Part shown: piece by piece, positions 1 to 64,000 of the stretch | How positions within the stretch are numbered: the stretch's first letter is position 1 | Layout: every line of letters starts with the position of its first letter | Source: Antedon mediterranea | Taxonomy: Eukaryota > Echinodermata > Crinoidea > Comatulida > Antedonidae | Direction: 5' to 3' | Length of the DNA stretch: 64,000 bases | Assembly (NCBI RefSeq): GCF_964355755.1 | Contig: NC_092675.1 | Location: 19,110,912-19,174,911 of the forward strand | Translations under genes and position numbers: made by a program | The notes under the pieces: generated by a model | Database searches by the model: none | What the model saw: only the letters and a program-made list of their open reading frames with translations | What the model was told of the DNA's origin: nothing

Positions 1-6
1 TTTCAG

Positions 7-1222
7 GATTGTGCAGTTTCGTCGTGCTCACAAGCTGGGTATTCTAGTTAAAGTGACACCTCTTACGTCTACTAATGATGTAATAGTAAGTACGACGTTG
101 TGTACTAACATGTTAAGAAGATTTACTAGCTACAGTATCAACAGTCTGCATTAACAGTGACTAAATGCTAAACTCAATACAGTGGATGTAATTTTTGTGT
201 GATATATGATGACTGTATTGATCGATCTTATACCTGCATCTGTACTAACCAAACAAAAAAACCAAACCAAAAATATTATAATATAAATATTAATTACTGA
301 TGTAATCTGTGGTCTCATATACAGGTATATACAAATCTTGTTTCTTGAGACAATTTTTAAATTGTATGTATTTCAAATTAATTAATATTCAGTTTATCAC
401 CAGGTGGTTTAGAATTTATTCTGTGCTTGTTAATTGATATATAAAAATGAAATATGATATTGCCATAAATCATGTTTGAATGGTATTTGTATTTCATAGG
501 TGTCTTTCATATTGAGATATGTCTTCAAGAATATTTCCACTCCATTGCGTAATACTGAAGAGAAGCTGCCTGAAATCTCCTGGCTACAAAATGAAGTTAC
601 AATCAATCTAGGTACGCTCAGTCAATAATAGCATTTCATATGGACATTTTAAATTTGATTTTTTAAATGTTATCATTTTCTATGTTCCAAATACCAAGAA
701 AACCAGTATCTGTATTTGATTGATAATTATCATATTGTCAATAAAACCTTGGTCGTACATTGGAAATTCAATAGACGGTCTGCAGCCATGTAATTTAAGA
801 AATACCACCATACATACACAATATCAGGCCAGGATAGTCATTATGGTGCACATGGAGAGAAACCTAAAAGGAAATAATGATTTTCCTAAATGAATCTGTA
901 AAAGTAATCATGTATATAAAGTGTCATTTCAATCCATTGTATGGCTGAAGAGCCATGCATTATTATATGTAAAAAGTACACAATTACACTAGTAGTATAG
1001 TATCATATTATATCCGATTATATTGGTGCAATATTTTGAAGACATTGAGTCAGTCCGGAATAATGGCTGACAATGTTTGTTATTTAATTTTGGTTCACTT
1101 TTACTTCATGTTTGTATTTATTTTTAGATGCTCCTTGGTGGGGTATTTTTTATTCAGTTAACCAAGTAGTGTTCTTGCTAGAATCTAGAGCTAAGGTGAT
1201 CCAAACCAGACCCTTTTCATAG
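7..1222 (+). CDS. 3' end of an unrecognised gene (last three exons)
   Basis: Three open segments join in phase: 7-85 (acceptor TTTCAG, donor GTAAGT), 500-611 (acceptor CATAG, donor GTACGC) and 1128-1222 (acceptor TTTTTAG, ending in TAG at 1220). Together they give about 94 C-terminal residues with beta-strand-like stretches (LGILVKVTPL, VSFILRYVF, NEVTINL) and an aromatic tail (APWWGIFYSVNQVVFLL). The 5' part lies outside the window. I do not recognise the family. Support comes only from splice signals and phase agreement over three exons; the last exon could also be read through to a donor-like GTGATC at 1197. No function is proposed. Confidence 0.5.
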
Positions 1223-2989
1223 TAAATTGTATCGTAATCAATGTAGTCAAAGTTATGTGATTCTCTTTATTGGTGCTTCACCTTCCTATGAGTATGTTCA
1301 GATCCATGGAGTTATGCTTTCATATCTCAAGCAATGTCATATTATAATTAATGTAGTAACAGTAAAGTATTCAGATTTGCCTACCTAACGCTTTGGTTAC
1401 AAGCTGAATTGTCACCGATTTGTGTGAACATCTGGTATGCAGGAGTAAATTTGATTGGTTAGAGGTCAAAATCGTTGATGCATGACTTTCGTATCGTAAG
1501 CGGAGTTCACTAATCCTGTACTTTGAGCTGTCGTAACAAACAAAAGATCAGTGTAGTACAAGGTGGCTTCCACTAACCTTTTCCTGGTTCAGACATATGG
1601 AGTTGTACGCTGCGTACAATACGAAAGCATAACTCCGTAGGTCTGAACAGGCCCTTAGTCTTGTGTTCAGTTTTGTTGTTCGATTTGATTTGTTGGGAAA
1701 GACCTCTCTAATCAGTGCTCTGTGATATCCATCCTGTAATTGCTGTTAGACTACAATTGTTTGCTGATTTTAAGATTATGTTTTTAATTAACCATTTTGT
1801 TGATTGTTGCCAATTTATGAAATAGATACATACATACATTATGTATTCCATAAAATATCTGTTTAAAATCATAATTGTAATGCAACGCTTTGAAGTATGC
1901 TTTGCTTATACTCCTAGTCTCCTGGGTTTGATTCCTGTTCAAGTACTAGGATTTTTCTCTTTGCCAAAATATAAGTTTAGTTCACATTCTCAAACTCGCT
2001 ATTAGATGTGTGATGAAAATATAGTTGTATAAATAAATAAATTAAATATAATAAATACACAAAAACCTTATCATTATTTTTTTCATTCATTTATTAATAT
2101 CTCTGTTTTAATATTATATTATGCAAATAAGGCAATTTGATTATTTAAAATAATTTTTTTTGCTAATTTTGTAAAATGGAATGCATTGTCAATAACCAAT
2201 TTGTAGTTGGATAGTCAATGTTTACGTCGTGCATATTCAATAAATTAAATTAAAATAATGAATTTCTGCATCACCTACCGAAGAAATCAAACTAAAAAAC
2301 CCTTTTATACGGAAATTGTATGTTCAATTCTCGCGATACTTTTAAAACTGCAAAATAGGGCTAATCTTGATACAATTATGAGTTTAAAGGGGGATTGTTT
2401 TTACGATACTGTAAATGTGGTAAAAGTAGAAAATTATGTTATGAGTCAAAAAAAGTTCCCTGTGCAATTCCTGCTTATGCAGACCACTGAGGCTTCCGTG
2501 GTATGGATTCAAGCAATCAGGTACTGACAGCACTATTATTGGCTTATGTATTCCGCCCACAAATTATTATTATTATTTTGCGCATTATACTGACTCGCTA
2601 CACTACTATATTGAACAGAGAATTCAATAACATAGGAAGAACAGTAATAATGATTATTAACACTACTGGCAAGATCTGTGTACATGGCAAGCTGTGTAAA
2701 ATATACATTATAATTGTAAAATATTTTATATCTATTTACATAATATAAATAACTTTTTACCGAAATAAAATTATGAATATAAAAATCTCTCTTATACCAA
2801 TCTTTACATAATGTAAGATGTAATGGTATTTCACTCTTTCCTTGTAATACTAAGCGCGAAATTATTGTTAGGCCTATATGGACATACTGTATTAGTAACC
2901 GTGACAGATTTAAGTTGAACTAACTCGAAATATGCCGAAAAAGCGATGAATGTCAAATTCACTTCTTGGGTTAATCTTTCCATAAATTA
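1223..2989. other. Intergenic stretch, no supported gene
   Basis: AT-rich spacer between the 3' end of the first gene (+) and the 3' end of the Ly6 gene (-). It holds the inverted-repeat element at 1296-1648 described separately. Short open frames at 2258-2748 have no codon structure, splice context or recognisable motif, and I read them as chance. Confidence 0.6.
1296..1648. repeat. Foldback repeat with three related arms
   Basis: The motif GTTCAGAYCYAYGGAGTT followed by atgctttc occurs at 1296-1323. Its inverse ends at 1648 (gaaagcataactcc..gtctgaac). A further direct arm lies at 1587-1604, so 1587-1648 is itself a near-palindrome. This looks like a small foldback or MITE-type element, possibly two overlapping copies. 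No coding capacity. Confidence 0.6.
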
Positions 2990-5512
2990 TTAACGTAAAA
3001 CATTATACAAAATGGCAGAAAATGCAAGTGTAAGCAAACTTAGTGTAGGACCCAGATTTGAAGCAGTGTTTCCTACGTTACATCCATTGGTACGGCAGCA
3101 GAAGTTACAAACTGATGTAGTGATGCCGAGACCAGTGTGTTTACAGTATCCATCAACACAGTTACTGGAACAATCACGAACGAATTCAACGAGAACACCA
3201 GCAGCTTTCGTCTGTGTTATCTAACCATTGAAATTAAAAATGGTCTGTAAGTATACAGTCTGTTCGATAGTGACTGGAACGAATGAAATTAAAATGGGCT
3301 GTTTGAGAAAAAGGATGCCTTGGTGAAAGAAGTTTTCTGTTTCAAGTGTATCAAATACCGATAACAATGCTTTTGGAATATAAATGGTAGATGAACTTTA
3401 GTACAGTTTGTACTGTCACAGTAGTGAACACGCGGGGTGCATCTTCACATTTATTCGTCTCATTCAAACACAAAAGCATAAATTATGATAAAGAAAAACA
3501 AGACACAAATCTAAAAAGTGAACCTAATCAACTATCAAATATGTGTGATGATACAAGGCCCGATCAATATAATTTATTTTACTTACAGCGCAGGAATGTT
3601 CAAATGATTGGCAGAGCCTTGGTGTAAATGTTCTGTTGGGATTGTCTAAACAGTCGGTACCTAACGGTTTAGATTTGTAATATTTAGCGGTACAGTCATA
3701 ACATCGTAGCGATCGTCCTGCAAAAAAACAAATTATTATTACTAGACTTCATTCATTGTACGTTTATTTCTATACGAATAATTATTATATTTCTAAACTT
3801 AAAGAAGAAATGCTGAAATCGTAAAAACTAATCAGGAGTCAGACCAAGTGGCGTAACGGCTATGAACGTTCACTGGTCAAGACCAGGGGCCCGGAGCATT
3901 GCCCAGAGGGATTAAAATATAACGAAAAGACCCCTAGCGTTAAGATCCCTAATCCAGGAGCTCCAGGCCTCTGTGTTACGCCACTGCTCAGACCATTGGA
4001 CTTCAGTAAGTTTTTAACCTTTACATATTTGTTACCGTTAATTCTTTCAACACAAATTGCATGTACCATCCATATACCCACATCCAATATCACTAACGCC
4101 TATTATATAAATATAAGTCTACTTACAGTTCTATTTTTACCTAACGTGTTTAATTAATTATAACTTATTACCCAATGATTGAATACTGATCGTTTCTGTT
4201 AGAAACAGTCGTAAATATTGAACAAGGATCATGCAATAGTGTGTGTATTGTTGTATTGTATAATATATAATTAAGATTTATCTGGACATTTAAAATGCAG
4301 AGTTTTTCACAAATACAAAATTCGAAATATTGTTTCACACAATAAGTAAGAATAGTGAAGGCTTACTGCGTTACATTAAAAGACATTAGAAAACATAATT
4401 AAATAATTATTATCATTGCATATTCTATAATATGGTACAATTGGGAAAAATACATATTTTAAAAAAGCTTTACAATCTTATAGAGGTATACATTGTTTGT
4501 ATTATTTAAGGATCAAAATATTTCTTACATCCACTCAAATTATTTTGTTCAGGTTGCGTCAACAAGTGTTAAAATCAACAACCTTATATCGTTCTAATAA
4601 GCTCGAGTCACATTGAAAGAAAGGAGTATTTCCAATTTCGCAAAATAATAAATGCTATTTTGAGTTTTGTGCAATATGAGTTTGTTTGAATTACCCATGT
4701 CCTTGGAAAAACATACATTGCAATATATATATATTATAGTTTTCCAGTAGGCCTATTTAGAGAGATATTAAATGCAGGTATTTTTTGAAACGTATATAAA
4801 GCCAAGACTGTAATGACAAATCGTTTTATACATTATACTATACTGTCTACCTATGAATAATTTTGCTATAAGATGTTTCAAAAGAAGATATCAATTTATT
4901 TCGCAATGTTATCAATTTCTACTTAATATCTCATAAACCGCATGTTATTGTGATGGTTCTTTTACTGTTTGTATTCATACAATAATGTTGTCTGCATTTA
5001 TTTGCTCAAATTGAATAAGACCTACTACAATAAAACAATAAAGAATCATCTTTACAAAATTGTAGGCCGCAGGCCTGTGACATTATAATTATTATATCGT
5101 TAAGTTAGTCTATACTTATGATAATAATAAATACAATGTCAGTCAATAAAAAAAAACACAATCGTGTCTAAAAGTTTAAGTACAGAACGTTATATGTGAA
5201 TACAAATCTTAAGCCTACATTTTCTAGATAATAGGCCTAAAGACCCAGTGAAAAGGTCACTAACAGCATAGTTACCAAGTAGATAACAAAATATTGCACT
5301 TTTTTCAACTAAGAAACACTAAATGTAATAGGTCTCGTATTGCCTATTCCCGACCAAAACAGATAATTATTTCTCTCGTTTGACAACGAAATAAACCACC
5401 ACATATACATGATATATAACAGCATGAATACAGCATACTCATACAGTTACTTACCTAGTCTTGTTAATTGAAGAAATGCTAAAAGAAACAAAGTATTTAG
5501 AAATATACGCAT
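2990..5512 (-). CDS. GPI-anchored Ly6/uPAR (three-finger) domain protein
   Basis: Reconstructed from three minus-strand exons: 5455-5512 (start ATG; donor GTAAG), 3587-3717 and 2990-3220 (stop TAA). They give 139 codons with matching phases. Residues 1-19 are a clear signal peptide (MRIFLNTLFLLAFLQLTRL). Next comes a cysteine-rich domain opening with LRCYDC at about 23-28 and closing with CNFCC..GCN at about 101-111, the hallmark of LU domains. The tail from about 115 is small/polar then hydrophobic (SLLTLAFSAILYNVLR), as in a GPI-attachment signal. It should be a secreted, cell-surface-anchored protein; the ligand is unknown. A short TIR repeat sits in intron 1. The family call rests on signal peptide, cysteine pattern and GPI tail; no orthologue is assigned. 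Confidence 0.87.
3847..3985. mobile_element. Short TIR element (MITE-like) in Ly6 intron 1
   Basis: The ends read AGTGGCGTAAC at 3847-3857 and its exact inverse GTTACGCCACT at 3975-3985. The flanks (gtcagacc / gctcagac) are also partly inverse. At about 139 bp it is too small to code. A minus-strand open frame across it is a by-product of the repeat. Confidence 0.6.
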
Positions 5513-7591
5513 CGCCTGATTCTCTTGAAACACGACAAATCAGATCATTGCCAATGAACCAACTGTTGTTGTGCGACAAAAACTTATTATAGGCTATATT
5601 TATCCAATAGCCTGGCTATGGTTAAGGAACTATATCGTTAATGGTGTAAAAAGTATGCCTATAGGAGTGAAAACGTGCAATCATTCAGGCGACATCAAGT
5701 AGAAATGGATAATCAATAACTACATGTAATGGCAAATTAATTTCTCTGTTTGTATTTGTTATTCCGTTGAATAACTCTAATATTCTCTTTAAAGCCAACA
5801 TGCGTAAACATTGAAGAAATATGGATAAACATATTTTACAAATTAAATTTATTTTTACATTATATAGATGTTATGCTATTGCAGAAATTTGTCCCAGGTT
5901 ATTGGCATTTCAAGCTGTATATTTTTAATTTCAAAGGAGTTTCTGAAATCTGTCCTACCCCAGAACACACCACAGACGGAACATACCGTAATTGCGCCTT
6001 TTTGTACCAAAACCCGCAAACTTTTATAATAATAATATTGATTGTTTTACATAATAACGTCTAATAGCCTTGTAGTATTAAAACCCGCAAACATATAATA
6101 ATAATATGAGTCTTATATAGCGTCTAATACAACGTTTCTAAGCGCTTTACACACAAATGAATATGATTCCTAAAATATCCTAAGATAACCCGAAAACTAA
6201 GAGAAAAGCAGGTGAACCTCCGCTCCATCTTTCAGAACTTTGAATCTCCTATATCAGAGCTCGCCGTTATCCTTTTAACAGATTGAGCTTGCAGTTGAAA
6301 TATTTTCGTTTTCTGGTCTCACAAAGAACCACACCTCAATGTGCCTTATTCAGACTAGCTTTGGATGATGTGCTATTTTGATACGTTTGGTATTATACAA
6401 ATAATGAACGACCGTTCAATGCGTACTATTGCACGCCATGTGACCCACAATCGTCCAATCAAATGACAGGAATTTATATAGATGTTATAAAGTGTATTAT
6501 TTGGTAATTTATTAGCGCGGTGGTTTGGACATTTGTTTTGTAGAGAACAGACATTTATCATTTTTGTTTAATGTTGAGAATTGAATGGAGTTATTATTGG
6601 TTAAAAGACGGGCATGTGAGAGGGTAGGCAATATAATTGGAGTGAGAAACTGTAAATCGTTGAAATTAATTTACAAAATCGATAACTCATGTTTCTTTTT
6701 ATTGTTATAGGCCTATGTTTACAATATAAGAATATAAAAATATTCTTGAACATTTTGACGATAGAAAGACGATTATATAAACGGTCAGGACAACCAATTT
6801 TAAATTGATAATTATTAATTAAAAGTATCGTCACCTATATGTATTTGTCGCACACAACTGAGCATTTCGACTGCAACGTTGCCTTTCTCTGTATCTTCAA
6901 ACCATCAATTAGCATTGTTTTTCTAATAAAGTATTGATTATTAATAAGAACGATAATAGCCTGCAAAGTTAAGACGTACTATAATTAGATCATTCTGCTA
7001 TTTGCGCGTACTTTTCGACAACAATTTTCTTGGCGCGCCTGCGCAGAATATCTTCTTGATATGGTGTGTATGTCTTTGAAATGTTTGTCTCAACATAACT
7101 ACAGCATACAGTATATCACATACCTTCTGTCAGGTATATTACATTTTATTTATCTTAAATCAAATATCTTTTTTAAGGCCTACAGTTGGTAGGGAAAACA
7201 AACTACAAATACAAACAACTTATTTATTTCAATAAAATACACACTAACTTGGTTAATACTGTGGGTTTACTGTATATCTAATCTTATATAATACGACTAA
7301 GAAATTGAATATTTAGTGCACAATATATAATACAGGCTTTATTTTATATGCAAGATATGACTAAAATTAAACTTTTAAAAATTGTAAAATCAAAAGACGT
7401 CTAAGACGAACAAATACTACATTTAAGACCTACTTATCAGCACTATAAGTACTATAATGCTCATTTTAACAAACCGTCGTTGGATATATACATATGGCAT
7501 CTCGTTTTAAATCAACCTCCTCCTCACTCACTCATTTGCATTTTACGTATATTTTATTATTTTAAAATATATAAATTGTACGTTTCACTAT
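5513..7591. other. Intergenic region with a repeat fragment
   Basis: Contains the 5' flank of the Ly6 gene and the 3' flank of the ABCG2-like gene. Around 6090-6165 an AATAATAAT run is followed by ttatatagcgtctaatac and aagcgctttac, the kind of 3' tail left by LINE elements in marine invertebrates (minus orientation). I see no supported gene. Confidence 0.5.
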
Positions 7592-10500
7592 CTATTTGTA
7601 TTTTGGAATTCTACGGAGTTGGATGTATGAGAGTGTCAACAATACCAATATCATGATTCCTAGGGCCATTTGGTTTTGCCAAAGACCCCATGTGCTGTAG
7701 TCAATGCCTTGCTGATCCATATAAGCTTCGCCTGTTATACTGTAAAATAAATGGTATAAGTTAAAATAGTGGGAGCTAAGCTTGTGGAAGAATATGAATA
7801 CTGAATTATCATAAGGTATTATTATGAGGTACGGGAGCCAGAAGGTAGAAAATACGTGTGAATGATATTCGGAGACTTTGTGGGATTCGAACTTATCAAA
7901 AATTATCCCAGTACAGTATAGACCTACTGACCTGAATATGAAATGGAAATCGTAAACAATATGGTCATCTTCAGTGTTTATTTTATTCTAACAAAATACT
8001 CACCAGGTTACTGGGTCATAGTAATGTGCACTTGCATTCAAAGGCGGATCACAGAACACCATTCCTTTTAGTTCATTTATAGTTAACGTCTGTAAAACAA
8101 GTAATAATTTACTTTTATTACAGAACATATATTATTATTAATTCAAAACTTCTATACAGAATATAATAACTGTTGAGCTTCTGTGCGTTTATACTGTACT
8201 GTATCTGATGATGAATTTGTTCTATTTTCGCCATGCAAACCACCTTCAAACAATACACTGTACAGAATAATAGGAAAGTATTGTTTAGGTCCTGCTGCAG
8301 GTAGTCGCAAATCGAAAGCTAGGGCCTACTATTTAGCGTCATGAACAAGACCAAACTGAACCTTTAGATATCTGAATATTATAACGTAACTTAGGGAGTA
8401 ATTCAAATCAATACAATCACCGAGACCCGCATGGAAAATGCGATTGACATTCATAATTATGAATAATTAGTAACGTAAAATGGCACTTACATTAAGACTA
8501 AATCGAAACATGCTAAGGTACTGTAACCACTGCAGCCAAACTGGTAAAGATGAAATGTTTATAAAAAGCCCACCGAAAACCTAATGATAATTATAATGAT
8601 TAATTATATATAGTAATTAGGATAGAAAATAATATACTGTATTATTAATTACGCACTAATTTAACATTGGTGGGCGTCTGCAAGTACAAGAGCCAAACTT
8701 CGAATGTCTGTGTAAATCGGGGTAATTGATCACTCTTGAATTATTATCTCATTTTCATCGGGTTAGGCTACATATTATTATAATCCATTCATTTGCCGCC
8801 GATAAGTTCCCTTCTTCCCAGTTTCCTTTGCCTTAGCTTCACAGTAATTATAGGTGTAGGCCCAGTCTTATTTTAGTTAATAGCACAATTATACTTACCA
8901 CCATAATAATCATAGACATAGCTGCAATTAGGACGGCAATTCCATAAATTCCAACCGTTGCACTAATACAAAACACCAATGAACAGCCTGTCATTGTGGT
9001 CACCAGCAGATCCAATAGGAATATAAAGAAGTTTGTAGCAGTCGGCTGCAACCCTTTTAGAGAAAAAAAGAAAAACATTTGTGTTTTGTATTTTTTTAAA
9101 GTCTTTTTATATTTGTGATTTGAAATGTTGTACTGTAGGCTACAGTCCATTGAGATGTTTATTATAATGTACTATAAGAATAAATCAATTAATCCTACTG
9201 ATTACCGCTGAAAAGAGAAAAGTTAATACAGTATTTGAGGCCTATACTTCCTCCCTTATTCTTTAAAGTGATGAGGATGATTTACCTATCATCCAGTACG
9301 TGATACAGCAATAGATGGTTGTAGGCACAATTCTCATTGGAATAAGATCACAAAGCACCATTGAAAAGAAGTAGGCAGATGCACGATAGAAACCGCTTGC
9401 AGATTCATGCCTGTAAATGAGAAGGAAAGGAGAACAAAACCATAATATTAGTAAATGTTGACGCTGACGTTAGGATTTAGGCTATAACTCTATCGATTTT
9501 ATCAAAACATTCACCCTTTTGATAATAAAGGTAAAAAGCATAAACTGTATTACTCGAGAATGGTGGACCACAACGTTAACTTGTCTGTTGGTTCTTGATA
9601 CATTATTATTGTCAGTTTATGGAGTTTTTTGTTGCTATTTTCAATATCAATATAGGCCTAATAACATTTCAAACTTACCTAAATATTACTCTTTCGTAAA
9701 TAAAAACCTCCAGGGCACTCATGTTTCCGAAAGTGACGTTCATAATCATAAAGAAAAACACTCCGATTCTGAAATATAAGAATTCAAGTTGTTTTTTCAG
9801 TAATCATTTATTATGTATCATAACGTTACCATATTTTGATGATGCAATGTAAATTATTATAGAACTCAACAAGGAGCACATTGTCTAATGTTTTGCGAAT
9901 ATTTTTAATGTTTGTAAAACCTGTTTTGTATTCCTGATGACTGTGAGGTATCAAGCTGCCAAAATAAGCCGCCAACGAAGATACCCAACACAACCATAAT
10001 CAAAACCTGTGGAAAGACGTTGAACAAATTCTTGTACAATTTAGCAAATTCAAATTTTACTCGGAACATTATATGTATTTTCTGCTGCCGTACTATTGGA
10101 AGGATATGTGAACATTGAAGCAATAAGCAACATAGGCCTACTAAAATCTTCTAATATTAAAGCTCTGTCTCTACACTATCAAACTAGTTCGACAAAAAAA
10201 AGTGATGTGCCCAAATATGGTAGTGATATGCCCAAACATGGTAGTGGTATGACATCATCATGCCCATATATGGGCACATCATTTTTTCAACACTTTATTA
10301 TATAAAGTTGATAGTGTAGACAGAGCCAGACTCTTGAACAGTTTACCTGTAAGGACGATGTCTGTGGATTACGAATCATGTTTGTAAACGCCCTTTTTGA
10401 TAGTACAGCAAACTAAAACAGAAGTTGGTGGAAACAAAATAAATGATAAATAAATTACCTTTTGATGTTTTTATTGTAATGTAATGGGACCTATGGAAGA

Positions 10501-12642
10501 ACAGTTTTTACTGAAGAGGTCACCCAGTATAAAGAACAAATAAACAAAATTTTAATGTAAATTAGAACTCAAATCAGCAATTTTTTGCTACTATGTTTTA
10601 AAAATTAGGAAGTTGAATTTCAATAAATACGAATAATACAATTGGTTGGTGATAGATGACAGCTAATCATCAGCTTGATTGACGGTTTTAAGGGAACAAG
10701 GAACTCAGTAGGTAATCAATAATTACTCAACTTGACAGATAGGTGAGGTATTTTAGTATTTACTAACTATGCTCCTACCTGTTTGAAGACTGACGTTGGA
10801 TAGTCAATAACTTGTTCAACAAAACTATCTGATCGGTGCAAACCTGTAAGTTTTCTTTCCTCTTCCTCTAATACTGTGTTGTATTTTGATTTATTAAAAT
10901 ATTCCACCAATGTCTTGGTACCATCTATTGCATTTTCTATTTTAAAACATACAATGTATACACGTGTTTATCAATATACAGTTAAGTTCACACATTGTTT
11001 TGGGGGATAAGACTTCACGGTGGGATAGACCGTCTAAAAAGTCTAAGTACAAGTAGGCCTACATTATATCAAGGAAAGATTTGTACAGTGACACTTTTAC
11101 AAAATGTCATTACTCTCCAATAGAACATAATTGAAATAAATTGTTTAAGAACGTATCGATCTGAAATACATTTACTTTTTGGTTAATAGGCCTAAAGCGT
11201 TTGTGGACTAAAAAATTCTCATGGAAAATTCTACACTGCTGTCTAATTAAGGCATAACATGTTGGCCTACATACCACTTTGTTCTTGTTCAATAATAACG
11301 TCGAGAAAGAAATCAGCCGGGTTGTTGAACTCGGGGCAAGGATACCCTAAGAAAGAAATTTGAAAAGTATAAAATATGACGACCAAAGAGTTTAGTAAGT
11401 TAAACATTCGGTTTTTTATTCCACGTGAAGCCAGCTTTTTTTCTTCTTTTTTTAAAATTAAAAAGCAAGTCTATTCGTGGTGTTTTTCGTTATTGAATAT
11501 AGACCGAATCTATTATATTATTAGTAAATGTTGAAAAAGTGAATCAACTTTACCAGCGGCTCCAAAGAAGTCATTCGTCTCGTTTGCTGGTCCGTGATAC
11601 ACCGTCTGGCCTAGACTCAGTAGATGTAGCTTATTGAATTGACTGAAGATGGAATACCGTGGCTGGTGAATGGAGAATATTATAGTGCGTCCACGTTTAG
11701 ACAACCTGTAACATGAATGAAAACTTGGATTACATTTTATTAGCGTAAGCGTGATTAACACATTGATGTAGGGCGGCCCTCTGTTTCTTCGGTTTCATAG
11801 TACATAATTTTGAGTAGGCCTAGGCCTTCTACAAAGATGCTTTGTTGATTTAGTGCAGTTTCCATCGTAAAAACGAATAATGTTGTGTGTGTGTGCGGTT
11901 TTTATAACAGAGTAATATCTAGCAATTTGGAGGCATGTATTCAATGTCGTTTTTTAAAAGAAGCAAGAACAGATAACGAAAAAACGTACTGAGCAAGATT
12001 TGTCATGACCGATTTGGCCGTGCTTGCATCTAGGCCCGTCGTTGGTTCGTCCAGAAAAAGTATTCTTGGCTTAGTTACCAATTCCATCCCAACATTTGTT
12101 CGTTTTCGCTCACCTCCTGAAATTCCGCGGATGAAAAGAGTTCCAACCTGTTGATTACAACCATATAAATCATTTGTTTATTATTTATATTTTAAAAATA
12201 GAGTGAGTAGATTGAGCGGACCATTTATATATGAATGGGTGGATGGGAAGGTAGTGAATATATAGAATACCGGTACACAAGACGGCGAACTACACGACAT
12301 AGAAGTGATTCCAATAATTTTAGTAGTTTTACGTTTTTATGTCAGTACATTTTGTTTGTTCCATACGCTACATGGAAAAATATGGACAAGTATCAACTTT
12401 GGAATGTATTGGAGAGTAAGAATTTAACAGAAAACATTTTGTGGAAATATAAAGAAAAGTGCAGCCGACATCGTCAACATTGATTCTGAAATCAACAACA
12501 AATAAGAATCAATAATAATAATAATTGGGGAAAACAATGTTATATTATTGCATTATATTATTTTTATTATATGTTCATTATCAGTTGTATATTTACAGTA
12601 TTATGATTCTCTGTATTTTGCTTTAATATTTGTGGAAATAAA

Positions 12643-12680
<38 letters not shown>

Positions 12681-15600
12681 TTATATCTAATAATTAATTC
12701 GTAAAACAGAGATTGACCCGTAAAATAAAATGACTTTTACCTTTGAGTCTGCGCATTTTGTTAATCCTAACTCTTTTATTATGTCATTGACTCGTCTTCG
12801 TTTTTCAGAAGTAGATATTTCTTTTCCTAGTCGAAGTTCTGCGGAAAATCTCAGATTTTCTTTTACTGACATCGTTCCCATAACCACGTCATCCTTTTTG
12901 AATAAAAATACCTTATTTTATTTCAACTTTAGTAACGTAGCCTACTGCTCATATATTGTATATAATTAATTAAACAATAATAAATGCGGAAACCATACTC
13001 TTCAAAGCAGAAGAGTTATTGTAAAGAACTCTTATAAGTGCGTGCACTTTCATGTCTTCCGAATAAAAGACATCGTAACTTGCCATACAAACAACAGGTG
13101 TAGACCTAGGGTAGGCCATATCATGTTTGACAACACTGATGCACATAAATGCATTAACCTACCTGAACGACATAGCCGGATATTAACCGGAATTGTGCTG
13201 GTTGTGGCTTTCCATCAATTAGTACTGCCCCTGAAAGTCCTTTAGGATGCTTTCTTGCCGCTAACACGTCTAATAATCTGAGGAAAGACGAAGCATCTGT
13301 AAGGATATGGAAGAAAAATCCTTCCATCAACTACTCATTCGGTCGCCGTTCATCTTAATCTAAGTACTTCCTATCCTTCTCTCCATCTACTGTATCCTAA
13401 AATATTTCCTTCTATTCATACATTGCAATCCAGACATCTTTCTATCACCACTCCATCCTTCCTTCCATCTCTAGCCACTATCCCTTCACCACCCTTTTCT
13501 CTATCCCTGATCTTTTTTCTCCCTTTCCACCATGTAATCATTATTTCTCAGTACAGTATACTTACGACGTTTTGCCACTACCTGTCGGTCCCATTATTCC
13601 ATTCATACCAGGAGCAAAAACACCACTAATATGCAGAAAGTATAAACAATATACGTATTAATAAAGAATACAATGAAAAATCAGCCCAAATCAAAATATG
13701 TTTTACTGTAAATACTTTTAAATTCTGCCGTTTAATGTCATCACAGGATCCAATAATTATTGATAATCTATCTAAATATTTATCATGCTTATAAGTTAAG
13801 ATATATGTTTTGGTCAGTGAACGAAATTAATTAATTAATTTTTCTTGTGACCATAAATTGCTTTATTTTTCAATGTAATTATTATTTTGTTAATAACTAG
13901 GGGCCAGAGGCCTAAAGTAAATAAAGTCAGGCGATAAGCCTGAATGAATGAATGTATTTCTAAATACAAGTACAAGTACTTCCTTCCACTTTTGTTGTTT
14001 GTCAGTCATACAGTCGGTCAAGTCAGTGAGTCGGTCATTTGTGTAACGGTCAGCCAGATCATTTTTTAAAGATCACATTTGGCTCCAGGTAACCCTACCT
14101 AATGTTTGTCAGGATGTTCTTGTACACGTCTTTTCCAGCAGCTTTGTCCAAAACTCGGTAGCATATATTGTGGAAAGATACAACTGAATGGATGTTAGTG
14201 GACTCAACTTCCACCTTGTGGTGATTGTCATCCGCGGCTTGGTAACTGGGATGTAACCCACCAACACCAGCGTACGATACTTCTGGATGTCTTCCATTAC
14301 CGAGCAAACTTGTCTTTAATAATAATAATAATAATAATAATATTAATAATAATAATAATAATAAAAGAAAGCTATTTAAACACGAGGATAATACAATACT
14401 AGGATATAGACCGTTAATTGTACTTCCAAACTTCAGTTGGTTGTTAGAAGTAACTAAGACCTAATAGTCTATAACCAAAGACCTGTGTTTCGCAATGCGT
14501 TATTCAAGACAAGTTGTGAAAATACATGTATTTGTTATGCGCGATTTGAACGATTTGCGCAATTTAAAATTGCGCAAAGAATTCCTTGCGCAATTTGAAT
14601 TGAAACATCTGTTTCAAATTGCGCAAGCAACGTATTAAATTGCGCAAGTAATCTGCAAATTGCGCAAGGTTTTTCGACAGATTGTGAAATCATGCACACC
14701 CATATTTTCATAGTAATTTCTAAGAATGATTCAAAATTAAACATAATATCGCATTTCCTTATTTTAGTAGTGAAAATATTGTTATTGTTAGCATACCGTC
14801 GAAGACCCGACAAAGGACCACAAAGGTGGTGTTCCCGGCGGGCGGCTAATACTATTACTACATCTAGCCAAAGATGCTCTCTATAGCCTACTGTATGGCT
14901 ATGTTTTGATAGCAGGTCTAAACGTTAGTGGCGGTAGACATGTTGTGTATTAGGCCTACTACATTAATTTTTGTTATTTTTACATTTATTTTGATTTATT
15001 TTAAGTTGCAATGAGTGATAATATTATTTAATTGTGTATGCCATTGATGTTGTGTATATACACATGTTATCTTCGCATTTATTATGTTTCATTTTGAGTT
15101 ATTAGTTTCTAATAAATTATCATTGTTAACCGATCGTCGACGTTAGCACGCATTCTGGTAGAATTCTGCTGCGCAATTTGACAATTTTACAAATTGTGCA
15201 GCGCAATTTGAAATTGCGCAAGGATTTTCTTGCGCAATTTGATATTGCGCAAGTTGATTGCGCAATTTGAAATTGCGCAAAAAATTCCTTGCGCAATTTG
15301 AAATTGCGCAAGAACTTTGCGCAATTTCAAATTGCGCAAGGAATTTTTTGCGCAATTTCAAATTGCGCAAATCGTTCAAATCGCGCATAACATATTAATA
15401 TACGAATGGCTGTTTATTTAATGCCCTGGACCGTAAACATACAGGCATGAGGGTATGACAACAAAGCACTAGGCCTATTAATTACCGTACACGTCTAGTT
15501 AAAAATGTATAGTTGATATATTATTAGTTGAGATAGATAAATGAGAATTACAGAAGGAAAGAATTCTAAAATAGGGGACAGGGCGTTTCTACTTTTTTAT

Positions 15601-16252
15601 TTTTGTAAAAAAACTAGTCAATTGTTTCTTACGCAGGTTGAAGATTACATTATGAATAAAGAAACCATTTTCAATTGTCGTATCTTAATCTATCGATTTT
15701 TGTGATAATGCACCTTGCGATCAAGGCCATCACAATTACCTACGGATGCCAGGATGACCAACGTTTCCTAAATATAAAGTGTGAAGGTTCGTCTAAGCCA
15801 GGAAATTTCGATAAATATACAGTGCATTTGGTCTCCTTTCCATACAAAAGAAACACACTCGTCCACCCCCATTTACCCGGGTCAGATGAAAATTGTATTA
15901 AATTAAAGCTCCAAATGATCACTTTTTATTGAATGGTTTTAAAAGAACATTATATCTGGTACTTTGGGAGCCTACAATCCGTTTGTTGTATAAAGTATGC
16001 TTAATTATATCTATTGGACCAACCAATCTTAATTGCTACCTTTAATTAAATTGTTAAAATGTGTTTGTTTTTTTACGGATTCGACCTCCCTTTGCAAAAT
16101 GCTGGTATAGGCCTAATCATTAATATTGCATGGACGGGCATGGACTACATATTATTCTAGTAGTAGTACGACCATGCAATGTACGACTGAATTGGCCTAC
16201 AATTTTGAGTGTGAGTGAGTATAGGTAGGCTACTTACCTTTTCTGTCATCAT
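7592..16252 (-). CDS. ABCG2: ABCG2-like half-transporter
   Basis: Seventeen minus-strand exons give 647 codons (human ABCG2 has 655): 16238-16252, 14099-14313, 13566-13625, 13163-13277, 12741-12893, 11990-12147, 11554-11705, 11275-11346, 10779-10936, 10347-10412, 9921-10006, 9679-9768, 9286-9410, 8899-9053, 8491-8580, 8004-8089, 7592-7739. The nucleotide-binding domain has Walker [10 protein letters not shown] (89-97), signature ISGGE (195-199), Walker B ILFLDE (215-220) and the H-loop in SIHQPRYS (His252). A six-helix membrane domain follows. The last loop keeps an N-glycosylation site (NAS) and two of three conserved cysteines; the one matching ABCG2 Cys603, used for the dimer disulfide, is absent. 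As a plasma-membrane half-transporter it should dimerise and export lipophilic or conjugated compounds. The first exon (MMTEK) is the least certain: it is in phase, but its downstream acceptor follows a TTA repeat. Confidence 0.95.
10161..10326. mobile_element. MITE copy A (AGCTCTGTCTACACTATC family)
   Basis: TIR begins AGCTCTGTCT..ACACTATCAAAC at 10161 and ends with the inverse GTTGATAGTGTAGACAGAGC at 10326. It lies in the ABCG2-like intron between the exons at 9921-10006 and 10347-10412. The interior repeats cccaaatatggtagtgatatg and has tgcccatatatgggcac. Two sister copies lie at 32943-33067 and 33808-33959. Confidence 0.85.
12635..12692. repeat. (ATT)n microsatellite
   Basis: A run of TTATTATTATTATT-type trinucleotides in an intron of the ABCG2-like gene. 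A similar AATAAT run at about 14317-14365 lies next to the acceptor of its second exon. Confidence 0.8.
14534..15391. mobile_element. Non-autonomous TIR element with palindromic subterminal arrays
   Basis: About 858 bp in intron 1 of the ABCG2-like gene. The ends are inverse copies starting GTTATGCGCGATTTGAACG; identity runs 32 bp exactly and further with few mismatches. Both subterminal regions are built from the short palindrome TTGCGCAATTTGAAATTGCGCAA in variants, four copies or more on the right side (15170-15370). The middle is AT-rich and non-coding. Open frames here only translate the repeat. The target duplication could not be resolved. A decayed relative occurs at 52091-52163. Confidence 0.85.
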
Positions 16253-17000
16253 GAGATACTTTCAAAAGCAAGTTAATAAGTCCTCTCCGAATATAATTAC
16301 AGTACTAGCATTTATATACTTTAAACATGTCATCGATATCTATAGTTGAAAGTTTGTTTTAATAACCCATTCCGTTGTTCCGCTTGAAAAGATAACGTCC
16401 TGGTGACATAAACTATCACCTATATCTCACAGATAGACTATCAACACAATGGAATTAAATGATCAAACATGTATACAAGTAGGTAAGGTCACATGTCTGT
16501 GTATAGTCTATTCTATAATCATGATTGCTTTACATGCGATACAAATTTCGCAATATTTAATATTAAGCTCTTTTATCATAAGTGGGCTATAACAATTGTC
16601 ATGTGTAATAATATTATTATATAAGAACATATTACAGTATTATTAAGCCATTTTTATTTAGAACGTATACTTATCTACGTCTAAATCTAAAAGTCACGGC
16701 GTTCTGTTGCAATAATTTACGTCTAATGACACCGATTGGAACATGGCTGATCTACATTCTTTGATGTGTAATTATGTGTATCAATGTAATTCTGCGGGTA
16801 TTAAATTTATCATTTTTAAATTACCGGTATTGCTTTGAGGCCTAGATGTCCATAATATTCTGTATTCATTATTTAAAAAAATAATACTATTAGGCCTAAT
16901 CACTACATTTTTCTATTTTGAATTTTTGAAATCGTTGATTCCCTCTGAGCTTAAACGAACAAAAAAATTCTACCAAAATGAAAAGTACGTCTACGAAGTA
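16253..17000. other. Spacer between ABCG2-like gene and Harbinger element
   Basis: Upstream region of the ABCG2-like gene (transcribed leftward). I see no further coding exon and no clear promoter motif in this AT-rich DNA. Confidence 0.45.
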
Positions 17001-17043
17001 AATTAGCGAGCTTTCGTTTTAGTACGGTAAACGTGCAGTACGG
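17001..17043. repeat. Harbinger left terminal inverted repeat
   Basis: 27 bp identical to the inverse of 21204-21230, then 8 unrelated bp, then CAGTACGG, which is also shared. Confidence 0.93.
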
Positions 17044-17189
17044 CCGGTTTAACCAACCGTGACCGTACTCATTTACTAGGTTCCCGTCATGTCTGTTTCT
17101 GTTTCGTTTTGTTCACGGGCGCGACGGGAACATGTGCGCGATGTATCAGGTACCATCATCAGTTGACTCGACTTTCAGCATCTTACAAC

Positions 17190-18598
17190 ATGGCGAACCT
17201 ACATAGGGTACGAGATGCTCTTGTTGCTGCCTATATATCAGATGTTCTGGACGAGGAAGAATTCATTATGTTGTATAGTATGAATTCCCCAAGTAATCCT
17301 GATTTTCAGTATAAAAGTGATGAATATCAATTCAACTTGGATAAATTCAACGATGATGAATGCAACAGCTATTTCAGGTAAGCCGACCATCAGGCTAAAT
17401 CAGGGTAGCACTTTATTTATCAATTTATAATCTACTACTAGGTAGGGCTAGATAACGTTAAGGCATTATAAAGCTTAAATACATTTAACATTGGTTACTA
17501 ACAATTATACTTCCATATACCTTGAAGGTATTGCTTTCTTTTATGTATAGCCCTAGTAGGCTACTATACTATCTACAGAAGCTACTATTTAGTAATAAAT
17601 GTTGATTAAATATTAAATTAATATATGATGCCCATAACATGTCCAGTATCATGTATGTTATCCATTATGAGATTTAAAATATACTGTGTATTATTATTTC
17701 CCTTAGATTCCAGAAAAATGATATCTACCGGCTGAAACATGCTTTGGGGGTGCCACCAACTGTAATTCTGGAGAATAAGTCGAAAATTGATGGACTTGAG
17801 GCTTTGTGCATCACACTCCAAAGGTATGCATATCCTTGTAGATATGGAGATCTTATCAAGGACTATGGACGTTCAGTACCACAGCTTTACTTGGCGTTTA
17901 AGTGGATGACCAACTACATCTTCGACATCCATAGACATCGGATCTCATCCTTAGATCAGCCATGGTTATCCCCACAACATTTACAGGAATTTGCTGAGGC
18001 AACACACACAAAGGGTGCTGCTTTGAGGAACTGTTGGGGGTTCGTTGATGGAACCGTAAGGCCAATATGCCGACCAAATCAGCATCAACAAGTTATGTAT
18101 AATGGTCACAAAAGAATCCATGCCATGAAATTCCAGTCAGTGACAGCTCCCAATGGCCTCATAGCTCACCTATATGGACCTGTGGAAGGGAGGAGACATG
18201 ATGCATTTCTCCTTCGTGAATCGGGTCTGTTGACAGAGCTTGAGGCCAGATCACATGATCCACAGGGAAATGTATTGTGCGTGTATGGTGATCCTGCGTA
18301 CCCATTGCGCCCACAATTGCAAGCACCTTTCCCGACGGTACGGATAACACCAGAACAAGTGGCCTTCAACGTGGCAATGTCCAAAGTCAGAATTAGCGTT
18401 GAATGGCTATTTGGTGACATTGTAAATATATTTAAATTTACAGACTATAAGAAGTCTCAGAAAGTGCAATTGAGTGCATGTGGCAAAATGTACATTGTTT
18501 CTGGAATACTTACAAATGCACATACATGTGTGTATAAGAACAATACATCTGCCTATTTTGAACTTGAACCGCCATCGCTGGAAGAATATTTTCAATGA
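17190..18598 (+). CDS. Harbinger DDE transposase
   Basis: Two exons, 17190-17377 (ATG in context AACATGG) and 17707-18598 (stop TGA), give 359 codons. The N-terminal part is acidic. The second exon carries the DDE_4/HARBI1 catalytic fold: first Asp in GFVDGT (Asp177), second Asp in YGDPAYPL (Asp258) and Glu in VEWLFG (Glu295), with the conserved GPVEGRRHDA block (Asp228) between. These are the expected residues and spacing, so the catalytic core looks intact. The enzyme cuts and rejoins the element ends; in this superfamily it needs the Myb-like partner for nuclear import and DNA binding. Intron 1 (17378-17706) has consensus GTAAGC and TTAG sites. Confidence 0.93.
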
Positions 18599-19272
18599 AT
18601 GTATTTTTTTTCTAAATTATTGTAAATAATTGTGATAGAAGTGATATTGAATTTATTAAAAATTGTATAAATTATAAAGTAAATAACTGTTTCCATTTAA
18701 ATTTAAGAAGTTATTCATATAAATATTTTTATTGTAACCATATACATATATACATTCATAAACATCTAACTGTAATACAAGAGAACCTTTAATAGATTAA
18801 AAGAAATAAAATGGTTCCAGTTTAAATAAAAATCCTGGAAAACTCTTAAACACTTAACTGTATATAACATACCAACACTAAAGATACACCTGCAATAGAA
18901 CAAATATTTAGTGTATTTTTAAAATGTAAATTATTGTAATTGTGACTAAAGTGATAGCTGAATTACCGGTATTATGTTAAAACGTCGTAAGGTAAATAAA
19001 TGTTTCTATTTATTGATATTGAAAAGCATGTATTAATTATATTTTGTTAATGCTCATTCATATAGAAACAAAACTTCTTTGATTTAAACTACATATTCTT
19101 TGGCATCAATGGTATTCAAAACATTCAAGATAATAATTAATAGATTGAAAGAAACAATGGTATAAGTATATATAAATAAAGGCATGCATTAATAAACACA
19201 AATATATATAAAAACAACTATAGTAGAAAGTATATTGCACAGATTAGCACAATAAAAAAATATATCAAGGAT

Positions 19273-21047
19273 CTAGTTTTTCTTTTCCATGGACTTAAGA
19301 AATGCCATCATCAGTGTTTGCGTTTGCTGGTTTTGATGTTGCAAGAGTTGCTGTTGTTGAAGTATTTGCTGCTGCATTTGTTGTTGTTGTTGCAGTTGTT
19401 GCTGTTGGAAGGCCTCAAATCGTCTTTCCCTTCCTCTTTCTTCTGCCCTCCTTCGTTCTTCTTCCTCTTTTTTTCTCTCCATCTCCTCCCTTCGAAGTTG
19501 CTGATCTATCTCCATTTTTTTTTTAATGATACCGATTGTGTCATTCCCACTATTCCTTCTTTTTGGTGTGTTACTTTCAACATCAAGCCTAAAAATAAAT
19601 TTACAAAAATAAGAACTAAACTAAGGAAGAGGGGGATAAAAAACACTTTAATCTGCCTCTACATTTTACATAAATTTGGTATTACCTTTTCCGCGTTTCT
19701 CCAAATGTTTCACATGCACGTTTTCTCATTTCTGCACCATCAGCCTTTTTCTTCTCTTCATCTCCTCTTTCCTTTGGTAACATTTCTATATCCTCCTCTT
19801 CTTGGATGAATTCTTCAATACTTTCCCTTATTTGCTTTTCCTCATCTGTCTCCTCCACTGCAATTCCACTGGCTGCCTTTTCTTTGTTATTTTTTCCTTT
19901 CACCTTATCCATCAAATTAGATATGCGATCTCGCACTGCCCGCCTGTCAACTTTGTATTCACGGGCCTTCATTGCATCAGCAACAGCCTGCCATGCCTTT
20001 CCCCGCTCAGTTGTGCCCTTCTTGGACTGGAAAGGTCTAGCCAAGATTACTTCTCCTATTAGGATTTGATCCTTTTGGTTGTCCCAGATCATGCTGAAAT
20101 AAATAATAAAATCACATAATTTATGATAGTGTTTTTTAATGTAATATTTTTCTCATCAATTCAGTGTAGGAGTTTTTAATCTAATGAAGTAATAAATGAA
20201 AATAAATAATATAGCTTGAATGAACTATCCACTTTATACAATTAATCATGCTAATATTGATTGACATTGATAACACATTTATTTCAGACTGAAAAAAGCA
20301 TACTATTATATAATATTATATGTTTTGTGCATACAAAAAAAAAGTTTACAATAATAATAATATATTAAAATAAATGTAAAAAAGTGAGCACTATTGAATT
20401 ATCTAACTAACCGGTTTGTACTCTTTTTTGTCTTAATTTCTTCTGCCTGTTTTGAAAAAAAAATAAATAAAAAATCAAGATAAAAATAATAAAATGTACA
20501 CAAGCTTATCTACATATATCTTATATTGTATGACAATAAGATAAATACTTTAAGCTACATTGGCAGGGAGTTGTTATAAATCTAATAAAGTAAACAACTC
20601 CTTTGTTTTAAGCAAAGCAGGATTGAATTGAAGATAATTTGATTAGCTAGTTTTTATCAATATTATTGAACTTGTCATTTTCTGTCATCTTTTGAGTAGG
20701 GGGTCCTACGTATCTAGACCTCCTATTTGTGCAAGTTGTGTTTATTTGTAGGACCGTGTAGGGATAGCCTAAATGCCAGCAGCTAGGGTATCGCAGCTAG
20801 GCCCTAGGCTAGTTAGTTCGATTAGGCCACTGGTTTGCCCTCTATTATACTACTACTAGCCTAGGCTAGCTAGGCCCTAGGCCGAATCTCTAAGCCAATT
20901 TTTTTATTTTATATTTGGCATCACTGATCTAGAGCACTACATTAATGAACATTCATTTAATATGCTATAGCCTAGTCTATGTTTGATTACATAAAGCTAA
21001 AATAACGACTGATTAAACTGCTTTACCTTTGACGATACTGCTTCCAT
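19273..21047 (-). CDS. Harbinger Myb/SANT-like accessory protein
   Basis: Four minus-strand exons, 21027-21047 (ATG), 20412-20446, 19686-20093 and 19273-19588 (stop TAG), give 259 codons with consistent phases. The N-terminus is basic (KAEEIKTKKSTNR). Residues about 20-90 form a Myb/SANT-like trihelix domain (IWDNQKDQILIGEV, GKAWQAVADAM, VDRRAVRDRI). An acidic segment follows, then a highly charged coiled coil (LRREEMERKKEEEERRRAEE) and a Gln-rich tract near the C-terminus. In this superfamily such proteins bind the transposon ends and recruit the transposase. An alternative start at the ATG within exon 3 would give 240 residues; the two small upstream exons are inferred from phase-perfect joins. 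Confidence 0.88.
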
Positions 21048-21187
21048 CGTGTCCTTCGTATTAAAATACACAGCTGAATGTTCGTTTCAGACAGGACGCT
21101 ATTTCTTCTCACTACCGTTCTGAAATTTAGCGCTACGGCGAGTCTTAAATTTCTGCGCATGCGTAGATCACATTTCGGTTCAAATTA

Positions 21188-21230
21188 CCGTACTGAACTA
21201 CTTCCGTACTAAAACGAAAGCTCGCTAATT
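21188..21230. repeat. Harbinger right terminal inverted repeat
   Basis: 21204-21230 is the exact inverse of 17001-17027; 21188-21195 is the inverse of 17036-17043 at the same 8-bp spacing. Confidence 0.93.
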
Positions 21231-21825
21231 GTTTGACTTCGGAACGGTAGAAAGGGGACGGTTAACACGCATGCGCGCATGCATAAAATCTAGTATACTC
21301 TTAAGATACAAGACGCGTGCGGAAGTGTAACGGCATGTTAAAACTTTCCACCAATGAAAATTGCCGAAGCATGTACAAAGAAAGAATGTTTTAAGTTTAC
21401 TTGAATTGTTTCTTCCTCAGTTAGGACCGTACCATCCAAAATAAACCAACCTCAAACCATGATCATTGTGATAATGTGTCCCCATCCTTATTTCTCATTA
21501 CCACAAATTCATAAATAATAAAACAATTAATGATATAATTAAATTCGATTACTATTTTTATTTCAGAAAAAAGATCAAACTCGGCCTTAGTGTGTTAAGT
21601 TCCTATATGTAATTACATCATTGCTAGATGCATGCATTCTCAATCCTTTTGTTAAATCATCTCCTCGGATTAATAATTGTATATATTTAGATATTCCTAT
21701 AGTAACCGCATCCTTGTTCATAACTAAAAGTGCATGCGAGTAGAAACCCCATTGGCCATCTTCTTTTATCGTTAAATCATACTTAATTTTTATTGTGTAT
21801 ATACGTTACTTGATGACCTTGTACG
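21231..21825. other. Spacer downstream of the ADH gene
   Basis: Between the transposon's right end and the 3' end of the ADH gene (leftward). It should hold the ADH 3' UTR. AATAAA-type signals on the minus strand are plausible in this AT-rich DNA but cannot be singled out. No other gene seen. Confidence 0.45.
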
Positions 21826-25724
<3,899 letters not shown>

Positions 25725-27726
25725 GCTGCTTTCGTATACTGTTCACACTGTTGATCTAAACGTTTGAACTATCATCATTATTTACTAAGGCATGTACGTC
25801 ATAAGACAAACAAATCCGAAGACCTCGATAGTTTAAAGTTCATTTTGCTGTACATTTCTCAATATATTAACTATAGTGAATTTGTGCCTTGGTTAGGGCT
25901 TGTATCATTTCTGTTATACAGTACTATTCTAAATTGTTCGGGCTTTCAACATAGATGACTAGGCCAGACAGCATTTGTTATATATTATATATTTATAATA
26001 ATCTCTATAAGTAATAACTGCGTTTCTCATCTATTTTCTATAACATATAGACAACTTTAGAAGAAGAAAAACCCCTTTTAAATTCAAATAATTCCATGAG
26101 CCTCATTGATATAACTGTATTTTTATCTCAATTCTGTCCAAGTGCTCTTAAAATGTTTTTTTTATTAATGTATTTATGAATGAAAACAAAATTATACTCA
26201 ACATATAAGCATAAGCAAAGGTTTATTGATTCTTTAAACACAACATATTGAACAGATAGCAACGAGTTATAGATAGGCTTATCTCCATTGGAGATAAACA
26301 TTGCACACGTATTCATTTGAGTATGAACTCATTTGAGTATGATAGTTGGTATTGTCGTTGCTAAATGTTTCATTCTAAATACAGTACATAACACTCAAAT
26401 CCAAACACCGCATATAATATCATAACGTGAGATACGTTTTGTCAATTTCAAATGTTTGATTATGTTGGTTACGCCTATTTTTTGTTCTAATGCTAGATAT
26501 TGATAAATACATTATCATTACAATATTAAATCCAACACCAAATTGAAGATCAATAATGTTACGATTACTAAAAAAACTTACTCCCTACCACATACCATTC
26601 AATTTTTGAATAAATTGTTTTAAAGGTATAAGCAAACGCCATTATTTAAAAAGTTAATGTTTCCATTAGTGCGGAGTATAGATGACGTTTATTATTAGTA
26701 CGGTGCGGTATATCATTTTTTTTTTGACTTTTCTGTAGACTTTTTCCTGTATTCTTTTTTTTTCCGTTTTCGAATAGTATTCTTTTTCCAAATTGTTTTT
26801 TCTTTTTATAATATTTGGACCCAAGCAACACATTATTTAGAACATTTATTGTTTTATTTGTTTGTTGGTGTTTTATGAAACATCCAACTGAACAAGTAAA
26901 CAATAAATATATCTTCATAACTATGCTACGCATGCGATGTACAACAAATATTTTATTAGTAGTTAGTGTTAGATGATATCATGTTTTATGACATTAAGAG
27001 CAAAATTATCAACAAAATGGTTTCCTTCTTTTAAGTAAATACTAAATTAACTACGGTAATTAAAAAGTTGTGTTGTATTTAAGATACAGTATAATAATAT
27101 AAATTTGAAAATGAGTAATGTTAATGACATTTTATCTTACGATAAGCTTGTTTATTATATGTTTGTATTAACTTTATATTGTCTTATCAGAGTAGAATAT
27201 GAATGAAGTTTCTATTTGGTAGTAATAATAACAGTTAATTATTATCCCTTCCAAACCGCAACATTTCCATTTATTAGGCCTACTACTCTGAAGATAAACC
27301 ACAAATTGAGAAGTAAAATAAACTTAAAACTATATAACAAACTGCAAGTCTATGTAATGACATCAAAATACATATTTTTTTTTAAACATAAATCACTAGC
27401 AATGTTTTATATTGCGTCACTTTTGTCTCATCAACATCTACTTATTTTGATTTTTCATTTTAACATAATTAATGTTTAACATTCTAGTTTAAATCAATAG
27501 TACTATTCATCATGCAAACATTAATACATTCATTAAAAAGCCAAACAAATGTTTGAAAACGTGTTGATGACATAATCATACTTGTGCACATACAATACTG
27601 TGTGACATATATATATAAATATATATGTCAAATGGCATACTACACTATATAAAATAATATATTAGAATATTATTTTATATAGTGATCACAGTACTGGATA
27701 TTCTATCATCATCTTACCATTTTTAA
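25725..27726. other. Intergenic region, AT-rich, no supported gene
   Basis: Lies upstream of the ADH gene and downstream of the Death/UBAN gene, both leftward. It contains two adjacent AT palindromes at 27603-27684. Short open frames (about 26128-26316, 26646-26933, 27216-27479) are low-complexity Lys/Asn/Ile/Phe translations without splice or motif support. Confidence 0.5.
27603..27684. repeat. Two back-to-back AT palindromes
   Basis: 27603-27630 pairs TGACATATATAT with ATATATATGTCA. 27643-27660 (CACTATATAAAATAATAT) is the inverse of 27667-27684 with a 6-nt loop. They lie 43 bp downstream of the stop codon of the Death/UBAN gene and could form hairpins in its 3' UTR or be small MITE relics. 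Confidence 0.75.
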
Positions 27727-30700
27727 CTAGGTGAAATTGTTAGTACATCTTTCAACATGTCTCTCCAATTCTTGCTTGTCAGCAATAGATCTCTGACAAC
27801 TAAAAACAAATAAAACCACAATATTTATATCACAATCAGTAAGCAATTAGTAGATTAGAAAACATGTCTAAATCTTCTTACTCCTTAGTGTTAAAATTGT
27901 AAGTATACATATATTTCAGATCATCAGCGATAAATTACCTTTCTAGGCAGAGTTCCAAAATTCTTTCTGAAGCTTTAGTTAAGCTCTTTTCTGTACAGTT
28001 TAGCCCCTTTTCAACAAAAATACACCAGGCCTAGTGAAGGTCATCTACAGTAGTGTAGTTCTTTTCTGTTCTTTTCAAAACTATTAGCTGCTTACTTTTC
28101 AAATTGTTGAGGTACAATTTATTCAAAGTTTCATAAGGTCTAGATAAGTCATTCTACTGTGCATTAGAAACTTGTTCATTCAACGCAACTCCATGTAGCT
28201 CAATGTCGCCTGGAAAACAGGCTTAACTATCAAACTCTCACAAGGCACTAACTTCATCATATTGCAGTATACCGTACTGTACATCCAGTACTGTCTTTCC
28301 AGAAGCCATTGTCATGCTCATCATGTTTTTTAATATTCTTTCTAGAAAAAGTATACTGCACCAGGAAAAATTCTTTCTCAAGGCCTAGTTAATTTCTTCA
28401 ATAATGTGGTCTGTTTCATCAAAACACATCAGGCACAATGCTATCTTGGGAGCCCCAAATTAAGAACTGTACTGGTCTTTTCATCAACCTTCAGAGACAG
28501 TTAACTTTTATGCTAAATTTCTTAACATGAGCTCTTTGATATTGTTATCTCATTACATGTAGTTTTTCACAAGACATAATTAACTTCGACATCATGATCT
28601 TATGTAATACATCAAAAATATTTGTTTTACTTTTTAAGGTCTTCTGGATTTCATTCTTTCAAATTCATTTCATTTCATTCTTCAAATCACAAAAAATTAA
28701 ACTTATACACATACTCTTTGATAGTATGATCATCGGAAACACACTGGTCCAATTCTTTCACAATTCTCTTCTTCTCATTTCATAACATACATCAGGCAGT
28801 GTTCGTGCTCAATATCTACTTAACCTCTTCAATATTACCTCTTCACTACCGATAGTTTTTGTAACTATCAAATAGTAATACTTTTCTATTGGCTCTTTGC
28901 ATAAACATAGAACAGGCACATTCCTTCACAAAGTTGTGGCATGTTTGACAAACATACATTAGTTACAATTATTTCAAATCTTAGTTAAACTCAATATATA
29001 TCTCTATCAACTAGAGTATCATCATTAGATGTTTGCACTATGTGCATTCATGCATGACCAATAACTTAACATACACACTCTGAAAGATGTAATATTCAAA
29101 CTCGTATAACCACAAACAAACATTGATGGTAACCTAACTTACAAACATTTTCTCAGACCAAACCACACCTGAATGTTACGGTTCAGCACACAGCAAAATT
29201 GGCCAGTCTTGCAACAAGTGCTGTAAAACAACTTACATTGGACATTCGGAGTCAGCGTTTTTCAACACAGGGCTAGAAGCATCCACACCATCAATTTCAA
29301 CATCACCATCAATGAACATATCATTACCACCATAGTTTACACCACGTCTAATCATCTGACAGAAAGAAAACACAAAATAGTGTACATAACTTGTTCATTT
29401 AAACAAAATAAATATAATTTTGTCAGTGATATTATGCCTTTGACTAGCGGCATATTGAAAAAGCTTTCTTCTAACAAAATAAAAAGTAAAGAGATATGGA
29501 AGGTCAGGTTAAATCTTGACATTACTTTATATGTGAACTTGCTGATTGATACATTTACAAATGGTGTTCTATATGGTTTGTTTATTTCCTTAAAAGCATT
29601 TCCACCAGCAATATTGTTGCTAATAGCCACCTATGTACTAACATAAACTATACACAATTTGTTGAGGAAGCATAAATACATACCTTGCCCCGAGGAGGAA
29701 CTTCATGAATGTAATAACTTTTGTATCCCTGAAAGAGGAAGCATATTGAAAACTGTCAAAATAATAACTTTACACCTCAATACCAGATATATTGGTTTAT
29801 TATTAATTGTTAATAGATATGATGGAATGTAAAGTAGTGTCAACTAATATCAATACTAACCGGTGGTGGTTGTTTGATTCTTCTGTCACCTTCATAGTAA
29901 TTCACCTGAATATAAATAATAATAGGATGGTTTAATATTACTAGGTAAATGCAATAACAAATGAAAAAAAAAATCAATCCAAGCAATGAAATATTTCATA
30001 AATTAGAAAGTTAAAAAGCTAAAGTGTACAAAACACAAAATCAGTAGGTACCTGTTCTTGCAGATCTTTTGCAATTTTTCTCAAATTGTGCAACTCCTCT
30101 TTAGCTTCTGCAAGTTGACCGGCGGTGTGCTGACGATCTCTGCGTTCCTGGTTGAAATCTGATTGGAATGCCATGTTCTGCTGCTGAAGCAGATCCACTT
30201 GTTCTTTCATTCTCTGTGATACATCATCGTCTGCTCCTCTTGGAATCCTCATCTCATCAATTCCAACAGCTGCTGCTGCTGCTCCACGGTGAATTTCAAA
30301 CTCACGAGGTTGCTGCATGCTTTGTTCAAGTTCCTGTTAACAAACCCCAAACAATTTGATTAGAAGAAAATAGAAAAAAACTCCAACAGCTGCTGCTGCT
30401 GCTCCACGGTGAATCTAAAACTCCTGAGGTTGCTGCATGCTTTGTTTAAGTTCCTGTTAATAAATCACAAACAATTTGAGTAGAAGAAAAAAAAAAAATC
30501 CAACAGCCGCTGCTGCTGCTGCTCCATGATGAATTTCAAACTCCCAATGTTGCTGCATGCTTTGTTCAAGTTCCTAACCCTAAACAATTTCATTAGTAAA
30601 TGGTAACAATCAAATTATGCAAATTCTCAAGAAATTTACTGTATCATATCAAGTAAATAATAACTGGAGATTATCTTTACGTCCCACAAAGACGTTACTA

Positions 30701-33700
30701 AAAGTACAAGTTACTCATACACTTCACATAAGAACACAACAGTGTAGTTAGACACTTATTGCCATGTTAAATATAAATTTATTTTAGTGTGCAATATTCC
30801 TAGGAATACAGCATTTTGGTAATCAAAAATCCTCAATTTAATGCTGATTTAGACAAGCAAGCAATACTGACGTGTCCCACTCTTATCCATATATTTAAAT
30901 CATCTGATCTTTCAGAATACCAACCTGATTCAATCTGCTGATTTCCTCTTCATTTTCAGTTTTCTTGCTGATTAACATGTGAACCCATTTCTCAAGTCTT
31001 GCTGATCTATCTCGATGTTCATCTCGTTCCAACTTTAAAATAATAATGTTATTTAATTAAGATAATCAAAACATTTTGTGGAAAAACATTCATATATATA
31101 TATTCACTCCTGGCTAGCAAATGTTATGAATACAAATGAAATAAAAGCATTTATTTATTTGTTACACTTGTTATGTTGAAGTTGACTCGATGACAAAAGT
31201 TAGAGCTTACCTCAATGGCATCAATTCTTGTTTTAGCTTGAGTCAACATCTGATCAAACTCTCTTTGTTTTTTGTCCAGAATTGATTCTTGTTTATTTTC
31301 TACCGCCATCCGTTGCATGCTTTCTTGCAGCTTTTGATCAAGATCTTGCTTGAACTGTTGTTTGACTTCTTCAGCTTTTTTAAGCTTAGCTTCGTAACTA
31401 GACTTCATTCCGGCATAATGTTGATCCCATTCATTGTTCACTTTTAGAATCTTACAATTTAATATTTTCATAAATTAATTTCAGGGTTTCTACTACTTTA
31501 TTGTGTCATTCTACAAACTTGTGCCTCAAAACTATTTAGAGAGTGATAAATATTATGTCAAAATGTTAATATTAAAATGAGGCCTTATTTTAGGGGGGAA
31601 GCTATCAAAATATTAAAGATTGTTTACTCCAACCATTTTCTTAAAACTAGAGGTATACATTCTTCATAAACCAAACATCTTTTTTTAAACAATTGTTTAC
31701 TTTTAGAAGGCAATGCATGTTTTAATATTATACACACTAGATTTATTGTTGTCACAAATATAGAAATGCTTTTTATATAGTTTCAAATTCATCAAAACTT
31801 AATGTTTAACATAACTGTGCCTGTAGTACAAAGTATCACCAAGCAATGGGAGTATCCAATATTCCTTTATGGTGCCGTTTTTGTTTTTCTTTAAATGTTA
31901 TATTGATATTATTCCTACCTCGTCGACCTGTTTTTTCAATGATGCATTTTCCTTTCTTAGATTCACAATAACAAGGTTGTCTTGTGGTTTGTTGTCTGAA
32001 GATGTTCCTTGCTTTGTCTCCACATCCTGTGAAGCATATCATTATTATATTATTCATGATATTAATAATAATTTCTGTGTATTAGTCAACTATCTCATGG
32101 GACTTTCTAAAAAAACCAGAAATGTATTCTTTCTTGGATGCAATGCACGGTGATAAGTAATTTGACCAATCATGTGAAAGATTAACCGAAACCGTCACTT
32201 GTGATTGGTCTCTTGTGTTACGCATACTTTGTTTCTTTGCGTACGTTGTTTTGTTGATTTAAAGAGAAACAATCTTTATTTATTATAAAGCTTTGAATTT
32301 GATTAGCCAGTATTTAACATAGAACTATTTTGCTAAATTATAATATAATATAGTTTGATCATAATTAATACCATATTGAAGATCATTTATTTATTTATTC
32401 CGGGAGTACCTGCTTATATGCGCAATATAAATTAAGTATCATTATTATTATAAATACTTAGCACTTTTTGGCAGTAAACAATACTGGTACTGTGACAAAG
32501 ACAGGATTTAAAACCAGGACCTTGTCACTGGAAAGCAAAACTACAATACATGCCACTGACAGAACTATTTAAAATAAATCCTTGCTCCATATATTAATTT
32601 CATTTCATTCAATATTTATTTTTATTAAAAATTAAAAATTTCGTAAATTTAACGATTAATATAAGGTAAATTATATAGACTAAAGACTTTTTTTAGGAAT
32701 CAAATTAGAAGTGAAAATATCTGGATCATTTTTTTAAACCTAGCATGAACATTAAATTTGTTAATTTATGATAATACAGTGCAGACATTTGTTTATCATG
32801 TATTGCCATAGCCATTTCTTAGAGGAAGTTCAAGTGATCTAACTCAGCGTCGATCTAAATAGAGCAGAAAATCTAAACAGAAAAGTCCCAAATGTTTTGG
32901 CTTCATTTCCTTGTTGATATTAATTATATTTCTTGTTTACTTAAGCTCTGTCTACACTATAGAAAAGTGTGATGTGCCCAACCAAATATGGTAGTGATAT
33001 GACATCATCATCTCCATATATGGGCACATCATATTTTATGTCACATTTGATAGTTTAGACAGAGCTTAAGTATAACCTGAGATTCAAATTTATAATGGGT
33101 TATTTTTGTTTCAAAGTTTTAAATTTTGGTTATTTCATTTTCAATCAATAATATTATACAATACTGTTAGAAGATTATATTACAAGTATTAGTAATATTA
33201 TGTTTGTGGTACACTGTAATGCCTGTAATTCCTAAAGTGAAGATTCAATATTTCCTTCCTTTCTAGTAAATATATGATGTAGCGGATAAAAACATGCTTT
33301 TGTTCCATATTGCCTACAGTAATAATAATAATAAATAACATTTATAAAGCGCAAGAGACAAAGGTTTCAAAGCGCTGTGTTTTCCAAGATCTGTGCAAGT
33401 AGTAGCGTGTGATTATGCTTCTCTGAAGAGATGAGTTTTGAGTTTAGTTTTAAATGTGGTAACAGATTTTGATGAGCGTATTTCGAGGGGTAGAGTGTTC
33501 CAGAGTTTTGGGGCTGCGACAGCGAAAGCACGATCACCGTAAAACCGAGTTCTGGAACGGGGTCCAGGTTTTAGAAGAAGTCTGCAGGATGAACGAAGCG
33601 AAGAGTTGGTTGACGGAGTAATGATGTCACATATGTAGGCTGGAGCACATCCGTTGATGGCCTTATATGTCAGCAACAGGATTTTAAAACGAATGCGCTG

Positions 33701-36700
33701 ATCTACAGGCAACCAGTGTAAGTCACGTAAAACTGGAGAAATATGTTCAAGTACTGCTACTAAGTATTGCTTTGAATATTAAACTTGAGCTTAGTATAGA
33801 ATTCTAAAGCTCTGTCTACACTATCAAACTTTATTTGACAAAAAATGTGATATGTCCATATACGGACATGATGTTGTCATGTCACTACCATATTTAAGCA
33901 TATCATTACCAGTACCATATTTTGAGACACTTGTCAAACTAGATAGTGTGGACAGAGCTTAACAAAGAAAACTCAATCTAGTGAATTTAATTAAAATTTG
34001 CATTGAAAGGATGTTGAGTGTAAAGAAATTAATTGAGGAGAAACAAATAGATAATGTACCTAACAAACCATTAGTATGTCTCATTTTCTCTTTTTTTCTT
34101 AATAAAAAAATAATATTTACAATACAAAAATAATAAATTACATAGGTAAATGATTTTGAAAATAACCATTCATTACTTATTATAAATTTATATTACATAA
34201 ATACATTTTAAGTGAAATTGTATACCTACCTATTGAAATAGGAAATAAGTTGACCTTTATTATATAAATATTGATTGATTGCTATTGTTTGTACACCAAA
34301 ATAATGTAAGGGAATTTTACTGTATATATTTTTGAATTGTGGATATAGTAACTTCTGTTCTCTTTGGTTGATAAAGAGATCTGCACAAACCCAATAAAGA
34401 TATTACAATATGATAATGTTACAGGAAATAATAGTATTTCTAAATGTAATGGAATAAAATATACAGGTGTTTATAAATAGATTTTCATTACAACAAATCC
34501 AAATTATCTTCTTATTATCTAAACAAATCACTTCACAACCGAATGACCATACCAATTGTTTGATATTTTGTTATTCTGTCTCGAATGGTGTGTTCTCACT
34601 CAAATTGTTTACAACTTTAAAAATCTAATTAATCGATTAAGATGGCCATATTTCATGAAATTGCCACAAAAATAAAGACAGCCATCATGACTGTATGTGT
34701 AAAATCTAAAATAGGAACCCTAAACATAAAAGATTGCATTTCTGTGTATAACACCATTCATTTCTTATGCCGGAAATGTATGTAAACGTATTTCTGAGAT
34801 CAATACATTTTACTGATTATTGATTATATGTACAGTGCAAATATAGTTTGACTGTAAACACAACTATCTTTTTAATAATATGTCAGGCATACATTTCTAT
34901 GAAAACCTGAAAGGGGAAACTGCAAATATGCAGTGAAAGGTTGACAACATCACATGACATTGGTTGGTAGTAAAATAAACTTCACAAGCAGTGATGTGGG
35001 TTCGATTGGTCTGCTTTTTTCCGTTTTTTTTTCTTTTTGCAAAATTGTTGTTTTTAGTTTCATGGTTGCATTTCTCATGGTTTTCACAAGCGCCATGAGC
35101 ACTTTATGGATAAGTGCGCTCTATAAATCTTAATTATTATTATATTTATTATTTATATTATTACTTACAAGTTTTTCTTCCTTTCTCAATGCATGTGCAT
35201 CACCTGTTGTAACAACTTCAAAACTATATAAGTTTTCATCTTCTTTCACTTTCTTCAAATCTTCAAGTTCATTTTTTAGACGTCTTGCTTCCAATCTGAA
35301 ATTACATTACAAATCATTAAAAAAATTAGTAGATATTAACAAACATGTTTTAAAGTAAATTGCTTTAAAATCAGACAACACATGACAAAATCTTGGTCAA
35401 ATGAATTACTATACACAGAAACAAAAATATTATTTTAATAATTTATACTTTAGAGCATTACTGTATGCATCAAAGCACAATGTCTGAATTTGATGAAACA
35501 CATGATGTCACTAAAATGACTGAGTAATGTTAAAGATGCCAACTTAACCTGTTGCCAGGTAGACTTACCTAAGATCATTGATTGTTTGGTTCTTGTCTTC
35601 AAGATCTTCCTTCAATCGTTGGTTTTGTTCAATTGTTGCATGCCTGAGTGTCTAAAGAAAAATATGTAATGTATGTATAATGATCCACAGAAGACACCTT
35701 TACAAGAAGAGCAAAGATCTGCCATGCCTAACTCAAGAAGAATATATAACTGAAGAAATTCATTTTGAGAAGCTTTCTGTGGAGTTTAAATATTGAATAA
35801 TAAGAATCTTTGGAGGAGAGAAGAAAACACTAAAAAGTATTATATTATGCTTACTTTTAGTTGTTTCAATTGCTTGTCCTGTTGTATGCTTTGTGGTAAC
35901 ATCTTGGCCAATCCATTAGTTAACTCAGAGCTCCCAAACTGTGTTCTGCAAATCTTTTCAATGTCTTTGATTTGCAATGAGAGACTTGTGTCATGTTCTT
36001 GTTCACTCTATTAAACACATGGAATAGTACTATTAAATGATCCAAGTGTACAGTATGATCTTAATTGCTGCAACATTTTGCACCTTTTTTAATAATGTTG
36101 TGCTCACTAATTTGTTGGAAATAAATGTAATGAAGTATACTGGTTATATATGTTTATAGAAATATGTTAACAATCAATAAGTGTTTGTAACAAGGTTGCA
36201 GAAAGCATACAATGAAAAAGATTTGCATATTACCATTGAGCTAGTAGAATCCATTCTCTCTTGAACACCAAAGCTTCTCACAGACTCTTGCTTGGTAACA
36301 TTAGACTCAATAGATTGAATACCAGTAGGCTCTCTAGAATGAATACTTGAGTTCTTCAGTGATGGAATTCCTGACATTGTGTCACACTCAGATGATTTAG
36401 GCTTTGGATTCAAAGTTGTTGATGTCTCCTGATGTTTCATACTCCACTCTTCCACATATTTAGGTCTGAGTTTAGATGCTGTTAATAATGTAAATATAGC
36501 GTATTACTGTGTAGCCATTTATGACAGTTTAATCAAAACCTCCCTTGGTGCATCATTTACAATTCTACACAATTTTAGAAGTTTAAAAATTGTTTTGCAA
36601 GTGCAACATAATTAGAAAAGCCTAGTCTAGAAATAACATAAATGGAACAATGGATGGCATTCTAATATTATGATTCTTTGGTACTAGGATACTAATTTAG

Positions 36701-38881
36701 ATTAACAATGACTGCAAACCTTCAATGATTTTATCTGCTACATCTTCTCTTCCAATGTCTTTCAATGCAGTCGCAAGCAGCTGGATAACATTATCTCCAT
36801 GCTTTAGATCATTCAACCAAATGTCAAAGAGTCCGTATATCCTCTCTGCTGGTGGTAATTTTGAGTTCACAGCAATCTGTTCTGAAGTTAAACCAAATTG
36901 TTCTGCAAGTTCCCGCCAATCATTTTTGCACTCAAAACTGACAGCATCAACAAACCATGGCAAATCATAATTGGTTGTTTCATTTCTTTCAAAAAAACCT
37001 AAAATATAAAGTCATCAATTTAAATCTTTATAAGGAATACACTGTATGTGCTTTACCCCAACCAATTGTGGTATTGGTTGTCTATGATGTCAGGATATTT
37101 TATAATGATTGGATTGTTAAACCTGATCCATCTATCTGTTTTACATTATCTCCATACCTGTTTGAAGCATTTCTGCAAGATCTAAACGTCCAGTTCTTTC
37201 CAGCACAGACACAAGTTTAGCATGAACATCTGAGGATGGAGTTTGTTTCTGTTTCCACAAGAGAAGAATTTGAAAGATCTGTTCCTTGGCAGATTCGTAC
37301 TCTTCTTGAACTCTGTCAACATCTTCAGTCTTGATGTCGAGTCGGAAGGCAAGGCTTCTCCAATTGGAGCCAAACTTATCAGCAAGACCCAGTAGAGTTT
37401 GATCTGATATTGATGAGTGTTTATCTAAAATGTTAAGTGGAAATAATATTTTGTTCACTATTAAGAACAAAATACTGATTTAAGATTTATGGCCACTTTT
37501 TTTAACACAAAATGTATCACATTTGACGGGCTTACCTCAAGAATTCAAATTTAGTGGGTTGGAATACACTTGAACCCCTCTTTTAGGACTCATATTAATT
37601 TTTATTAATATAATAATAATAATATATCAAAAATTTATTAAATAATATTCATCGCATAATATGCAATCTACGATAATTTAATTAATTGATATAACAAATT
37701 TATTAAATACATAACATCATTGGAATAAAAAGAACAAATCACATATCTACACATAATCATAACATCGTATACTCTATCTCTAACAATTTATTCAATCTTC
37801 TATCGACTAAAGCCGAAGTATAGTCGTTATCTCGGGACCGTTCTATGGCCACCACCAGGTAGGCTTACTTCATTAAGGCTTCTATGAATGGATGTACTGG
37901 TTGGGAGCAGGAACGCTAGTAGACCAAACCCAGTACCGTTTTGATTACGATCAATCGGGAAGTTACCTCATGACGTTAATTTCATAAACATCTTCATGTC
38001 GTACAACTACTCGTAACATTTTTTCTCAACTTTCTATCATCTAAAAGTCGTAGTTAGTCATGCCTCGGGTCACATTCTATGGTCACCGTACAGGTAGGCT
38101 ACTACATTAGTACTTCTATGAATGGATGACTAGCCGGTGACAATAACGCTAGTTGGTCATACCCAGTACCGTTTTGATTTTACGATCATTCGGGAAACCA
38201 CCTCACGACGAGGATACTTTTTTGTTAAAAGAACAGGACAATAAATGTTTAAACACTGCGACCAACGGTAACTTACAGTTAAATAGGGGTTCTACTGTGT
38301 ATATCACATTCATTTTTTAAATACACATTTTTAATTTGAAGCAGGCATAAATTTGTAAATAAATCTATCCTGAATACTTAATCAATAATAACCCATCAAA
38401 ACTTTATGAATACACAAGATTAGAATCATTTTAAATGATTATATAATCTTGAAGAATGAAATAATTGACAATTATTAACCATACTAAAAAACAATAAATA
38501 TTCTTACCAATGGTATGAATTGAAATGCTATTACTACATGATTCTGATGATGAAACAGAGGACAACTGCTGAGTCAAAATTCGGATAGTGCCTTTTAGTT
38601 TCTCTCCTTCTTTTCTTGACTCCACCAATGCCTCACCTAAAAATATAAAGCAGTAGTTTTTGGGAGTTTAAAAGGTTGTGAAATTGAATTGCTGGTATCT
38701 ATATAAATGCATTCATGCAAAGTTATAATAAGCCCATTTTTTACTTATTATTGCATAGGATCAACAATGGATGTTACTTACTGATGACATGTATTCCTTC
38801 GCTGGATCTTTTAAGTTTGTCATTTTCATTCTTCAGTATTCTGTTTTCTGCTAAGACTTCTTGATATGTTAGGTTATTCAT
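27727..38881 (-). CDS. Two Death domains + coiled coil + UBAN + NOA-type zinc finger protein
   Basis: Sixteen minus-strand exons give 800 codons: 38782-38881 (ATG), 38508-38636, 37158-37424, 36720-36998, 36234-36478, 35855-36007, 35569-35651, 35169-35295, 31919-32026, 31211-31450, 30925-31032, 30052-30333, 29861-29905, 29684-29728, 29237-29355, 27727-27799 (TAG). Death domain 1 spans about 78-163 (LADKFGSNWRSLAFRL, LLLWKQKQ, RTGRLDLAEML); Death domain 2 about 170-257 (NDWRELAEQFGLT, FDIWLNDL, IGREDVADKI); each sits in its own exon. A Ser-rich linker precedes a coiled coil (about 341-700) ending in a UBAN motif (FQSDFNQERRDR, 670-680), which binds Met1/Lys63-linked ubiquitin in NEMO, optineurin and ABIN proteins. 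Pro-rich NYYEGD/KQPPP follows. The C-terminus is a C2HC finger (Cys775, Cys778, His791, Cys795). Inferred role: cytosolic ubiquitin-sensing adaptor in NF-kappaB or cell-death signalling. Orthology among ABIN, NEMO and optineurin is not settled. Confidence 0.93.
27850..29236. other. Large last intron of the Death/UBAN gene
   Basis: AT-rich, with several loosely similar pyrimidine-rich segments (ttctttc, acatcaggca) but no supported exon or clear element. Confidence 0.4.
30381..30597 (-). repeat. Two tandem 120-bp copies of the 5' part of the UBAN exon
   Basis: The start of the UBAN-bearing exon and its splice acceptor (30262-30360) recur twice upstream in the same intron at an exact 120-bp period (for example GTTGCTGCATGC at about 30309, 30429 and 30549). 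Copy 2 keeps an acceptor (TTAACAG) but its frame hits TAG after about 12 codons. Copy 3 has lost the perfect acceptor context. Neither copy has a donor. They look like decayed tandem duplicates. Confidence 0.9.
32943..33067. mobile_element. MITE copy B (AGCTCTGTCTACACTAT family)
   Basis: Ends AAGCTCTGTCTACACTAT and its inverse ATAGTTTAGACAGAGCTT. The interior shares gatgtgcccaaccaaatatggtagtgatatgac-type sequence with copy A. Flanks read TTA and TAA. It lies in the 3.1-kb intron of the Death/UBAN gene. Confidence 0.88.
33320..33770 (-). pseudogene. LINE 3' fragment (reverse-transcriptase ORF C-terminus)
   Basis: The minus-strand frame at 33413-33712 encodes a typical C-terminal tail of LINE ORF2 proteins in invertebrates (LLLTYKAINGCAPAY, YGDRAFAVAAPKLWN, LKTHLFREA). 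It is followed toward lower coordinates by a short 3' UTR (cagcgctttgaaacc..gcgctttataaatgtt) and a TTATTATT tail at about 33319-33335. The 5' end is truncated, as usual. It lies in an intron of the Death/UBAN gene in the same orientation. The clade (CR1-, L2- or RTE-like) is undecided. Confidence 0.88.
33808..33959. mobile_element. MITE copy C with TAA target duplication
   Basis: Ends AGCTCTGTCTACACTATC and its inverse GATAGTGTGGACAGAGCT. Flanked by TAA at 33805-33807 and 33960-33962, the 3-bp TWA duplication typical of PIF/Harbinger elements. Third and best-bounded member of the family. Confidence 0.9.
35080..35160 (+). repeat. LINE-type 3' tail
   Basis: ccatgagcactttatggataagtgcgctctataaatcttaattattattat is a plus-strand 3' end of the kind seen in truncated LINE copies. 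No coding part remains. Confidence 0.5.
37830..38215. repeat. Diverged tandem duplication of about 220 bp
   Basis: Two copies share ttctatggccacc/ttctatggtcacc, caggtaggct, cttctatgaatggatg, aacgctagt, acccagtaccgttttgatt and acgatca..cgggaa. They lie in the intron between the second exon and the first Death exon. Non-coding and unclassified. Confidence 0.75.
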
Positions 38882-39260
38882 AATTCTATTTAAACAAAAT
38901 TGGATTTGTGATTTTTTTTATATGAAATTAAAACTTTGATCTTATAGTGCATTGCATAACTATAATCATTTTTTAATGGTATAACACAATAATATTTTGA
39001 TTTATAACTATTTTTGTAATGTGTAATTTGAAATCATCATTTAATGTGTATCTCTGGTCGATAATTAATAACATATCAATAAAAAAAAAATCACTTATTT
39101 TAAAAGTAACAGAACAATAATTGTGAAATAATCATTATCTAATAAAAAATTAATATTACTAAACTTTAATTTTAAAAATTATTAATTAGAAATTTCAAAA
39201 TCACATACTTACAAATAAAAAACAGTGAAGTGAAAGTACAGACATAAGAAATAGCAGGAA

Positions 39261-39271
39261 GGGGTTCCCCC
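39261..39271. promoter_or_regulatory. kappaB-type site in intron 1 of the Death/UBAN gene
   Basis: GGGGTTCCCCC at 39261-39271 fits the NF-kappaB consensus GGGRNWYYCC on either strand. Such G/C blocks are rare in this AT-rich DNA. Function is inferred. Confidence 0.5.
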
Positions 39272-40817
39272 TCTTGATTTACTACAGGGTGACAAGCATG
39301 TGTTCACTCATCATAGGATAAAATACCAGAATACTGTCATTGTCACATCTATTTTTATTTGTGACATAATGGTTTAATTTGGTTTGAAGATAATATCATA
39401 TCAAAGAAATATCTAGAAATGTCACGGATTTCATCATCAAAATAGAAATTTGTATTCTATTTGATAACAAAAATTTAAATTCAATGATAAAATAATAATG
39501 ATTATAAAATAATGAAAAAAACAGACCCTTTCACAATAATCTAAATACAGTACACACAGTTATTGCTTAATATTTCGCAACAGAGGATAAGCACTGGTTT
39601 GATTGAACTCCTACATGTAGTAAAAATGGTGGATAAAATTATGTGACAGAACTTTAAGTACTGGGACAGTCATAGTTAGAGGTGTAGGTGTTTGGTTTTA
39701 ATCATAATATATATATAAACACTGACAATGAAAGAGTGTACTGTTGTGCCAGGATTGTATTGTTAATCTAAACAATAATATATTATAAATTTGACTGTAT
39801 CCTCTTTGTGTTGTTGAATTTAATCTAATGAGTAAGTGTAAAGTACATATAACGGCAAAGAAGTTGTAGATTAGTTTGTATCTATTAAAAAATATAAATA
39901 ATTGTAGTTTTATTGAGACAGTATCACAATTTAGGTTTAATTTTAAGAATTTTTAATAAATCACTAACGATCATTTAATTTTTTCAAATTACAATCAAGT
40001 ACATTTTTTTTAGAAAATTCTTGAAAATGACTAATTGAGAAAGCATGTTACGAAAACTAATCTCCAGGATACCCGTTAATACTAGGACAACAACCTTTGA
40101 ATCCTGCTGCAATACCTATTATACAAACAATTGAAATATCAACAAAGTTTATAGGGAACTTCCAGTTTAAACTTTAATGTTCTAGTTTATTATGAAATAA
40201 ACAAAAAAAATATAGTGTGTGATCATGTGAACTTTATTGTTTCTCTTTGACATCAATGGCACAGTGCCACACTTATAAAGATATGTACAAGGATCACAAT
40301 CAAGAAAGTTACAACAATAAACAAATTAAATCAACTTTGGAAGACAATTATAAACATTGCTAAAATATAACCTAAAAAGTACTAATTAATATTTATTTCA
40401 TGGAATGTATTAAGATATTAAAAAAATTATTAAAACATTTCATTTCATACTTAAGAAACCTATATGTAATTCATTGTATGTTTAATTCAATACAGCTGAC
40501 TTTTTATTGGATGTTTAGTCATAATGTGTGTAGGAGGCATTATCTCATGTATAATCGTAATACAAATAAAATAGCACTAAAGCCGTTCCCCGCCTAAATA
40601 AAGAATGGAAAATCCACGTCACTAATATTAGGCCTGTTAGTGTTAAAAATGAGTGCTTTGTGCAGGTTTGTGTAGGTTACATGTACGTATTAGTGTGAGT
40701 TGGGAAGGTAAACACGTTTTTCTCGCTTTATTTTCATTTATTTTAATATTCTATCTAACATTTTAGTTACTTTAAAGTTTAAAAGACACAGCGGCGTTTA
40801 ATTTAGTATTTACTTAC

Positions 40818-40860
40818 CATCTTTATATGTCGTTTTTCCACAAATTGTGAACAAGAATAG
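40818..40860 (-). other. Probable 5' UTR exon of the Death/UBAN gene
   Basis: A minus-strand donor (GTAAGT, at 40812-40817) follows CATATAAAGATG. Joining it to the acceptor AAATAG just above 38881 places an ATG immediately before the splice, giving a four-codon upstream ORF that ends overlapping the main start (..TATGAATAA). The transcription start is not defined, so the upper bound is arbitrary. Confidence 0.45.
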
Positions 40861-40904
40861 TCACTGAATGAGCTTCGTCGTCATGAACTGCTAAAATGTA
40901 GAGA

Positions 40905-40915
40905 GGGGATTCCCC
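40905..40915. promoter_or_regulatory. Palindromic kappaB-type site upstream of the Death/UBAN gene
   Basis: GGGGATTCCCC is a full kappaB consensus. It lies about 90 bp upstream (transcript sense) of the inferred first splice donor. A CCAAT box on the minus strand (gaccaatag) lies about 20 bp further upstream. This is the position expected for a promoter site. Confidence 0.6.
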
Positions 40916-40939
40916 CTCAGAAAGCTTCTCTATTGGTCA

Positions 40940-42728
40940 AATGAATCAGGTGCCGTTTTCGGTCGCCTTGACTTGTATGGACTATACCATTATAAAAAGA
41001 TGGAAAAAATAGGGGTGCCCCATTTATTAATTTAGTGTGCTAATGTATTAAAATACTGCTGCTCTTGTTCTTTTGTTTAGCGCACTATGTTTCAGCAACA
41101 AAGTGAAAACAACTACGCCCTGCAGAATTAATTGCAGTTTACAAGTTAATACACATGGCTCTTTATTTCTATATCATTTTTAGGTATCCTTCCTTAATAA
41201 TAATATGGATATTAGGTGGATTCCTTAGGAAGGATATTGAATAATTATTACGGATTTATAGATATAGAAAGTATATAAAGAAATTAGCTTTTATTCCAGT
41301 TACAAAAAAAAAATTATCTAGCGATAACACAGTAGCACATGTAATAAAGATGGCAGTAGTACTTTTAATCAAATCTATCACATAGATTGTTAGGTACAAA
41401 TAAACTTTATAATTATGTCAATGAATCTGTACCATTTTGTTCAAAAACACAGAACGTCTTTTAAACGTAATCGAATTGCGTGTTTTTAGGTTTGGTTTTT
41501 CTAAAACGTTTTAAACGTTTCTGTAATTGAACAACGTATACCGAGTCCGTCAGACCAATTATGTTTTCGAAAGTCAATCAATTTCTTTTTTTTTTATACA
41601 GTTATGTCAATGAATCTTCAATTATGCTCGGCTACCGATTCCAGGTTCTTAGGTTCAAATCCATGTTGTTAGAAATTATCCCTTTCCTCACAAATAAAAA
41701 TACTTATCTACCGATGTATTTGGCCGATTAGAATGTCTTGTACAACGTACAACATCGGCCCCTCTTATAAGAACTTTCTATTCCACAAACGAATGATTTT
41801 TTCTTGGTGTAAAGGAAGATAAGAAATTACAGTAGTTCGTTTACCATTTTGTTAACAATTTTAATTGCGAGTAAGGCGGTGGTAGGTCCAGTGAAGAGGC
41901 ATTTGTTAACATGTCTTTTACATATTTCATAACATTAGGCCTAGAGTGTAGGTAATTTAACCGATTGTAATGTAGGCCCTATTTAAGTTGTTTTGTAGTT
42001 TGACATGTTTTAATTCCGATTGTATTGTATTGTAGTTTTTAATATGTTTTGATTACGATTGATTGTACTATAGTATTTAGTTTAGTTGTAGGCCTATTGT
42101 AGTTTAACCATGGTTTAACAGGTTTCAAATGCCAGATGCGGGCAACAAATTTCTATTGATCATACATATCATTCCAATAATTATCGATCTATAGTTTCCC
42201 TATGTTTCATAATTTTTTGGGATTGTATTTGTGTTTTTTGTTATGTTACGTCACCAGCACCAGCTTGTTGAAAATAAGCACTTTCTTATCAGTGGTGGGT
42301 GGGGGGGGGGGGATAGTTCAAATTACACTTATTATATAGTAATATTGTTTGTTACACAGTCTTGGCATTCCGTAACACAGTATGTGCGGCTTGCTAGTTT
42401 TGTTCTGTATTGTTCCTTGTTGTAGTTTGTACTGTAGGTTAAATAACTGAATACTATTGTCTTCCCATTCAATAGACACCAGGCTTCTCTACATGAAACA
42501 TAATACACTACGTTGTTGTTGTTCCGTCTTACGCTTTCCACAATTTGTTTCCATTTTTTTCTGTTTATGGCAGGATGGTTTGTTACACCCCTATAATAAT
42601 GGTATAGTCGAGGTGGCCGAAAACGTAGAGGGCGTGCCGTATTATTTATAAAATTTATAGTCGAGAGATACCGAAGGGGAGAGAGGGTTACAGCTGACTA
42701 ATCCGCTAGAGGCCTACCTACTACAGAA
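40940..42728. other. Intergenic region between divergent genes
   Basis: Separates the leftward Death/UBAN gene from the rightward membrane-protein gene. It has a G-homopolymer at about 42301-42312 and AT-rich filler. No gene supported. Confidence 0.45.
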
Positions 42729-44175
42729 ATGGCTGTTCCAAAATCGATCAGGAATTTCCCGACGAAGGAAACATTGGATGATATCAACTATGTTTATCTT
42801 CCAATCGTAGGAGTAGTTAGCCACATGTCGTTTTCTGTACATATACTTAATAGAGAATTTTTACCAGCGTAAGTAGGCGCGGCCTAAAATAAAATAAACC
42901 TAGGTAGGCCCCTCTAGGCTAGGTAGGCTTACTAGCTAGGCTACGCTAGCTAGAGTAGGGTCTAGGCTAGTCCTAGGCTAGCTACTAACTATTCTCTATA
43001 GACTATTGAGTATTTTGGTACGGTTTGCATAACATTAACAGAAAGAGATGGCCCTAGTCTAATAAATAGAGGCTCTATCTTGGCCGGCCTACTCTACTAT
43101 TAATTTATTGATATATTGTTAATAAATAACGGAAGAAAAAAAGCCTTTTATTTTAAGGCTGTGTGTTTGAAAAAAATATTAAATTTATATCTGCCTGCCT
43201 AAATGAATATGTTAAAGACCCCTTCCCTGCAATTTTGGACGTTTTTTGGAAAATAATACATATATATCACTTTAAAAACATTAAACCATGTCATTCCTTG
43301 TCTTAAATGTACGTTTTATGGTAAATTATGATAAAAAGTGAGAAACAATGCACTACCTAAGTAGCTCGCGGCGATCGACCTCTCGTGGACGGTCTCAGGC
43401 CTAGCCTAGCTAGGCTTAGTTTTGTAGGCCTAGCTGGTAAACATCGGTAACGTACAAACATCGTACGCTAGCTATATACCTAGCCTGACGTTGTATAGTT
43501 GCTGCATTAATTGTCTTTCTATTTTTGCCAGACTCCGTTGATACAAATTGGGGAAAACCCGGTATTTTCGCTGAAAAGTTAGGAGTCTTCCATTTGTTTT
43601 GGCTTCACGATCGATCGAAAAGTGGGCGAATTACAGGTGAAAAACAAAAATATCAATCCGCGCGCAATGCATTTTGGGATTTATAGCGGGCCGCTATAAT
43701 TATTAAAATCGATTTATTTTTCACATTTTTAACCGTTTAAAGACGAAAAAAGTTATCGCAATAGGACCATATAGTATTATTTTTACATTAAATATAGTTT
43801 GTGATCTTAAATTAGATCTAAAAAACGTAGGGAATGGGGCTTTAACATTAACACTATTTTGTTTTTACTTGCAGAGTTTTTCCAACATGGCACTTCGGCA
43901 TTGCAAATGCACTTCTGTTCAATTCTCACCTAGGCGTTGGTCTTTACCTTTACAACAGGAAGTGTTTCAAAGCAGCACCGTACACTTATCGTTTACTTTG
44001 GAGTGTTTATGGGAGCGCAATGTTTAATTTTGGAACCATTCTAATCTGCGGCACCGTCCGTCAGTTATTAATAACAGACAAATTGATTAGTGTTTTATAT
44101 GCTGTTTCATCTAGCCTATGCTACATGGCTGTAGCTAAGCAGTTCTTTGATTTTATAGATACACGATACAGATGA
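42729..44175 (+). CDS. Small multi-pass membrane protein, function unknown
   Basis: Two exons, 42729-42868 (ATG in GAAATGG context; donor GTAAGT) and 43875-44175 (acceptor TTGCAG; stop TGA), join in phase to give 146 codons. There are about four hydrophobic segments: residues about 21-40 (YVYLPIVGVVSHMSFSVHIL), 55-73 (FGIANALLFNSHLGVGLYL), 88-106 (LLWSVYGSAMFNFGTILIC) and 118-137. There is no signal peptide, and the C-terminus is short and charged (FIDTRYR). I do not recognise the family. Codon structure, clean splice sites and a full membrane layout make it a real gene. Its single 1-kb intron is largely filled by a TIR element. Confidence 0.82.
42890..42990. repeat. CTAGGC/TAGGCT-rich low-complexity tract
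   Basis: Dense overlapping CTAGG, TAGGC and CTAGC words just inside the intron of the membrane-protein gene. A similar tract lies at 20760-20885 inside the Harbinger element, and a shorter one at 43393-43440. Confidence 0.7.
43212..43845. mobile_element. TIR element in the intron (TTAAAGnCCCnTTCCCT ends)
   Basis: Left end TTAAAGACCCCTTCCCTGC and inverse right end reading TTAAAGCCCCATTCCCTACG in the outward sense. About 634 bp, no coding capacity, contains AT-rich and CG-containing middle. TTA/TAA at the borders is compatible with a TWA target. Confidence 0.7.
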
Positions 44176-44343
44176 AGTACCACTGGTAATGGCATGAATG
44201 GAGCAAATCAAAATAAGCAATTGGCTTCCCTTCTTTAGTTGTGGTTTTGATATGGTGTAGTTGATTGGCCATCATAGGGTTTTTTGGTTTAGAAATCATA
44301 GTAAAGATAACTCAGTTTTGATGATGAAGATATATAATAATAT

Positions 44344-44432
44344 TACATAATATTGTGTGCAGATGGCCAGATGGAGGGGGATTGCCAATAACCACACTAA
44401 CACTAAGAACACACAATAACACACAATATTAT
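44344..44432. repeat. Small inverted repeat
   Basis: ACATAATATTGTGTG near 44345 and CACACAATATTATGT near 44418 are inverse 15-mers about 60 bp apart, downstream of the membrane-protein gene. Confidence 0.6.
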
Positions 44433-44476
44433 GTCATGAGCAAGTTGATCATGATCAAGTGTGAACATGATGCTTC

Positions 44477-44885
44477 AACTTGGCACAAATATACAGTAGA
44501 ATGATGAACATGTCTCTAGTACAATTTCAAGAACTAGGCTTATTTTTTGTATGCTATAATTAAAATATTAGTTAAAATGATAACATACTGCAAAAATGTG
44601 TGAATAGTGTAATGAAACAAAAAAACTAAATACAGTAGTAGTAGATAAACTGTAATATCATATTTTCCATATTATTATTATTATTAACTTGGCACAAATA
44701 TACCATGATGAGCATGACTGTGACTGTGACAATTTCAAGCACTAGGCTTTCTTTTTAAGCTACATTAAAATATTATTAGTTAAAATGATAACATTCTGCA
44801 CAAATTTGTAAATACTGTATAATAAAAAAAATGAATTAAATAGTAGCAATATCATATTTTCCATATTTATTATTACCTTATTAAT
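44477..44885. repeat. Tandem duplication of about 210 bp
   Basis: Two copies share cttggcacaaatata, caatttcaag, actaggct, ttagttaaaatgataacat and atcatattttccatatt. Non-coding. Confidence 0.8.
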
Positions 44886-45059
44886 AATAAGACTTCAACA
44901 GTAAAGTATGTTAATTTTAATCTATTTTCTAATACCTAAAACTAACTCGCATTATTACTGTGTAAGTAAGTGTCGTAAGTAAGAAACCTCTGCAATATAA
45001 TGATTAAAAATATATAAAGGTTGCTATTGTTTGAAAATATTGTAATACTGTACTGTATA

Positions 45060-45480
45060 ATGTGCGAGGGTTTTAGCTGTATTGAGACTACTCGCTAGGT
45101 TGCAATATCAGAGTTATTTATTCTGATTCGTGCTTAATAATATTACTACAGATCAACAGATAATACACAGGAGTATACAGGAACAGAGGATAAATGATGC
45201 TGTAATCGAGTTGTGTCTCTGTAGGTGTGCTTCTGAGGAAGTGTTGTAGGTGTTTGCTTGAAGAAGTGTCTGTGAGGTGTGTCTGGGTTCTGCTGAGACT
45301 GGGGGTATCGGCTTATGTTGATTAGTATATGTCATCATCATCTCAACTATTGGTCCTAAGTTGTACCAGATACTTTTTTTGGGAGGGTTCTGAAGGTATT
45401 ACAATGATGGATATGGTCGTCAAATCTGTGCCTAACATGTGTCAATCTCTAATTGTTTCACGATGTGAAAGTTCTGTTTT
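45060..45480 (-). mobile_element. LTR-like repeat, copy 1 (minus orientation)
   Basis: Inverse of the segment near 48757-49195. Shared blocks include gagattgacac, cttaggaccaat, acccagacacacctcacag, a run of cttc..agaagca units, an AATAAA signal and gcgagtag. A promoter-to-polyA layout without coding sequence suggests a solo LTR relic. The exact ends are not defined. Confidence 0.6.
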
Positions 45481-48400
45481 TTTAGGGAGGTAAATAGTCT
45501 TAACAAAAACATCTGGTCAATTTCTTACTGGGCGTTTCAAGGGCAAATTGGTGAAAAGATTATAACTAATTATTACATTACAATATTTATTAATACACTT
45601 ATTAAAGTCAAAAAACTTCACGCTTATACATCTTTTATTAATAGGAGTTGATCTGCTGTAGTCCAGAATGCAAAATTGTGTAAAAATAGGATAACTATCA
45701 ATGAAAAGGTAATACAACATTTAGCAGAAATTAAGCATTGCTAAAAGAAAAGAGCAGTTAACAGCACTATCGTGATAAAACAGTTTTAGCAGAATAAGCA
45801 AAAATAGCAAAGAAGCATGAGCATACAAATTAGCCGAGAGCTGGAAAGCAAAGGAGTGCAATAAATTATAGGCCTCAGTTTTTGGGTGTAGAATCGCAAT
45901 ACTGAGCTGTGTGTAAATTAGCAATGATGCTGACATAGAAATCATCCTACTAAGCAAAACAACGAAATATAGCTTCAGCAGATAGAAATAACATTAACAG
46001 TTCTAATAAAGCGCAGAAAAACAATATATGAAATATAAAACATGTCTATCAAGCAAAATTAGCTAAATATGCTATAGATATTCTGTTTCTTTTTGTGTGT
46101 TTGTGTGGTAAAACTGTGCCTTAAATGTAGTATTAAAATGTGCCTCGTGCCCGCAACGTTTGTTGCAATGACTGGATTTTACCAGAAACCAGAAATTCAT
46201 TAGATTATTGAACAAAAAAGATTGCAGTCCAGCAGGTGGTAAGCGCCACACTTTCCGTAATGTACTGTACTTAATCACTCGCATTATACAATAACTTAAT
46301 TATATCGTTCAGTTGTTGCCTATTTTTAGAAGAACTTGGAATTTCCCAGAGATGACGCCATTTTTACTGTACAATAAAATCGAACTACCAATAAAAGACC
46401 TAACCACAATTCTGTAGTCGCGAAGAATCAAGAGAAGTCTAGAAATGGAAATATTAGACCTAGGTCCTAGTAGACCTAATTATAAAAATAATCTAAAATA
46501 GTTTTTAAACTTAACGTAATTTGGTATAAAGCACAAACTTGTTATAAAAATACTTCTATTTGTCAACCGCAAGATTTTGAAAAAAAAAATCAGCTGCATT
46601 TCCAAATACGATGATATAAAACTCTTGGATAAGGTATAAATTACTGAAAAAATGACAATGCTGTGGATATCAGTGCTTGGATTTCAATGGAGTATCAACA
46701 AAATGATAAAGTCAACAAATTATCAGAGCCTTTTGGCCTGGATATTATAGATACATATCATCGGAGTTTTTTTGCCAAAGTTTGTTAAACAATAAATAGA
46801 ATGTCGCATGGCTTTGCAGGCCAAGAAACCATTTGTTTTTAATCATATTCTCGTAATAACTATAAAAGATATACGGTAGATATCGTATAGGCCTATTGCA
46901 TTTTTTTTTTTACATTTAGGCATATACAATATTTTAGACAAAAAATGTAGAATTATTCATCCGATTCTGAACCCGTTATTTTATCATTGATTATAGTTTA
47001 CAGTTATAAAGTACACAAAAATGAATTAGTAGAAGCCTATTTCCAAAATTAGGGTAGCCGATTTGGACGTTGGTTGATATTTAATGAATGATCATCGTCA
47101 TACAATGCACTTGTCGCACAATTTAATAGGAGAGACAACTTTAAAGTTGTATGGAAATAAAATGAAATGTATTATGTACATTTTTAGTCTCTACAGCTCA
47201 TTGTCGGTCGGTTGGTCGGTCGGTCAGTTGGTCGGTAAACACTAACTCAAATTTGAGCATGCGACTGCAGCCATGTATATGGCCTTGTTTTATTACAGCT
47301 GCTAATGAGAGAATTGGTTGGTGATGACAATGAATCTGTCTATTTATTATAACACACATCATTTTCTAATGATAAAATCAGATCATCAAAATGTTTAATA
47401 AATGTTTTTCTGTAACGGTGCGGCGCTATAGGCATATATGATATTTTAAATCTTTATAGTAAAAACAATATTTCTGTAAAAATGTTTAATAGATAATTTG
47501 AAATAAAACTAATAAACAAACACAATACGTTTTTGAAAATATAACTTTAAAACAACTTACCGAAAATAACTGAATTAGAGAAATAGAATGGGATTTAATG
47601 TTTGCGAATACCATAATGTATAAACAGATAATGGTGTTTGCCATGTAGTTTCATAATTGGCCTAGATGACGAATTGGAAATTCCAGAAAGTTAATCTAAC
47701 AAACAAATTAGTAATGATCCAATCATATCCACTTTCGTTGTAATACGATGTATGGCATCCATTGTTATACTTGCTGGTATTTATGATTTTTGATAGATTT
47801 TTTTTAGATTAAGAAATTATAGTTATTGACGATAAATTAAAAAAGAAGAATTGATTACTTTATTAAATATTGTGTGTGTTAGTAGGCCTACATTATGCAC
47901 ATGAGCAGCAATAATGTACGATACAAAATCTCTTATTATAAAATGGATTTTTCTACATCTAATATTACCACTTAATTTGACAAAATTATTTTGATTACAT
48001 TTTAAGCTTTGCTTCGTTGTCAATCCAATGAAAATACAGTATTTTAATTAGGAGGAAACGAAACTCGTAAACTGATCTAAACAGTTGTTTGTTTTGTTCC
48101 TCAATTAAGGCCCATCTATTTATAGATTATTTAGCGTCTATTTTTACTTATATTTTTTATTTATTTATAATAAAAATACAGCCAATTACAAAACGACAGT
48201 CAAGGACTGAAATGTATTGCATTACAAATAGGCCCCTATATAAAAATTGGATAAAATAGCTATAAAAAATAAAACTATCCTATTAAAATTAAATATCGTA
48301 CCATGCATTAAGAAAACAAACATCAAAACATGCACATAACAGACATAATAATAAATATTATCCATGCATGGATGATCATCACGATAAAATTCATCGGATG

Positions 48401-48600
48401 CGAGATGCCCTATTTGTTTAAAGGTAAAAAACGCAATTGTATTAATTATCAATGAGCATGGTATCATTCACTAGTGGCCGTTTTGATTGAATTAATTAAT
48501 TATTCATAAATAAATGTATACCCATAAATGAACAAATGCACTCGACAAGAGATGATGGATGCAAAGTGTAATATAATGATATACATTTATAATTAAGAAA
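45481..48600. other. Gene-poor stretch
   Basis: AT-rich with a short GGTC/GGTT simple repeat at 47203-47237. Short open frames have no splice or motif support. I see no gene. Confidence 0.45.
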
Positions 48601-48756
48601 TCAACCTTTGTATTAGATTTCAACTAAGTTCACGAACTTGGCCCAGAAAGTCCAGAGGAGAGTTTGTCCAGATGTTTTAAAAGTATATTTAGTGTATAAT
48701 TTGAACCCCTAAACAAAACACTTAGCTTAACCTTCTGACCTCTCCCGTCGTTAAAC

Positions 48757-49195
48757 CAGGAGAGATTGACACTATTTAAGTACAGATTTGACAGTGTTAT
48801 CCATCATTGAAATACTATACCATTAATCACTCCCACCTAAACACCCTGGATAACTTAGGACCAATCAGTAACCTCTAAAATTACGTAATTGACATATGCT
48901 AATGAACTGATCCAATATACCCCCAAGTTTCAAAAGAGCCCAGACACACCTCACAGCCACTTCTCCAGAAGCAGACCTACGCACCTCACAGCCACTTCTC
49001 CAGAAGCAGACCTACACTCATATCTCACCGACAGCATCACTGATCCTCCGTTCCTTATACTTATAGTTGTATATTGTACTGTATCATTATTTAGTATAAT
49101 TATAACGTATTATTGAATAAACAATATATGTGTTACTACAGTTAAGCGAGTAAGAGTTTTCATTACAAGTCAGAAACCTCATAACACTATATTAC
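48757..49195 (+). mobile_element. LTR-like repeat, copy 2 (plus orientation)
   Basis: Direct-strand relative of copy 1 at 45060-45480. It contains a 36-bp internal duplication (cacctcacagccacttctcc at about 48947 and 48982), AATAAA near 49115 and gcgagtaagag near the end. The 5' limit may lie further left (to about 48610). The open frame 48889-49116 is a chance reading of it. Confidence 0.6.
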
Positions 49196-49309
49196 AAAAG
49201 GAACAATTTTTGTATGTTAATGACTTTTAATTGCTAAAATGACAGTTTACTTGTATCTTGTAATGATTTAATTGTTTGTTGTTTCTGTTAATCTGTATAG
49301 CTCTTTTAT

Positions 49310-49395
49310 CATCTGGAAAGGTGCTTTATAAATAATGAATAATAGTAATGATAATAATTTTAATAATAATTTTAATAATAATAATAACATGACAC
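49310..49395 (+). repeat. LINE-type 3' tail
   Basis: tcatctggaaaggtgctttataaataatgaataat followed by TAATAATAAT repeats. Resembles the tail at 35080-35160. Confidence 0.45.
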
Positions 49396-49796
49396 CCTTA
49401 ACGATGTATTATCCCCCTGAAAAAATAATTCTTAGTTAACACAATTTTTATAGATATACATATGCAATTTTAATAATTTTAACACAATAGTTATCCACTT
49501 TGACCAAAAAATAGATCGAAAAAAATGTATTTACATGAAAAAACTGTATTTTATAGCCAAATAGGTTTCGTTGAATTTACCCATTTATTTTGCCATTTTA
49601 AAGGCCTAAGTGAAAACATTTTTTTTTTCATTTTTTTTCTACAGAAATGATTAACTTCCTTAAAACTACAAAATAACATACCGTATTCAAAGTCTGATTT
49701 AATTAATCCTACTTTGTCATGTTTTTGGGGGACAATACATCTTTAATGTTCAAATCTGTAGAAATTCATAATCCACTATAGGCCTAATATCGTATC

Positions 49797-50470
49797 CGGA
49801 TATTCACCCCCTGACATTTACCCCCCGGAAAACTACCCCCCCCCCCCGGACAACCACCACCTGGACCACTACCCCCTTAGGACAACTACCCCTTTAGGAC
49901 AACTACCCCCCGGACAAATACCCCCCGGACAACTACCCCCTTAGGAAACAACCCCCTTAGGACAACTACCCCCTGGACAACTACCCCCCGGACAATTACC
50001 CCCTAGGAACAATTACCCCCTAGGAACAATTACCCCCCGGACAATTACCCCCCCCCCCCCCGGGTAATTACCCCGCGGACAACTACCTCTGACACAATAC
50101 TCCCCGTAGGACAACTACTTCCTGGACAATACTCCGAGGGCAAATAATCTTTTAGGACAACTACCTCCGTAGGACAACTAACCCCTGGACAACTACCCCC
50201 CGGACAATTACCCCCTAGGAACAATTACCCCCTGACAATTACCCCCGGAGAATTACCCCTCCCCCGGGTAATTACCCCGCGGACAACTACCTCTGACACA
50301 ATACTCCCCGTAGGACAACTACCTCCTGGACCTGGACAATACTCCGAGGGCAAATAATCTTTTAGGACAACTACCTCCGTAGGACAACTAACCCCTGGAC
50401 AACTACCACCCAGACAACTATCCCTTTAGAACAACTACCCCCCGGACGGACAACTACCACCCAGACCATT
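49797..50470. repeat. C-rich minisatellite (GGACAACTACCCCC units)
   Basis: About 40 imperfect units of 13-16 bp (ggacaactaccccc, taggacaactaccccc, ggacaattaccccc). It contains higher-order duplication: the block from about 50060 to 50200 recurs at about 50270-50415. C-homopolymers reach more than 10. Non-coding. Confidence 0.92.
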
Positions 50471-51087
50471 CAACAACCTGACTCTGCAACAGTGTATAAT
50501 AGGAATTAATAACTATATTTTAATTCGTTACTTTGACGAATTACTATTCATTATTGTAAACAAAAGTAAAAGATTGAACATAAATATAGCCTGGTATAAA
50601 CTGAAGATTGTCACACATGATCATAGGATAGTCGAACGTATTATATAGTACTCCCTATTTACTGTAAAGACTGGGTTCGCTAATAATAATAATAATTTTT
50701 GCGTCAGGACAATGCTTCGATAACCACTGGTCTTAAAAGAATTAATTTTTGTCTAAAATTTGTCATATATGTATTTTTGTACACTTGAAGAATAATATCA
50801 CTTTTGATATTTGACCTCAATGTTCACTCACCGAATAAACGGCGATCTTTAAATAAATTCCCCTCAAATAAACGGTGACCATGTCACTCCCATGAAACAT
50901 CATATGGAATAATCGGCGTCTATTTCCATTAGATTATACCCCCTCCCAATGAATAAACAACTTTCTTCCAATAAATGTCCACCTAAAAACCACCTAAACA
51001 ATAAACAGCCCAGGCCGTTTTTTCAATAAATACGGTACTTTAAATCTAGCACATCTAGCGTGCTGTTAAACAGAATAATCGGTTAAA

Positions 51088-51492
51088 ACGGGTGTTTCGA
51101 AACTAGAGACCCGAGACCAGAGACCAGATACCCAATACGAAAAGGGAGACCTAAATATACGAAAAGGGAGACCCACGTACGAAAAGGGAGACCCCACTAT
51201 ACGAAAAGGGAGACCCCACTATACGAAAAGGGAGACCCTAATATACGAAAAGGGAGACCTAAATAAAAGGGAGACCCAAATATACGAAAAGGGAAACCCA
51301 AATATACAAAATGGGAGACCCAAATATACGAAAAGGAAGACCCACTATAAGAAAAGGGAGACCCCCACTATACGAAAAGAGAGACCACACTATACGAAAA
51401 GGGAGACCCTAATATACGAAAAGGGAGACCCTTTTCGTATTGGGTCTCGTGTCAGGTCTCTGGTCTCGGGTCTCTAGTTTCGAAACACCCGT
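51088..51492. mobile_element. Foldback element with internal 20-bp minisatellite
   Basis: Perfect 38-bp inverted ends (51088-51125 and 51455-51492) start ACGGGTGTTTCGAAACTAG. Between them are about 14 units of tatacgaaaagggagaccc at about 20 bp. The right end adds the inverse ..cttttcgtattgggtctc, extending the fold. No coding capacity, superfamily not assigned. Confidence 0.88.
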
Positions 51493-51552
51493 AAAAAACA
51501 GATTATTTCATTTTTACAGAAACCGGTCATATATATTTGTCTACTTTTGGAT

Positions 51553-51755
51553 TGGGGGGGGGGGGGGGTAGTTGACCGGGGGGGGGGGTAGTTGACCGGG
51601 GGTAGTTACCCGGGGGGTAGTTATCCTAAGGGGGTAGTTGTCCTAAGGGGGTGGTTGTCGGGGGGGTAGTTGTACGGGGGGTTGTTATCCTAAGGGGGTA
51701 GTTGTCCTAAGAGGGTAGTTGTCCGGAGGATCCGGGGGGTAACTGTCTAGGGGAT
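51553..51755. repeat. G-rich minisatellite, inverse of the array at 49.8 kb
   Basis: Units such as gggggtagttgtcctaa are the inverse of the C-rich units 1.1 kb to the left. G-runs of 10-15 at about 51556-51570 and 51581-51590 have strong G-quadruplex potential. Confidence 0.9.
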
Positions 51756-52090
51756 AGGTGTCCTAGAACCGCCTAATATGTACAAAAACTCAACGTTAAT
51801 GTATAGAAACAAAATTATAGGTCTGCAAATATTCAAATCATTCCACCTAATTTTAAATATACACGGGATTTTTTCCAACATAATGTTTTTAATATATAGC
51901 CTCACAGGCTGAAATAATCTGTTTTGCTTAAAAAAAAAACCCAACGATGTTCCGGGATGAAGACTGACACGGACGTGGTAGCTGTTTAATTGTTGTAGAT
52001 GACATGTTTCCACACGATTCTCTCTTATTTCAAATGAAATGTACAATATAATGAAATGAGTTACATTAAATGTAGGCTATTTGTGTTATG

Positions 52091-52163
52091 CTTTGAACAA
52101 TTTATGCAATTTGAAATTTCGCAATTTGAATCAAAATATAGATTCAAATTACGCAATCGTGTT
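52091..52163. mobile_element. Decayed end of the GTTATGCGCG element
   Basis: gttatgctttgaacaatttatgcaatttgaaatttcgc follows the terminal and subterminal order of the element at 14534-15391, with CG/TG changes. Only one end is present. Confidence 0.6.
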
Positions 52164-52309
52164 TTTTCAGTATTTAATAAAAGCAAAGTATAGGCCTATA
52201 GTAATCTGCTCTGTTACGTATAAAAAATGGAAGTAAAAGATTAACATGTTATTAAAATTGAGCAAAGATTTTCTTGATGTTGATTAAACTGATTTTTCTT
52301 AAAAAAAGG

Positions 52310-52500
52310 ATTTGCACATTTCCCTTTCCGGCACATTTAACGTCAAAACTATCGTTTTTACATAGGCCTAACGGCGTGATGTTTTACAAGTGAAATAGAT
52401 GTTTACAGATTTGCACATTTGAGGGTACCATGTGTGCATAAATGGTGTGTTTGCACATTTAAGGGCAAAATGTTTGCACAAATTTGACTTTTTGCACATC
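52310..52500. repeat. Dispersed TTTGCACATTT motifs
   Basis: TTTGCACATTT or close variants occur about five times in 190 bp, roughly 300-500 bp upstream of the DNAJB start. Could be a degenerate repeat; no function seen. Confidence 0.45.
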
Positions 52501-52805
52501 TCACGACAACAGACTCTTTCTAAAATCAACTCCATGGTGAACCCCGAATTAGTTCAAATAATATTATGGTAACGGGGTTTGTACGCTACTTTACATTATT
52601 ATTATAGAGACACGACAGAACAAACTCTGCTTATAAATGCACCAATAACTTGAGAAGAGAATAACATGATGACAGAGCTGGTGATTAAGAAATGTAAAAT
52701 ATTAGAAGGACTTTTTTTGTGTACAATACAAATGACAAATTGCGCATGCGCTAAAAAATCTTGAGGGCGTGATTCTTTATTCCGTCATCGTATTATAAAA
52801 TCAAC

Positions 52806-55800
52806 ATGAATAAGGAGCAAAGTGAAATTTGCTTACAAAGGTCTAAAAATTATATAAAAGAGGGGGATTATGAAAGGGCTAGAAAATTTCTTCTTAAAGC
52901 AGAAAAGCTTTATGAATCAGATGAAGCAAAACGTGAGTATTTATCTGTTTTTGTAATGAAATGAAACATCAGTTTTCTAAGCCTTACTTGCGTCTAACAA
53001 ACGACAGTACTGCTCGTCAGGCTTGTCTGCCCGCATCGTTGAGGTTTGGGTATGCCGATGGAGTTGGCTTAGGCCTAGGTCCGACCTAGGTAGAATCATA
53101 GGAAGTGACTACTTTATGCTTGATTTTTGTTTTATTTTTCTAAACTTAAACCAAATAAATTTATTTAAATCACTGATACTAAATACTATTATAGGCCTAA
53201 GTACTACTTTCTAGTCTCACAGTACAGGTTTTTTATATCGCCGTGGTTAGGATTCCGGCACCGGAACCCAACTGCCCAGCGTTAGGGAATCCGACACGCT
53301 ATTGCGCATGCCCAGAGCGAGGTAATCGGCGACTCTATACTATACCAATTCTTTGACTATACAGCGATGGATCATTTCATAGCTGCGCCACACACGGCGA
53401 ACTAGCCTAGATGCCTACTAATAATGCGGGATCCACTAATCTAGGCCTACCAGTTAGACGTGACCAGTGGGCCTATTTATTTTGTAATTAAAAAGTGGTT
53501 GCTGCATTCTTATATAAACTTCATATCATTATGAATTATATAATTACATGACTAGTTTTATGGTTTTTCATAACGCATTTAATATACTGTACATAACATG
53601 CAATATTCACAAGTTGATTTGTTGACGGCAGCCACCGCGTGGATGTGAAAAAACTGTTCGGGAATTCGGGGTCGTAACGTTAAAAACAGCATTACGATTC
53701 TTAGATAGATACTGATTCTTATTAATATCATTATAATTATTTTAACGCGTGGCGTAGTCGTATTTTAATTATTAATTCATGTATGGCATAGGCCAAGTTT
53801 CATCCATCTCTCGCTCGCGCAACGACTCGACTATCTAGGCTACAGTAAATCCCTATAACACTCCGACTCTCGGTGGTGTGGTGTGTGGCACTATTAGTGC
53901 AAGCTATAATTCACTTCCCAGAGCTCTGGGCATGCGCAATATCGTGTCGGATTCCCTAACGGTGGGCAGTTGAGTTCCGGTGCCGGAATCCTAACCACGC
54001 GCTTTTTATATCGCCGTTGCTAAAGATACGGTACCGTATCCATGCTTTTAAAAACTAAAGATACGGTAATTATAGAGGGCGCTTCCGTTTGGTAAAAGTA
54101 CGGTAAAATTGCATTCCTAAAACTCGTACCTAAATATAAAACTCCTTCCTAAATATAAAACTCCTTCCTAAATATTAAACTCCTTCCTAAATATTAAAAA
54201 CCTAACCCTCTAAATAATCTCTCTTAAATTAAAAACTAAAAAAAAAAAAAAAAAAAAGACGTCAAGAAGAGTATCGAACCCCCAACCCCTTAAGCCAAAG
54301 CCTCATCACATGCCCACTAGGCTACACAGCTGGCTTGCAGAAAACCAATGCAATAACCTATTTGATTAACATCCACATTACATAGCGCCCTCTATAATTA
54401 CCGTACCTTTAGTTTTTAAAAGTATGGATACGGTACCGTATCTTTAGACATAACGTTTTTCATATTAAATAAATGTAAATAAAAAAATATTTTTTAGTGG
54501 TCAATCAAGTCATAAATAGATTTTAAAATTTATAATCTACTACATTATTAATATTATTATCACTTAACTTAAGTAATGTATATTACTGTATTATAATCAA
54601 ATGAAATAGACTTCATTATTTACCAGCAATAAAAAAATCTTACAAAAATATGTAACCCGACCCACGCCATGGGTGGCTAGTTTTCTATCGATTTGGGAAA
54701 CAATAGTAATCACTTATATTATGTAATTGTTACTTTCACAGAATTATTGGTTGATCTTGATGATTTAATAAATAAAGCCAAAGAAGAAACACCAAATGGA
54801 TGGACACAGACAGAAGAAGAAGAAACAGATGCAAACCACACACAAGAAGAAGCACAAAGTACGACTAGGCAAAGACAGAGAATGTTTTCAGGGGAGAAGA
54901 CGTATACAAAGGAGCAGACAGAAGGTGTAAATAGGTATGAGCTCCACATGGGTGGGGGACACCGACGCTATACAAGTTTTCATTTATTATTTACCTCCGC
55001 CAAAGAGGTATATGTAATCGGTAGCGTGTGTTTGTTACTTGGCCAAATTGAAAATTGGCCAAGTATGTTGATCTGTTTGGTTTGTGTGTTTGTTTGTTTG
55101 TTTGTTTGTCATCACTCTAGCGCTCACAGTTTTGATTCGAATAACTCCAAATTACTACCAAACATGTCACCTGGGGCAAGGAAGACACCGCCCAATTTTG
55201 GTTAAAATCCGTACCACGGTTCCAATTCTGGGCCACTTTTAAAAATTATTTTCAGACCTGCTAGTGTTAAAAGATAGGACAGAATTATAAAAAGCCGTTG
55301 GGCAGTCTTAAATTAACAAGTACTTAAATTGCATTTTCTCGGGAAGTACTTGTCCAAAAAACTTCATTTTTGTACAAGAGGCAAGTGTTATAATTTGTGA
55401 TTTGTAATTTTAAAACTAAATTAGATTTAATATAGAGGTTTTTTGATGCGAGTAGTTTACAAAACCTATTTCTCTTCAAATTCACCAGTGTGTTTTTCGC
55501 GTTGCTGTTCTATTGTTCGGTTTGTGTGTGTGTTTGTCATCGCTCTATCGCTCACAATGGTAAATACACAGAGGAATCTTTCTTCAAATGTTAGTCAGTT
55601 GTGTATGGCTCGGTGGTCTGTGCTGGTGTCTACAGCATTTAAGTTACCGAGATCGAGTCTCACCTTGGGAAATGAAACGAAATCAGATTTTTTTTTTATT
55701 GGTTGTTCAAGTATATTTATTCGTATATAAATTAGGCCTATACGGCTGATTTATAATTAAATCTAGAGAAATTATGTCTCTATTTTCATGTTACATGGGA

Positions 55801-58800
55801 GGTTTATGACATATACTGAACTTTGATCGGGTTAAAATCGGTCAAGGTCAAGTTTGTTTAGGAGGCCAATTTTGATTTGGCCAAGTATCGCGCTATGCGC
55901 GAAGGCTAGTTTGTCTGTTTGTTTGTTTGTTTGTTTGTCATCACTCTAGCGCTCACAGTTTTGATTCGAATGACTCCAAATTACTACCATACATGTCACC
56001 TGGTGCAAGGACGACACTGCCCAATTTTGGTTAAAATCTGGACCACGGTCCCAATTTTGGACCACTTTTAAAAATTATTTTCAGACCTGCTAGTGTTAAA
56101 AGATAGGACAGAATTATCAAAATCCGGTGAGCAGTCTTAAATTAACAAGTAAACTGAAATTACATTTTCTCGAGAACTACTTGTCCAAAAAACTTCATTT
56201 TTGTACAAGAGGCAAGTGTTATAATTTGTGATTTGTAATTTTAAAACATAATTAGATTTAATGTACAGGTTTTTTGATGCGAGTAGTTTTAAAAACCTAT
56301 TTCTTTTCAAATTCACCCGTGTGTTTTTCGCGTTGGTGTTCTATTGTTAGCCGACTGAAGCTATTGTTCGTTGAAAGGCTGGTTACATAACCTGTACACC
56401 AAACTCATGTACATGATAGTAATGAAATTAGCCTAAATCACACAGCATAAGACACACACTTTTGGTGCAAATTTGGGTCAATGTCAGGAGGCCAATTTTG
56501 ATTTGGCCAAGTATCGCGCTATGCGCGAAGGCTAGTTTGTTTGTTTGTTTGTTAGCAGGATTACTCAAAAAGTAATCACAAGATCTGTACCAAAATGAAT
56601 AGACAGATAGATATGTGGTCAAGGACCATTCCATTAAATTTTGGGACCATTTGGGACCACAGTCCCAATTCTGGACCACTTTTTAGTATACTTTTTCAGA
56701 CCTGCTAGTGTTAAAAGATAGGACAGAATTTTTCAAAAGCCGGCGAGCAGTCTTAAAGTAACAAGTGAACTGAAATTGCATTTTCTCGAGAACTACTTGT
56801 CCAAAAAACTTCATTTTTTAACAAGAGGCAAGAGTTATAATTTGTGATTTGTAATTTTAAAACATAATTTGATTTAATGTGCACGTTTTTTTATACCAGT
56901 AGTTTAAAAAACCTATTTCTTTTCAAATTCACTCGTTTGATTTTCGCGTTGCTGTTCTATTGTTAGTCAACTGAAGCTATTGTTAATTGAAAGGCTTCTT
57001 ACATAACCATTACACCAAACTCACATACACATGCTTGTAATGAAATAAGCCTAAATCACAAACAGCATTAAGACTAAAAATATATATATATATTTTTTTA
57101 CCGGAGATATCTTATGTAGGAGAATTTTACAGTAGGCGGAGCCTAGGTATGCACTCTCGGAGTGGCTTTCTAGTTATTATTATGATTGATAGAACCACCA
57201 CTTCATCACTAACATAAAATGTTATAGAAATATGCGCTATAAAAGTATATAGGTTAACGATTACATTTACTTGAAATAGATAAATGGAATGAGTGGTGAG
57301 CTTAATATTTGGTTCCATTTCTGAATAAGAACAAACAATTTAGATGATTAGTATGCTTACGGACTTACAAAAAAAAAGTTTCAAGATGATGATTGTGATG
57401 ATGATAATTTAAAGCATAAAGGCCAATTTACAAAGACGAGCGGTAACGGTAAGCGGAAAACCGCGTAGCTTGTCCGTAGAATCTGTATCTGTATCCTAGG
57501 CGAAAACTGCTTGTCTGCTCCGCGTTGTGTGTAAATGGTCATAAGAAATAACATTGATTCTATATTTGTGTTACCGTTACCGCTTGTCTGTGTAAATTGG
57601 CCTTAAATGGAAATGAAAGCTAGTGGACAAAACATAAAAGAGCTAGGCCTACTACTGTAGTTTGCAAAGTAACTTGATAACAACTTATTACTGTAGGATA
57701 ATAAGGCTTTAATGATAATCAAATAAAATAAAAGTACTTTGGAGCTATGATAGTACTAATACTAATTTTGTTTTTTTATAGAATTAAAAAATGTAGTAAT
57801 TTTTATGAAATACTTGGTGTTGCACAAGATGCAGAAGAAATGGAAATTAAAAAAGCATATAGAAAGTTAGCATTAAAGTTTCACCCGGATAAGAACTATG
57901 CACCTGGTGCTGATGAGGCATTTAAAGGTAATTATACTGCCATTTCAGAATCTGGTGTAGGTCTGAAATTGAGAGATTTTTTTAGATGAATCAATTGTAG
58001 TTGGTCAACTTTCTTCCTTTTTATGGAGGTGGAGTGAGGAGTGTAAACTTATGCTTGTGTAATTATGTCTATATCATTATCAGCACGGTACTAAACTGAC
58101 ATAATGTACAATTTACTGGATCACTGAAAAAAATCAATTTCAACATGCGTGGTGATTTATAGTAGTGTGGTCTAGTTTACAACTGTATGGTTGTTTAATC
58201 CTTTACTCTTAGTCAGGAAACATTAACAATTATATATATAACAGTATAAGGGAAACTGTACGTACAGTAATTGGTATGGTACTGCAGTAAAACTGGATTT
58301 TCTTTCTTTAGTGATTGGAAAAGCATTTGCTGTACTCCGTGATCCAGAAAAACGGAAAAAATATGACTTATATGGAGAAGAAACGCAAAACGTTTCCCGG
58401 AGGACACGTCATAGTCACAATGGGTTTTACTATGATTCAAGGGGTTTTGATGGTAAGTTTAAAATCTGTATATCAGGCTAAGTATACTGTACAATGACAC
58501 TAATTTAAACTTAAATGCAGTGTCCCCTTACTGGAGTGGTAAAACATTTGTTACTCCCTTACAGGAATGTGTCCCCTTAATAGGGGTTGATCATAGTTGC
58601 CACTCATTGGTTTTCCGGAAAAGTATCCCTTTAAATAGGGATTTACCCATTAAAAGAGGCATCATTGTTTTACAAAATATTTATATAAGTTATTAATTAT
58701 TTGATTTTCAGAGGACTTTTCACCTGATGATCTATTTAATATGTTTTTTGGCGGAGGATTTCCAAATGGTAACGTACGTGTATATTCTAATGGTCGACAC

Positions 58801-61602
58801 TATGAAAGGCATACAAGGAGAACAGGTCATTCAGATGTAAGTCCTCAATAATACGGCTATATTTATGGGTCATTTGCTGAAAACCAGAGTTAAGAAAGTT
58901 TATAGGTCAAATTGTATTGAATTGATCAAAATTAATTGATTGTTATTATTTACCTTTCCACGTATTTGTGTATGTGTATATTTTAATGGTCGACACTACT
59001 GTATGAGAGACATACAAGAAAAGTAGTTCATTCAGAAGTCCTGAATAATAAAACTATGTATGGGCTCATTTGCTGAAAACCAGAGTTAAGAAAGTTCACT
59101 TATATATAGGTCAAATGGTATTGAATTGATCAAAATTAATTGATTGTTTTTTACCTTTCCATGTATTTGTGTATGTGTATATCTAATGGTCGACACTACT
59201 GTATGAGAGACATACAAGGAAAGTAGTTCATTCAGATGTAATTCCTGAATAATACAACTATATGTATGGGCTCATTTGCTGAAAACCAGAGTTAAGAAAG
59301 TTCACTTATATATAGGTCAAATGGTATTGAATTGATCAAAATTAATTGATTGTTATTTACCTTTCCATGTATTTGTGTATGTGTATATCTAATGGTCGAC
59401 ACTACTGTATACAAGGAAAGTAGTTCATTCAGATGTAATTCCTGAATAATACAACTATATGTATGGGCTCATTTGCTGAAAACCAGAGTTAAGAAAGTTC
59501 ACTTATATATAGGTCAAATGGTATTGAATTGATAAAAATTATTATTTACCTTTCCATGTATTTGTTTCAGACACAGTATGGTGTTCTTACACAAGTTTTG
59601 CCCATTTTGGTGTTAGTGTTAATGTCTCTGTTGTCTGCAAATTTTCTCAATGACAGTCCATACAGTTTAACAAGACATGGGTAAGTAATGCTAATAATAA
59701 TTTGATATTTTAGAAGGTTATTAACAACCACACTGTAGTGTATATTGAATGTATTTTCATTTTCTAATTTATGGCCACCAAGCTCAAATAACGACACTAT
59801 GCAAAATGTAGTAATAACTAATTAATGTACATTTTAAACTATTTTAAAGCTATTTTTTCCCCATCCAGAAAAAAAATAGTATATGGGCAATTAAAGTATA
59901 ATAGTTACCTAGCCTAGACGTTAAAAATAATATAATGTTAAAATTGTTAAATTTTACTTGTACTTTTTTTCACAGTCCATACTCAGTGAGGCGTAAAACT
60001 GCTGACATTGAAGTAACTTATTATGTTAAGGTAAACAATATTTTTATTGAATTTTATTTGACACGTTTCAATATTGTTATGGAACGAAGTACCAATGTTA
60101 TATTCAAATTAAGTAACCTTGATTAATAAAGAAAAGAATATTTAATTGTAAATCTTCAATAGTCAGATTATATTTTTGATTTGTGACTATTGTGCAATTA
60201 TGTAATTCCAAAGACAATAGTATGTATCCTGCCAAATGCTATTCTTATTGGCAGAGTACAGTATGCTAAAGATTTTCCTGTTTTCAACTGCTCAACAACA
60301 AACAATTTGTAATTGATTGTAGCCTTGATTTCATTAATGAAATATGTGGTTAATTTTTTGAAAATAAATTTAAGATCAAGTTAGTGATATAAATAACAAA
60401 GAACATAGTATAATTTTTGTTTTTGTGCAACGAAAAAACCAGGTTAATTCCTGCATAAAGTTTAAAAAAACTATAGTAAATGTTTGTATGGACACCCTTT
60501 GCCTAGAATTCAGTTGGGAAACAAACATCATTTATAGTGAAGAAATTGGTCAATTTCTATTTTTTAGGAGGATTTTTCTAAAACATACTCAGGGCGTATT
60601 CATCATGTTGAGAGGTCCGTTGAAGAACACTTTCTGCAGAATCTACGGACTGCGTGTATACGAGAAAAGTCTCACAGTATGTGTACATTTGCTTACATTT
60701 GCCAATTGTTTATGCAATTTTCTAGTTGAGAACCAACCTGGTCCACTACTTGCCTTGATATATTTCTAGCCTTGTGTTACCTACTGAAAACTCTACCAGG
60801 TTAATAACCTGGTCAATAACCAGGTCCACCACTTGCCTTGATAGATTCCTAGTCTTGTGTTACCTAGTGAAAACTCTACCAGGTTAATAACCTGGTCAAT
60901 AACCTGGTCCACCACTTGCCTTGATATATTTCTAGTCTTGTGTTACCTAGTGAAAACTCTACCAGGTTAATAACCTGGTCAATAACCTGGTCCACCACTT
61001 GCCTTGATAGATTCCTAGTCTTGTGTTACCTAGTGAAAACTCTACCAGGTTAATAACCTGGTCAATAACCTGGTCCACCACTTGCCTTGATATATTTCTA
61101 GTCTTGTGTTACCTAGTGAAAACTCTACCAGGTTAATAACCTGGTCAATAACCTGGTCCACCACTTGCCTTGATAGATTCCTAGTCTTGTGTCACCTAGT
61201 GAAAACCACACCAGGTCCACCATTTTTCATGATTTATTTCTATGAAAGACAGGGATCGACCAGTACACCGAACTAGCCTCTTCTCTTTTTTTAAAATGCA
61301 CTGGGTTCTTTAAGGCGAAAAATGTACACTAGACTGTACCTCTTTCTAAAAAGAATTTTTCTACCTCCAGAACAATGGTAGAGGAGAAGGTTTTTAATTT
61401 ATACATAGCGCCCCTGACTTGACCACAACATGTTTTTGAGAACTGCCTAATGTATTGTGATAATTTATGTTTTGTTTTTCCAGGGGAAGGATTAATGTCA
61501 AAAGCCAGATATTTCGGAGATAGGAAACTTTATGAGCAAGCACAAAGTAAGACAACACCAAGCTGCACAAAGTTCAACAGCTATATGGAAAATAATAGAT
61601 AA
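52806..61602 (+). CDS. DNAJB14: ER-membrane J-domain co-chaperone, DNAJB12/DNAJB14 homologue
   Basis: Nine exons give 374 codons (human DNAJB12 and DNAJB14 are about 375-379): 52806-52932, 54742-54934, 57782-57927, 58312-58452, 58712-58836, 59571-59680, 59976-60030, 60568-60676, 61484-61602. The N-terminus is the family's helical segment ([15 protein letters not shown]). The J domain starts at about 111 (NFYEILGV) with HPD at 141-143 (LKFHPDKN), followed by a Gly/Phe patch (FNMFFGGGF). One membrane helix lies at about 250-270 ([18 protein letters not shown]). The C-terminal DUF1977 region has [11 protein letters not shown] and ends [15 protein letters not shown]. It should sit in the ER membrane with the J domain facing the cytosol, recruiting Hsc70 for ER-associated degradation. 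One gene seems to stand for the two vertebrate paralogues; the symbol is nominal. Introns are loaded with repeats. Confidence 0.97.
53230..54017. repeat. 15-bp direct repeat flanking a TIR element
   Basis: TTTTTATATCGCCGT occurs at 53230-53244 and again at 54003-54017, on either side of the element at 53242-53999 and overlapping its left end by 3 bp. Confidence 0.85.
53242..53999. mobile_element. TIR element with 77-bp ends
   Basis: 53242-53318 and 53923-53999 are inverse copies of 77 bp with about four mismatches (start CGTGGTTAGGATTCCGGCAC). The inner edge on the right is the palindrome CCCAGAGCTCTGGG. About 758 bp, no coding capacity, in DNAJB intron 1. Confidence 0.9.
54020..54447. mobile_element. 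TIR element with 64-bp ends and an internal tRNA-like unit
   Basis: 54020-54083 and 54384-54447 are inverse 64-bp repeats with two mismatches (start CTAAAGATACGGTACCGTAT). The interior has an 18-bp tandem repeat (ctccttcctaaatataaaa, about 54118-54205), an A-run at 54240-54257 and the tRNA-like sequence described separately. It lies directly beside the element at 53242-53999. Confidence 0.9.
54258..54345 (-). ncRNA. tRNA-derived (SINE-like) Pol III unit, probably not a functional tRNA
   Basis: On the minus strand an A-box match (TAGCCTAGTGG) is followed about 35 nt later by a B-box match (GGTTCGATACT) and then a long T-run (54240-54257 complement), a Pol III terminator. The acceptor stem does not pair (no match for the 3' TCTTGAC), so it is not a normal tRNA gene. 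Confidence 0.6.
54993..57175. mobile_element. Composite repeat with ACCTCCGCC / GGCGGAG ends and three internal copies
   Basis: Starts acctccgccaaagaggtatatg (54993) and ends ggcggagcctaggtatgcactctcggagtg..ctagtt (about 57175), roughly inverse ends. The interior holds three diverged copies of an approximately 500-bp block starting tggccaagtat..gaaggctagtttgtttgtttg (about 55045, 55875 and 56498), each with cagacctgctagtgttaaaagataggacag and aacttcattttt. Open frames in it are chance. It fills most of DNAJB intron 2. Confidence 0.8.
57420..57603. mobile_element. MITE with TAA target duplication (AGGCCAATTTACA ends)
   Basis: TIRs of about 33 bp (AGGCCAATTTACAAAGACGA / inverse of ..CTTGTCTGTGTAAATTGGCCT) also contain GGTAACGGTAA. 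Flanked by TAA at 57417-57419 and 57604-57606, as in PIF/Harbinger-type insertions. In DNAJB intron 2. Confidence 0.88.
58780..59560 (+). repeat. Tandem copies of the end of a DNAJB exon and its intron start
   Basis: The 3' part of the exon 58712-58836 and the next 130 bp of intron recur three more times, with TGGTCGACACT at about 58791, 58987, 59187 and 59393 (periods about 196-206 bp). Later copies resemble each other more than the exon, so they spread after the first duplication. The donor GTAAGT is lost in the copies. Confidence 0.9.
60740..61205. repeat. 83-bp minisatellite with A/B alternation
   Basis: Six units at an exact 83-bp spacing (CCTTGATA at 60753, 60836, 60919, 61002, 61085 and 61168). 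Units alternate ttgatatatttctag and ttgatagattcctag, so the true repeat is a 166-bp dimer. Each contains the hairpin ACCAGGTTAATAACCTGGT. In the last DNAJB intron. Confidence 0.93.
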
Positions 61603-64000
61603 TACACTATCGTTGAATATTATCTTTTATTGCATTTAAAATCTTGTTTCTATTAATTGTTGTACATGCATTTGGGGATAAGGTTAACTTGCTCCTTAAG
61701 ATTATTTGTCCTGCGGTTTGAATTATGTTGTGCCTAGGATTATCTAATTATGCAATATGACAAGTGTTGTCAAAAAGATGGCACATACATTATACTCCAC
61801 TTCCTCAAAATTTATGAATACAAATGTTTAAACAAGGATATGTAATAATATTTGTTTCCCACTAGAGACGTAACAACGTTGTAATGTAAGGTTGACCAAT
61901 CACAAACGATGGATTATTCGTATTGTTTCTTGTCATTGGTCAACTTGCTTGCGTTGTGTCTAGGTCCTTGCCTTGTGGGGACCACGCTTACGCAAATTTA
62001 AACTTAGAACCTCTTTTGGGACACCCCTGTTTAGTGGACACTTTCCTATGACACGAACAGGCAATCTATGTTGTCTTTGGCTATGTTTCAACACTACTGC
62101 CAACACCTATTCAGGGGAGACTTGGTTGGGTCCAGCGGGTATCCTCTTAATAGCGTTTCTACTGTAATTCAGTTATTGATGTCAACTTATTTCTCCATAT
62201 GCGTTACCACATGCATTTGTTTATTGTATATCTGATAAATAAGAGTAGTTATATGATATGTCTTACTGATAATTATATATTACCTATATTAATTAATATT
62301 ATTTATTTGAATCTTTAATTTCAAGAGATGAGATACTCTCTAAGTCTAATACCCTTTTCACATCTCCAAAAATTGTTACAACTTGAAACAAGTTGTAATC
62401 GGGTTTGATCTCCTGACTTATTACATGTTTTCATACACGCATACATGAATCTTGTGAAATCTTGGGAAGAAAAAATAGTTGCACGCTATTTAATTGCTGT
62501 GATTGGTCAGTTAATACCAGAGCAATACACGCGCACGCAGCAAGAACTCAGAACATCTTGGAACAAAAACACAGGCCTCTTGTTGGTGTGTTTTTCGAAG
62601 AAAAAAAATTTGTGAAATCTCAGGAGATTTTCCCAAAAAATTGTTTTCACACTGTGCAAACATGGTTACAAGTGTTGTTACATTTTGTGAGTATTCGATA
62701 TCAAATGACGTATTGAACTACATTCATTCATATTTTGCAATATATTTATTCTGTTTAACCCATTGACCCCTAAGTTTATTTTGCTCCCCTGGGACCCAAA
62801 AAGCATATGTCATATAATTAACCCTAACTTTTTTTCTAAACACAGACATTAAAAAAATTAAAAAACAAAAATAATGCAAAGGACATTTTATTTCCAAATA
62901 TGTTATCAAATTTGTGTTACAACTTATTTTGGCGGAGTATGGATTATGCAAATTTTAGAAATATTTTAGGAAAATTATTAAAAATTTGTAATTTATCTTT
63001 GACTACCAAATGCACAAAAATTAATAAATATTTCATAATAAAACTCATCTCTTCATCAGAACCTATTTCTTCTCTTCAAAATAAGACCAAACTTGACCAT
63101 TATGAATGACCGGTTTCGAAATTATGAAGAAATTAGTAGACTGACTCATCCGACGATGACCATATGGGGCCTAGGCCTATCGGGAGCCGCCCCGAGAGCG
63201 TCCTCGCCGCTGTTTGTTCACCGGGAATGTTAAAAAAAACATCCCGAAAGCGACTTGGAATTCGCGATTCCCACGCGCACCGGCATCCCTCGGGAGCTTA
63301 GTCCGCTGTTTTAGACGTGTAGCTTGCAGAAAATTTGACGAAAATGCGTCGAAAACTTATGAAATTAAAACAAGTTTGGTATCAAAATGTTTGTCAAAAG
63401 TTATGCTTCAATAAACTGACCTTTGCGCAGAGTTTGAACAAATATTTCATGCCCATAATGCATCTGACATGTCAGGGTTCATATTACAATCAAAGGTAAA
63501 CAATATGGCGCGGCCCTTGTGAGGACATCTTCACGACTTTTCTCCGGTAGAAAAATCACATTTTTACATGGAAATATGACGATTTAGACACTGTAACTGA
63601 TACATAATCTTTATTTATTATACATTTATTGTATACAAGCTTCAAAATAGTGATTATTAGAAATAAAGATGGATTTTAGACGATTTTACGTTGTATGTCT
63701 AGGCCTAGATTCATTCAACGCGCCTGTCGCGTTTCGAACAGCGTGCTTCGAAAAACGGTTATATTTTCGAATTTTATTTTCAAACTAACTTCAACAATTG
63801 TTTTTATATATTTAGAAGCATATTTTTTAAAAAAAAGTTGTGAGTATTTTGTATAATTTGTTGTTACGATTCATGCACAGCAAACTGCGCATGTAAATTC
63901 GATTTACTTTTTTTTTGTTGAAAATTTGTTTACAATGACCTTGACTTTTAACCTTTTGAGCGCTTTAAGCGCTTATCGTGGTGAATCGGTTATAGACCAG
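61603..64000. other. Region downstream of DNAJB, no supported gene
   Basis: Holds the DNAJB 3' UTR and then AT-rich DNA. A CpG-containing, GC-richer patch at about 63165-63310 could be a promoter of a gene to the right or a repeat; no coding exon with splice support was found. 61886-61945 has inverse CCAAT-type words (gttgaccaatcac / cattggtcaac). Confidence 0.4.

What the first reader, a model, noticed from the sequence alone, without database searches (positions are those of the whole stretch)
27727..40918. A Death-Death-coiled coil-UBAN-zinc finger protein: possible undescribed NF-kappaB/cell-death adaptor
Sixteen phase-consistent exons encode one 800-aa protein with two Death domains (one per exon), a long coiled coil, a UBAN motif (DFxxERxDR) and a C-terminal C2HC finger of the NEMO/optineurin/ABIN type. 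The vertebrate UBAN proteins I know lack Death domains. Having both in one chain would link receptor-type Death-domain assembly directly to ubiquitin-chain reading without a separate adaptor. The domain calls come from the sequence; the signalling role is inference.
Basis: partly seen in the sequence, partly recalled or inferred. Interest (0 to 1): 0.88.

Follow-up and report, generated by a model that had tools for sequence, protein, structure and literature searches.

The report
ABIN-type protein carrying two Death domains
A feather-star genome encodes what looks like its version of the inflammation brake ABIN-1/TNIP1, but with two Death domains (modules of the cell-death machinery) inserted near the front, so one protein could both read ubiquitin chains and plug straight into death-signalling complexes; no transcript has yet been checked.

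Summary
The gene structure is real. Sixteen GT-AG exons (minus strand, 38881-27727) chain in phase into one 800-aa open frame. Exons 3 and 4 each encode a Death domain well above Pfam's cut-off. The genome is a crinoid's (exact hits to crinoid neuropeptide motifs) and holds separate NEMO and OPTN/TNIP2-like genes with no Death exon detected near them.

Exons 1-2, upstream of the Death exons, resemble the human TNIP1 N-terminus, so the Death pair sits inside an ABIN backbone rather than being a neighbouring gene fused in error; introns 4-7 are only 203-273 bp. Exons 3 and 4 are symmetric phase-1 cassettes; skipping them keeps the frame.

Most likely this is an ABIN-1-type A20/linear-ubiquitin adaptor with a second, Death-mediated docking route: a modified brake rather than an unrelated new adaptor. 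Domain identity is well supported; transcript and function are inferred. I found no published Death-ABIN chain in the open library, but other animals' genomes could not be searched.

The parts
38782..38881 (-). Exon 1 (codons 1-34): start and TNIP1-like N-terminal coil
   Evidence: resembles human TNIP1 ~24-60 together with exon 2
38508..38636 (-). Exon 2 (34-77): rest of the TNIP1-like N-terminal coil; symmetric 1-1
37158..37424 (-). Exon 3 (77-166): Death domain 1, symmetric phase 1-1, 267 bp
   Evidence: PF00531 51.2 bits; nearest solved PIDD1 7.5e-8, RIPK1 2e-6
36720..36998 (-). Exon 4 (166-259): Death domain 2, symmetric phase 1-1, 279 bp
   Evidence: PF00531 46.3 bits; six-helix model, Foldseek top ranks are Death domains of FADD, ankyrin, RIPK1, weak
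36234..36478 (-). Exon 5 (259-340): Ser/Thr-rich linker, no TNIP1 similarity
35855..36007 (-). Exon 6 (341-391): helical region, weak similarity to TNIP1 ~150-250
35569..35651 (-). Exon 7 (392-419): coiled coil
35169..35295 (-). Exon 8 (419-461): coiled coil and a FEVV motif (444-447), possible LIR
   Evidence: LIR reading is inference
31919..32026 (-). Exon 9 (462-497): coil leading into AHD1
31211..31450 (-). Exon 10 (498-577): AHD1-like segment ILKVNNEWDQHY
   Evidence: exons 9-11 vs human TNIP1 score 159, shuffles 46 +/- 6.5
30925..31032 (-). Exon 11 (578-613): coil ending EEEISRLNQ, as in TNIP1/2
30052..30333 (-). Exon 12 (614-707): linker and UBAN motif DFNQERRDR (672-680)
   Evidence: phmmer PDB: TNIP2 5h07 0.00085, TNIP1 0.029-0.08; CC2-LZ 24.3 bits
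29861..29905 (-). Exon 13 (708-722): Pro-rich tail
29684..29728 (-). Exon 14 (723-737): Tyr/Pro-rich tail
29237..29355 (-). Exon 15 (738-777): acidic tail and first half of zinc finger (CPI)
27727..27799 (-). Exon 16 (777-800): second half of C2HC (NOA-type) finger and stop

Best explanation
The gene is a crinoid ABIN (TNIP1-type) protein into which a two-exon Death-Death cassette was shuffled between the N-terminal coil and the AHD1/UBAN coiled coil. It probably works as ABIN-1 does: a coiled-coil dimer that reads linear (M1) or K63 ubiquitin chains with its UBAN and brings A20 through AHD1 to restrain NF-kappaB and RIPK1-type death signalling. The Death pair would add ubiquitin-independent docking onto Death-domain assemblies (RIPK1/PIDD/FADD-like), so the brake can sit in the complex from the start. 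Shown: exon structure, Death domains, ABIN-like UBAN segment, separate NEMO and OPTN/TNIP2-like genes. Inferred: one transcript, A20 and ubiquitin binding, Death partners, inhibitory sign.
For: Sixteen in-phase GT-AG exons, 800 aa; joint openness about 10^-22 by chance. Death 51.2 and 46.3 bits against a cut-off of 22.6; Death 1 nearest PIDD1 and RIPK1. The UBAN region finds only TNIP2/TNIP1 among PDB chains although NEMO and OPTN chains are held (the latter surface with another query). Exons 9-11 align to human TNIP1 with score 159 against shuffles of 46 +/- 6.5; exons 1-2 score 65 against shuffles of 33.5 +/- 4.6 (max 60) and 399 coiled-coil windows (max 54), so ABIN-like sequence lies on both sides of the Death exons. 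Introns 4-7 are 203-273 bp, too short for a gene boundary. Exons 3 and 4 are symmetric 1-1 with lengths divisible by 3. Apart from Death domains, the genome search at E<=0.1 finds only this gene's own exons; NEMO at C9:20472928 and an OPTN/TNIP2-like gene at C4:86817 are separate. ABIN-1 is recruited to the TNF receptor complex by M1 ubiquitin and brings A20 (PMC7862295).
Against: No transcript evidence. The 3.1-kb intron 8, which holds a retrotransposon-like ORF, could hide a gene boundary between exons 1-8 and 9-16, although exon 9 has an in-frame stop just upstream and no ATG. The UBAN match is weak by statistics and below Pfam's cut-off. Exons 5-8 show little or no TNIP1 similarity. The crinoid protein ends in a TNIP2-like finger, so it is not a clean TNIP1 orthologue. 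The AlphaFold model of Death 1 is uninformative.
Confidence: 0.62

Rival explanations
1. Death-bearing and Death-less forms come from one gene by alternative splicing; the main product is an ordinary ABIN and the Death cassette is optional.
For: Exons 2, 3 and 4 are each symmetric (phase 1-1) with lengths divisible by 3, so skipping any of them keeps the frame.
Against: All their splice sites are good; no isoform data. It adds to the main explanation rather than excluding it.
Confidence: 0.2
2. One reading: a positive adaptor that links Death receptors to ubiquitin-driven NF-kappaB activation or cell death, as TRADD plus NEMO would do together.
For: Death domains nearest RIPK1 and PIDD1; UBAN-type motif present.
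Against: UBAN/AHD1 similarity is to ABIN, a restraining family (PMC7862295); no NEMO IKK-binding domain was returned by Pfam; a separate NEMO gene exists.
Confidence: 0.15
3. Two neighbouring genes: a coil-Death-Death gene (exons 1-8) and an ABIN gene (exons 9-16), wrongly joined across the 3.1-kb intron 8.
For: Intron 8 is the longest intron and contains a retrotransposon-like ORF; no RNA data.
Against: Exons 1-2 resemble the TNIP1 N-terminus; exon 8 ends in an open GT splice without a stop; exon 9 has no start and an in-frame stop just upstream.
Confidence: 0.1

Closest known systems
TNIP1 / ABIN-1 (vertebrate)
   Same: N-terminal coil, AHD1 segment (VNxxWDQH), DFxxERxDR UBAN with the EIxRLN segment before it, collinear order
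   Different: Two Death domains inserted after the N-terminal coil; C-terminal C2HC finger, which human TNIP1 lacks (from memory)
TNIP2 / ABIN-2
   Same: Best PDB match of the UBAN region (5h07); C-terminal NOA-type C2HC finger (from memory)
   Different: No Death domains; AHD1 wording here closer to TNIP1; a separate OPTN/TNIP2-like gene exists in this genome at C4:86817
NEMO / IKKgamma and optineurin
   Same: UBAN-type coiled coil plus C-terminal C2HC finger
   Different: No IKK-binding domain returned by Pfam; PDB NEMO and OPTN chains not matched; NEMO is a separate gene at C9:20472928
PIDD1 and RIPK1 Death domains
   Same: Nearest solved relatives of Death domain 1
   Different: Here a tandem pair without LRR, ZU5 or kinase domains, and attached to an ABIN coiled coil
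Death-domain hybrids of amphioxus and other marine invertebrates (PMC2575513, PMC2246300, PMC8195603)
   Same: Death domains recombined into new immune and apoptosis proteins
   Different: The partners named in the passages read are NACHT, caspase, TIR, NB-ARC and similar; TNIP does not occur in these papers' main texts

Membership tests
TNIP/ABIN | UBAN (ABIN-type) with DFxxERxDR | tested here: met
   DFNQERRDR 672-680; PDB phmmer returns TNIP2 0.00085 and TNIP1 0.029-0.08 as the only meaningful matches; Pfam CC2-LZ 24.3 bits is below its 35.3 cut-off
TNIP/ABIN | AHD1 (A20-binding) segment upstream of the UBAN | tested here: met
   Exons 9-11 vs human TNIP1, score 159 against shuffles of 46 +/- 6.5; human sequence recalled from memory
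TNIP/ABIN | TNIP1 N-terminal coil | tested here: inconclusive
   Score 65 exceeds all 500 shuffles and 399 coiled-coil windows, but the human N-terminus is from memory and unchecked
TNIP/ABIN | Binds A20 and M1/K63 ubiquitin | not testable with these tools
   Needs biochemistry
Death domain superfamily | Pfam PF00531 above cut-off | tested here: met
   51.2 and 46.3 bits, cut-off 22.6
Death domain superfamily | Six-helix Death fold | tested here: inconclusive
   Death 2: six helices, top 14 Foldseek ranks are Death domains but E>=0.16, pLDDT 63; Death 1 model poor
NEMO | N-terminal IKK-binding domain (Pfam NEMO) | tested here: not met
   Not returned by a whole-chain Pfam scan at E<=1
NOA-type C2HC finger | CxxC...HxxxC finger at the C-terminus | tested here: met
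   ECPICQRSIADKQELERHVERC, split over exons 15-16; only sub-threshold Pfam C2H2 matches

The most novel reading that the evidence does not exclude
A single chain that both joins Death-domain assemblies and reads ubiquitin chains, so that the ABIN/A20 brake is built into the death-signalling complex rather than recruited after ubiquitination; possibly an older echinoderm arrangement of the pathway in which the ABIN adaptor carried its own Death domains.
Probability: 0.3. Interest if true: 0.7.

Novelty: new variant of a known kind. Interest (0 to 1): 0.52.

Why it matters
In vertebrates, Death-domain assembly and ubiquitin reading sit on separate proteins joined in sequence (RIPK1 is modified, then ABIN-1 and A20 arrive). 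A natural fusion predicts a direct functional link between the two steps and gives a testable model of how restraint of cell death can be wired without waiting for ubiquitin. It also shows exon shuffling reaching the inhibitory arm of the pathway, and suggests which Death proteins ABIN might regulate in invertebrates.

Tried and rejected
NEMO or optineurin identity: rejected, since PDB matches were TNIP only and no NEMO IKK-binding domain was returned. A second copy of this gene: none found beyond its own exons and other Death exons. Coding sequence between 38881 and 40918: none found. Species from the mitochondrion: COX1 not in the assembly; the crinoid neuropeptide motifs settled it instead. 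Published Death-ABIN chain: the paper searches gave none; a TNIP1 homologue is induced by Vibrio in a sea anemone (PMC7654579), where the passage does not mention a Death domain in it. A search for the TNIP1 FEVV/LIR motif in papers gave none. AlphaFold of Death 1: uninformative. NCBIfam: nothing. Relatives of the proviral block in viral contigs: none. Whole-protein structure prediction was not attempted because the spliced protein is not readable from one frame of the window.

Full report
Observation. The minus strand from 38881 to 27727 holds sixteen exons with GT-AG borders and consistent phases, encoding 800 aa. Exon coordinates are in the parts list. The chance of all sixteen segments being open in the required frame is about 10^-22 from same-length stretches of the window, a rough figure because the exons were chosen. 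Donor sites rank high among local GTs.

Domains. Pfam returns Death (PF00531) twice, 51.2 bits for exon 3 and 46.3 for exon 4, against a cut-off of 22.6. Death 1 is nearest PIDD1 (7.5e-8) and RIPK1 (2e-6) among solved structures. A single-sequence AlphaFold model of Death 2 has six helices, and its top Foldseek ranks are Death domains of FADD, ankyrin and RIPK1, though at E 0.16 or worse and mean pLDDT 63; the model of Death 1 is uninformative. The UBAN motif DFNQERRDR lies at 672-680; Pfam's CC2-LZ model gives only 24.3 bits on the isolated segment, under its cut-off of 35.3. The finger ECPICQRSIADKQELERHVERC is assembled across exons 15 and 16.

Which family. The UBAN region finds TNIP2 (0.00085) and TNIP1 (0.029-0.08) and no NEMO or optineurin chain. 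Exons 9-11 align with human TNIP1 at 159 against shuffles of 46 +/- 6.5, including VNNEWDQHY against VNKQWDQHF. Exons 1-2 align with its N-terminus at 65, above 500 shuffles (max 60) and 399 coiled-coil windows (max 54). With that caveat, ABIN-like sequence flanks the Death exons on both sides.

One gene or two. Introns 4 to 7 are 203-273 bp, so Death exon 4 and exons 5-8 are in one gene. Intron 8 is 3.1 kb and contains a retrotransposon-like ORF; it is the only plausible gene boundary downstream of the Death exons. Exon 8 has no stop, exon 9 has no start and an in-frame stop just upstream, and the TNIP1-like N-terminus lies on the far side. Transcript data were not available.

Origin. Exons 3 and 4 are each symmetric phase-1 cassettes with lengths divisible by three, the usual signature of exon shuffling. 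The genome has at least 149 Death exons, many in tandem arrays. Removing the cassette restores an ABIN-like order.

Organism. Two crinoid neuropeptide motifs from PMC9793003 each occur once and exactly, with zero control matches: GLRFHKGAPFG at C5:24566751 and CFWRTCPVG at C4:25447225. The window is therefore from a feather star; the second motif is the Antedon mediterranea crinotocin. Separate UBAN-type genes are present: NEMO at C9:20472928 and an OPTN/TNIP2-like gene at C4:86817. No Death match lies within 100 kb of either. Matches to zf-A20 and to an RBR-ligase C-terminal model exist, but A20 and HOIP themselves were not identified.

Mechanism. ABIN-1 is recruited to the TNF receptor complex through M1 ubiquitin, brings A20 and restrains RIPK1-driven death (PMC7862295); AHD1 binds A20 and UBAN prefers M1 chains (PMC11940065). 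The crinoid protein keeps both segments, so a restraining role is the default. The Death pair most simply adds a docking route onto RIPK1-, PIDD- or FADD-like assemblies that does not need ubiquitin. This is inference.

Novelty. Open-library searches found Death domains joined to many partners in marine invertebrates (PMC2575513, PMC2246300, PMC8195603) but no ABIN fusion. No animal genome besides this one could be searched, so how widespread the arrangement is remains open. I file it as a new variant of a known kind.

Noticed in passing
G000 C3:17123015, C3:25165880, C4:16680685, C9:14129908, C5:16335301 (L003-L006): Five near-identical intronless blocks encode a coiled coil with a UBAN-like motif (QCEINKQDFMKEQADRQ; CC2-LZ 29.7 bits, below cut-off). 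For four of them an intronless family-B DNA polymerase ORF lies 37-126 kb away and a Death-domain ORF 45-86 kb away: probably an integrated large DNA virus carrying both UBAN- and Death-type proteins. Observed only.
   Followed up: partly
window 30262-30575: Tandem duplication of the start of exon 12. The extra copy at 30573 has its own AG acceptor and would lead to an early stop before the UBAN, so a truncated isoform is possible.
   Followed up: partly
window 35169-35295 (residues 444-447): FEVV preceded by acidic residues, like the LIR motif recalled from human TNIP1, but placed later in the chain; may be a conserved autophagy-receptor motif or chance.
   Followed up: no
L001/L010 (G000 C4:84000-92000): OPTN/TNIP2-like gene with NTNWQRYNDQRE, VNVYVEDFRKERKDRE and a C-terminal finger DDLQCPACFKSF...HLDTC; no Death match nearby.
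   Followed up: partly
window 17678-18595 and 33416-33778: A 306-aa ORF resembling a PIF/Harbinger-type transposase, and a retrotransposon-like ORF fragment inside intron 8 of the gene; both read by eye.
   Followed up: no
G000 contigs C3, C5, C9, C11: At least 149 Death-domain exons, many in tandem near-identical arrays, pointing to a large expansion in this crinoid.
   Followed up: no
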